Made by a program: the position numbers and the translations under genes
Part shown: one piece after another, positions 1 to 43,017 of the stretch
Layout of the letters: each line of letters starts with the position of its first letter
How positions within the stretch are numbered: the first letter of the stretch is position 1
Source: a bacterium
GTDB lineage: Bacteria; Chloroflexota; Dormibacteria; Aeolococcales; Bog-877
NCBI GenBank assembly: GCA_021801645.1
Contig: JAJYXT010000020.1
Coordinates: forward strand, 1-43,017
DNA length: 43,017 nucleotides
Direction of reading: 5' to 3'
Notes under the pieces: model-generated
Told to the model about the DNA's origin: nothing
Database searches by the model: none
What the model saw: only the letters and a program-made list of their open reading frames with translations

Positions 1-391
1 TGATGGTGTTCATCTCGCCGCCGGCGGCGAAGAGCATGATCGCCAGGAAGGCCAGGATCATCCAGTAGGTGACGCTGAACGCCAGGCCGATGGCGCCGAT
101 GCCGTAGAGCCCCATGGTCAGGTAGAACGTCGTGCGCCGACCCACCCGGTCCGAGAGCGGGCCGGCCACGGCGATCCCGATGATCAGCCAAAGTGGCGAC
201 CAGGAGAGCAGCAGGGAGCGCAGGCTGACCGGCATCGCCACCCAGCCGGTGGCGATGGTGGCCATGCCGAAGATGTAGGCCTCCAGCACCATCCCCAGGA
301 CGAAGGAGGTGAAGTTCCAGCTGTCCGTCGGGCACCACCGCTCGCCGGTCTCGGCGGTGGACCCCTCGCGCGCGCCCGCTATCGTGGCCAT
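1..391 (-). CDS. MFS transporter, N-terminal part only (runs off the left edge)
   Basis: Translating the minus strand from the ATG at 391 gives an open frame of 130 residues that continues past base 1. Hydrophobic helices begin near residue 30. The hallmark loop between helices 2 and 3, GPLSDRVGRR, lies near residues 80-90 and matches the major facilitator motif A (G-x-L-[SA]-D-R-x-G-R-[RK]). The protein is therefore a polytopic inner-membrane secondary transporter. The substrate cannot be read directly. The gene starts one base after the stop codon of the LacI-type regulator, so the two should be co-transcribed, and a sugar or sugar-derived substrate is the natural inference. About two thirds of the gene lies outside the window. 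Confidence 0.85.
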   Translation of the reverse strand, partial: MATIAGAREGSTAETGERWCPTDSWNFTSFVLGMVLEAYIFGMATIATGWVAMPVSLRSLLLSWSPLWLIIGIAVAGPLSDRVGRRTTFYLTMGLYGIGAIGLAFSVTYWMILAFLAIMLFAAGGEMNTI

Positions 392-392
392 C

Positions 393-1481
393 TCAGAAAT
401 CCTCCCTGCTCCCAACGTCTTCGCCGCCCTTCGGGGCGATGCCAGATGATCCCAGAGGCGTCCCCCGCTCGGCTACGGGTCGAGGCGGAGCAGCGGTGCT
501 CTCGCGCACCACCAGCTCCACGGCAAGACGTCCCGGTGCCGGCGCCTCCTCCCCGCGAAGGAGGCCGACCAACAGGTCGACCGCCACGCGCGCGAGCTCC
601 GCCAGCGGCTGCCGGACGGTGGTGAGCGCCGGGACCGCGTACCTGCCCAATTCGATGTCGTCAAAGCCAACCACCGAGATCTGGGCGGGGACCCCAAGGC
701 CGGCCGAGCGGAGAGCCGAAATCGCTCCCAGGGCCATGAGGTCGTTGGCACAGAAGATGGCCGTGAAGTGGCGGCCGGATCGGATCAGCTCCTGGGCGGC
801 CCGGTGTCCAGAGCTCTCGGTGAAGTCACCGTAAGCCGGAGCCCCGGGCTCGATCCCCGCCTCGCGCATCCGGTCCCGGTAGCCCTCCCAGCGCTCGGTC
901 GTGACCGAGAGCCCGGCCGGGCCGGCGATGTGCGCGATCGCCTGATGGCCGAGTTGCAGGAGGTGGTCCGTGGCCATCCAGCCCCCAGCGCGGTGATCGG
1001 CCTGGACCGAGGCGGGGCTGCCCCCCGCGGCCGCGCGGTCGAGCGCCACGATCTTCATCCCCGACCCCACCCGTCTCCGGATCTCCTCGGCGGTGATTGC
1101 CAGACCCATGGCCACGATGCCTTGAATTTGGCGGCTGGCGAGCATCTCCAGGTATTCGGCCTCGGCCTCCGCGACGCCCTCGGTGTTGCACAGGAGGACC
1201 GTCTTCCCGTGGTGACGGGCCCGCAGCTGCACCGCCTTGACCAGGGCAGGGAAGAAGGGGTTGGCGATGTCCGGCAGCATGAGGGCGAAGGAATCGCTCC
1301 CCCTAACGGCCAGACTCCGAGCCACGGCGTTGGGCCGGTAGCGAAGACGAGCCGCGCTGTCCCGAACCCGGGCCACCGTGCCGGGGCTGATATCCCCGAT
1401 CCCCCGCAGCGCCCGGGACACCGTGGAGGGGGAAAGCCCGGTGGCTCTGGCCAGGTCGTATATCGTCGTGGCCCCGGGCAA
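393..1481 (-). CDS. LacI/GalR-family transcriptional regulator
   Basis: A 362-residue protein from the proposed TTG start. The N-terminal helix-turn-helix reads TTIYDLARATGLSPSTVSRA, a standard LacI-family DNA-binding head. The rest (about residues 60-340) is a periplasmic-binding-protein-like ligand domain, with the family's conserved stretches ANPFF, GFDDIELGRY and ALTTVRQPL. The frame stays open back to 1559, but that upstream part contains the promoter and operator described separately. I therefore place the start at the TTG at 1481, which has GGGAGGGG about six bases upstream. A purine-rich GGAGG even closer makes the exact spacing uncertain. The regulator probably represses itself and the adjacent MFS gene until a small sugar-like effector binds. 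Family assignment is very safe; the effector is unknown. Confidence 0.92.
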   Translation of the reverse strand: MPGATTIYDLARATGLSPSTVSRALRGIGDISPGTVARVRDSAARLRYRPNAVARSLAVRGSDSFALMLPDIANPFFPALVKAVQLRARHHGKTVLLCNTEGVAEAEAEYLEMLASRQIQGIVAMGLAITAEEIRRRVGSGMKIVALDRAAAGGSPASVQADHRAGGWMATDHLLQLGHQAIAHIAGPAGLSVTTERWEGYRDRMREAGIEPGAPAYGDFTESSGHRAAQELIRSGRHFTAIFCANDLMALGAISALRSAGLGVPAQISVVGFDDIELGRYAVPALTTVRQPLAELARVAVDLLVGLLRGEEAPAPGRLAVELVVRESTAAPPRPVAERGTPLGSSGIAPKGGEDVGSREDF

Positions 1482-1513
1482 GCCTCCCCTCCCAGCATTC
1501 CCATACCGTCCCC

Positions 1514-1525
1514 GCAACCGGTTGC
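1514..1525. promoter_or_regulatory. LacI-family operator palindrome
   Basis: A perfect 12-bp palindrome, GCAACCGGTTGC, with the central CG typical of LacI/GalR operators. It sits a few bases downstream of the -10 element of the regulator's own promoter, where a bound repressor would block initiation or elongation. Outer flanks (CCC on one side, GGG on the other) extend the symmetry with one mismatch. Confidence 0.75.
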
Positions 1526-1530
1526 AGGGG

Positions 1531-1559
1531 ATGCTAGGAGGCGGACCCGCGGCTGTCAA
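1531..1559 (-). promoter_or_regulatory. Sigma-70-type promoter of the LacI-MFS operon
   Basis: On the minus strand, a consensus -35 TTGACA (1554-1559) is followed by a 17-base spacer and the -10 TAGCAT (1531-1536). Transcription would begin near 1524, inside or at the edge of the operator palindrome, giving a leader of about 40 bases before the TTG start at 1481. This is the best-formed promoter in the window. Confidence 0.7.
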
Positions 1560-1615
1560 GGGGCGCCTGGCGGTTGTTGGAGTTCAGCGGTTCTGTCCGG
1601 TCATGCGGGACAGGA

Positions 1616-3019
1616 TTACGTTGAGCTCGGGTGACCGGAGGCGGGTAGGGCCGGATCCCGGGTGTCCTCCGTCCCTCGACCACCCAGGACAGCGAACAGG
1701 GCCACCAGCGCCAGCAGGGGGATCTGGGCCAAGTACTCGTCCAGGCTGCGCCAGCTCAGCCAGAATCCGGCGAGGATGAGTACCGAGGCCGCGACGCGGT
1801 ACTCTCGGGCCAGCGCCCCCCAGGCCCAGAGGCCCAACATCGCCGCCGCCGTCAGCGCCAGCAGGAGGGTGCGTGACGGCGCCGGAACGAACCCGCCCAG
1901 CACCAGGGTGATGGGGCCCGAACCCAGCGGAAAGGTGTGCGCTCGGAGGTTCCCGACGATAGTGCCGAGAGCGTCAGGGTACCGAAGAAGCCAGGGGACG
2001 ACAGCGATGACAAGCGTCGCGGCCCCGGCCACCAGGCGGCGCCCCAGCTGGCCCTCCTCGATCGCCAGAAGCAGATAACCCGGGGCAAAGAACCAGGCCA
2101 GCTGGTTGCTTCCCACGGCCAGCGCCAGGCAGACGGCGGAGATCACGGGGCGGCGGATCCAGAGTACAGAGAGGGCCATGAGCACGTAGGCGAACGTCTC
2201 GCCGTTGCCGTTGGCTGCGAAGTTGACCAGTGAGCCGTTCAGAAAGAGAGTGAGCAGGAGCAGTGCGCCGGCAGCTGGCCAGAGCGACCCGGCGGCGAAG
2301 ATCAGTGCCAGGAGCAGAGCCAGGACCGGGAGGGCGGTCCACACCGTCCTGGCCCAGAGGGGCAGGCCGGCGACGGGCACCATGGCCACCGGGGTCAGGG
2401 GCGGCTTCCCCAGGGGGGAGAAGAGCCGAAGACCTCCCTGGTCCGGGCTGCTGGCCGCGGCCAGGATCTGGGCCGGGGTCGGGTACACGGCCACGTTCTT
2501 AAGAGGCCCGACCTTGAGGGGGGTGGCGAGGGTGGGCGAGACGCCTAGCGAGTGCAGGCAGGTGATCTCCGGGACCCGATAGGGGTCGGCGCCGGCAGCG
2601 ATCGCCCGAGCGCCGCAGACGGCCATGGCGTTGGCATCGTCCACCAGCTGCCGGCCCCCTACCACCGGGGGCACGGCGGTGAACAGCACGACCAGGAGGG
2701 CCAGGGCGGCGAACAGGGGGCTCATGGCTAGGAGACGGTGGGGCCTGCAGCGGACCACCCAGGAGGCCAGGGGACGACGCAGGGCCAGGACCGTCAGGAC
2801 GCAGAAGATCAGGAAGGCCAGATACTCGAGGATGAAGTTGGCCAGCTCCGCTCCCCTCCCGGGCAGGTGCTGGCTCAAGAACTGGGAGTTCGAAGCCTTG
2901 AACGCCACCATGGCCAGGGCGAGCACGACCAGTCGGTCAGCACGCTCCCCGGACGGGCGCCATGAGGGAACGAGGCGGGTCAGATGTGCCCGCACACCAG
3001 TGCCGGTCTCAGCTTGCAA
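1616..3019 (-). CDS. Polytopic membrane protein, GT87/DUF2029-like
   Basis: A 467-residue protein with roughly ten or more hydrophobic segments spread from residue 30 to the end and few charged stretches between them. A larger non-membrane loop lies at about residues 120-220. The loop contains the DDANAMAVCGARAIAAGADPY region, where an acidic pair follows the first helices. Together with the many-helix layout, this resembles GT-C fold glycosyltransferases of the GT87/DUF2029 type, which use polyprenyl-phosphate sugars at the outer membrane face. That is a resemblance only; the acceptor and donor are unknown. The start is a TTG at 3019 with GGAGGG upstream. The gene runs toward the LacI regulator with 56 bases between its stop and the regulator's -35 box, so it may read through. 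Confidence 0.6.
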   Translation of the reverse strand: MQAETGTGVRAHLTRLVPSWRPSGERADRLVVLALAMVAFKASNSQFLSQHLPGRGAELANFILEYLAFLIFCVLTVLALRRPLASWVVRCRPHRLLAMSPLFAALALLVVLFTAVPPVVGGRQLVDDANAMAVCGARAIAAGADPYRVPEITCLHSLGVSPTLATPLKVGPLKNVAVYPTPAQILAAASSPDQGGLRLFSPLGKPPLTPVAMVPVAGLPLWARTVWTALPVLALLLALIFAAGSLWPAAGALLLLTLFLNGSLVNFAANGNGETFAYVLMALSVLWIRRPVISAVCLALAVGSNQLAWFFAPGYLLLAIEEGQLGRRLVAGAATLVIAVVPWLLRYPDALGTIVGNLRAHTFPLGSGPITLVLGGFVPAPSRTLLLALTAAAMLGLWAWGALAREYRVAASVLILAGFWLSWRSLDEYLAQIPLLALVALFAVLGGRGTEDTRDPALPASGHPSST

Positions 3020-3093
3020 CCCTGCCCTCCGCGTGGCCCAAACCCTGCGATGATGCGGCCGCGCCGCCGCCCTGGTCCAGACAGCCGCCCGGG

Positions 3094-3099
3094 AATAAT
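3094..3099 (+). promoter_or_regulatory. -10 element for a leaderless thioesterase mRNA
   Basis: The hexamer AATAAT lies six bases before the GTG at 3106. There is no separate ribosome-binding site and no recognisable -35 box, so transcription probably begins at or next to the start codon. Confidence 0.5.
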
Positions 3100-3105
3100 G
3101 GGGGA

Positions 3106-3573
3106 GTGGATCCCGACCCTCTGACCTACCGGGACCGGTGGCGCGTGCGGCAGTACGAGATCGACGCCTACGGGCACGTCAACAACGCCGTCTACCTCAA
3201 CTGGGCAGAGGAGATGGCTTCGCGCCACGCCGAGGCGAGCGGGTTCGGGGCGCAGTGGGCATCCCAGCATGGTGGGGGCTGGGTCATCCGCCACCACGAC
3301 GTGACCTACCACGCTCCGGCTCGCTTCGGAGATGAGCTGGAGCTCATGGTCCAGGTCGAGCTGATCCGCGGCACCCGAGGGCAGCGCCGGACGACGGTGC
3401 ACCGGGCATCGGACCACCGCCTACTGGCGGAGATTTCCACCGAGTGGGCCTGGGTGCGGCTCTCGGACGGGAGGCCGGCGCCTGTCCCCGAGGAGCTGGT
3501 GCGGGTGGCGGCCCCGGCAACCGCTGCGACGCTGACCAGACGAGCGGACCGGCAGCGAGCAACCCCACGGTGA
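3106..3573 (+). CDS. Acyl-CoA thioesterase, 4HBT hotdog fold
   Basis: A 155-residue hotdog-fold protein. The motif YEIDAYGHVNNAVYLNW near the N-terminus is the active-site helix region of YbgC/4HBT-type thioesterases, with the catalytic Asp in EIDAYGHVN. It is followed by the strand pattern RHHDVTYHAPARFGDEL usual for the family. The enzyme should hydrolyse acyl-CoA thioesters in the cytoplasm; chain specificity cannot be told. The frame is open further upstream to 2962, but that part overlaps the start of the divergent membrane-protein gene and reads like non-coding sequence. Similarity begins just after the GTG at 3106. The tail after residue 130 is Ala/Arg-rich and probably disordered. The gene ends ten bases before the convergent aldo/keto reductase. 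Confidence 0.85.
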   Translation: MDPDPLTYRDRWRVRQYEIDAYGHVNNAVYLNWAEEMASRHAEASGFGAQWASQHGGGWVIRHHDVTYHAPARFGDELELMVQVELIRGTRGQRRTTVHRASDHRLLAEISTEWAWVRLSDGRPAPVPEELVRVAAPATAATLTRRADRQRATPR

Positions 3574-3583
3574 GCCGTCCCGC

Positions 3584-4552
3584 CTACCAGGCATACGCCT
3601 CGGGAGCGGCGCCTCCCGGGCCGGGGAAGATCTGGTCCAGGCGGGCCAGCTCGGCATCTCCCAGCTGGACATCGAGTCCCAGGGCAGCCTGAGTCAGCTG
3701 CTCCTCCGTCCTCGGCCCGATGATCGGGGCGGTCACCCCGGGCTGGGCCAGCAACCAGGCCAGGGCCACCTCGGAGGGCTGGCTTCCGGCCTCCCGGCAG
3801 AGCTGCTCAAAGGCGGCGAGCTGGTCACGGTGCTTGGCGCCGCGCTCCCTGGCCCCGGCGTCGGAGCGCCTCCCGCCGTGGTCCGCCCCGGGCGCGCCAC
3901 CCAGGATGCCGGAGGCCAGAGGGCTCCATGGGATCATCCCGATCCCGTACTCGCGGCAGGCTGGGAGCACCTCCAGCTCCACCTCGCGGGAGAGGAGGTT
4001 GTACAGGGACTGCTCACTCACCAAGCCCTGCGTTCCCCGGGCCCGCGCGTGCTCCTGGTAGCGCGCCAGGTGCCAACCGGCGAAGTTCGAGGAGCCAAAG
4101 TAGGTGACCTTGCCCTGCTGGCGGAGGAGTTCGAAGGCCTCGAGCGTCTCGTCCACGGGCGTGCCGCGATCCACATGGTGCATCTGGTAGAGGTCGATGT
4201 GGTCGGTGCGCAGTCGGCGGAGGGAGGCCTCGCAGGCGCTGATGATGTGCCGTGCCGACAAACCTCCCTCGTTGGGCCAGTCGGAGGTGCGGGCGAAGAC
4301 CTTGGTCGCCAGAACCACACGCTGGCGGTGGTCGCCCTGGCTCAGCCAATCCCCGACCACCTCCTCGGTGAGGCCGATCCTGACCGCGCGCCCGTACACG
4401 TTGGCGGTGTCGAAGAAGTTGAACCCCATCTCCAGCGCCCGGTCCATGATCCGGTGGGCCACCGGCGGCTCAGCTCTGGTCCCGAAGTTCATCGTGCCGA
4501 GACAGAGCCGGCTCACCATCAAACCCGAGCGACCCAGATGCACGTATTCCAT
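3584..4552 (-). CDS. Aldo/keto reductase (first of three)
   Basis: A 322-residue TIM-barrel NADPH-dependent oxidoreductase. The catalytic tetrad is visible: Asp and Tyr in FFDTANVYG, Lys in VVLATKVF and His in LYQMHHVD. The strand-8 cofactor segment reads APIIGPRTEEQL. It resembles the YhdN/Gfo-like sub-branch related to potassium-channel beta subunits, which reduce small aldehydes and ketones. The substrate is unknown. The start is the ATG at 4552, with GGGAGGA (4564-4570) eleven bases upstream; a longer reading to 4597 adds 15 residues that precede the first barrel strand and is less likely. It is monocistronic as far as can be seen: a 541-base gap lies upstream and a convergent thioesterase downstream. 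Confidence 0.92.
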   Translation of the reverse strand: MEYVHLGRSGLMVSRLCLGTMNFGTRAEPPVAHRIMDRALEMGFNFFDTANVYGRAVRIGLTEEVVGDWLSQGDHRQRVVLATKVFARTSDWPNEGGLSARHIISACEASLRRLRTDHIDLYQMHHVDRGTPVDETLEAFELLRQQGKVTYFGSSNFAGWHLARYQEHARARGTQGLVSEQSLYNLLSREVELEVLPACREYGIGMIPWSPLASGILGGAPGADHGGRRSDAGARERGAKHRDQLAAFEQLCREAGSQPSEVALAWLLAQPGVTAPIIGPRTEEQLTQAALGLDVQLGDAELARLDQIFPGPGGAAPEAYAW

Positions 4553-5093
4553 GATCAGCCGTGTCCTCCCAAATTGACGGGGTCCAGAAGCGAGCATCGA
4601 CGCCCGGACCCATCATCACGCACAGGGCTGGCCAACGCCACGGCAGCCGGGGGAGAGTCCGTCGCCGTCACGGTGCTGGCCCCAGCCCGTGACTTTGGTC
4701 AGTTCCGGATTCCACCACTTCCGCCCTTTCCGGCGACGGCGTGCCGGTCGGAGGTGAGATGAGGTATTGACAGCGTGGACCCGGGATGAGACAAGTACCG
4801 ACTGTGGCCGCTCCCTGGCGGCTCCGGGTGCAGATGGCTGGAAGGCGGAGAGTACGAATTGCGCGGTCCGCGCCTGGGTCCCCCCGGTGCCATGAGCGGC
4901 CGAGGGCCGCGAGCTCGCGGCGGCGCCATTCATTCCAACTCGGCGCGAGGGACAGGTCAGGCGGCATCGAGCTGGCGGGTCGGCGTGCTGACGGCCCGTT
5001 TCGAAGCGGCTCCCTGTCGGGCTTGAGTCTCCCCTTGAGGCACGGTGCCAGCCGGCTCCTGATCGGCCCGATCCCGGCGGCGGGACGCCTCCA
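4553..5093. other. 541-base gap between the aldo/keto reductase and the cyclase gene
   Basis: No reading frame here has protein-like composition; the long open frames are Arg/Ser/Pro-rich by-products of high GC. The gap must hold the promoter of the leftward reductase and of the rightward cyclase. The only consensus-like box I see is a perfect TTGACA at 4767-4772 on the plus strand. At 17 bases it is followed by GACAAG, a poor -10, so I do not call it a promoter with confidence. If it is used, the cyclase would have a leader of nearly 300 bases. Confidence 0.3.
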
Positions 5094-8000
5094 GTGAACG
5101 AAATCGGGCTCCCTAGCCCTGCGGTGTCCCGCGATGAGCCGCGGGGTGAGGAGGCGGAGTCGGCCCTCCTCCCGTACGTCCCCAGGCTGGCCCTGGCTTG
5201 GGTCGCCGCCGGCTCAGGGGAGCTGGTCCGGGAGATGGAGGGCACCCTCGCCTTCGTCGACATTTCAGGCTTCACCAAGCTCACCGAGATGCTGGCCTCG
5301 CGCGGCAAGGCCGGTGCCGAGGAGCTGACCGGATACCTGGACCGGACCTTCGGCAGCCTGCTCGAGGTTGCCTACGCCAATTCCGGTGAGCTGGTGAAGT
5401 GGGGGGGAGACGCCGTTCTGGTGTGGTTCCCGGGGCCCCAGCACGCTCTGCGGGCGGTCGCGGCCGCCTGCCAGATGCAACGGCGTATGACGCGGCTGGG
5501 CAACCTCAGGACCTCGGCGGGGCCGTCCACCCTGCGCATGTCCGTGGGTATCAACAGCGGGCTCTTCACGTTCTTCCTGGTGGGGAGCCGACACCGCGAG
5601 CTGCTGGTGACCGGCCCGGCGGCGACGGTCACCGCTCACATGGAGGCGGTCGCGGAGGCAGGCGAGATCGTGGTGAGCGAGGCGACCGCCCGCCACCTGG
5701 ATCCCGCTGTGCTCGGAGCTGCCAAGGAGGATGGGGTCCTCATCGCCGGCCCACCCCGACTCGCGGCGTCGGCTCCAGACCCGCCGCCTGACCTCGGAGC
5801 CTACCGGCCCAGCCTCAGTCTGCCCAGTGGCCTGCGCACCCACCTCCTGGCCATTCCAGTCGAGAGCGAACACCGGCAGGTGGCGGTGGCGTTCTTGGAG
5901 TTCGGGGGGGTGGACCAGTTCCTGGCCGACAAAGGTGTGCATGAGCTGGCCCAAGAGCTGAACCGGGTGGTGTCGCTGGTCCAGGAGGTGTGCGAGGTGC
6001 ACGGCGTCACCTTCTGGGAGACCGACATAGCCGAGGATGGGGGCAAGGTCATGCTGGTTTCGGGCGCCCCCCGGGCGACCGACGATGACACGGGACGGCT
6101 GCTGGTCGCGGTCCGGGAGATCCTGAACCAGGCGGGCGGGCTGAGGCTCCGGGCAGGGGTCAATCACGGCCGGGTCTTCACCGGGGACTTTGGCCCCTCC
6201 TACCGCCGCACCTACTCCGCCAAGGGAGACGCCATCAACCTCGCCGCCCGGCTCATGGGGCGCGCTGCCCCCGGTGAGCTCCTCGCTTCCGAAGCCGCGC
6301 TGGGGCGCAGCCGGATCCGCTTCCAGAGCGAAGAGTTGGAGCCCTTCCTGGTCAAGGGGAAATCCCAGCCGGTCCACGCCCACCGGTTGGGATCCCCGGA
6401 GCGGAGCGCGGCCGCTCTGGGGACACACGGGCCGGACCTGGTGGGGCGGAACAACGAATTGCAGCTACTCGAAGAGCGCCTGGTCGCCGCGGCCAACAAA
6501 GAGGGTAGCTGCGTGGAGCTGTTGGGGCCGCCGGGAATCGGCAAGTCCCGGCTCCTCGAGGAGCTCCAGCGGCGGGCCGCGGGCGTGTCAATCCTCTCAG
6601 TTGTGTGCGACGAGTACCGGTCAATGCTCCCGTATGCGTCGATGGGGGCGTTGGGGCTCCAGGCGCTGGGGGTGGATCCCGGATCTGCGCCAGAGGCGAT
6701 CGGGCGGGCGCTGACGGAGTCGGTCCAGCAGCTGTCCCCCCGGCTGCTTCCGTGGCTGCCGCTCTTGGCCGGAGTGGTGGGAGCCGAGGTACCCCCCACC
6801 CCGGAGGTGAACGCCCTGGAGGAGCGCTTCCGCCGAGAGCGCCTCGAGGACGCCGTCCTCCAGTTCATGACCACGGTGCTGGCCGGCCCCACCCTGATCC
6901 TCTTCGACGACACCCATTGGATGGATGACGCCAGCTCCGGGCTGGTTCGGGCGGTGATCGGCTCCCTCTCCAGCCGACCTTGGTTGCTGGTCCTTTCCCG
7001 GCGACCGCAGGAGAAAGGCCTGCGCACAGATGGTCTGGCCAACGTCGTGAGCTGCGAGCTGGAGCCCCTGAGTGAGCCGGCTGTCGCTCAGCTTCTGCTC
7101 TCCGCCACCAGCCAGCAACCGCTCGCTCCGCATGAGCTCCGAACCATCTCGGAGCGCGGCGGCGGCAACCCCCTCTTCCTCCTGCAGTTGATAGAGACCG
7201 GGCGACAGTCGGGCTTCGGCACCTCTCTGCCGGACACCGTCGAGGAGGTGCTGGCGGCGCAGATCGACCGGCTATCCCCACCGGATCGGCGCCTCCTGCG
7301 GGTGGCCTCTGTCCTGGGCTTGCAGGTCTCCGTACCGGTTGTGGAGGAGATGACAGAGGAGGCGCTCGACTCGGAACGGCTGGGTGCCCTGGAGGAGTTC
7401 CTCGCCGCCGACGCCTCGGGCAACCTGCGCTTTCGGCACAACATGCTGCGCGACGCGGCCTACGAGGGGTTGCCCTACGCGCGCCGGAGGGAGCTGCACG
7501 CGAGGGCCGGAGAGGTGCTGGAACGGCGGGCCGGTGGCGATGCGGCAGAGATCGCCGGCCTGCTCGCCCTTCACTTCGGACACGCTCTGCAGCACCGACC
7601 GGCCTGGCGCTATGCCCGGCTGGCCGGTGATCAAGCTCGGACCGTGTACGCCAACTTCGAGGCGGCCACCTTCTACGACCAGGCCCTCGAAGCGGCCCGG
7701 GCCTTGGGAGACGTCGAACCCGCCGAACTGCTCCAGGTGGCAGAGTCCCTGGGAGACGCCCGGGGAAGGCTTGGGGAGTTTGCCAGCGCCGCCGAGGTCT
7801 ACCGAGCCAGCCGGCGCTGGGCCAAGGCGGGGCCGGAGAAGGCTCGGATCAACCTCAAGATTGCGCTGGCGACCGACCGCTCGGGCAACTACCGGCTCAC
7901 ACTGGGGACCCTAGCCCGAGCGGAAGGCAGCCTGGGGGACGCACAGGATCCGGAGGCCACCCGCCTGCGCGCGGAGATTCGTGCCCAGTACGGCCTGGTG

Positions 8001-8963
8001 CGTCATCGGCAGGGACGCAGCCGGGACGCGGTCCACCATCTCCTGGACGCGGTGCGGCTGGCCGACTCCGCCGGCGCCCCGGAGGTTCTGGCCACGGCCC
8101 TCGTCCACCTGGACATCGCCGAACTCACTTTGGGATTCGGGGGCGACAGCGAGCACGCCAGCCGGGCGCTGGAGATCCTGCGGCGCCTGGGCGACCAGCC
8201 CTGGCTCGAGGCTCGGGCCCTCAACCAGCTGGGCATCCGCGCCTACTTCGCCGGCAACTGGTCCAAGGCGGTGGACTTCTACACGCAATCGTGTGAAGCC
8301 TGCCGGCGCGCGGGGGATGAGTGGACCGCGGCGGTCGGAGCGGGCAACATCGCCGAGGTCCTGGCGGATCAGGGGCACCTGCAGCGAGCCGAGACGATCC
8401 TGGAGGAGGCCCTGCGCACCTATCAAGCCGCCGGCACGCCCACCTTCATCAGCTACGGGACCATGCTGCTGGGCCGGCTGGCTGCAAGACGTGGAGACAC
8501 GGAGAGGGCGCTGGACCTCCTGGGGCAGGCCCGCGCCCTCTCGGCCAGCGATGGGGAGAGCCTGCAGGTACTGCAGGCGGACGCCGCCCGAGCGGAGGCC
8601 CTGCTCCTGTCGGCGAACTTCTCGTCAGCTGTGGAGGTTGCCCAACAGGTGCTGGGCGACGCCGCGTCCGTCCAGGGAAGCGACCTTCTGGTGGCCTGGA
8701 TGGAGCGGGTGCTGGCCCTGGCGCGCGCCGGCGAGGGAGGGAATGCCACCACCGTCTCTGCCCACCTGCGGGCGTCAGTAGAGATCGCCCGCCGCCGGGG
8801 TGCCCGCTACGAGCTGGCGCTATCGCTCAACGCGCTGGCGGACCTCTGGCCCGACGCCGGGCCGGAGGTCCGCCAGGAGAGCTTGGAGCTCTTCGATCAG
8901 CTGGGGGTGGTCGAGACCGCCCGCAGCCTGGGCCGGCTCACGCCGGCCCAGGCACCTGGCTGA
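5094..8963 (+). CDS. Two-domain class III nucleotide cyclase fused to AAA ATPase and TPR array (soluble adenylyl cyclase-like)
   Basis: A 1289-residue cytosolic protein. The first cyclase domain (about 45-215) has both metal aspartates, D56 in FVDISGFT and D106 in KWGGDAVLVWF, plus K102. Its end (VTGPAATVTAHME) lacks the transition-state Asn and Arg. The second domain (about 260-410) has the opposite set. N382 and R386 are present in INLAARL, while the metal positions are E269 and K318. One composite active site at the interface is therefore likely, as in mammalian adenylyl cyclases. A signal-transduction ATPase domain follows, with Walker A GPPGIGKS at about 478 and Walker B LILFDDTHW at about 605. 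Helical TPR-like repeats run from about 830 to the end. The GTG start has no clear ribosome-binding site. Cyclic AMP is the probable product, but base specificity is not proven: an adenine-selecting Lys is not evident in domain two. Confidence 0.88.
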   Translation: MNEIGLPSPAVSRDEPRGEEAESALLPYVPRLALAWVAAGSGELVREMEGTLAFVDISGFTKLTEMLASRGKAGAEELTGYLDRTFGSLLEVAYANSGELVKWGGDAVLVWFPGPQHALRAVAAACQMQRRMTRLGNLRTSAGPSTLRMSVGINSGLFTFFLVGSRHRELLVTGPAATVTAHMEAVAEAGEIVVSEATARHLDPAVLGAAKEDGVLIAGPPRLAASAPDPPPDLGAYRPSLSLPSGLRTHLLAIPVESEHRQVAVAFLEFGGVDQFLADKGVHELAQELNRVVSLVQEVCEVHGVTFWETDIAEDGGKVMLVSGAPRATDDDTGRLLVAVREILNQAGGLRLRAGVNHGRVFTGDFGPSYRRTYSAKGDAINLAARLMGRAAPGELLASEAALGRSRIRFQSEELEPFLVKGKSQPVHAHRLGSPERSAAALGTHGPDLVGRNNELQLLEERLVAAANKEGSCVELLGPPGIGKSRLLEELQRRAAGVSILSVVCDEYRSMLPYASMGALGLQALGVDPGSAPEAIGRALTESVQQLSPRLLPWLPLLAGVVGAEVPPTPEVNALEERFRRERLEDAVLQFMTTVLAGPTLILFDDTHWMDDASSGLVRAVIGSLSSRPWLLVLSRRPQEKGLRTDGLANVVSCELEPLSEPAVAQLLLSATSQQPLAPHELRTISERGGGNPLFLLQLIETGRQSGFGTSLPDTVEEVLAAQIDRLSPPDRRLLRVASVLGLQVSVPVVEEMTEEALDSERLGALEEFLAADASGNLRFRHNMLRDAAYEGLPYARRRELHARAGEVLERRAGGDAAEIAGLLALHFGHALQHRPAWRYARLAGDQARTVYANFEAATFYDQALEAARALGDVEPAELLQVAESLGDARGRLGEFASAAEVYRASRRWAKAGPEKARINLKIALATDRSGNYRLTLGTLARAEGSLGDAQDPEATRLRAEIRAQYGLVRHRQGRSRDAVHHLLDAVRLADSAGAPEVLATALVHLDIAELTLGFGGDSEHASRALEILRRLGDQPWLEARALNQLGIRAYFAGNWSKAVDFYTQSCEACRRAGDEWTAAVGAGNIAEVLADQGHLQRAETILEEALRTYQAAGTPTFISYGTMLLGRLAARRGDTERALDLLGQARALSASDGESLQVLQADAARAEALLLSANFSSAVEVAQQVLGDAASVQGSDLLVAWMERVLALARAGEGGNATTVSAHLRASVEIARRRGARYELALSLNALADLWPDAGPEVRQESLELFDQLGVVETARSLGRLTPAQAPG

Positions 8964-10112
8964 TCACCAATACATCGGGTCGCCGCCGCCGAAGGTGTTG
9001 GTCTGGATGACCACCGTCTCGGCGCCGGAGTTCCAGGAGTAGGAGGAGATGCAAGCCTGCACCGGGAAGTACTGCGGGAAGTACTTCACGAGGAACCCGT
9101 ATATCGGGTTGCCGCAGGTGAACAGGAGCCCCTGGTAGGCGAAGGTGCTGCTCCCCCGCACTGGCAGCCAGGTCGGGAACCGCTGGTTGGCCCCGAAACA
9201 GACCGGGGTGTTGTCCTGGTCGCCGTTGAAGAAGGTGGCGGGGAAGGTAAGGGTCACCGAGCCCCCGACGTTCGAGTTGCTGGTGACCACCAGCGGATCG
9301 GCCTGCTTTGATCCGGAGACGAAGTAGTCACAGTTGAGGGAGCCGGTTCCGAATTGGGCCGTGAGCGAGTAGTCGGGGTTGGAGGTGTTCGTCGTGACGC
9401 CACCGCCGACCCCGGTGGTCCCACTCTGAACCTGGACCTGGCAGTTGCCCGAGCAGGTCACCGTCGTCGACTCAGGCGGCGTCGTGGGAGTTACGGAGAC
9501 GTCCCCGATCACCGGCCCGAATGCGCCAGCGGTGGGGTCTCCGGTGAACGTCAGGGTGGTGCTGTCAGTTGTGGCGGTAAAGGTGTAGCTGGCAGGAGTC
9601 CAGTTCATATCCTGGTGCGTTTGGCTACTGCTCACCGTAAAGGTGATGGCTGCCGGGCTATTTCCTGAAGCACCTACGGTCAGCGTCTTTGTCCCAGTAC
9701 CATTGTCAGGATTTCCGGACAGGTAGAATGAAGCGATGTAAGTCGCTCCGGCAGTCGTCTGAAAAGTCTGGGCGATCGCCCCTTGCTGGTCGCCGTTCAT
9801 GTCGATGCTCCAGGGATCACTAGCGGTAGGACCCTGCCAGTAGGTACCGATCCAGTCGACGCTGCCCTGGTTGGTTGTGTCGGCCGGCTGGGTCACTGTC
9901 CAATTGGGAATGGCGGCGGCACTGGACCCGCTCGCACTGGAATTCGCAAACAGCGTGTCGTACCCAGAGCTATTTGGCTGATAGGTGGTTGGGGAACCTG
10001 GCGAAAACGTGCCATTCGCGAAGCCGTCGGCGATCGTGGCCGCCTGCACCGGCCCCGCAATCGCCAGCGCTGCCAACATGACTGTGGCCGCAGCTAAAAG
10101 TCTTATCTTCAC
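8964..10112 (-). CDS. Secreted choice-of-anchor-C/DUF642-like protein with Cys-containing C-terminal domain
   Basis: A 382-residue exported protein. The GTG start lies ten bases after AGGAGG. A signal peptide (residues 1-24) ends in GPVQA. Residues 25-215 match the choice-of-anchor C/DUF642 pattern: NGTF near the start, IPNWTVT, SVDWIGTYWQ, SIDMNGDQQGAIAQTF, a Y-x-x-SFYLSGNP segment and KTLTVGASG. The fold is a beta-sandwich of extracellular, often carbohydrate-associated proteins. A Thr/Pro linker leads to an unrecognised domain of about 160 residues with six cysteines, an even number that suits disulfides outside the cell. There is no terminal membrane helix or sorting signal. The gene has visibly lower GC than its neighbours and opens with rare codons (ATA, AGA, CTT, TTA), suggesting acquisition or strong expression constraints. 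Its stop abuts that of the cyclase gene with no gap. Confidence 0.75.
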   Translation of the reverse strand: MKIRLLAAATVMLAALAIAGPVQAATIADGFANGTFSPGSPTTYQPNSSGYDTLFANSSASGSSAAAIPNWTVTQPADTTNQGSVDWIGTYWQGPTASDPWSIDMNGDQQGAIAQTFQTTAGATYIASFYLSGNPDNGTGTKTLTVGASGNSPAAITFTVSSSQTHQDMNWTPASYTFTATTDSTTLTFTGDPTAGAFGPVIGDVSVTPTTPPESTTVTCSGNCQVQVQSGTTGVGGGVTTNTSNPDYSLTAQFGTGSLNCDYFVSGSKQADPLVVTSNSNVGGSVTLTFPATFFNGDQDNTPVCFGANQRFPTWLPVRGSSTFAYQGLLFTCGNPIYGFLVKYFPQYFPVQACISSYSWNSGAETVVIQTNTFGGGDPMYW

Positions 10113-10239
10113 CTGGCGGAGATCCTCCTGACCTGGATGGACAGGTCACCTGATCTGGGGCGGGGCTCGCCACTGGCTCACCGCAGTCCAGGCGGCCGAC
10201 ATCACAGACTGCGGGTCATCGCCTCCCCAGGTGCGCCAC

Positions 10240-10268
10240 AGCTTAACGGACTCCCAAGTGACGGTCAA
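10240..10268 (-). promoter_or_regulatory. Promoter of the secreted-protein gene, with overlapping 11-bp direct repeats
   Basis: On the minus strand, TTGACC (10263-10268) is followed by a 17-base spacer and TAAGCT (10240-10245), a good vegetative promoter. The transcript would start near 10233 and carry a leader of about 120 bases. On the plus strand, CAAGTGAC occurs twice, at 10255-10262 and 10266-10273, in register 11 bases apart. The copies straddle the -35 box, a spacing typical of response-regulator half-sites. The rest of the 343-base gap (10113-10455) holds no gene; the only other element seen is the -10 hexamer at 10444. Confidence 0.5.
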
Positions 10269-10443
10269 GTGACAGGCGGACACGAAAAAGTCAGGTCTGT
10301 GGTTGGGGCCCCGGGTCGCCGCACCAATTGGCGGTCCGTCGGCGATGCCCCCGACTGTAGCGGAAGCCCGGAGAGCCGACCTCGTGGCGGCCATCGGCCC
10401 CCGTCGCCGGAAGTGCAGGCCGCCCGCCGCGCGGGGGGCCCAA

Positions 10444-10449
10444 CATAAT
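10444..10449 (+). promoter_or_regulatory. -10 element for a leaderless aldo/keto reductase mRNA
   Basis: CATAAT lies six bases before the ATG at 10456. The intervening bases (CGAGGC) leave no room for a properly spaced Shine-Dalgarno sequence, and no -35 box is visible. Confidence 0.5.
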
Positions 10450-10455
10450 CGAGGC

Positions 10456-11433
10456 ATGCGCTACATCGACGTGGACGGCCGCCAGCTGTCGGTGGTCGGT
10501 CTCGGCTGCTGGCAGTTCGGCGAAAAGGGCTGGGGATACGGCCGGGACTTTGGGGAGGCTGAGTCGCTGGCGATCGTGCGCCGGGCGCTGGAGCTGGGTG
10601 TCACCGTGCTGGACACCGCGGAGATGTACGGACGGGGGGCCAGCGAGCGGCTGGTCGGCAAGGCTCTCACGGGAGCAGGGGGCGATCGCTTTCTGGCCAC
10701 CAAGTTCCTGCCCGTGGTGCCACTCCCCCAGGTCCTCATGCGCCACCTGCACCACAGCCTGGAACGGCTGGGGGTCCAGCACCTCGACCTCTATCAGCTG
10801 CACTGGCCCAACCCCCTCTTCCCCCTCGGGGTCCAGGTGGAGGGGCTGAGACGGGCGCTGGGAGAGGGCCTCACCCGCTACGTCGGCGTCAGCAACTACT
10901 CCCTCTCCCGCTGGCGCCGGGCGGAGCGCCTGCTGGGGGTCCCGATTCTCACCAACCAGGTGCGCTACAACCTGCTGCACCCCCAGCCGGAGCGCCGGCT
11001 CCTCCCCCACGCCCAGGCGACCGGACACATCGTCATCGCCTACAGCCCCCTGGCCCAGGGAGCGCTGAGCGGCCGCTACCGCCCGGGCAAGGGTCCTGGC
11101 GGCGTGAGGCGGGTCAGCCCTCTCTTCACCGAGGAGGGCCTCCAGGCGGCGGCGCCGGTGGTCGAGGCGCTGCGGGAGATCGCCGCCGGGCGTGATGTCA
11201 CCCCGTCCCAGGTCGCCCTCGCCTACCTGATCTCCCAGCCCCGAGTCGTGGTCATCCCTGGGGCCAAGTCGGTGGCCCAGCTGGAGGCCAACGTGGCCGC
11301 CGCGGATATCCAGCTGAAGGACGATGAGCTGCTGGCCCTGCGGCGGGCATCCGACCTGTTCCGCCTCTCCTGGCTGAGGGTGAGCCGGCAGCTGTTCCGG
11401 AGCACCAGCAACAGGGTGGAGTCGACGTCCTGA
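10456..11433 (+). CDS. Aldo/keto reductase (second of three)
   Basis: A 325-residue TIM-barrel oxidoreductase with the full catalytic tetrad: Asp and Tyr in VLDTAEMYG, Lys in FLATKFLP and His in LYQLHWPNP. The NADPH-binding end reads VVVIPGAKSVAQLE. It differs from the other two reductases of this window along most of its length, so they are not recent duplicates. The ATG at 10456 is chosen because family similarity (LSVVGLGCWQFG) starts within 15 residues. The frame is open upstream to 10303, but that part is low-complexity Arg/Pro sequence overlapping the promoter region. The gene precedes the diguanylate cyclase gene by about 130-260 bases, depending on that gene's start. The substrate is unknown. 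Confidence 0.92.
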   Translation: MRYIDVDGRQLSVVGLGCWQFGEKGWGYGRDFGEAESLAIVRRALELGVTVLDTAEMYGRGASERLVGKALTGAGGDRFLATKFLPVVPLPQVLMRHLHHSLERLGVQHLDLYQLHWPNPLFPLGVQVEGLRRALGEGLTRYVGVSNYSLSRWRRAERLLGVPILTNQVRYNLLHPQPERRLLPHAQATGHIVIAYSPLAQGALSGRYRPGKGPGGVRRVSPLFTEEGLQAAAPVVEALREIAAGRDVTPSQVALAYLISQPRVVVIPGAKSVAQLEANVAAADIQLKDDELLALRRASDLFRLSWLRVSRQLFRSTSNRVESTS

Positions 11434-11695
11434 CCGACCTGCCAGGTGACGCGTTCTTCAGCCCCCGTGGCGGAGCCGTGACAGCCCCCGGCTGACTTCC
11501 GGCGCAAGATCCAGGCACGGGGACGGTGCGCACTGCTCCAGGCCCCGATCTGGAGGTGCGTACATCACCACGAGAGCCGCGCACGGGGGCGGGCCTGCGA
11601 GCCGCAGGGCCGACCTCTCGCCCCCCTCCGAGCTTCTGCCCCGGCTGCGCTGGAGCTTCCTCGGAATCGCACTGCTCAGCCTGGTCGCCGCCCTG

Positions 11696-14329
11696 GTGGC
11701 GGTGGACCTGGGGTCCCTGGCCGGGGTCACCGCCCGGCTGCTGGCGGCGGCGGGAGCCTGCTGGCTGGGGTTCTCATGGGTGGCCACCTACCGCCGTGGC
11801 CGGCCCCAGATCGAGGAGGACCTGGTCTCCGCGGCCGCCCTCACCGCACTGGTGGCTGGGCTCGCCTCTCCGCTGTACTCGGTGGGAGTCCTGGGGATGG
11901 GGGCGACCCTCAGGTCCCTGTATTCCCGCCCCCGGGGAGCGGCGTGGGTCGCCGCGTACTTCCTCGGCCCCTACCTGGGCGGCGTGGCGCTGGACGGCGG
12001 CGCCCGATCGCTGTCGGATGTCGGGACCACGCTCCTTTTGGGGCTCTCGGGGGTTGGCATCGGGGTATTGGTGGGGCAGCTCCTGCGAAGCGCCGCCGAC
12101 CGCCACCAGCGGGTGCTGGACCTGGCCCAGGAGCTGCGTCGGGCGGGCGAGGTCCTGGCCGGGGCGGTCAACCCTGGCCTGATCGAGCTGGCGCTGCTCC
12201 GTTCCGCGCAATCTGTGGTCGCGGACCTGGCGCGGGCGCAACTTGTGCTGGTGCGGCTGGTGGGGGCAGCCATCACCGTCTCCCGCCCTCTGCGGGTAGG
12301 CGAGGAACCCGGCGGAGCCCGTGCCGTGGCTCCCAGTTCGCTGCCGGACCCGGCCCTCCGCTACCTGCTGGGGGCCGGGGGGGCAGCGCCGCCAGGCTCG
12401 TGGGCGGCGATCCACGAGTTTCTGGGCGTGAGTGCGCAGCTGGACCAGGTGACCGTGGCCCCGCTCGGCCCGCCCGGGGAGTCCCGGGGCTCACTGGTCC
12501 TGGCGTCGGCGGGTCCACCTCCACCGGAGCTGATCGACTCTTTGAGGGTCCTCAGCGCCCAGGCGGGGCTGGCGCTCTCGCGGGCGGAGCTGTCGCTCAC
12601 CATCCGCCAGAGTGAGGCCCGCTTCCGCGGACTGGTGCAGAACTCCACCGACCTGGTCATCGCGGTGGACCGGGCTAGCGAGGTCACCTACGTCAGTCCC
12701 TCGGTTGAGAAGTTCTTAGGCCGCCGCCTGCGCTCGGGCCGGCTGGACACCCCATCGGACACGGTCCACCCCCAGGACATGGCCCGGGTGCTAGCGGCTC
12801 TCGAGGGCGCCGCTGCCGCCAGCGGCTCCTCGGCACTGCCCGAGTTGCGGGTCCGCTCCAAGGAGGGGGGTTGGCGGGTTCTCGAGCTTCAGGCCACCAA
12901 CCTCCTGGCGGACTCCGGGGTCGGGGCACTGGTGATCACGGGTAGGGACATCACCGAACGGCGGGCACTGGAGGACCAGCTCCGCCACCAAGCCCTCCAT
13001 GACCCGCTCACCGGGCTAGCCAACCGGGTGCTGCTGCGCGACCGCATCGACCACGCCCTCCACGCGCGCCGGCGCCGTCTCCCCCTGGCCCTGCTGATGA
13101 TCGACCTCGACAACTTCAAGAACATCAACGACAGCTTCGGCCACGCCGCGGGGGACTCGGCTCTGCTGGAGGTGACGCGTCTCGTGGGCGCCTGCCTCCG
13201 TCCCGGGGACACCTTCGCCCGCCTGGGGGGAGACGAGTTCGCGATCCTCCTTGAGGAGGTGGCGGCCGAGGAGGCGGAGAAGGTGGCGGAGCGGATCACC
13301 GACAGCCTGCGACGGCCGGTGCGACTTCCCAACTGGGAGGAGGTGGCCGTGACCGCCAGCATCGGGCTGGTCACCTGCGAGGTGGCCACCGACCCCGAGG
13401 TGCTCCTGCGCAACGCGGACATCGCCCTCTACGCGGCCAAATCGGAGGGGAAGGGGGGCCACGTGGTCTTCCAGGACTTCCTCCATCAACGCGCCGTCCA
13501 CCGGATGCACGTCGAGAACGGCCTCCGTCGGGCCCTGGAGCGCGACGAGTTGGTACTCCACTACCAACCCATCGTGCGGGGCTCCATGAGCGACATGGTG
13601 GGGGTGGAGGCTCTCCTGCGCTGGCGGGATCCCGAACAGGGTCTGGTGATGCCCCAGGAGTTCGTGGCCATCGCCGAGTCCACCGGGCTCATAGTCCCGC
13701 TGGGGCGGTGGGTGCTGAGCCAGGCCTGCCACCAGGTCCGGGCCTGGCAGCGGTCCACGCCAGCCGCCCGGGAGTTGACGCTGGCGGTCAACTTCTCCCC
13801 CCGGCAGCTCCAGGAGGAGGAGATCATCGCCCACGTCGAGTCTGCACTTGAGACCTCGGGCCTGGCCGCCTCAGCGCTGGTCCTCGAGGTCACCGAGAGC
13901 GCCATCGCCAGCAACCCCGGAGAGGCCATCGAGCGGCTGGCCCAGCTCCGCCGGCTCGGCGTCCGGGTGGCCATCGACGACTTCGGCACCGGCCAGTCGT
14001 CGCTGGCCCAGCTCCAGCTGCTGCCGGTGGACTGCATCAAGATCGACCAGTCCTTCGTCCGCCGGTTGAGCGATGACCCCACAGCCGCCGCCTTCATTCA
14101 GAGCATGGTGGACCTCGCCCTCGCCCTGCGCCTGGAGGTGGTGATCGAAGGGGTCGAGTCGGCGCGCCAGGCAAAGGTCCTCCGCTCCATGCTCCCCCAG
14201 GCGAAGTTCCAGGGTCACCACTTCGCCCCGGCGTTAGGCCCCGAAGAGCTGGGAAAACTACTCGACAGCCGGCGTGGGGGGCGACGGCCCCGAACGGCTA
14301 GGCGCCCGGTGGCGCACCTGCCCGGTTGA
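11696..14329 (+). CDS. Membrane-bound GAF-PAS-GGDEF-EAL protein (c-di-GMP synthesis and breakdown)
   Basis: An 877-residue protein from the first ordinary start, a GTG. Hydrophobic helices occupy about residues 1-130. A GAF-like sensory region (about 165-300) and a PAS domain (about 306-425) follow. The GGDEF motif (511-515) is intact, with the product-inhibition site RPGD five residues before it, so diguanylate cyclase activity is expected. The EAL domain keeps E638-A-L, NFSPRQLQ, AIDDFGTG and VIEGVES, so phosphodiesterase activity is also expected. It probably adjusts c-di-GMP in response to a signal sensed by GAF/PAS or membrane parts. The frame stays open to 11450, and the codons just before the GTG encode the first half of a transmembrane helix. 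The true start is therefore probably upstream. Confidence 0.92.
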   Translation: MAVDLGSLAGVTARLLAAAGACWLGFSWVATYRRGRPQIEEDLVSAAALTALVAGLASPLYSVGVLGMGATLRSLYSRPRGAAWVAAYFLGPYLGGVALDGGARSLSDVGTTLLLGLSGVGIGVLVGQLLRSAADRHQRVLDLAQELRRAGEVLAGAVNPGLIELALLRSAQSVVADLARAQLVLVRLVGAAITVSRPLRVGEEPGGARAVAPSSLPDPALRYLLGAGGAAPPGSWAAIHEFLGVSAQLDQVTVAPLGPPGESRGSLVLASAGPPPPELIDSLRVLSAQAGLALSRAELSLTIRQSEARFRGLVQNSTDLVIAVDRASEVTYVSPSVEKFLGRRLRSGRLDTPSDTVHPQDMARVLAALEGAAAASGSSALPELRVRSKEGGWRVLELQATNLLADSGVGALVITGRDITERRALEDQLRHQALHDPLTGLANRVLLRDRIDHALHARRRRLPLALLMIDLDNFKNINDSFGHAAGDSALLEVTRLVGACLRPGDTFARLGGDEFAILLEEVAAEEAEKVAERITDSLRRPVRLPNWEEVAVTASIGLVTCEVATDPEVLLRNADIALYAAKSEGKGGHVVFQDFLHQRAVHRMHVENGLRRALERDELVLHYQPIVRGSMSDMVGVEALLRWRDPEQGLVMPQEFVAIAESTGLIVPLGRWVLSQACHQVRAWQRSTPAARELTLAVNFSPRQLQEEEIIAHVESALETSGLAASALVLEVTESAIASNPGEAIERLAQLRRLGVRVAIDDFGTGQSSLAQLQLLPVDCIKIDQSFVRRLSDDPTAAAFIQSMVDLALALRLEVVIEGVESARQAKVLRSMLPQAKFQGHHFAPALGPEELGKLLDSRRGGRRPRTARRPVAHLPG

Positions 14330-14339
14330 GCGACCCGGC

Positions 14340-14951
14340 TCACTCCCCGAGCAGCCAGCGTTCAAGGCGCCGCCGGAAGAAGAAGACCCCCGCCAGGATC
14401 AGCACCGCGGCGGCGACCGCCAGAGCCAGGGTCGCCGCCCCCACCGCGCCGCTGGCCTGTTGATAGGCGTGTCCGAGTTCGAAACCCAGAAGCCCATAGG
14501 CGGTTGCCCAGGCCGCGCCTCCCAGGATGTTGAAGGGTAGGAAGAGCCGGTAGGGCATCTCCCCCACCCCGGCGAGAAGTGCGCCGAAGGTGCGGAGCAG
14601 GGCGATGAATCGCGCCACCACCACGGCCAGAGGGCCGCGACGCTCGAAGAAGCGCTGGATGAGCTGCTGGCGTCGTGGGGTCAGCCCGACCCTGGCACCC
14701 CACCTGGCGACCAGCTCCCGGTCAAGGAGGCGGCCCACGCCGTAGCCGAGGTTGTCGCCCAACACGGCACCGCCGAACGCACAGAGGATCACCACCGGAA
14801 GGCTGAGCTGGCCGGTGTCGGCGGAGTAGGCGGCTCCGAGGATGAGCAGGGTCTCCCCGGGGAACGGCACCCCGGTGCTCTCCAGGAGCGGGCCGGCCAG
14901 GACGGCGGCGTACCCGTAGGTCTGAAGCAGATGGTCCGGGCTGAGGTTCAA
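14340..14951 (-). CDS. DedA-family membrane protein
   Basis: A 203-residue inner-membrane protein of the DedA/SNARE-associated (VTT) family. Visible family marks are the N-terminal ESTGVPFPGETLLILGA segment, the G-x-x-x-GDNLGYGVGR stretch and RFIALLRTFGALLAGVGEM with its conserved arginines. DedA proteins act in lipid transport or flippase-like roles and in membrane homeostasis. The start is a TTG that overlaps the stop of the upstream DUF72 gene (TTGA, four-base overlap), so the two are translationally coupled. It ends ten bases from the convergent GGDEF-EAL gene. Confidence 0.9.
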   Translation of the reverse strand: MNLSPDHLLQTYGYAAVLAGPLLESTGVPFPGETLLILGAAYSADTGQLSLPVVILCAFGGAVLGDNLGYGVGRLLDRELVARWGARVGLTPRRQQLIQRFFERRGPLAVVVARFIALLRTFGALLAGVGEMPYRLFLPFNILGGAAWATAYGLLGFELGHAYQQASGAVGAATLALAVAAAVLILAGVFFFRRRLERWLLGE

Positions 14952-15832
14952 GTCCCGGCCCCCTCTCCCGGGTCGGGGAAGAGTGGCGGGGTAACGGCCA
15001 GAGAATCCTCGGGAGGGGGGTATCCCAACCGCAGCAGCTCGGCCATCTGCAGGCCGTTGATCACCGCGTAGTTCGCGCGGTTGTTGTTGAAGAGCAGCTG
15101 GATGCGCGCGGCCGTCTCGGCCAGCCGGGTGATCGAGGGAACCCAGTCGGCCAGCTCCTCCCTCGAGTACAGGTAGTCGAAGCGGTCGCCACTCCGACGG
15201 CCCTTCGCGTACCAGGTTGCCCGGTTCCGGCCGTGGAACCGCACGACCACCAGCCGGGGGTCGGTAACCTCCAGCAGCCGAGGGAAGGAGCCCTCCCCCA
15301 GCTGGGGCTCATCCGCAAGGCAGAGGGAGACTGCCTGGCGGCGCAGGAACTCGACCACCGACCCACCGTCCGGCTGGGCCCAGCTGCGGTGCCGGAATTC
15401 GAATACCAGCAGGTCCTCGGGGTGGCGGGCGCGGATCCGCTCCAACCGTTCCAGGTTCTCGGCCCCCTTGGTGTACCAGGGGGGAAACTGGTAGTGCACC
15501 GCCACCAGCTTCCCCGCCTCGCGCAGCGGCTCGAGGGAGGCCAGGAAGCGCTCCACCTCCTCGGAGGTGGGCTCGCGGGCCCGGCCCCCCTCGCGCTCGT
15601 GGTAGGTGAGCGAGCGGTATGCCTTGACGTTGAATCGGAAGTCGGCAGGGGTCACCTCTGCCCAGGTGGCCGTCCGGTTGGGGGCGGGGATGGCGTAGTA
15701 GCTGCTGTCCACCTCCACCAGGGGGAAAAATCGGGCATAGTGCTCCAGCCGACGCCCCGGGGGCAGCCCCTTGGGATAGAAGCCCTCGTGATCGCTCCAG
15801 TTGCAGGTGCCGACGGTGACCTCGGCGCGCAC
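14948..15832 (-). CDS. DUF72 (YecE-like) TIM-barrel protein
   Basis: A 294-residue protein matching the DUF72 family. It starts with the usual GTCNWSDHEGFYP, then has VEVDSSYYAIP, FRFNVKAYR, FEFRHRSW and the near-C-terminal LLFNNNRANYAVINGLQM. The fold is a TIM-type barrel and the biochemical role is not established. The GTG start at 15832 lies 47 bases from the divergent PPOX-fold gene. DedA follows in a four-base overlap, making a two-gene operon. Confidence 0.9.
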   Translation of the reverse strand: MRAEVTVGTCNWSDHEGFYPKGLPPGRRLEHYARFFPLVEVDSSYYAIPAPNRTATWAEVTPADFRFNVKAYRSLTYHEREGGRAREPTSEEVERFLASLEPLREAGKLVAVHYQFPPWYTKGAENLERLERIRARHPEDLLVFEFRHRSWAQPDGGSVVEFLRRQAVSLCLADEPQLGEGSFPRLLEVTDPRLVVVRFHGRNRATWYAKGRRSGDRFDYLYSREELADWVPSITRLAETAARIQLLFNNNRANYAVINGLQMAELLRLGYPPPEDSLAVTPPLFPDPGEGAGT

Positions 15833-15866
15833 CCGGTCATGCTCGCAGATGAGGGCCCGGACGCGG

Positions 15867-15872
15867 TACGCT
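15867..15872 (+). promoter_or_regulatory. -10 element for a leaderless PPOX-fold mRNA
   Basis: TACGCT lies seven bases before the ATG at 15880. The seven bases between are C-rich with no purine run, so there is no Shine-Dalgarno sequence. Confidence 0.5.
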
Positions 15873-15879
15873 CCCGCCC

Positions 15880-16275
15880 ATGAGCACTTCCTTGACCCCG
15901 AGCCAGGTCGAATTCCTCCGTCGGCGCCAGTTCGCCCACGTCGCCACCGTGAACCCTGATGGCAGCCCCCATGTGACCGCCCTCTGGGTGGACACCGACG
16001 GCGCGGCGGTGCTGCTGAACACCGCTCTGGGCCGGGTCAAGGCCCGCAACCTGGAGCGCGACCCCCGGATCGCCATCTCCCTCGTGGACAGTGAGAACCC
16101 CTATGACTCGCTCACCATCCAGGGGCGCGCCGAGCTGATCGAGGAAGGCGGCGTGGAGCACATTCGCTCCCTCAGCCAGAAGTACAACGGGGATCCGAAC
16201 TTCCCCCTCCAGCCGGGGGAGAGACGCGTGATCATCCGGGTGGTGCCGGAGCGGATCGGGGGAAGCTTCCGCTAG
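15880..16275 (+). CDS. PPOX-class flavin/F420-binding protein
   Basis: A 131-residue split-barrel protein of the pyridoxamine-5'-phosphate-oxidase-like superfamily. The pattern FAHVATVNPDGSPHVTALWV near the start and the segment RVKARNLERDPRIAISLVD are typical of the small Rv1155-like members, several of which use deazaflavin F420 and others FMN. The protein should be a soluble reductase or oxidase of unknown substrate. If the cofactor is F420, this would fit an actinobacterial or Chloroflexota-type host, but no F420 biosynthesis gene is present here to support that. It is transcribed alone, divergently from the DUF72-DedA pair. Confidence 0.85.
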   Translation: MSTSLTPSQVEFLRRRQFAHVATVNPDGSPHVTALWVDTDGAAVLLNTALGRVKARNLERDPRIAISLVDSENPYDSLTIQGRAELIEEGGVEHIRSLSQKYNGDPNFPLQPGERRVIIRVVPERIGGSFR

Positions 16276-16356
16276 CCCACGCCCCCTGCCCATCGCGGGG
16301 CTGCGGACTCGACCACGCTGCGACAGGGCTCGTGGGCCGGCTGCGTCGACCTCGGG

Positions 16357-16938
16357 TCAAGCCCCCCCGACTTTGCGGGAAACAGTCCGCCCCAGACAGG
16401 ACGCCAGCCGGTCGATGGCCGGGGCGCCTGGGTCCACCGGCTGCGGGGGGCCGAACGGTTGCCGCTCCGGCGGGATTCGCTCCAGCATCGGCGCGGTGAA
16501 GGCGAGGGCATGCTCCGCCGCATCCTCCGGGAACGAAGGCGCCTGCCCAGTGGCCTGGGCGAGGTCCCATCCGTGCACCAGGATCTCGGTGACCCGGAGC
16601 CCGAGGGCGACCGCACCGGGAACGGACCCGAAGGGCACCTGGACCACACTGTCCATCACCCCGGGCTGCCGGAACGCCGCCAGTAGCCGCACCGCCGACT
16701 CGTGGTACGCCTCGGGCAGCGCTCGCCCAGTCGGAGGCACGGCGGGCGCATCCCCGCCGAGGGCTCGGGTGAATAGGTCATTGCCCCCGATGAGGTGCTC
16801 GGCCACCTGGCGCACCGTCCATTCGGTGCACGGCGTGGGCAGTTCCCACTGGTCTTCGGCGATGGCGTCGATGGTCGACCCGGTCACCTCCAGGCTGACC
16901 TCCAGCGACCCCGTTGCATCTCTGGGCAAGAGCCGCAC
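16357..16938 (-). CDS. TIGR03086-type / mycothiol-isomerase-like DinB-fold protein
   Basis: A 193-residue protein with the four-helix DinB/maleylpyruvate-isomerase N-terminal pattern. TPCTEWTVRQVAEHLIGGN carries the first metal-ligand His, and LRVTEILVHGWDLAQATG carries the second region. This matches the TIGR03086 family common in Actinomycetota, whose members bind a metal and are often thought to act on thiol adducts. The GTG start has GGGAG directly adjacent, too close for normal use. A -10-like TACGCT (16965-16970, minus strand) lies 26 bases upstream. The upstream stretch to 17167 (229 bases) shows no gene. Confidence 0.82.
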   Translation of the reverse strand: MRLLPRDATGSLEVSLEVTGSTIDAIAEDQWELPTPCTEWTVRQVAEHLIGGNDLFTRALGGDAPAVPPTGRALPEAYHESAVRLLAAFRQPGVMDSVVQVPFGSVPGAVALGLRVTEILVHGWDLAQATGQAPSFPEDAAEHALAFTAPMLERIPPERQPFGPPQPVDPGAPAIDRLASCLGRTVSRKVGGA

Positions 16939-17167
16939 CTCCCATCTACCGGCGCACCTGGCTCAGCGTATCAGTGGGGCCACACCCGTGCCGGCCACAG
17001 AGCCAGAGCGGGCTGCCCCGAGGGGATCGCCACGCTGACGATGGCAAAGGCCGGACGATACGTTGAAGCGGAGACCGTCCGCAGGGCGAAACCTAGGGGG
17101 CGGGAGCCACCCTCCGGCCCCGTCGCCCTGGATGGGCCACGGAGGGAGCCGGCCTGTCAGCGCCTGG

Positions 17168-18169
17168 TCAACCGGGTCTGACCGGCCCGCTTCCGGTGCC
17201 CGCCGCGGCGTTGGAGATCTCGTCAAGATCCCGCGAGGTCAGCTGCATGGTTCCCGCGCCGACCCATCCATCCACCTGGGCGGGGCTCCTCGCGCCCACG
17301 ATCGCCCCGGTGACCCCAGGCCAGGTCAAAGTCCAGGCCACGGCCACGGCGGCCACGGTCTGCCCATGGCGGTGGGCGATCGGCCTCAGCGCCTCGGCCA
17401 GCTCCAGGTTGTGGGCAAGCCGGGTCCCCTGGAATTCGGGGTCGCGCGACCTCCAATCGTCGGGGGAGAGCGAGGCCGCCCGATCCCAGGAGAAGGCCCC
17501 AGTGAGCAGCCCGGCCTGCATCGGGCTGTAGACGATCACCCCGGTGCCGTGATCACGGCACCAGGGGATGATCTCGGCGGCGGCCTCCCTGCGGATCAGG
17601 GAGAAGGGCGGTTGCAGCGAGTCGACATGGCCCAAGCGCTCGGCCACCTCCAGCTGGGACTGGTCGTGGTTGGACAGACCGACCCAGCGGACCTTCCCCT
17701 CGCGTTGCAGGTCCAGAAGGCAGCCCCAGTACTCCTCGAGCGGCGTCCCGTCCTCCGCCGGCCAGTGCATCTGGTAGAGGTCCACCTGCTCCACCCGCAG
17801 CCGCCGGAGGGAAGCCTCTAGTTCGCGCCGTATGGACTCCGGCCGCCCCACCTCCTTCGGCTCGCGACTGTGGTCGGACTCATCCCACACCAGCCCGCAC
17901 TTGGTGAAAACGTAGGGGCGGTCGCCCGCCGGGATCCCCTCCAGCGCCCGCGCCACCACCTCCTCCGAGTGGCCCAGACCGTACACGGCTGCGGTGTCGA
18001 TCCAGTTCACGCCCAGTTCCAGGGCGCGGTGGATGGCGGCGATGGAGAGCTCGTCGTCCTGCGCCCCCCAGGAGAAGGCCCAACCCGAACCGCCGGCGGC
18101 CCAGGCGCCGAATCCCACCTGGGTGATCTCCATGTCGGTGCGTCCGAGCCGGCGCCGGCTCAGATCCAT
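17168..18169 (-). CDS. Aldo/keto reductase (third of three)
   Basis: A 333-residue aldo/keto reductase of the YajO/PhdYhdN-like branch. The tetrad is present: Asp and Tyr in WIDTAAVYG, Lys in YVFTKCGLVW and His in LYQMHWPAE. The cofactor segment reads GAIVGARSPAQVDGW. It begins 43 bases after the dihydroorotate-dehydrogenase-like gene on the same strand without an obvious promoter or terminator between, so it may be the last gene of the pyruvate:ferredoxin oxidoreductase operon. The ribosome-binding region (AGGGGCGGGCGGCG) is weak. The substrate is unknown. Confidence 0.9.
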   Translation of the reverse strand: MDLSRRRLGRTDMEITQVGFGAWAAGGSGWAFSWGAQDDELSIAAIHRALELGVNWIDTAAVYGLGHSEEVVARALEGIPAGDRPYVFTKCGLVWDESDHSREPKEVGRPESIRRELEASLRRLRVEQVDLYQMHWPAEDGTPLEEYWGCLLDLQREGKVRWVGLSNHDQSQLEVAERLGHVDSLQPPFSLIRREAAAEIIPWCRDHGTGVIVYSPMQAGLLTGAFSWDRAASLSPDDWRSRDPEFQGTRLAHNLELAEALRPIAHRHGQTVAAVAVAWTLTWPGVTGAIVGARSPAQVDGWVGAGTMQLTSRDLDEISNAAAGTGSGPVRPG

Positions 18170-18212
18170 CGCCGCCCGCCCCTAGACTCTGTCACCCTTG
18201 GTCCTCCCTGCC

Positions 18213-19214
18213 TCACCACGGGCCCCGGTCCTGCGAATTGGCCAGGCGGAGCGCCTCAACATAGGTTGAGCGTAGCTCAGCCGGGTGAACGGAGGTGGAG
18301 ACCCCTGTGCGGATCTCTGGCAGGTGCTCCAGGCCGTGCGCTTCCATCCAGCCGATCAGCCCATCCAGCAGAGACCTGGCGTGGTCCGGTCCGTGCCGCA
18401 GCAGGGCCGAGGTGGTCATCACGGCGTCGGCCCCCACCAGCAGATAGCGGATCAGGTCTTGCGAGGAGTCCACCCCGGAGCTCCCCGCCAGGGAGGCCCT
18501 CACCCTTCCCCTGAGCAGCGAGATCCAGAGCCGCGGAAGGCGACCATCCATCGGAGTGGAGAGCCCGATCCCGGGGAGCGCCCGTCCGGTCTCCGGGTCG
18601 ATCTCGGGCTGCAGCCAGCGGTTGAAGAGGATCAGCCCGTCGGCACCAGCGCGGTCCAGACGGGTCGCCATCTCCCCGAGGGAGCTAAAGTAGGGCACGA
18701 GCTTGACCGCCACCGGGACCCGGGCTGCCGCCCTGGCGGACTGAACCGCTTCCAGGAGCCGGGTCTCCACCTCCGCCGAGGTCATCTCAAGATCCGCCGG
18801 CAGCTGATAGAAATTGAGCTCGATGGCCGCGGCTCCTGCCTCCCCCATGGAGCGGGCCAGCCCGGCCCATCCCTCGGGGGTCGCCGCGTTGAGGCTGGCC
18901 AGCACCGGTATCTCCACCGCCCCGGCCGCCCTCTCTATCAACCTCAAGTAGGCCTCCGGGGAGGAGGCCGGAGCGGTAGTCTCGGGGAAGTAGGAGAGCG
19001 ACTCCGGGAAGACGTCCGCCCCCTGGTCGAGCAGCATCCCCTCACGGCGCTCAGCCTCCAGGATGTCCTCCTCGAAGAGCGACGGGAGCACCACCGCCCC
19101 GACACCGGCCTCCGCCAGGCGGCGCACGCCCGCCACGGTGCGGGAGAGCGGCGAGGGCGAGGCGATGAGGGGATTGCGCAGGCTGAGCCCGAGGTAGGGT
19201 GCAGTGAGGTCCAT
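18213..19214 (-). CDS. Dihydroorotate dehydrogenase-like flavoprotein
   Basis: A 333-residue FMN-type TIM barrel. It starts with DLTAPYLGLSLRNPLIASPSPL, the opening of PyrD/PreA-type proteins, and keeps the phosphate-binding tail region (AGSSGVDSSQDLIRYLLVGADAVMTTSAL, read in shorter pieces). The substrate segment of true dihydroorotate dehydrogenases (N-x-SCPN) is here IELNFYQLPADLEM. The usual Cys and Asn of that motif are gone, so pyrimidine synthesis is unlikely. No Fe-S motif is fused. The ATG overlaps the stop of the PFOR gene by one base (TGATG), so it is co-translated with it. The family is known to occur beside PFOR genes; its reaction is not known to me. Confidence 0.85.
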   Translation of the reverse strand: MDLTAPYLGLSLRNPLIASPSPLSRTVAGVRRLAEAGVGAVVLPSLFEEDILEAERREGMLLDQGADVFPESLSYFPETTAPASSPEAYLRLIERAAGAVEIPVLASLNAATPEGWAGLARSMGEAGAAAIELNFYQLPADLEMTSAEVETRLLEAVQSARAAARVPVAVKLVPYFSSLGEMATRLDRAGADGLILFNRWLQPEIDPETGRALPGIGLSTPMDGRLPRLWISLLRGRVRASLAGSSGVDSSQDLIRYLLVGADAVMTTSALLRHGPDHARSLLDGLIGWMEAHGLEHLPEIRTGVSTSVHPAELRSTYVEALRLANSQDRGPW

Positions 19215-22200
19215 CAGCTGGAGCGCCGGGCGTCGGCGGCAAACGCCGCGGCGGGCCGGGAGGCCATCTCCTCATAGGTGGCCCAGCGCCGTGCCACCGC
19301 ATCCGCCCCCAGACGGGCCAGCCTCTCCGCCTCCTCCGGGTCAGTCCGGGAGAGCGAGGAATAGCGGATCTCCCGTCCGGTGTACTCGGGAAGGGGCAGC
19401 CGGGGGCGTGGGGAATCGAGGAGGAACGGGTTGCCTCCCTCGCGGCGCACCACCGGGTCGTAGCGCAGAAGGGGCCAGTATCCGCTGGCGACCGCCCGGT
19501 ACTGCTGGTCAAGCCCCTTCTGCATGTCGATGCCGTGGGCGATGCAGTGGCTGTAGGCGATGATCAGGGAGGTCCCGTCGTACGCCTCCGCCTCCCGGAA
19601 GGCCCGGAGGGTCTGCTCCGGGTCGGCGCCCATGGCCACCCGGGCGACGTAGACGTTGCCATAGGCGATCGCCTGCAGAGCCAGGTCCTTCTTCTCAGCG
19701 GTCTTGCCGGCGGCGGCGAACTTGGCCACCGCCCCCAGGGGAGTGGCCTTGGACATCTGCCCCCCGGTGTTGGAGTAGACCTCCGTGTCCAGGACCAGGA
19801 TGTTGACATTTCGGCCGCTGGCCAGGACGTGGTCCAGCCCCCCGAAACCGATGTCGTAGGCCCAGCCGTCTCCCCCCACGATCCAAACGCTGCGCCGGAC
19901 CAGATGGTCCAGAACGCTGCCCAGGTCCTGAGCCGCCGCGCCCTCGACCTGGGCCAGCCTCTGGCGGAGCACCTCCACCCTCTCTCGCTGGGCGGCGAAC
20001 TGCGACTCGGTTCGCTGGGGGGCGCTCAGGACCTCGTCGACCAGCTCCTGGCCCAACTGCGGGCTCAGCTCGGAGAGCCGGCGGCGGGCCAGCTCCAGCT
20101 GGCGGTCCGCGGCGAGCCGCAGCCCGAGGCCAAACTCGGCATTGTCCTCGAACAGCGAGTTGGACCAGGCAGGGCCGCGCCCGTGGGCGTCCTTGGTCCA
20201 GGGGGTGGTGGGCAGGTTTCCACCGTAGATAGAAGAGCACCCGGTGGCGTTGGCCACCACCAACCGATCTCCGAAGAGCTGAGTGAGTAGCTTGAGGTAC
20301 GGCGTCTCGCCGCAGCCGGCGCAGGCTCCGGAGAACTCAAAGAGGGGCTCCAGGAACTGGGCCCCACGGACGGTGCCGAAGTCCACCCGGGAGCGGTCGG
20401 GCACGGGCAGGGACTCGAAGAAAGAGATGCTCGCCCGCTCGCGCTCCAGGATGGGCGAGATCTCCTCCAGGTTGATGGCTCGCCGCGCCGGATCATGAGG
20501 GTCGGCGACCGGGCAGGCCTCGAAGCAGAGGGCACACCCGGTGCAGTCCTCCGGGTACACCTGCAGGGTGTAGGTGGTATCCGGCAAGCCCTTGGCGTTG
20601 AGCGCTCGGGACTTGAAGCCGGAGGGCGCCTCGGCCAGTTGGGCCGCTGGGTAGAACTTGGAGCGGATCACGCTGTGGGGGCAGACGAAGCTGCAGTTCC
20701 CGCACTGGATGCAGAGCTCAGGGTCCCAGCTGGCGACCAGCTCTGAGACCCGGGGCTTCTCGTACACCGCGGTCCCAGAGGGCCACGTTCCATCGGGCGG
20801 CAGGGCCCCCACCGGGACCTCGTCACCGTGACCCGCCATCAGCCGGGCGGTCACCTCTCGGACGAACCTCGGGGCGCTCTCGGGCACGGGAGGGATGAGC
20901 TGGCGCTCTGAGGTGACGGAGGTCGGAACCACCACCCGCTCCATCCTCTCCAGGGCGGCGTCCACCGCCCTCAGGTTGGCCTTCACGGTCCGGGAACCGC
21001 GCCGCCCGTATGTCTTCTCGATCGCCTCCTTGATGCGGGCGACAGCGACCTCCCGCTCCAACACCCCGGAGATGGCGAAGTAGCAGGCCTGGAGAACGGT
21101 GTTGACCCGGCCACCCAAACCCAGGTCCCGGGCGATGGCGCCGGCGTCGATCACCCAGAAGTTGATCTCCTTGTGGAGGATCTGCTCCTGGACCGGGCGG
21201 GGCAGCTGGTCCCAGACCTCGGCCGCCGGATAGGGGGTGTTGAGCAGGAAGGTCGCCCCCCTGGCCGCCGTGGCCAGCACATCGACCCTCTCCAGCAGTG
21301 AGGGGTGGTGGCAGCCCACGAAGCCCGCCTCCCGGATCAGGTAGGGCGCCCGGATGGGCTCGGTGCCAAACCTCAGGTGGGAAACGGTCTGGGAGCCGGA
21401 CTTCTTGGAGTCGTAGACGAAATATCCCTGGGCGTGCAGCCCCCCTTCCGTGCCCAGGATCTTGATGGTGTTCTTGTTGGCACCCACCGTCCCGTCCGAA
21501 CCGAGTCCGTAAAAGAGGGCCCGGGACGTACCCGAGGGCTCCACCTGGAAGTCGGGGTCGTAGTCGACACTGCTGTGAGAGACGTCGTCCTGAATCCCCA
21601 CCGTGAGGCGGCGTCGGGGAGAAGGGGAGCGAAGCTCCCGGAACACCCCTTGCACCATCCCCGGGGTGAATTCCTTGGACGCCAGCCCGTAGCGGCACCC
21701 GACCACCATGGGGAGGCTCGGGCGCGCCCTCCTGGTATGGGCCTCGGCGAGCGCCGTGCTCACGTCCAAGAACAGCGGCTCACCCTGGGAGCCCGGCTCC
21801 TTGGTGCGGTCGAGCACGGCGACCCTGGAGGCGGTCTCAGGGATGGCCTGGAGCAGCTCGGCTTCAGGGAAGGGGCGGTAGAGATGCACTGTCACCACCC
21901 CGACCCGCTCCCCGCGGGCCACCAGCGACTTCACCGTCTCCTCGGCGGTCTGGGCGCCGGACCCCATGGCGACCAGGACCTGCTCGGCCTCCGGGTGTCC
22001 CGAGTACTCCACCAGGTGATAGCTGCGCCCGCTGATCTGGGCCAGCTGGTCCATCGCCTCCTGGACCAGCTGCGGGGTGCGGGCCAGGAACGGCGAGCTG
22101 GCCTCACGGGCCTGGAAGGCCACGTCCGGGTTGTGGGAGGTGCCCCGGATCACCGGGTGCTCTGGGGTGAGCCCCCGCCCGCGGTGTTCCAGGATCAGCT

Positions 22201-22786
22201 CCAGGGGCACCAGCCGGCGCAGCTCCTCGTCAGAGAGGAGCTCCACCGTGTTGAGCTCGTGGGAGGTGCGGAAGCCGTCGAAGAAATGGATGAAGGGGAC
22301 TCTGGCCCTCAGGGTGGCCAGCTCGGCCACGGCGGCCAGGTCGTGGGCCTCCTGCACCGAGGAGGAGGAGAGGAGGGCAAACCCGGTCTGACGCGCGGCC
22401 ATCACGTCGGAGTGGTCGCCGAAGATCGACAGGGCCTGCCCGGCGATCGCCCGGGCTGCCACGTGGATGACCGTGGAGGTGAGTTCGCCGGCGATCTTGT
22501 AGAGGTCGGGGATCATGAGCAGCAGCCCTTGGGAGGCGGTGAACGTCGTGGCCATGGCGCCGCCCTGCAGCGCTCCGTGCAACGCCCCCGCCGCGCCCCC
22601 CTCGCTCTGCATCTCCACCACGGCCGGGACACTGCCGTAGACGTTGGGTCGGCGCTGGCTGGCCCACTCGTCCGCCAGCTCGGCCATGGGAGAGGCGGGG
22701 GTGATCGGATAGATGCAGCAGACCTCGTTGAGACGGTAGGCGGTGGACACGGCCGCCTCGTTGCCGTCGACTATGGCCCTCGTCAT
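19214..22786 (-). CDS. nifJ: Pyruvate:ferredoxin (flavodoxin) oxidoreductase, single-chain
   Basis: A 1190-residue protein, the usual length of homodimeric PFOR. It catalyses pyruvate + CoA + oxidised ferredoxin to acetyl-CoA + CO2 + reduced ferredoxin, reversibly, in the cytoplasm. Visible parts in order are the N-terminal pyruvate-binding CCIYPITPASPMAELADEW (residues 23-41), then the gamma domain. Two [4Fe-4S] motifs follow at about 690-760, CIQCGNCSFVCP and CTGCALCFEACP. The proximal-cluster cysteines lie in ACAGCGE, with a third in NATGCSSIYGG. The thiamine-diphosphate motif is GDGWAYDIGFGGLDHVLASG with VYSNTGGQMSKATP. The fourth cluster cysteine is in AYSHCIAHGIDM. The start at 22786 makes an ATGA overlap with the GltD-like gene. 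The frame is open another 51 codons upstream, but that is inside the GltD-like gene. Confidence 0.96.
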   Translation of the reverse strand: MTRAIVDGNEAAVSTAYRLNEVCCIYPITPASPMAELADEWASQRRPNVYGSVPAVVEMQSEGGAAGALHGALQGGAMATTFTASQGLLLMIPDLYKIAGELTSTVIHVAARAIAGQALSIFGDHSDVMAARQTGFALLSSSSVQEAHDLAAVAELATLRARVPFIHFFDGFRTSHELNTVELLSDEELRRLVPLELILEHRGRGLTPEHPVIRGTSHNPDVAFQAREASSPFLARTPQLVQEAMDQLAQISGRSYHLVEYSGHPEAEQVLVAMGSGAQTAEETVKSLVARGERVGVVTVHLYRPFPEAELLQAIPETASRVAVLDRTKEPGSQGEPLFLDVSTALAEAHTRRARPSLPMVVGCRYGLASKEFTPGMVQGVFRELRSPSPRRRLTVGIQDDVSHSSVDYDPDFQVEPSGTSRALFYGLGSDGTVGANKNTIKILGTEGGLHAQGYFVYDSKKSGSQTVSHLRFGTEPIRAPYLIREAGFVGCHHPSLLERVDVLATAARGATFLLNTPYPAAEVWDQLPRPVQEQILHKEINFWVIDAGAIARDLGLGGRVNTVLQACYFAISGVLEREVAVARIKEAIEKTYGRRGSRTVKANLRAVDAALERMERVVVPTSVTSERQLIPPVPESAPRFVREVTARLMAGHGDEVPVGALPPDGTWPSGTAVYEKPRVSELVASWDPELCIQCGNCSFVCPHSVIRSKFYPAAQLAEAPSGFKSRALNAKGLPDTTYTLQVYPEDCTGCALCFEACPVADPHDPARRAINLEEISPILERERASISFFESLPVPDRSRVDFGTVRGAQFLEPLFEFSGACAGCGETPYLKLLTQLFGDRLVVANATGCSSIYGGNLPTTPWTKDAHGRGPAWSNSLFEDNAEFGLGLRLAADRQLELARRRLSELSPQLGQELVDEVLSAPQRTESQFAAQRERVEVLRQRLAQVEGAAAQDLGSVLDHLVRRSVWIVGGDGWAYDIGFGGLDHVLASGRNVNILVLDTEVYSNTGGQMSKATPLGAVAKFAAAGKTAEKKDLALQAIAYGNVYVARVAMGADPEQTLRAFREAEAYDGTSLIIAYSHCIAHGIDMQKGLDQQYRAVASGYWPLLRYDPVVRREGGNPFLLDSPRPRLPLPEYTGREIRYSSLSRTDPEEAERLARLGADAVARRWATYEEMASRPAAAFAADARRSS

Positions 22787-24468
22787 GCTGGCTCCGGCAC
22801 CATCTCGATGGCATGCACCGGGCACTGCTCGAAGCAGCTGCCACACCCAGTGCAGCGGTCGTAGTCGAAGCGGTAGCGGAGACCCTCGCCCAGCTTGATG
22901 ACCGCGTCCTCCGGGCAAGAGCCCAGGCAGCCATCGCACTCGAAGCAGTTGCCGCAGGAGAGGCAGCGGCCGGCCTCGAACTCAGCCGCCGCCGGCGTGA
23001 GCCCCCCGACCACCTCGTCGAAGCCGGCCACCCGCGACTGTACGGGCAGGACGGGCTGCTGGCGCTGGTGGGCATCGCCGAAGTACCAGAGGTGGAGTCC
23101 TGCGAAGGCCGCCTCAGGGTGCTTGGCCGGGGGCGAATCAACCCGTCCAGAGAGCCAGGCGTCGATGTTGCGCGCCGCCTTCTTGCCATGGCCGACCCCC
23201 ACGGTCACGGTCCGCTCGGCGGGGACCATGTCCCCGCCGGCGAAGACACCGGGGCAGCCGGTCATCATGGCGGGGGAGACCCGGACGGTGCCGTCCTTCC
23301 CCACCTCGACCCCGGGTACCCGGCGAAGGAAGTCGGTGTCGCTGTCCTGACCGAGGGCAAGGATGACGGTGTCGGCCGCCAGCTCCTGATAGCGGCCGGT
23401 GGGCTGGGGAAACCCCTTTTCGTCCAGCTCCATCTCCTCCACCTTGAGGGTCGGCCCGTCGAACGCCTTGATGGTCCGCAGCCAGTTGATGCGTACCCCC
23501 TCGCGCTCGGCGTCCTCAGCCTCCTCCTCGTGGGCGGGCATCTGGGCCCTCGTGCGGCGGTACACGATCAGCGCCTCATCCGCGCCCAGCCGCCGGGCGG
23601 TTCGGGCAGCGTCCATGGCGGTGTTGCCCCCGCCGTACACGGCCACCCTCCTGCCGATCAGGGGCCGCTCGCCCGACGCCACGCTTCGCAGGAAGGAGAT
23701 GGCGTCCACGATGCGGCCCGCGTCCTGGGCGGGGATGTCCACCCGCTTGGAGAGGTGCGCTCCCACGGCGACGAACACCGCGTCAAAGCCCCCCTCACGA
23801 CGCTCGGCCTCCAGGTCCTGGACGCGGTGGCCGGTCGTGATCCTCACCCCCAATCGACGGATCCTCTCCACCTCGCCGTCCAGGACCTCTCGCGGCAGCC
23901 GGTAGGAGGGGATCCCGTACCGCATCATCCCTCCGGGCTGATCTCCGGCATCCCGGATCTCCACCTCGTGACCGCGAAGTGCCAGGTGGTAGGCGGCCGA
24001 GAGCCCGCTGGGCCCGGAGCCGACCACCAGCACGCGCTTACCCGAAGGGGCGGCGGCGGGCGCGAACTGCCATCCCCGCTCCAGGGCCAGGTCCCCGAGA
24101 TATCGCTCAACAGCGTGGATGGAGACGGCGTCGTCCAGCTCCGCCCGGTTGCAGACGCTCTCACAGGGGTGGTAGCAGACCCGTCCGTGGACCGCAGGGA
24201 GCGGGTTCTCCGCCACCAGAATCCGCCAGGCCCGCTCGGACCGCCCGGCCGCCTGCTCCGCCAGCCAGGCCTGGATATTCTCCCCAGCCGGGCACCCGGC
24301 GTTGCAGGGCGGAAGCAGGTCGACGTAGACCGGGCGCCGGGTTCGCACCGGGCCCGCCATGACCGCGCCGTGCGCCAGGTCGGGGACCCGCGTCAGGTCC
24401 TCCCCGGCACCGCCCGGACGCTGCGGGCCGACCCGGTCCGGAGCCCCGCCCTCGATCGAAGTTGCCAT
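22783..24468 (-). CDS. GltD/PreT-like FAD-NAD(P) oxidoreductase with N- and C-terminal Fe-S motifs
   Basis: A 561-residue soluble oxidoreductase. An N-terminal Fe-S domain (Fer4_20 type) shows CNAGCPAGENIQAWL at about 55 and CYHPCESVCNR at about 98. FAD binds at GSGPSGLSAAYHL (about 150) and NAD(P) at VYGGGNTAMDAAR (about 280). The tail has two further ferredoxin-like motifs, CLSCGNCFECDGCLGSCP and CTGCGSCFEQCP (about 500-550). It can thus pass electrons between NAD(P)H and ferredoxin-type carriers. Placed first in an operon with overlapping PFOR, it probably exchanges electrons with PFOR's ferredoxin. The ATG at 24468 follows a GGGGGG run. A -10-like TACGAT lies at 24493-24498 on the minus strand. 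A later ATG 37 codons in is an alternative start. Confidence 0.9.
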   Translation of the reverse strand: MATSIEGGAPDRVGPQRPGGAGEDLTRVPDLAHGAVMAGPVRTRRPVYVDLLPPCNAGCPAGENIQAWLAEQAAGRSERAWRILVAENPLPAVHGRVCYHPCESVCNRAELDDAVSIHAVERYLGDLALERGWQFAPAAAPSGKRVLVVGSGPSGLSAAYHLALRGHEVEIRDAGDQPGGMMRYGIPSYRLPREVLDGEVERIRRLGVRITTGHRVQDLEAERREGGFDAVFVAVGAHLSKRVDIPAQDAGRIVDAISFLRSVASGERPLIGRRVAVYGGGNTAMDAARTARRLGADEALIVYRRTRAQMPAHEEEAEDAEREGVRINWLRTIKAFDGPTLKVEEMELDEKGFPQPTGRYQELAADTVILALGQDSDTDFLRRVPGVEVGKDGTVRVSPAMMTGCPGVFAGGDMVPAERTVTVGVGHGKKAARNIDAWLSGRVDSPPAKHPEAAFAGLHLWYFGDAHQRQQPVLPVQSRVAGFDEVVGGLTPAAAEFEAGRCLSCGNCFECDGCLGSCPEDAVIKLGEGLRYRFDYDRCTGCGSCFEQCPVHAIEMVPEPA

Positions 24469-24650
24469 GGATACGCCCCCCTAACCACCACCATCGTACT
24501 AGCCGGGTGGATGACCGGCCCCGGTGGAAATCACGTGCCCGGCGGCCCTCTCAGCGGGATCTAAGGCCGGAGCAGGCGGGGCCAAGGTAAGTTCGGAAGG
24601 TCAGATCGGGGGCCGCGAAGGGCCCGCTTGTGCAAGGAGCAAGACCGAAT

Positions 24651-25085
24651 ATGAAGAGGACGCTGATCCGATGGCTGGCCACCGGGGCCGTGGCAGCAGC
24701 CGCCGCCGGGGTTGGGGTGACCGCCGTCTCGGCTGCCACCGCATCACCATCCACGACCCCAAAGAGTTCGACGGCGCACCACCGCTACGGACTCTTCCGC
24801 CTGCCCAAGGTGGCGGGCGAGGTGGTGTCCGACAGCTCGACCGGGGGCACCGCCGGGAAAGGGGTCTTGGTGATCAAGGAGCCCAACGGCACCGAGGTGA
24901 CCCTGAACCTCCTGCCCCACACCCACGCCTGGAAGTACCAGGGATTCGGCGTCAAGCCGGTGGCTGAGACCGCATCGTCACTGCAGCCCGGCGAGATCGT
25001 CGTGGTTGCCGGGCGCGGTGTGCATGGCAAGAACCACTGGGCGAGGGCGATTCTCGATCTGGGGTTCCAGGCGGCCGGCAGCTGA
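24651..25085 (+). CDS. Small exported protein, possibly DUF5666-like
   Basis: A 144-residue protein. It starts at an ATG eleven bases after AAGGAG and carries a signal peptide (MKRTLIRWLATG, then an Ala/Val-rich core ending VSAATAS). A Ser/Thr/Pro linker follows. The mature part, VAGEVVSDSSTGGTAGKGVL with EVTLNLLPHTHAW and LQPGEIVVVAGRG, looks like a small beta-barrel of the DUF5666/OB type, in which a value-plus-condition pattern repeats. No catalytic residues stand out and no function is proposed. A strong hairpin lies directly behind it. It is transcribed away from the redox operon across 182 bases. Confidence 0.7.
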   Translation: MKRTLIRWLATGAVAAAAAGVGVTAVSAATASPSTTPKSSTAHHRYGLFRLPKVAGEVVSDSSTGGTAGKGVLVIKEPNGTEVTLNLLPHTHAWKYQGFGVKPVAETASSLQPGEIVVVAGRGVHGKNHWARAILDLGFQAAGS

Positions 25086-25098
25086 GCTGATCCTCCCT

Positions 25099-25123
25099 CG
25101 AGCCGGGGCTGCGCCCCGGCTCG
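25099..25123 (+). terminator. GC-rich hairpin, probable terminator
   Basis: CGAGCCGGGGC and GCCCCGGCTCG pair perfectly over 11 bp around a TGC loop, 13 bases after the stop of the small exported protein. There is no U-tract, as is common in high-GC genomes. Confidence 0.6.
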
Positions 25124-25227
25124 CTGGGGGCTGGTCACGGCCCGCGCGGCTGCGGGAGGATGAGGGCTGACCGCCTCTGCCGGCGGCATTACCCCGGGCT
25201 CTCCTTGGGAGAGTGGAGGTGCAGCTC

Positions 25228-25749
25228 ATGGACATCATCCACCTCGCTGTCGCGCCCTGGGACCTGGCGCTCCGTTCGGTCGTCATCTACCTAGCGCTCA
25301 CCTTCGCCCTCAGGCTGTTCGGCAAGCGCGAGCTGGGGCAGATGACGATCTTCGATCTGGTGCTGGTGCTCCTGGTGGCCAATGCCGTCCAGCCCGCCAT
25401 GACCGGGCCGGACAGCTCCTTGCTGGGGGGGCTGGTGATCATAGCCACCCTCTTCGTCCTCAACCTGGCCCTCGGCCTGGCCCGCGTGAGGGTGAGGTGG
25501 CTCGATCATCTGCTGCGCCCCTCCCCAACGGTGCTGGCGACCAACGGCACCTGGAACGTGGCCGCCCTGCGACGCGAGGGGCTGGACCTTGACGAGGCCG
25601 AGATGGCGCTCCGGGAGCACGGAGTGGACGGGGTCGGCGACGCCGAGCTGGTGGAGATGGAGTCGGACGGGAGCGTCAGCGTGGTTCCGAAGCAGGTGGC
25701 CGGACGCCAGCGCCCCAAGCGCCGGGTGCGCGTGGTTCGGCGGCCCTGA
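25228..25749 (+). CDS. DUF421 (YetF/YcaP-like) membrane protein
   Basis: A 173-residue membrane protein. The N-terminal half has three hydrophobic helices with the family signature ALRLFGKRELGQMTIFDLVLVLLVANAVQP (given here only as its landmark residues R-x-FGKRELGQM and DLV). The C-terminal cytosolic half contains PSPTVLATNGTWN and EAEMALREHGV, as in DUF421 proteins. The role is not established. The ATG at 25228 has GGAGG eight bases upstream. A GTG five codons earlier overlaps that GGAGG and is not preferred. The C-terminus is Arg-rich. Confidence 0.9.
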   Translation: MDIIHLAVAPWDLALRSVVIYLALTFALRLFGKRELGQMTIFDLVLVLLVANAVQPAMTGPDSSLLGGLVIIATLFVLNLALGLARVRVRWLDHLLRPSPTVLATNGTWNVAALRREGLDLDEAEMALREHGVDGVGDAELVEMESDGSVSVVPKQVAGRQRPKRRVRVVRRP

Positions 25750-25782
25750 GCGGGTAGCACGTAGAACTCCTCCATGCCCACG

Positions 25783-25801
25783 GGGCACGGGACCGTGACC
25801 C
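25783..25801. terminator. Possible bidirectional hairpin between convergent genes
   Basis: GGGCACGG and CCGTGACCC can form an 8-bp stem with one bulged base and a GA loop. It is located between the ends of the DUF421 gene and the small leftward membrane-protein gene. A second, perfect 14-bp palindrome (CGCCCGCGCGGGCG, 25863-25876) lies right behind the latter gene. Neither has a T-run. Confidence 0.35.
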
Positions 25802-25878
25802 GCTGGTCGTATTCGCTACATCCGCCTCTCAGCTAAAGCGCGGACCGTGGACCGGGCCTACGCGCCCGCGCGGGCGGG

Positions 25879-26019
25879 TCAGAGGGCGTGAGGGGAGTGC
25901 TGATCGCCCCGCTCTTCCCTGCCAGCCTTGCGGAAGATCATGACCCACGCCACCAGCGAGCCGCCCGCCACGAGGAGGAGAGCGGCCAGGGGAAGCGCCA
26001 CCTGCATCGCCGTGACCAT
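25879..26019 (-). CDS. Single-helix small membrane protein, 46 residues
   Basis: A short gene with unusually clear signals. AAGGAGGT lies four bases before the ATG at 26019, and a -10 TACAAT (26046-26051) precedes it. The product has one hydrophobic helix, roughly residues 6-29 (VALPLAALLLVAGGSLVAWV), followed by a basic then charged tail (IFRKAGREERGDQHSPHAL), so the C-terminus is probably cytosolic. I do not recognise the family. It is divergent from the MFS transporter, 150 bases away, and convergent with DUF421. It could be a regulator or partner of a membrane complex, but that is speculation. Confidence 0.65.
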   Translation of the reverse strand: MVTAMQVALPLAALLLVAGGSLVAWVMIFRKAGREERGDQHSPHAL

Positions 26020-26045
26020 CTGAACCTCCTTGCTCGGACAGGTGT

Positions 26046-26051
26046 ATTGTA
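26046..26051 (-). promoter_or_regulatory. -10 element of the 46-residue membrane protein gene
   Basis: TACAAT on the minus strand, 26 bases before the ATG, leaving room for a short leader that holds the ribosome-binding site AAGGAGGT. No convincing -35 box at 16-18 bases. Confidence 0.5.
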
Positions 26052-26169
26052 GTCCCCTTGGTGAGCTGATCGATCCTCGCGTGGGCGGCCCCGCCGCCCC
26101 GGACCCGGTCCCGGCCATGAGCCGGCGCGGCCCCGTGTGCCGCCACCCAAGTGTTCGCAGGAGTCGATC

Positions 26170-27387
26170 TTGAGTTCGCCAGTAGCCCTCGATCCCCGTC
26201 GCGCCCGCCTCGCCCTCTGGGGGCTGGCGGGGGCCGCCTTCACTGATGCCCTGGGGGCGACCATGATCCTGCCCATCCTGCCGCTGTTCCTGCGGCACGG
26301 TGGGGCCTCCTACACGGAGGTGGGGCTGACCACTGCGGCCTTCTGGGGGGCGGGGCTGGTGGTCGGCTACCCCATGGGACGCCTCTCGGACCGTCTGGGC
26401 CGCCGGCGCCTTTTGGTCGGCAGCGAGCTGCTCTATGCCGCTGCCACCGCGGCCTTTGCGCTCACCCCGAGTCCGATCGGGTTCATCCTCCTGCGCGCCG
26501 TCCAGGGCGCCGCCTCCGGGTCGGCCAACGTCCTGGCCCTCTCCCTGGTGGCGGACATCGTTGTCCCCGAGCGGCGGGGCCGCGCCTACGGGCTGTTAAC
26601 CGGGGCCAACATGGCGGGGACCATCGCCGGGCCGATGATCGGCGCCCTGCTCTTCTCCATCTCGGTGGCGCTGACCTTCCTGGTCTCGGCGGCCGCGGCG
26701 GTGCTGGTGTCCGGCATCATCTTGGCGACCGTCCCGGCGGGGAAGGTCGCCGTGAGCCACGCGCGGGAGCCATCCAGGCCGCGGGCGCTCTGGCGGCAGC
26801 GGGGACTCCTCGGGATCCTGCTCTCCTCGATGGCGGTCGGGGTGCTGATCGGGATGTACGACACCCTATGGAGCCTTCTGATGCACTCCCGCCATGCCAG
26901 CAACTTCGAGATCGGGCTATCCTTCACCATCTTCGCCCTGCCCTTCACTGTGGGGTCGTGGCCGGCTGGCTGGCTGGCCGACCGCCTGGACAACCGCCGC
27001 CTGATCCGAGCGGGCATGGTTTTCGCGGGGGCATTTGCCGCCACCTACCCGTTCGTCCCCTCTCCAGTCTGGCTCATCGCCCTCGGAGCGTTCGAAGGGG
27101 TCTTCACTGTGGTGGGGATGCCCGCCCGTCAGGCGATGCTCTCCCGGCTGGTCCCGGCGGAGCAGATGGGACGGGCCCAGGGGATGTACAGCTCCTTCCA
27201 AGTGGGGGCCTCGGCGCTGGCCGCCATCGGTGCGGGGGCGCTGTTCGGGGTGGCTGCACCGCTTCCCTTCGTGGGGACGGCGGTGGTGATGGTGGGCACC
27301 GCCCTGGTGCTGCTTCCCCTCTGGCGCGGGGTGGACGGGCACCCGCGGGCGGCGCGTGAGCCGGAGCGGGCGTCTGCGAGCGCCTGA
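26170..27387 (+). CDS. MFS transporter, 12-helix drug/metabolite type
   Basis: A 405-residue inner-membrane transporter with twelve predicted helices. Motif A is complete between helices 2 and 3 (GYPMGRLSDRLGRRRLL) and repeated in weaker form between helices 8 and 9 (GWLADRLDNRRLI). A motif-C-like GANMAGTIAGPMIGALL occurs in helix 5, a mark of DHA1-type antiporters. The substrate is unknown. The start is the TTG at 26170: GCAGGAG lies six bases upstream, and the earlier in-frame GTG at 26137 adds only hydrophilic residues with no ribosome-binding site. A strong hairpin follows the stop codon. Confidence 0.88.
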   Translation: MSSPVALDPRRARLALWGLAGAAFTDALGATMILPILPLFLRHGGASYTEVGLTTAAFWGAGLVVGYPMGRLSDRLGRRRLLVGSELLYAAATAAFALTPSPIGFILLRAVQGAASGSANVLALSLVADIVVPERRGRAYGLLTGANMAGTIAGPMIGALLFSISVALTFLVSAAAAVLVSGIILATVPAGKVAVSHAREPSRPRALWRQRGLLGILLSSMAVGVLIGMYDTLWSLLMHSRHASNFEIGLSFTIFALPFTVGSWPAGWLADRLDNRRLIRAGMVFAGAFAATYPFVPSPVWLIALGAFEGVFTVVGMPARQAMLSRLVPAEQMGRAQGMYSSFQVGASALAAIGAGALFGVAAPLPFVGTAVVMVGTALVLLPLWRGVDGHPRAAREPERASASA

Positions 27388-27394
27388 CGCGTGA

Positions 27395-27422
27395 GGGCCC
27401 GGCGCCGAGTGGCGCCGGGCCC
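27395..27422. terminator. Perfect 12-bp hairpin shared by two convergent genes
   Basis: GGGCCCGGCGCC and GGCGCCGGGCCC form a perfect 12-bp stem closed by a GAGT loop, between the MFS gene (ends 27387) and satP (ends 27431). Its symmetry lets it act in both directions. No T-run follows on either side. Confidence 0.7.
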
Positions 27423-27430
27423 CGATGACG

Positions 27431-28054
27431 TCAGTTGGTGGGCAGGACGACCCGCTTGAAGCTGGCGTTGGTGACGTCGGCGAAGGACGTGTAGAACGCC
27501 GCGATCGCGGTGAGCAGGCCCACGATGCCGCCGATCTGGGTCCAACCGTGACCGGGGGCGTTGTTGGCCCAAACCCCAATGGCCAGAAGAATGAAGGTCA
27601 CGGCCAGGAGGAAGAAGACCACCATCACCGCCCTGGTGCCGGCCAGCGAGGCGATGAACATGTAGGCGGTGAAAATCCCCCACAGGAAGAGGTAGAGGCC
27701 GATGATCGGCGAAGCGTCAGCCGGGGTAACGGTCTTGGCCCAGACTCCCACCAGCAGGTAGTAGCTGATCCAGAAGAGACCGTAGGAGCTGAACGCCGTC
27801 GCGGCGAAGGTGTTGCCGCGCTTGAACGCCCACATCCCTGCCAGGAGCTGGCCCAGGCCGCCGTAGGCAGCCGCCATGGGGAGGACCGCAGTTGTCGCGC
27901 CGGCGCCGATCATCCCGATGTTGATGAACATCAGCATCGCGGTGGTCATGCCGAACCCGGCCAGACCCAGCGGTGCGGGGTCGGCGATGGCCGGCGTGGC
28001 CTCCTGGGTGTGCATCACGGGCGCCGGCCCAGCGGATGGATTGTTAGCAGCCAT
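27431..28054 (-). CDS. satP: Acetate/succinate transporter, GPR1/FUN34/YaaH family
   Basis: A 207-residue membrane protein with six helices. The family signature appears as DPAPLGLAGFG (usually NPAPLGL), followed by FGGLGQLLAGMW-type sequence (here YGGLGQLLAGMWAF) and GNTFAATAFSSYGLFW. SatP-type proteins carry acetate, often with protons, across the inner membrane. The gene follows acs on the same strand with 59 bases between, so uptake and activation of acetate are likely one transcript. GGAGG lies about 12 bases before the ATG. The 45-residue N-terminal tail is hydrophilic and Pro/Ala-rich. Confidence 0.93.
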   Translation of the reverse strand: MAANNPSAGPAPVMHTQEATPAIADPAPLGLAGFGMTTAMLMFINIGMIGAGATTAVLPMAAAYGGLGQLLAGMWAFKRGNTFAATAFSSYGLFWISYYLLVGVWAKTVTPADASPIIGLYLFLWGIFTAYMFIASLAGTRAVMVVFFLLAVTFILLAIGVWANNAPGHGWTQIGGIVGLLTAIAAFYTSFADVTNASFKRVVLPTN

Positions 28055-28113
28055 TGACTATTTGAACCTCCGTCGGGTTGATCTCGACTGATGGTGCACC
28101 GAACTTGCCTTGG

Positions 28114-30078
<1,965 letters not shown>

Positions 30079-30272
30079 ACCACCCTCCTGACTTACCCAC
30101 GCGCCTGATCCACCTCCCCGCAGACGGCACCGAGCCGCGCCGGAACGCGGTTCGGGTGCAGGGTAGCCCCCGCGAGGGGCTCAGCGGAGAGGGACACGCC
30201 GAGCGGTCCGAATCCGCGGCCGAGCGGCAGGAGCTTCGGGGGGAGCGGTTGCACTGGCGGGGGTCCCGGTGG

Positions 30273-31469
30273 ATGATTCGCGCCATGCCCTGGCCCGCGC
30301 TGGTGGGAATCGAGGCGGTGTTCACCGCTCTGGCGGCCTTGCTGGTGCACCGCCGGCTCCGGCGGCGTCCCTTCGCCTTCAACACCGCGGAGGAGAGGGC
30401 GACCTTGAGAACCCTGGCGTTCGCCACCTCCGCGGTCGCCAGCCTGCGCCAGGGGCTGGACCGCAAGACCGCGGTCAAGGTGCTGCGCTCACTGGTCCCC
30501 CAGTCCGGCGGGATGGCGGCCGCCATCTACGACGCCCGCCAGCTGCTCGCCTACCAGCCCGCCGCGGGCAGCCGGGCCGATGGCCACACCCGCCATCTCG
30601 AGAGGGACTCGGCCGCCTTCCTCTCCGCGCTGGAGTCGGGGCGGACCCAGATGGTGCGCCTGCACGCCCAGGAGCCCACGGACTGCCCCCTGCGCGTGGC
30701 GGTGGTTGCTCCCATCACCCTCGACGACCATCCGGTGGCAGCCCTCGTCACCTACCACGGGGGGGAGCCGAGCCCCGCCCAGCTGCGGGTGACGGCCGAC
30801 CTGGGCGAGCTGCTGGCCACCCAGCTGAGGCTCCAGCGGGCCGACCAGCAGCAGGCGGCGCTGGTGCGCTCGGAGCTGCGCGCCCTGCGGGCTCAGATCT
30901 CCCCCCACTTCATCTACAACCTGCTCACCACCATTGCCAGCTTCGTGCGCAGCGACCCGGAGCGCTCCCGGGAGCTGCTGGTGGAGTTCGCCGACTTCAG
31001 CCGCCGCGCCTTCGCCGGCCCCAGCTCGGAGTTCACCACCCTGGCCGACGAGCTTGTCTACGTCAACCAGTACCTCAACCTGGAGCAGGCCCGATTCGGA
31101 GAGCGGCTCCAGGTGCGCTACCACATCGAGCCCGAGGTGCTGAGCACCGTGGTGCCGGCCCTTCTGATCCAGCCCCTGGTGGAGAACGCCGTGAAACACG
31201 GGATCGAGCAGCGGCGCGGCCGGGGCACCGTGGCGGTTGAGGCGACCGACCAGGACGACGAGTGCTGGATCTGCGTGCGCGACGATGGCGAGGGGTTCCC
31301 GGGAGGGATGGAGCTGGCCGACCAGCAGGGGGCGCTGGGCAACATCCACCGCCGGCTCACCCACGTGTTCGGCCCCGGACACGGGCTGGAGGTGGTATCC
31401 CGTCCCGGGGAGGGGACAACGGTCACGGTGCGGGTGCCCAAGTACCGCCCTGGGGTGAAGGCCTCGTGA
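30273..31469 (+). CDS. LytS-type sensor histidine kinase
   Basis: A 398-residue kinase. One N-terminal transmembrane helix (about residues 6-24) is followed by a GAF-like sensory region (about 50-190). The His_kinase domain (PF06580) has the phospho-acceptor at H212 in QISPHFIYNLLTTI, then LLIQPLVENAVKHGIE (N box) and DDGEGFPGG and GNIHRRL (G boxes). It should phosphorylate the response regulator encoded one base downstream. ATGs at 30273 and 30285 are both possible; neither has a strong ribosome-binding site. The frame is open to 30156, but that part lacks membrane or domain character. Location between acs and an acetate-type symporter suggests it senses acetate, pyruvate or a related acid. 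Confidence 0.9.
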   Translation: MIRAMPWPALVGIEAVFTALAALLVHRRLRRRPFAFNTAEERATLRTLAFATSAVASLRQGLDRKTAVKVLRSLVPQSGGMAAAIYDARQLLAYQPAAGSRADGHTRHLERDSAAFLSALESGRTQMVRLHAQEPTDCPLRVAVVAPITLDDHPVAALVTYHGGEPSPAQLRVTADLGELLATQLRLQRADQQQAALVRSELRALRAQISPHFIYNLLTTIASFVRSDPERSRELLVEFADFSRRAFAGPSSEFTTLADELVYVNQYLNLEQARFGERLQVRYHIEPEVLSTVVPALLIQPLVENAVKHGIEQRRGRGTVAVEATDQDDECWICVRDDGEGFPGGMELADQQGALGNIHRRLTHVFGPGHGLEVVSRPGEGTTVTVRVPKYRPGVKAS

Positions 31470-31470
31470 G

Positions 31471-32223
31471 ATGAGTGAGGTCTCGATGTCGGCCCTGGTG
31501 GTCGACGACGAGGCGCCGGCACGCCACGACCTGGGCTACCTCCTGAGGCGCTCACCCCGGATCGGGGAGGTGCGCGAGGCGGAGGACACCCCGAGCGCCA
31601 TGGACCTACTGCGGGCCGCCCCGGCCGACGTGGTCTTCCTGGACATCCAGATGCCCGACCTGGACGGCCTGCAGATGGCCGAGCTGCTGAAGGCTCTGCA
31701 GCCCAAGCCCCAGGTGGTCTTCGTCACCGCCTTCGAGCAGCACGCGGTGGAGGCCTTCCAGCTGGCCGCCTTCGACTACCTGCTGAAGCCGGTGCGGGCG
31801 GACCGGCTCACCCTCACCCTGGAGCGGCTGGCAGCGGCGCGGAGCGAGGTGGCCCGCGGCCCGGCGCGGCCGGAGGAGCTGGCCTGGGCGGAGTCCCGGC
31901 TGGCGGTGGTCCACCGCGGGCAGACCCTGCTCCTTTCAGTGCAGGACATCCGCGTGGGGGAGGTCTCCGGCGACCGGGTGGCGCTGATCACCGCTGAGGG
32001 CCGCTACCTGGCGCGCCTCCGCCTTCAGGAGCTGGAGGCCAGGCTCAGCCGGCAGGGCTTCCTCCGGGTGCACCGCCACTACCTGGTCAACCTGCGCCAC
32101 GTGACCGCGGTGGAGACCTTCTTCAACAACACCTTCCTCCTGCGGCTGGACGGGGTCCCGGGACTGGCAGTTCCGGTCTCCCGCCGCCACGGCCAGCAGC
32201 TCCGCAGCGCCCTGGGGCTCTGA
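31471..32223 (+). CDS. LytTR-family response regulator
   Basis: A 250-residue regulator. The receiver domain (residues 5-120) has the acidic pocket VVDDEAPAR, phospho-acceptor D58 in VVFLDIQMPDLDG, the Thr in VFVTAF and Lys in YLLKPV. The C-terminal LytTR DNA-binding domain (about 145-248) reads FLRVHRHYLVNLRHV, the canonical signature. The ATG follows the kinase stop after one base, so it is the kinase's partner. LytTR proteins usually bind pairs of short direct repeats. Likely targets are the downstream symporter operon and perhaps acs-satP, an inference from position. Confidence 0.95.
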   Translation: MSEVSMSALVVDDEAPARHDLGYLLRRSPRIGEVREAEDTPSAMDLLRAAPADVVFLDIQMPDLDGLQMAELLKALQPKPQVVFVTAFEQHAVEAFQLAAFDYLLKPVRADRLTLTLERLAAARSEVARGPARPEELAWAESRLAVVHRGQTLLLSVQDIRVGEVSGDRVALITAEGRYLARLRLQELEARLSRQGFLRVHRHYLVNLRHVTAVETFFNNTFLLRLDGVPGLAVPVSRRHGQQLRSALGL

Positions 32224-32224
32224 G

Positions 32225-32563
32225 GTGCGCCCGGAGGGCCGTCTGACCCCGCCGCCACCGTCATCTTCCGGGCTGCGGGAGTTCTCCGAGCAGACTGAGG
32301 TCGGGGGGATCTTCCTCCAGGCCCTGATGCGTCGCCAGTTGCGGCTGAGCCTGGGAGTGGCCGCGGTCTTCTTCGCCTTCCTGGCGGCCCAGCCGCTCCT
32401 CTCCACCTTGTGGAAGCCGTGGACCAGGTGGGACGTCGCCGGGGTGCCCGTGACCTGGGTGGTGCTCGGAGTCCTCTCCTACCCGCTCCTAGTGTGGCTG
32501 GGGCGGCACTACGTGCGCCGGGCCGAGGAGGTGGACGAGGAGTTCACCGACCTCCTGCGCTGA
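32225..32563 (+). CDS. DUF485 membrane protein, symporter partner
   Basis: A 112-residue protein with two transmembrane helices at about 43-61 and 73-92. The DUF485 pattern is visible: LMRRQLRLSLGVAAVFF, then VPVTWVVLGVLSYPLLVWLG and ending YVRRAEEVDEEF. Such proteins are encoded directly before acetate-type sodium:solute symporters (as YjcH is before ActP in E. coli) and probably assist them. The GTG start is one base after the regulator's stop. Confidence 0.9.
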   Translation: MRPEGRLTPPPPSSSGLREFSEQTEVGGIFLQALMRRQLRLSLGVAAVFFAFLAAQPLLSTLWKPWTRWDVAGVPVTWVVLGVLSYPLLVWLGRHYVRRAEEVDEEFTDLLR

Positions 32564-32572
32564 GGGCTCCCG

Positions 32573-34459
32573 GTGAGTCCTTCGGTGGCGGCGGTTCTCG
32601 GCCTGGTGGCGATGGCTCTGATCAGCATCCTGGCCGGCCTCTTCGCCCGCCGTTACAGCCGCACCACCTCGGACTTCATGGTGGCGGCCCGGGCGGTGCC
32701 ACCGCGGATCAACGCCGCCGCCATCAGCGGCGAGTACCTGAGCGCCGCCTCCTTCCTCGGGGTGGCCGGCCTGGTGATGCAGTTCGGGTACGACGTGCTC
32801 TGGTATCCGGTGGGCTACGCAGCCGGGTACCTTCTGCTCCTGCTGTTCGTGGCCGGGCCGCTGCGGCGTTTCGGGGCCTACACCATCCCGGACTTCGCCG
32901 AGGGGCGTTTCGACAGCCCCCGCTTCCGCCGCTTGGCGGTGGTCCTGGTCCTGGTGATCGGCTTCTTCTATGCCCTTCCCCAGATGAAGGCCGCGGGTCT
33001 CACCGTGGAGACCGCTTCCGGACTCCCCTACTGGGTGGGCGTGGTGGCGGTGGCGGTGGTGGTGGTGACCGCCGTGACCGGGGGGGGGATGCGCGGCATC
33101 ACGCTGGTCCAGAGCCTCCAGTTCGCGGCCAAGATCTTCGCCATCTCCCTCCCCGCCTTCCTCCTCCTCCTCCACTTCGGCGGGCCGGGCACCCCGTTCG
33201 CCACGGCCCGCGGCCAGCTGGTTCGGCTGCCGGCCAGCACCACCTACCGGGTGACCAGGGGGGAGCTCTGGCAGCTACCCCGCGCCACCTCCCTGGACGT
33301 GGAGGGCGAGGCGCTGGTGCTCTGGAGCCGGGAGGACCCGGTCAGGGCTCCCGGGGCGGTCACCGCCGAGGTCGGGGACACCCCGGCACCCTCCTCGCCG
33401 GTGCGGGGATCGAGACACCTCCTGCTGTTCGGACAGCAACGGATTCCGGCCGGAACCCTGGTCTGGGGTGGCAACGCCACAGTGCTGTTGCCCAACGGTC
33501 AGCCGGCACCATTCGGGAGCGCCACCCCGGCGGCCACCAACAACAGCTGGTCGGCTCCCTTCGGGCCCCTGGCCGGTGGCAGCGGCCATCCGCTGCTCTT
33601 CACCTACTCGCTGATCCTGGCCATCGTCCTGGGTACGATCGGCCTGCCCCACATCCTGGTGCGCTTCTACACCAATCCCGACGCCCGGGCGGCGCGGCGC
33701 ACCGCCCTGCTGGTCCTGGTTCTGCTGGGCGCCTTCTACATCTGGCCCCCGGTGTTCGGCGCTCTGGGGCGGGCACTGGACCCCTCCCTGTACGGCAACA
33801 ACCTCACGGACGCGGTGGTCCTGGTCCTGCCCTCGCTGCTGGGAGGATGGCTCGGCCAGCTGCTGCTGGCGGTGGTGGCGGCGGGGGCCTTCGCGGCCTT
33901 CACCTCCACCCTGAGCGGACTGCTGGTCTCGCTCGCCGGTGCCCTGGGCCACGACGTGTACGGGAGGTGGCTTCGTCCCGCCGCCAGCCCCCACCGGCGC
34001 CGGGTCGCCTTCCAGCTGGCGGCGGTGGGGGCGGGGGGCGTGGCCGCGGCGCTGGGCCTGATGGTCAGCCAGTTCGACATCAGCGTCCTGGTGGGCTGGG
34101 CGTTCGCGATCGCCGCCAGCTCCTTCTTCCCGCTGCTGGTGCTGGGCATCTGGTGGCCGCGGCTGACCACCAGGGCCGCCGCCCTGGGGGTGGCGCTGGG
34201 TGGCGGCACCGCCACGCTGGCCATCGTGACCACGATGGTGGCCACTCTCAGCCCCCAGGTGGAGGACTTCTTGGCCCGGTCCTCGGGGCTGGCCGTGATC
34301 CTGGCTCAGCCGGCGATTGTCACCGTGCCGCTGGCCTTCACCACCATGGTCCTGGGCTCCCTCCTGCGCCCCGGTCCGCCAGCGGGGGTGGCCGCCAAGC
34401 TGGTCCAGCTCCATGCCCCCGAGCTCCTGGGGCTCCGCTCGGACTACATCCCGGAGTGA
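32573..34459 (+). CDS. Sodium:solute symporter, ActP/MctP-type (acetate or monocarboxylate)
   Basis: A 628-residue membrane transporter with about 13 helices. Family marks include SDFMVAARAVPPRINAAAISGEYLSAASFLG (landmarks: the unwound SGEYLSAASF), YTIPDFAEGRF, LPQMKAAGLTVE and IGLPHILVRFYTNPDARAARR. These match the ActP/MctP branch of the SSS family, which takes up acetate or related monocarboxylates with sodium. E. coli ActP is about 550 residues. The extra length here is a hydrophilic insert at about residues 205-335 between two helices. The GTG start is nine bases after DUF485. It ends one base before the stop of the convergent dehydrogenase gene. Confidence 0.92.
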   Translation: MSPSVAAVLGLVAMALISILAGLFARRYSRTTSDFMVAARAVPPRINAAAISGEYLSAASFLGVAGLVMQFGYDVLWYPVGYAAGYLLLLLFVAGPLRRFGAYTIPDFAEGRFDSPRFRRLAVVLVLVIGFFYALPQMKAAGLTVETASGLPYWVGVVAVAVVVVTAVTGGGMRGITLVQSLQFAAKIFAISLPAFLLLLHFGGPGTPFATARGQLVRLPASTTYRVTRGELWQLPRATSLDVEGEALVLWSREDPVRAPGAVTAEVGDTPAPSSPVRGSRHLLLFGQQRIPAGTLVWGGNATVLLPNGQPAPFGSATPAATNNSWSAPFGPLAGGSGHPLLFTYSLILAIVLGTIGLPHILVRFYTNPDARAARRTALLVLVLLGAFYIWPPVFGALGRALDPSLYGNNLTDAVVLVLPSLLGGWLGQLLLAVVAAGAFAAFTSTLSGLLVSLAGALGHDVYGRWLRPAASPHRRRVAFQLAAVGAGGVAAALGLMVSQFDISVLVGWAFAIAASSFFPLLVLGIWWPRLTTRAAALGVALGGGTATLAIVTTMVATLSPQVEDFLARSSGLAVILAQPAIVTVPLAFTTMVLGSLLRPGPPAGVAAKLVQLHAPELLGLRSDYIPE

Positions 34460-34460
34460 G

Positions 34461-35447
34461 TCAATAGCCCTGGGCGAGATCGGCGACGTTCGCCAAGGGC
34501 AGCCCTTGGCGAAAGCGCTTGAGCTGATTCAGGAAGAGTTCGGTGCTTCGCCGGGCGAAGTGGGGAGAGCTCCAGCTCACGTGGGGGCTGAGGTGGACGC
34601 CGGGGGCGGTCCAAAGGGGGGACGAGTCCGGCAGTGGCTCCTCTTCGAAGGCGTCCAGGTAGGCGGCGGCCAGCGGCCCGCCTGTGAGCGCCCGGAGCAG
34701 CGCCGGCTCGTCCACGAGGCCGCCCCGGGCGATGTTGACCAGAGCGGAACCCTCGGCCATGAGCCGCAGCTCTCCGTCCCCGATCATCCTCCGGCTGCTG
34801 CCGGTCAGCGGGGCCGCCAGCACCAGGGCGTCAGCCCCGCGGCAGGCCTCTCGGAGCCCCTCCGGCCCTATGACCGGCAACCCGTGGGGCCCACCTCCCA
34901 ACTCGGGGCGGCGGCGCACGGCGACCACCTGCGCCCTCAGGGCGAGGGCTCTCCGAGCCACCTCGTTGCCGATCGCGCCCAGGCCGACCAGCACCACCCT
35001 CAGATCCCCCAGCTCCCTCAGAGGAACCGCCTCGAAGCGGCGCTGACGCTGGAGCTCATCCAGGTCGGCCAGCCGCTTGCAGTGGTGCAGGAGGCAGGCC
35101 AGCACGAACTCGGCGATGGGAACCGCCACCACCCCGGCGGAGGTCGTGAGAGTGACCCCGGGGTAGCCCTCCAGAAGAGGGCGCAGGTGGTCGATCCCCG
35201 CACTCACGGTGTGCACCCAGCGCACCTCGGGGTGTGCCCTGAGACCCGCCTCGAGGGGGTCCCCTGTTGCTCCCTCGAGGCGCCCCCCAAAGAGCCGCCA
35301 GATGCAGTCGAAGCGTCCCTCCCCCACCCCGGCCCCGGGGCCGACCAGCTCCAGGCCCCCGTTCAGCCCGGCCAGCACCCCCGGATCCGGGATGGGGCTG
35401 CGCCCGACCACCAGGCACCGCAGCTCAGGGCTCACGGGCTGCCCCAT
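34461..35447 (-). CDS. D-isomer-specific 2-hydroxyacid dehydrogenase
   Basis: A 328-residue NAD(P)-dependent dehydrogenase. The Rossmann motif is VGLGAIGNEVARRA. Catalytic residues are visible: Arg in LVNIARGGLVDE, Glu in DAFEEEPLP and His in LSPHVSW. The regulatory lid of serine-biosynthesis enzymes (ACT domain) is absent. It should interconvert a 2-keto acid and a D-2-hydroxy acid; glyoxylate, hydroxypyruvate or phenylpyruvate-like acids are possible. The N-terminal 45 residues are less typical. It is monocistronic and divergent from the sulfurtransferase, with 85 bases between. Confidence 0.9.
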   Translation of the reverse strand: MGQPVSPELRCLVVGRSPIPDPGVLAGLNGGLELVGPGAGVGEGRFDCIWRLFGGRLEGATGDPLEAGLRAHPEVRWVHTVSAGIDHLRPLLEGYPGVTLTTSAGVVAVPIAEFVLACLLHHCKRLADLDELQRQRRFEAVPLRELGDLRVVLVGLGAIGNEVARRALALRAQVVAVRRRPELGGGPHGLPVIGPEGLREACRGADALVLAAPLTGSSRRMIGDGELRLMAEGSALVNIARGGLVDEPALLRALTGGPLAAAYLDAFEEEPLPDSSPLWTAPGVHLSPHVSWSSPHFARRSTELFLNQLKRFRQGLPLANVADLAQGY

Positions 35448-35520
35448 TCAGGCGGTTGTGCCCGCGGGGGGGACGGTCGCGCCCCCTCCGGCTGAATCCT
35501 TGCGTGCGGCCCACTTCCGG

Positions 35521-35526
35521 CATTAT
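35521..35526 (+). promoter_or_regulatory. -10 element for a leaderless sulfurtransferase mRNA
   Basis: CATTAT lies six bases before the ATG at 35533. No Shine-Dalgarno sequence is present. A TTGCGT about 15 bases upstream is a weak -35 candidate. Confidence 0.5.
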
Positions 35527-35532
35527 GTCGCC

Positions 35533-36369
35533 ATGCCCGACTGGCCCCAGCCCCTGGTGCAGCCGGACCACCTGATCGGGCAGCTGGGCGCGCCGGATCT
35601 GGTGGTGCTGGACGTGCGCTGGTCGCTGGAGCGGGGTGCCGAACGCGAGGCCTATCTCGCCGGCCACGTCCCGGGGGCGGAGTTCGTGGATCTTGACCTG
35701 GAGCTCGCCGGACCGGCGGGCCCGCGCGGCCGCCACCCCCTTCCCCCGGTGGAGAGCTTTGTTGCCAGCATGCGCCGCCACGGGGTCAGCACCGGAAGCC
35801 AGGTGGTGGTGTACGACGAGGTCACCGGGGCGGCGGCCCGGGCCTGGTGGATGCTCCGGGCCGCCGGCCACCGCCGGGTGGCGGTCCTGGACGGCGGCCT
35901 CCAGGCCTATCTGGAGGCAGGGGGGAGGCTCACGGGTGAGCGGCCCGCCCCACGGTCCGGCGACTTCCAGGCTGAGGGGTTCGAGGGCTGGGTGGAGGCG
36001 GATGGCCTCGAGACCTGCCGGGATCGGGGCAGCGTCGTGGTGGACGCACGAGCGAGGGCGCGCTACCAGGGACAGCCCAACCCGCTGGACCCCCGGCCCG
36101 GGCACCTCCCGGGCGCGGTCAGCCTGCCCTGGACCGACCTCTTCGACCGGGGTCGCCTCCGCCCTGCGGCCGAGCTGCGGCACCTGCTCGGGGACGCGGG
36201 TCCGGAGGACCGTCCGGTCGTGGTCTACTGCGGGTCCGGGGTCACCTCCTGCGCGGTGCTCCTCGCCCTCGAGGTGGCCGGAGGCCGTCCGGGACAGCTC
36301 TATCCGGGCTCCTGGAGCGAGTGGGCGGCGGACCCGGGCCGGCCGGTGCGGAACCCGATGGACGGCTGA
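35533..36369 (+). CDS. Sulfurtransferase, mercaptopyruvate/thiosulfate type
   Basis: A 278-residue protein of two rhodanese domains. The first (about 5-125) is inactive-type, with the conserved AGHVPGAEFVDLDLEL and DGGLQAYLEAGG. The second carries the active-site loop CGSGVTS with C233. CG[S/T]GVT is the loop of 3-mercaptopyruvate sulfurtransferases, whereas thiosulfate-preferring enzymes more often have CRKGVT, so the first substrate is favoured. It moves sulfane sulfur to thiols or cyanide. The ATG at 35533 is chosen because the match to the family starts ten residues later; the open frame upstream to 35209 overlaps the dehydrogenase gene and is not coding. Confidence 0.92.
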   Translation: MPDWPQPLVQPDHLIGQLGAPDLVVLDVRWSLERGAEREAYLAGHVPGAEFVDLDLELAGPAGPRGRHPLPPVESFVASMRRHGVSTGSQVVVYDEVTGAAARAWWMLRAAGHRRVAVLDGGLQAYLEAGGRLTGERPAPRSGDFQAEGFEGWVEADGLETCRDRGSVVVDARARARYQGQPNPLDPRPGHLPGAVSLPWTDLFDRGRLRPAAELRHLLGDAGPEDRPVVVYCGSGVTSCAVLLALEVAGGRPGQLYPGSWSEWAADPGRPVRNPMDG

Positions 36370-36375
36370 GCCGCC

Positions 36376-37125
36376 CTATTCTCTCCGCACCACCTTGTGG
36401 CTCGCGGCCTGTTGGACCGGACGCATCACGATCTGATCGAGATCGACGTGCGGAGGGCGGGTGGCGGCGAAGGCCACCACGTCCGCGACATCGGCCGCCG
36501 TGAGGGCCTCGACACCTCGATACACCTGAGCGGCGCGCCCGGAGTCACCCCGGAAGCGGTTCACAGAGAAGTCCGTCTCCACCATCCCCGGGCAGACCTC
36601 GGTGACCCGGATGGGGCGCCCCGCCAGCTCCAGTCGGAGGGTCCGGGAGATCGCGTGGACGGCGTGCTTGGCGGCGGTGTAGCCGGCGCCGCCCTCGTAC
36701 ACCTCGAAGGCTGCGGTGGAGGAGATGTTCACCACGATGCCTCGGCCGGAACGCTCCAGGGCGGGGATGAGCTGCCGGGTCATCGCCACCAGCCCCAGGA
36801 CGTTGACCTCCCACATCCAACGCCAGTCCTCGAGCGGGGCGGCCTCGACCGGGTCCAGCCCGCGGGCGCCGCCGGCGTTGTTGACCAGAACCGCCAGCTG
36901 CTCCACCCCCTCGCAGAATTGCGCGACACTCGCCTGATCGGCCACGTCCAGGTGCCGCCAGCGGACGCCCAGCTCGGCTGCCAGCGGCTCCAGGAGTTCA
37001 TCGCGGCGCGCTCCCAGGAGCAGGTCGAATCCCTCCCGATGGAGCCGGCGCGCGACCGCCTCGCCGATCCCCGAGCTGGCCCCGGTGACCACCGCCAGCG
37101 GCCGGCCCTGCTTCCCGTTCACCAT
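36376..37125 (-). CDS. Short-chain dehydrogenase/reductase
   Basis: A 249-residue classical SDR. The cofactor motif is TGASSGIGEAVA, with NNAG at about 87. The catalytic Ser is in NISSTAAFE and the Tyr-x-x-x-Lys in YTAAKHAV. The loop ARRDE after strand 2 with its two arginines suggests NADP(H). It resembles the YdfG-like group that acts on small 3-hydroxy acids or unspecific carbonyls; the substrate is unknown. GGAGG lies eight bases before the ATG. The stop of the DUF255 gene is three bases upstream, so the two form an operon. Confidence 0.92.
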   Translation of the reverse strand: MVNGKQGRPLAVVTGASSGIGEAVARRLHREGFDLLLGARRDELLEPLAAELGVRWRHLDVADQASVAQFCEGVEQLAVLVNNAGGARGLDPVEAAPLEDWRWMWEVNVLGLVAMTRQLIPALERSGRGIVVNISSTAAFEVYEGGAGYTAAKHAVHAISRTLRLELAGRPIRVTEVCPGMVETDFSVNRFRGDSGRAAQVYRGVEALTAADVADVVAFAATRPPHVDLDQIVMRPVQQAASHKVVRRE

Positions 37126-37128
37126 CCG

Positions 37129-39138
<2,010 letters not shown>

Positions 39139-39395
39139 CGGTCGCCCGGGGAGCGCTCGCGGCGACCTGGAGCCACAGTCTCCGCGGATGGGGACGCGTC
39201 AAGGCGGCTCCCTGCCTCCCGGCCCAGAGTCCAGGTCCCGCGCATCTTCGCCCTCGGTCTACGGTTGATGTGCCGCCAACAGTAGCGCCGGTCGGGGGAT
39301 GCGCTGATCTCTCCAGAAGGGGACCGGGTCACCCTAGGCCCTGCAGGCTCCGTGCCCTAAGTCGCCCCCGACGCCGTCGAGATGGGGCCTGATGC

Positions 39396-39401
39396 GACAA
39401 T
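39396..39401 (+). promoter_or_regulatory. -10 element for a leaderless acyltransferase mRNA
   Basis: GACAAT lies six bases before the GTG at 39408, with no Shine-Dalgarno sequence between. No -35 box is visible. It would drive the four-gene lipid operon. The 269-base gap behind it (39139-39407) shows no gene. Confidence 0.45.
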
Positions 39402-39407
39402 CCAAGG

Positions 39408-40295
39408 GTGCCCGAGGCGGAACGGCCCTTGCCCCACGCCGCCCTGCGAGCCGGCCTGAATGTCACAGCCGGTCTCCTGCACCTCCTGGGGGACCACAGA
39501 TACCGGCTTGCGGACGCCATGGCCAACCTTGCCTTCGCCCTCCAGCCCCGAAGGAGAGCCATCACCGCCTCCAACTTCCAGAAGGTCGTTCCGGGGCTGA
39601 ACCGGCGCGGCGCGCGCCGGCTGGCCGCCCGCAGCTATCGGGAGTACGCCAGAACCGCGCTGGACTTCGTCTACGTCCACCGACTGTCGCGCCCACGCCT
39701 CCTGTCGACCTTCACGGCGTTCGGAGCGGAGAGGCTTCTGGACCTCCGGCTCCGCGGAAAGGGAGCGGTGCTGGTTCTGTTCCACCTGGGAACCTGGGAC
39801 GCCGGCGGGGCCTACGCCACCGCGATCGGCCTGCCCCTCACCGTGGTGATGGCGGACGAGGGCTCAGCAGCCATCCGCGACCTGGTGGTGTGGGCGCGCT
39901 CCGAGATGGGGATGCACACCGTGCTGGCGTCCCACTCTCCCCGGGCCGTCCTGGCGGCGTTGCGCCGGGGAGAGGTGGTGGCGCTGGTAGCCGACATCCC
40001 GGGTGACACCCCCTCCATGGACGTGGAGTTCCTCGGCCATCTGACGAAGATCTCCGACCTCCCCTATCGGCTGGCGCAGCACACCGGTTGCCCCCTCATC
40101 CCGGTGGTGGCGGTGCGCAGCCCGGCGGGCGGCTACTTCATCGAGGTGCACGATCCCACGCTCGTGGCGCCAGGGGCCGATCCCCAGAGGGCACTCCGCC
40201 CGGTGCTCGGGGCCTTCGAGCGCGCCGTGCTCCGCTGGCCGGAGCAGTGGTATCCCTTCGAGAGAGGGCGTCTGCGTGAGCTCGGACCAGCCTGA
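39408..40295 (+). CDS. LpxL/PatA-like lipid A/phosphatidylinositol-mannoside-type acyltransferase
   Basis: A 295-residue protein of the LpxL/HtrB/PatA superfamily. The catalytic H-x4-D motif is in LFHLGTWDAGG (about residues 125-135), and VALVADIPGD with the later PYRLAQHTGCPLIPV completes the acyl-acceptor region. In Actinomycetota the family member PatA puts palmitate on phosphatidylinositol mannosides; in Gram-negative bacteria it acylates lipid A. With a GT4 glycosyltransferase directly downstream, a glycolipid acceptor at the inner face of the membrane is likely. The stop lies inside the next gene (20-base overlap). Confidence 0.85.
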   Translation: MPEAERPLPHAALRAGLNVTAGLLHLLGDHRYRLADAMANLAFALQPRRRAITASNFQKVVPGLNRRGARRLAARSYREYARTALDFVYVHRLSRPRLLSTFTAFGAERLLDLRLRGKGAVLVLFHLGTWDAGGAYATAIGLPLTVVMADEGSAAIRDLVVWARSEMGMHTVLASHSPRAVLAALRRGEVVALVADIPGDTPSMDVEFLGHLTKISDLPYRLAQHTGCPLIPVVAVRSPAGGYFIEVHDPTLVAPGADPQRALRPVLGAFERAVLRWPEQWYPFERGRLRELGPA

Positions 40296-41439
40296 GGGCG
40301 GGCTGCGGGTGGCCCTCCTCGGGCATGCCGGAGGGCGTCGGGCGGACGGCCTCAGCAGCTACAGCGAGCAGGTGGCGCAGGGGTTGCAGCGCCGGGGCTG
40401 CACCGTCTACCTGCACCACGCCGCCGAGGATGGCCTGCTGGTGCCGGTGGAACCGTCCATGGCCACCTCTTGGCCCACCCTGCGTTTCAAGACGGTCACC
40501 ATCCCCGGTCCGGGATTCCGCCGCCGGATGGAGGCGGCCATCGCCCTCCAGCGGCCTCAGGTCACCCATTGCTCATTGAGCTTCACCCTCGCTGACGGCT
40601 GGGCGGGGGGACTGGCCCGCCGGCACGGGTCCGCCACCGTGGCCACCTTCCATCTTCCCTTCGCTGCCGAGGGCACCGCCCGGGGCTGGGTGATGCGCCA
40701 GTTGCACCGCTTCTGGCTCGCCCGGCTTGGCGCCTACCAGCGGCTGGTGGTGTTCACCGAGGGCCACCGGGAGCGGCTGCTGCGGCTGGGGGCCGGGCCC
40801 GAGCGGGTCGTGGTCGTGCCCAACGCCGTGGATGTGGACCTCTTCCGACCTCCCCGGGGAGATCGTCGGCTCCGGTCGCCGGGCGAGCTGGTGGTCGGCT
40901 ACCTGGGCCGTCTGGATCCGGAGAAGGGGATAGGTGCGCTGCTGGAGGGTTTCGCCGCCGCCCCGCTGGCGCGGGGAGCCCGGTTGGTGATCGCCGGATC
41001 CGGCACCCTATCGCCCCTAGTTCGGCGCGCCGCGGCCATCGACCCCCGGGTCAGCTATCGGGGCCAGCTGGTGGGCGCCGACGCCCGAGTAGCCTTCTGG
41101 CAGGAGGTCGATGTCTTCTGCCTTCCCTCCACCGCGGAGGGACTGTCCATCTCGTTGCTGGAGGCAATGGCCAGCGGCTGCGCCGTGCTGGCCACTCCGG
41201 AGGGCGGGCTGGGGGTGGCGGCCGAGGGGGGCCTGGCGATCGACCCCAGTCGCCTGGCAGCCTCGCTGGGGGAGCGGCTGGGCCAGCTGGCATCCGACCC
41301 GAGCCTGGCCGCCGCCCTGGGGGCAGCGGCCCGCCAGCAGGCTCTCCAGCATCACGGCATGGAACCGATGATCGAGCGCCTTCTGGCAATCTATCGAGAT
41401 TGCATGAGGGAGCTGGAAACGCCACCGGGGAGCGAGTGA
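40276..41439 (+). CDS. GT4 (GT-B) glycosyltransferase, PimA/PimB-like
   Basis: A 387-residue GT-B enzyme. The N-terminal Rossmann half starts RVALLGHAGGRRADGLSSY. The C-terminal half has VVVPNAVDVDLFRP, then GYLGRLDPEKGIGALLEGF and the donor motif E-x7-E in STAEGLSISLLEAMASG. It transfers a sugar from a nucleotide donor (often GDP-mannose or UDP-sugar) to a lipid or glycan acceptor. The GTG start overlaps the acyltransferase end by 20 bases, which implies tight coupling. Together they resemble the PatA-PimA pairing of mannosylated phospholipid synthesis, but the other genes of that pathway are not in the window. Confidence 0.88.
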   Translation: MSSDQPEGGLRVALLGHAGGRRADGLSSYSEQVAQGLQRRGCTVYLHHAAEDGLLVPVEPSMATSWPTLRFKTVTIPGPGFRRRMEAAIALQRPQVTHCSLSFTLADGWAGGLARRHGSATVATFHLPFAAEGTARGWVMRQLHRFWLARLGAYQRLVVFTEGHRERLLRLGAGPERVVVVPNAVDVDLFRPPRGDRRLRSPGELVVGYLGRLDPEKGIGALLEGFAAAPLARGARLVIAGSGTLSPLVRRAAAIDPRVSYRGQLVGADARVAFWQEVDVFCLPSTAEGLSISLLEAMASGCAVLATPEGGLGVAAEGGLAIDPSRLAASLGERLGQLASDPSLAAALGAAARQQALQHHGMEPMIERLLAIYRDCMRELETPPGSE

Positions 41440-42317
41440 CCGCCGGGAGGACCTCGAGGACGGCTCTGGTGGTGGATAGTGGCGCCTGCCTGCCCCCGGA
41501 GCTGGCGGGGGCCCCTCAGGTGACGGTCGTGCCCATGTCCATCGAGGTGGACGGGCGCAGCCTCCGCGACGGTGTGGACATCTCCAGCGAGGAGCTGTAC
41601 TCCATGCTGCGGGCGGCGGGCCCCCTTCCCACCAGCAGCTCCCCGAGCCCCGGCGAATACCTCAGGGCCTTCCGGGAGGCGGGAGCGGACAGCGTGCTCT
41701 GCCTCACCATCCCGGGAGGCTTCTCGACCATGGAGCGCTCGGCCCGGGTGGCCGCGGAGATGCTGCGCGAGGAGCGGCCGGGGAAGCGGGTGGAGGTGAT
41801 GGACACCGGCACCGCCGCCGCCGGGTTCACCCTGGTCGCCGAGGCGGCCGCCGCCGCCTGCGCGGCCGGCCTGGAGCTGGAGCAGGTGGTGGCTCACGTG
41901 GCCCGCCTGGCGGCCTCGACCCGGGTCATCGCGGCACTGGAGACGATGCGCTTCCTGGTGCGCTCCGGCAGGGTGCCGGCGCTGGCGGGCAGGGGGAGTG
42001 ACCTTCTGCGCGTGCGCCCGGTCTTCGCCTTCGTCGGCGGTGATGTCCGCCGGCTGGGACTGGTGCAGGGAACGCGGCGAGCCCTGCGGACGGTGGTCGA
42101 CTCGCTGTATGAGCAGATGCCGCGGGACGCGCCGCTGCGGCTGGCCGCCTTCTGCGGGGACGCCGCCTCCACCATGGAGCCGCTGGTGGAGGCTCTCCGC
42201 GGGCGGTTCGGGGTGGATGGGGTGGAGCAGCTGAGCCTCACCCCCGTTATCGCCCTCCACACCGGCCCCGGCCTCTTCGGGGCCGCGGCCATCCGCGACC
42301 TGCCGCTGCCGGGATGA
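41436..42317 (+). CDS. DegV-family fatty-acid-binding protein
   Basis: A 293-residue protein with the DegV fold. TALVVDSGACLPPEL opens it, the lipid-contact motif PTSSSPSPGEYLRAF follows (about residue 65), then ETMRFLVRSGRVP and a C-terminal domain ending HTGPGLFGAAA. DegV/FakB proteins hold a fatty acid so that a FakA kinase can phosphorylate it; no FakA is in the window. The GTG at 41436 overlaps the glycosyltransferase stop (GTGA) and has GGGGAG just upstream. The frame is open twelve codons earlier, to 41400, but those residues overlap the previous gene without support. Its place in a lipid operon fits fatty-acid supply. Confidence 0.9.
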   Translation: MTAGRTSRTALVVDSGACLPPELAGAPQVTVVPMSIEVDGRSLRDGVDISSEELYSMLRAAGPLPTSSSPSPGEYLRAFREAGADSVLCLTIPGGFSTMERSARVAAEMLREERPGKRVEVMDTGTAAAGFTLVAEAAAAACAAGLELEQVVAHVARLAASTRVIAALETMRFLVRSGRVPALAGRGSDLLRVRPVFAFVGGDVRRLGLVQGTRRALRTVVDSLYEQMPRDAPLRLAAFCGDAASTMEPLVEALRGRFGVDGVEQLSLTPVIALHTGPGLFGAAAIRDLPLPG

Positions 42318-42979
42318 CCGGCCCACTGAGCACTCCGACCGGGATCGCTGCCCTGTTCTGTGGTGCCTACATCCTCGGAGGGGTGCCGGTGGGATGGCTG
42401 GTGGGACGTGCGGCCGGGGTGGACCTCCGCCAGGTGGGCACCGGCAAGATCGGCACCAGCAACCTCTACCGGACGGTGGGGCTGGGGCCGGCTGCCGTGG
42501 TGGGGCCACTCCAGTTCGCGCAGGGACTCTCGCCGGTGCTGGCTGCCGACCTCCTGCGCGGCCCTAGCTGGGTCGCGGCCGGCGCCGGTCTGGCGGCGGT
42601 GATCGGCAACGGTTGGCCGTTCTACTTCCGCTACAACGGCGGCCGGGGGGTGGCCACCGCCACCGGGGCCATCGCCCTCTGGTCCTGGATCGGGCTGGTG
42701 TGCCTGCTCGCCGTGCTGGCGGTGGGCGGGGGGATGCGGCGGAGTGGGCTCGGTGTGCTCATGGGCTACCTCAGCCTGCCGGTGGTGCTGGCGGCCAGCC
42801 GCGACCCGCGGGCCTACCCGATCACGGCCGTCGGGGTGCTGCTGTGCCTGCTCCTCCGCCGCTTCGAGGGCTACCGTCTCTGGCCGCCGAGCCGGCGCGA
42901 TCCCCAGGACGACTGGAAGCGCCGGCTGGTCGACGACTGGCGCCCCGGCCCCCAACCTGAACAGGGCCTAAACTCGTAA
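42314..42979 (+). CDS. Divergent PlsY-like glycerol-3-phosphate acyltransferase family protein
   Basis: A 221-residue membrane protein with about six helices. The glycine-rich first motif is GTGKIGTSNLYRTVG (usual PlsY: GSGNxGATN). The second is GNGWPFYFRYNGGRGVAT (usual GHxxPxFxxFKGGKGVAT). In both, key positions differ: Asn for the His in G-H, Asn for Lys and Arg for Lys in the GGKG stretch. No His-containing third motif (as in NIxRL) is evident. The fold is that of PlsY, which makes lysophosphatidate from acyl-phosphate and glycerol-3-phosphate, but activity is uncertain. ATGA overlap with DegV makes it the last gene of the operon. The cytosolic tail is charged. Confidence 0.75.
   Translation: MTGPLSTPTGIAALFCGAYILGGVPVGWLVGRAAGVDLRQVGTGKIGTSNLYRTVGLGPAAVVGPLQFAQGLSPVLAADLLRGPSWVAAGAGLAAVIGNGWPFYFRYNGGRGVATATGAIALWSWIGLVCLLAVLAVGGGMRRSGLGVLMGYLSLPVVLAASRDPRAYPITAVGVLLCLLLRRFEGYRLWPPSRRDPQDDWKRRLVDDWRPGPQPEQGLNS
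42969..42974 (+). promoter_or_regulatory. -10 element for a leaderless fumarase-like mRNA
   Basis: TAAACT lies seven bases before the GTG at 42982 and overlaps the last codons of the PlsY-like gene. No Shine-Dalgarno sequence intervenes. Confidence 0.5.
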
Positions 42980-42981
42980 CC

Positions 42982-43017
42982 GTGGACGCAGAAGTTCGGC
43001 TGGAGCGCGATTCCATG
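42982..43017 (+). CDS. fumC: Class II fumarase/aspartase family, first 12 codons only
   Basis: Only VDAEVRLERDSM is encoded before the window ends. The pattern R-x-E-x-D-[ST]-M close to the start is the invariant opening of class II fumarases and the related aspartate ammonia-lyases, where it is followed by GEV and GAQTQRA. Fumarase is favoured because the family is common in the citric acid cycle of such hosts, but aspartase cannot be excluded from twelve residues. The start lies two bases after the stop of the PlsY-like gene, but its own -10 hexamer suggests separate transcription. Confidence 0.5.
   Translation, partial: MDAEVRLERDSM

Follow-up and report, generated by a model that had tools for sequence, protein, structure and literature searches.

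A probable sAC-type split nucleotidyl cyclase of Dormibacterota with an altered base pocket and, among its relatives, recurrent cNMP-domain neighbours

The gene at positions 5094-8963 of the window, that is, the whole stretch of 43,017 nt analysed here, encodes a genuine member of an already known type of bacterial protein, the relatives of human soluble adenylyl cyclase (sAC, ADCY10), in which two class III cyclase domains (C1 and C2) are followed by a STAND ATPase and TPR repeats. What is new is the altered specificity pocket of this protein and the link of its family to effectors with cNMP-binding domains. The best explanation, to which we assign a probability of roughly 0.7, is a STAND/TPR-gated pseudo-heterodimeric nucleotidyl cyclase, the cyclic mononucleotide of which would act on cNMP-domain effectors.

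Gene, domains and orthologues

The open reading frame is intact, begins with GTG and encodes 1289 aa. Pfam assigns two Guanylate_cyc domains (E 2e-24), AAA_16 (2e-18) and TPR_12 in five stretches, and both Pfam and the structural models described below give a chain of two cyclase domains, a STAND NTPase and TPR repeats, the architecture of bacterial sAC-like proteins. The main features, by window position, are:

5094..8963, + strand: sAC-type cyclase gene, C1-C2-STAND ATPase-TPR, 1289 aa (open reading frame, Pfam, orthologues)
5235..5711, + strand: cyclase domain C1, aa 48-206, with metal Asp56/Asp106 and Lys102 and without the transition-state Asn/Arg (T178/H182 there)
5865..6383, + strand: cyclase domain C2, aa 258-430, with N382/R386 kept and E269/K318 at the metal positions
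6429..7463, + strand: STAND-type P-loop NTPase (AAA_16), about aa 446-790, Walker A at aa 478-485 and Walker B at aa 601-606
7476..8930, + strand: TPR superhelix, about aa 795-1279, a putative ligand sensor (Pfam, fold and profile matches)
8964..10112, - strand: gene for a secreted DUF642 protein (Pfam), convergent with the cyclase gene and a recurrent neighbour of the cyclase clade

The window comes from a draft genome (2.1 Mb, 100 contigs), and its nearest relatives with names are metagenome-assembled genomes. Of the seven other genomes sampled from the genus, six have a complete orthologue (84-94% identity) and one has an orthologue split over two contigs (70% and 81% identity). A sister genus has one orthologue, in one genome (62% identity), and a further cyclase orthologue with 70% identity is labelled Candidatus Dormiibacterota. 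Assignment to the NCBIfam TOMM kinase/cyclase family was rejected, the score of 174 bits being far below the cut-off of 706. The same genome encodes a second class III cyclase (contig C1, L123:2291-5911, - strand) with a single cyclase domain; it displays a zinc-ribbon-like N-terminus and the usual metal Asp and base Lys, followed by ATPase-like and repeat regions.

Several surrounding genes were recorded as well. A PAS-GGDEF-EAL protein is encoded 2.7 kb downstream of the cyclase (11696-14329, + strand) and is syntenic in the genus, and positions 19214-24468 (- strand) hold a pyruvate:ferredoxin oxidoreductase-like gene next to one for an oxidoreductase of the pyridine-nucleotide/ferredoxin type. 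The DUF642 gene diverges much faster within the genus (41-92% identity) than its neighbours. DUF642 homologues hold the place directly downstream of the cyclase in three actinobacterial loci (L042, L044 and L046) in which other synteny is lost.

One predicted split active site

Residues were numbered against ADCY10, with the spacing checked on the 4oya chain, and the functional roles of the ADCY10 residues were taken from PMC12867704 (Table 1). D47, K95, D99 and K144 of ADCY10 correspond to D56, K102, D106 and S150 of the window cyclase, R176, K334, N412 and R416 to A181, E309, N382 and R386, and T405, which contacts adenine in ADCY10 (PMC12250328), to S375. The residues that matter most are:

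5259..5261, + strand: Asp56, metal ligand (ADCY10 D47), Asp in 80/80 relatives
5397..5399, + strand: Lys102 (ADCY10 K95, bicarbonate contact), Lys in 77/80 relatives
5409..5411, + strand: Asp106, metal ligand (ADCY10 D99), Asp in 80/80 relatives
5541..5543, + strand: Ser150, pyrophosphate-binding position (ADCY10 K144), Ser in 79/81 members of the clade
6018..6020, + strand: Glu309, base-selecting position (ADCY10 K334), Glu in 22/80 relatives and Lys in Chloroflexus-type proteins
6045..6047, + strand: Lys318, second C2 metal position, Lys/Arg in 80/80 relatives
6216..6218, + strand: Ser375, second base position (ADCY10 T405), placed by alignment and numbering
6237..6251, + strand: Asn382 and Arg386, transition-state pair (ADCY10 N412/R416), kept in 77/79 and 79/79 relatives

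As in sAC, C1 supplies both metal aspartates and C2 the Asn/Arg pair. The earlier note, made from the sequence alone, had numbered the key residues (D56, D106 and K102 in C1; E269, K318, N382 and R386 in C2) correctly throughout, and its ADCY10-like domain order is borne out by Pfam, the profile match and the predicted folds.

When a profile of the core was built with 78 relatives, the best match in the PDB was ADCY10, over both domains and in the same order (E 9e-38), a likeness far beyond chance at the sequence level. The AlphaFold model of aa 21-445 has a pLDDT of 93.3 and a pTM of 0.91, and in a Foldseek search of the PDB with this model human sAC accounts for each of the 24 best matches, which span C1 and C2 with a TM of about 0.8 at 18-20% identity. 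Superposition on 8cnh covers both domains (TM 0.81/0.76, rmsd 3.3 A), so the head-to-tail pairing of C1 and C2, on which the earlier note had staked its proposal, is reproduced in the predicted core. The hybrid active site that it had proposed within one chain is supported, at the level of prediction, by this model together with the complementary residues, and a single split site formed by C1 and C2 is well supported by the modelling. A search of a viral fold library gave matches to single domains only. To see whether C2 of the Glu309 clade ranks closer to guanylyl or to adenylyl cyclases, it was compared with the PDB; the best matches were single-domain mycobacterial-type adenylate cyclases, with the alignment gapped at the key site, and are uninformative on this point.

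The window cyclase thus shares with ADCY10 (PDB 4CLF and others) the C1-C2-STAND order, the metal Asp in C1, Asn/Arg in C2, the Lys95 equivalent and the fold of the whole core. It differs in its low identity (18-20%) and in four substitutions, K334 to E309, T405 to S375, K144 to S150 and R176 to A181.

Conservation across relatives

We compared two sets, the 80 closest loci from named genomes and 43 proteins that are more distantly related and come from a sample of the phylum. D56 and D106 are kept in all 80 and 43 wherever that part of the protein is present. N382 and R386 are near-invariant, with one exception among the 43 distant proteins, a His in place of N382. Such conservation of metal and transition-state residues argues for retained catalysis. 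Two loci (L075 and L087) display Glu309 with Ala at Asn382 and His at 150 and are possibly degenerate members.

The complementary losses in C1 and C2 are present in all of the approximately 120 relatives collected, including Chloroflexus-type proteins, and the same architecture occurs in 85 of the 301 genomes sampled from the phylum. Given this distribution, neither the sAC layout nor the complementary losses pointed out in the earlier note are special to the window cyclase; the losses are common to the bacterial protein type and probably ancestral to it. Kobayashi, Buck and Levin (cited in PMC3085406) reportedly described sAC-like cyclases of Chloroflexus with the C1-C2-STAND-TPR layout in 2004. 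Those proteins have the same layout and complementary losses and are approximately 30-35% identical to the window cyclase over most of the chain, but they retain Lys309, Thr375 and Arg150 (window numbering) and form a separate clade.

The base pocket

The base-selecting pair is E309/S375 in the window cyclase versus Lys334/Thr405 in ADCY10, the pair associated with ATP specificity, and the pyrophosphate-binding Lys144 of ADCY10 is replaced by S150. The earlier note mentions neither of these changes, nor the neighbouring cNMP-binding proteins described below. In class III guanylyl cyclases, Glu replaces Lys, and C, S, T, H, A or G replaces Asp (PMC4215837); the E309/S375 pair conforms to this pattern, although position 309 varies in relatives. 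A pseudo-heterodimeric cyclase with a Glu/Ala pair provides a further example (PMC6592433). Every member of the window genus and of its 14-row clade (SH-aLRT 100) has Glu309, and residue 375 is Ser there except in L047 (Thr). Ala or Gly predominates at 309 across the broader Actinomycetota/Dormibacterota clade (79 rows, SH-aLRT 100), and the nearest clades likewise have mostly Ala/Gly at 309, with Thr at 375. Chloroflexus-type proteins have Lys at 309 and Thr at 375. Ser150 has replaced the basic Lys/Arg in 79 of 81 members of the Actinomycetota/Dormibacterota clade, whereas the Chloroflexus-type relatives sampled nearly always have Arg, Lys or His at position 150.

Given E309/S375 and S150, the label 'adenylyl' should not be assumed for the window cyclase. 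At the same time, the drift to Ala/Gly at 309 in neighbouring clades keeps ATP among the plausible substrates. Judged by these residues, GTP and ATP are about equally likely, and with S150 and, in most relatives, Ala/Gly at 309, the pocket is standard for neither. E309 covaries with K377 (Fisher p 9e-9) and with S375 (3e-5); we make no claim of coupling, because the tree has one well-supported independent pair (five when all branches are counted).

Neighbouring cNMP-binding proteins

In 16 of 80 related loci the cyclase has, within 3 kb, a gene for a protein with a cNMP-binding domain, versus approximately 0.8 expected from the density in 30 host genomes (241 cNMP-binding proteins in 104.5 Mb). 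Close kin among the 16 (e.g. L042/L046, L105/L111 and L077/L088) bring the effective count nearer a dozen, and the excess stands after allowing for them. The Pfam-confirmed fusion partners of the cNMP domain are MFS, patatin, glutaminase, histidine-kinase ATPase, SulP (SulP-STAS) and ABC. In L105, L109, L088, L077 and L059 the cNMP-domain gene immediately precedes the cyclase in the same orientation, and in L061 it lies 115 bases downstream. These recurrent neighbours, transporters and lipases among them, are candidate receptors for the cyclase product.

Individual loci illustrate the variety of these fusions. MFS transporters with a C-terminal cNMP-binding domain are encoded at L042:7706-9445, L046:5317-7056 and L120:2419-4146, in the first two cases after the cyclase and a DUF642-like gene. 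The gene that immediately precedes the cyclase of L109, in the same orientation, encodes a glutaminase-cNMP-domain fusion (L109:8118-9893).

The 43,017-nt window itself contains no cNMP-binding gene. Its genome encodes three cNMP-binding proteins, one of which is an MFS fusion on contig C97; in the window genus the MFS-cNMP gene lies on another contig than the cyclase. It is widespread in the family, including four genomes in which the cyclase was not found (G004, G006, G007 and G009), and is thus not strictly linked to the cyclase there.

A comparable pairing of cyclase and effector is the Xanthomonas XC_0250/XC_0249 cGMP pathway, in which a class III cyclase with TPR repeats is encoded beside an effector with a cNMP-binding domain (PMC3770947). 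We liken the two by description, and the Xanthomonas effector differs in being a cNMP-GGDEF protein.

Regulation

ADCY10 senses bicarbonate through Lys95 and Arg176 together; the window cyclase has K102 and, in place of the Arg, A181. These two residue states had been read correctly in the earlier note, and its suggestion that the enzyme is perhaps not bicarbonate-regulated is weak either way: almost all of the sampled bacterial relatives have a neutral residue at 181, and loss of the Arg is therefore uninformative by itself. Metazoan sACs with the K/neutral combination are pH-regulated and insensitive to bicarbonate (PMC12867704), but bicarbonate regulation has been reported for bacterial sAC-like enzymes (PMC3085406).

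The model of the C-terminal 854 residues has a pLDDT of 90.4. Its top fold match is the STAND-TPR protein 6mfv, and MalT, the maltose-system regulator, and a plant NLR are also matched; profile matches are to AfsR, PH0952 and MalT. A STAND domain is also predicted in full-length human sAC (sACfl), and specific activity is approximately 3-fold higher in the truncated enzyme (PMC12802110). By analogy with MalT-like STAND proteins and with full-length ADCY10, whose C-terminal half is inhibitory, this part of the protein may place the cyclase core under ligand-gated control.

Proposed mechanism and alternatives

We infer catalysis, substrate, gating and effector pairing from sequence, predicted fold, conservation and gene neighbourhood. 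On our preferred explanation, the protein would be a nucleotidyl cyclase of class III and of the bacterial sAC type, located in the cytosol and gated by a signal. Within a single chain, C1 and C2 would pair head to tail and so create one catalytic site, with D56 and D106 holding two metal ions and N382 and R386 stabilizing the transition state. The second pseudo-site, which has K102 and K318 and lacks Asn/Arg, would be non-catalytic and is likely a regulatory pocket. The STAND ATPase and TPR superhelix would detect a ligand or an interaction partner and switch the core accordingly, and the product would be a 3',5'-cyclic mononucleotide read by effectors with cNMP-binding domains. In the window genome, the most likely effector is the MFS transporter with a cNMP domain on contig C97.

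The weightiest alternative concerns the product. The protein could be an ordinary ATP-using sAC-like adenylyl cyclase that makes cAMP, with the changes at 309, 375 and 150 representing tolerated drift, and we regard this as a serious contender, not far short of an even chance. Its closest solved relative is an adenylyl cyclase, the Ala/Gly and Thr of the nearest clades indicate a pocket that drifts and bears no clear guanine signature, and swaps of the base pair often lower activity instead of converting specificity (PMC4215837). However, E309 and S375 are fixed in the orthologues of the genus and in its strongly supported clade, save for the one Thr375, and a carboxylate at 309 is the guanylyl-cyclase state and disfavours adenine. 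The corresponding proposal, that in a Dormibacterota/actinobacterial lineage the sAC-type split enzyme became a guanylyl cyclase, gated by STAND/TPR and signalling to cNMP-domain transporters and lipases, is tentative, and we would put the odds against it.

Two further explanations dispense with a conventional cyclase. Loss across the clade of two ADCY10 substrate-binding residues (S150 and position 309) could mean that the cyclase pair is degenerate, binding nucleotide without turnover and serving the STAND-TPR module as a nucleotide sensor or scaffold; PDB entry 6yii is, by its title, a class III cyclase-like protein that binds ATP. Yet both metal aspartates and the Asn/Arg pair are near-invariant, and a dead enzyme would leave the recurrent cNMP-receptor genes beside the family unexplained, which makes this improbable. 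An anti-phage Pycsar-type pyrimidine cyclase is suggested by matches to the PADLOC PycC profiles (best E 3e-12), but these are weak and cover one cyclase domain at a time. Moreover, the neighbours in the window and in relatives are metabolic or are transporter/lipase cNMP-domain genes, with no Pycsar effectors seen among them, and the cyclase gene is syntenic across the genus, unlike defence islands. We consider a Pycsar role very unlikely indeed.

Implications

A Dictyostelium soluble guanylyl cyclase was reportedly described by Roelofs in 2001 (cited in PMC6592433). It is sAC-like, with two cyclase domains, one site and GTP as substrate, and, likened by description, offers a precedent for a switch of specificity, although it is eukaryotic. 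What is known of the sAC scaffold concerns mainly adenylyl cyclase activity and bicarbonate sensing, and cGMP signalling in bacteria is rare and poorly understood. If the guanylyl proposal is true, the window lineage would have a bacterial cGMP pathway built on the sAC scaffold, parallel to that Dictyostelium enzyme. The clade also offers a natural series, with Lys, Ala/Gly or Glu at a single residue, in which to follow the evolution of substrate choice at a split active site.

Follow-up and report, generated by a model that had tools for sequence, protein, structure and literature searches.

A conserved four-gene operon in Dormibacteria, a proposed lipid-acylation module, links a DegV/FakB-like protein to a PlsY-fold protein with an apparently rebuilt glycerol-3-phosphate pocket

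Four overlapping genes at positions 39408-42979 of a contig from a bacterium of the class Dormibacteria (Chloroflexota) form a conserved, putative lipid-acylation module, the order of which is common to many genomes. The strictest linkage within this module is not that between the acyltransferase and glycosyltransferase genes (A and B), but that between the genes for a DegV/FakB-like protein (C, here DegV2) and a divergent PlsY-fold membrane protein (D, here PlsY2). More specific than the operon itself, and more unexpected, is the constant association of a FakB-like carrier and a PlsY whose active site appears to have been rebuilt. We propose, with a probability of roughly one half, that an acyl-phosphate carrier/acyltransferase pair acting on an acceptor other than glycerol-3-phosphate (G3P) here joins a glycosyltransferase and a further acyltransferase in the synthesis of one glycolipid.

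The locus and the conservation of its gene order

The window, i.e. the whole stretch of DNA analysed, is the entire contig G000:C21 (43,017 bases) of a 2.13 Mb draft genome that is 84.7% complete, and the view of the locus ends at position 43017. All four genes lie on the + strand. Gene A (39408..40295, 295 aa, GTG start) encodes an LpxL/PatA-like acyltransferase, assigned from Pfam, a phmmer search of the PDB and the HX4D motif, and gene B (40276..41439, 387 aa, GTG start) a GT4-type glycosyltransferase, assigned from its Pfam GT4 domains, a PDB match and the EX7E motif. Gene C (41436..42317, 293 aa, GTG start) encodes the DegV/FakB-like fatty-acid binding protein, recognized by Pfam, TIGR00762 and conserved residues, and gene D (42314..42979, 221 aa, ATG start) the divergent PlsY-fold membrane protein, recognized by PF02660, a predicted model and Foldseek. 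The Pfam scores all exceed the curated cut-offs (A, PF03279, 95.6 bits; B, PF13692, 77.9 bits; C, PF02645, 202.2 bits; D, PF02660, 95.9 bits against a cut-off of 24.1, which places it in the PlsY family). The ORF coordinates and Pfam matches bear out the four-gene set with overlaps of 20, 4 and 4 bases given in a preliminary description of this DNA; with an alternative TTG start of gene C at 41400 the second overlap would be 40 bases instead of 4. Within the genus, purifying selection acts on each of the genes (dN/dS 0.06-0.36), which, together with the conserved order described below, speaks against a chance arrangement. The domain search of the window revealed a rhodanese, a short-chain dehydrogenase and a DUF255 protein upstream of gene A, while in relatives from the family the next gene after the operon encodes a fumarase-like lyase.

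The order A-B-C-D was found in all 16 loci examined from the family of the window organism (f1; the window and 15 fetched loci), which were chosen for DegV and PlsY matches lying together in the 18 family genomes searched; G102, in which a contig ends inside the operon, and G108, without a PlsY match, are not among them. L123, L124, L126 and L127 of the sister family (f2) show this arrangement as well, as does L125, which is cut by a contig end; elsewhere C and D are adjacent or back to back, A is often convergent and B is sometimes near. The four-gene order is accordingly not unique to this genome, and its neighbour conservation holds throughout the family loci, with rearrangements in the sister family. 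Across 41 loci, A is present in 35 and B in 30 (31 if one weak match is included). Of the 40 fetched loci, 19 have in the vicinity of C/D a gene matching PF03706 (lysylphosphatidylglycerol-synthase transmembrane region), a label taken from the annotation of one member; these 19 loci all belong to f2.

The linkage of C and D was counted in tables of 104 PF02660 rows and 138 PF02645 rows from 61 related genomes, the PF02660 rows being divided by score into canonical PlsY (at least 138 bits, 45 rows), a group of 79-110 bits (43 rows, 42 of them PlsY2) and a third type (below 75 bits, 16 rows). A DegV gene lies within 1 kb of PlsY2 in 42 of 42 rows, some of which are themselves cut by contig ends and which, as the genomes are related, do not represent independent events; the corresponding counts are 0/45 for canonical PlsY and 0/16 for the third type. 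The 43rd row of 79-110 bits (G135:C14:10166) was counted as a cut canonical gene, because it covers only profile positions 2-92 and is placed by the tree among the canonical sequences. The C-D pair has been kept through several rearrangements that changed order and strand. The third type is confined almost entirely to the sister family; one of its rows (G131:C74, 39.6 bits), which adjoins an LpxL gene, may be a cut PlsY2 whose DegV falls out of view. Outside the taxonomic order, inspection by eye of the matches listed revealed a PlsY-like gene adjoining a DegV gene in at least five genomes (G036, G005, G018, G055 and G050), and, again among the matches listed, one at about 0.6 kb from a DegV gene in G019; in the PlsY tree, these outside-order proteins encoded beside DegV are spread over three or more branches. 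On the other hand, LpxL genes were found within 4 kb of at least 35 of the 43 rows of 79-110 bits and of at least 14 of the 45 canonical rows, these figures being lower bounds obtained with 62 chosen LpxL rows, and the LpxL-PlsY neighbourhood is therefore not special to PlsY2.

PlsY2 and DegV2 compared with their characterized relatives

Gene D scores 83.5 bits against TIGR00023, the PlsY equivalog profile, which is below the cut-off of 137.2. Nonetheless, its predicted model (pLDDT 87.2, pTM 0.85) retrieves only PlsY structures in Foldseek at E <= 0.001 (five chains), the best being 5xj7 (TM 0.85 by target, 1.9 A). A quick tree unites the 41 PlsY2 rows in a single clade (SH-aLRT 95), next to which stand the G019 protein (support 86) and further Chloroflexota-type proteins that lack the usual third motif. 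Residues were compared using Aquifex aeolicus PlsY as the reference, in which the chain number equals the paper number plus 1. According to excerpts of the crystal study of PlsY (PMC5700162), the phosphate of G3P is clamped by Ser35, Arg45, Lys104 and Asn180, its 2-OH is bound by Ser142 and His177, the acyl-phosphate is bound by His92 and Thr41, and the G3P pocket is highly invariable. In the canonical comparison set, which includes three genes twice, His92, Asp59, Lys62, Ser35 and Arg45 are present in 62/62 rows, and among the readable rows Ser142 is found in 60/61 and both His177 and Asn180 in 60/60.

The window protein shares with the A. aeolicus enzyme (5XJ5-5XJ9) the fold, the acyl-phosphate loop (GGRGVAT) and Arg45, but has His92, Asp59, Lys62, Ser142, His177 and Asn180 replaced, and carries a C-terminal tail with the motifs RRxEG and DxRPG, which are conserved in PlsY2. 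In the clade as a whole, His92 is replaced by Asn (40/41), Asp59 by Gln (40/41) and Lys62 by Gln (41/41), while in the readable rows of the sequence alignment of motif 3 the residues of the G3P pocket are exchanged throughout (Ser142 for Val in 40/40, His177 for Arg in 39/39, Asn180 for Gly in 39/39). Position 104 is Arg in 41/41, position 41 (Thr in A. aeolicus) is Ser or Ala, position 35 is Thr in 25/41, and Arg45 is retained in 36/41, including the window protein. In excerpts of the crystal study, the A. aeolicus mutants S35T, T41S, K104R and S142A are listed with 17%, 45%, 25% and 32% of activity left, H92N with 7%, N180A with 5%, and every change of His177 with at most 6.5% (PMC5700162). 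Within the genus, dN/dS values of 0.09-0.19 show that selection on gene D is purifying. To judge from the alignments, PlsY2 preserves the fold and the acyl-phosphate loop, and the G3P side appears to be rebuilt.

Gene C reaches the DegV level of TIGR00762 (205.5 bits, cut-off 99.7). The Ser95 site was placed in DegV2 by alignment with FakB2, in which we take Thr61 and Ser93 to be the corresponding positions; this sets Ser95 at residue 97, where it is retained, and rules out the loss of Ser95 that Pro at residue 93 had seemed to indicate. The carboxylate network is complete in the window protein (Ser at the Thr62 site, Ser95, Ser171, His270), as is Arg173. The equivalents of Arg173 (residue 179) and Ser95 (residue 97) are present in 41/41 proteins, while the Thr62 site is Ser in f1 and Thr in f2 and f4, the Ser171 site is Ser or Thr, and the His270 site is His or Tyr. 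The equivalent of Arg205 (residue 211) is Gln in all seven members of the genus, the window protein included, and Arg in all 34 others. Excerpts of a study of FakB (PMC8892158) give the roles of the carboxylate-network residues and of the catalytic Arg173, and name Arg205 as the key residue in the binding of FakA. Hence, from its family and residues, gene C is predicted to be a competent FakB-like protein able to hold a fatty acid, in agreement with the earlier premise that DegV binds fatty acids, the binding residues being retained. However, docking of DegV2 on FakA appears doubtful in this genus, because of the Gln in 7/7 of its members.

The likeness to FakB1 and FakB2 of Staphylococcus aureus extends to the DegV family, the carboxylate network and Arg173. 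The differences are the loss of the FakA-docking Arg205 in the genus and the linkage of C to PlsY2 rather than to FakA, a separate FakA-FakB pair being present in the genome. Indeed, the FakA that the preliminary description suggested seeking elsewhere in the genome is encoded at G000:C11, adjoining a second, canonical DegV/FakB gene. Profile searches found FakA in 58 and PlsX in 59 of the 61 genomes, and PlsX is present in the genome of the window. The acyl supply of FakB/DegV type postulated previously is therefore upheld as far as the presence of FakA is concerned, but is weakened by the doubtful docking; the supposed use of host fatty acids finds no echo in the relatives, which are metagenome bins with no pointer to a host.

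Genes A and B and the lipid genes outside the window

In the PDB search gene A matches PatA (5oce/5f2t) with 35 bits, and against the NCBIfam profile PRK07920 (PatA) it scores 89.2 bits, below the equivalog cut-off of 209. It shares with this phosphatidylinositol mannoside acyltransferase (5F2T/5OCE) the LpxL-type family and the HX4D motif, the His and Asp of which are invariant in 34/34 readable rows of the locus set; the low score and a better PatA-like pair on contig C3 set it apart. Gene B, with PimB' (3okc, 53.5 bits) as its best PDB match and 35.5 bits for PimA, shares the GT4 domains and the EX7E motif (both Glu invariant in 31/31 rows) with the GT4 glycosyltransferases PimB'/PimA and MshA, but reached no equivalog cut-off in the NCBIfam profile search. 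Contig C3 carries a cluster with a glycerol kinase, an aquaglyceroporin-like channel, a PIP-synthase-like protein, a GT4 protein, an inositol-1-phosphate synthase and two PatA-like proteins (125 and 150 bits against PRK07920, again under the cut-off of 209). This is the PIM-like locus of the genome, distinct from the operon in the window; it is here, and not upstream of gene A, that the PIP-synthase-like and inositol phosphate synthase genes expected in a PIM biosynthesis operon are located. Given this fuller cluster, with its better-scoring PatA-like proteins, we reject the reading of A and B as the genome's PatA and PimA, and the identity originally suggested for them is not supported.

The PF02660 search found no canonical PlsY in any of the eight genomes of the genus, nor in the four of the next genus (g76), although PlsX is present in both; 26 genomes hold both canonical PlsY and PlsY2. 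The GpsA domain (PF07479) was not found in 8/8 genomes of the genus and in 43/61 overall. A lack of G3P in the genus was nevertheless rejected, as glycerol kinase occurs in 8/8 of its genomes. Likewise rejected were G1P-based lipids made via an AraM-like enzyme: the PF13685 match in the genome of the window reads as another dehydrogenase, by eye presumably one resembling maleylacetate reductase. A search of this genome for a protein of PlsB size yielded only open frames of PlsC size matching PF01553 (264 and 401 aa). A second acyltransferase of PlsC type is encoded in the genus; in the genome of the window it lies on contig C3 about 9 kb from the glycerol kinase, and this extra protein is a candidate for the missing first acylation. 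Thermomicrobium roseum, which has diol-based lipids, belongs to the same phylum as the window organism. Its usual glycerolipid acylation is reported missing in excerpts of PMC2615216. The genus differs from it in having glycerol kinase, and the genome of the window in having PIP-synthase-like and PlsC-type proteins.

Proposed function of the module and its alternatives

We propose that DegV2 serves as a dedicated carrier of a fatty acid or acyl-phosphate and would hand the acyl-phosphate over to PlsY2, a putative membrane acyltransferase that would transfer the acyl group to an acceptor other than G3P. This acceptor would most likely be a lipid or sugar-lipid intermediate, and probably still anionic, to judge from the arginines at positions 45, 104 and 177, the last of them new. 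On the same molecule, B may then place a sugar and A a second acyl chain, so that an acylated glycolipid would result. The acyl-phosphate cargo of C, its delivery to D, the nature of the acceptor and the action of A and B on one molecule are what we infer here. This reading is favoured by the strict C-D linkage, the retained motifs of A-D, the lost G3P contacts, and the occurrence of FakA and PlsX in the genomes. Against it speak the absence of canonical PlsY from the genus and the next, the Gln in place of Arg205, the C-D loci at which A or B is missing, the LpxL genes near canonical PlsY, and the low activity of the A. aeolicus H92N mutant. Of the dedicated glycolipid pathway put forward in the preliminary description, a conserved module for acylation and glycosylation stands, while the ordinary PlsY identity of D does not, the G3P pocket being rebuilt. 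The broader proposal, in which the PlsY fold was reused in Chloroflexota-type bacteria, together with a FakB-like partner of its own, for acyl-phosphate-driven acylation of a non-G3P acceptor (a glycolipid or another lipid), is possible but tentative.

As canonical PlsY is absent from the genus and PlsX is present, PlsY2 could be a working G3P acyltransferase, re-tuned and fed by DegV2, that carries out the housekeeping first acylation. Glycerol kinase allows G3P to be made in 8/8 genomes, and Arg45 and the Arg at 104 remain; however, the loss of Ser142, His177 and Asn180 affects all readable PlsY2 rows, also those from the 26 genomes in which a canonical PlsY is retained, and the second PlsC-type acyltransferase could perform this step, which leads us to consider such a role unlikely. 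Alternatively, since the H92N mutant of the A. aeolicus enzyme has so little activity, D might be inactive, and PlsY2 would then act in the membrane as a docking site or sensor, either for acyl-phosphate or for DegV2, with the chemistry left to A and B. The replacements of His92, Asp59 and Lys62 fit a protein without catalysis, but the purifying selection on D, its new conserved motifs and the retained acyl-phosphate loop render this quite improbable. Still more remote is a second pathway of the phosphatidylinositol-mannoside type, in which B would mannosylate and A acylate phosphatidylinositol, with C and D improving the acyl supply: A is similar to PatA and B to PimB'/PimA, and the genome encodes a PIP-synthase-like protein, yet a fuller and better-matching set of PIM-like genes lies at another locus, and it is C and D rather than A and B that are most strictly linked.

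No described DegV-PlsY gene pair, and no work on this lineage, was found in the titles and abstract starts of the papers listed from the open-access literature (subscription papers being outside the scope), which agrees with the initial impression that the combination is unfamiliar as a pathway; nor did a search of the open-access literature retrieve any work on lipid acyltransferases of Dormibacterota, and for PlsY as a novel type of acyltransferase it gave only PMC5700162.

PlsY is known for catalysing the first, essential step in the synthesis of bacterial phospholipids, and our results raise the question of how genera without its canonical form start their glycerolipids. If the proposed function of the C-D pair is true, acyl-phosphate would serve lipids beyond those derived from G3P, and many as yet unassigned DegV proteins would gain a concrete candidate partner.

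Distribution of GpsA, PlsY and PlsX in the class

Among the 61 related genomes of the class that were searched, the C-terminal domain of GpsA (PF07479) is missing in 43; none of the eight genus members has it, nor does any of the 11 genomes from families f3 and f4. Four f4 genomes (G027, G071, G079 and G087) yielded no match at all to the PlsY domain PF02660, despite being 92-96% complete, and the same negative result was obtained for a fifth, G095; PlsX was found in G027, G071, G079 and G087.

PlsY neighborhoods in the sister family

In several genomes of the sister family f2, glycerol kinase adjoins a canonical PlsY, e.g. on G122:C13, G132:C95 and G125:C85. On another contig of G122 (G122:C9, locus L159), a canonical PlsY is grouped with a galactokinase-like kinase of the GHMP type and with an LpxL-like gene. 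The third PlsY type, scoring below 75 bits, is also present in this family.

Surroundings of the operon and a second gene cluster

Upstream of, and divergent from, the LpxL/PatA-like acyltransferase gene that opens the four-gene operon lies a gene for a DUF255/thioredoxin-like protein (PF03190; 37129-39138 of the window), whose cluster, according to the clustering of locus proteins, was found in 12 of the 41 loci. Elsewhere in the same genome, a PIM-like cluster (G000:C3:35771-45219, locus L156) comprises glycerol kinase, a MIP channel, a PIP-synthase-like protein, a GT4 glycosyltransferase, two PatA-like acyltransferases and inositol-1-phosphate synthase.
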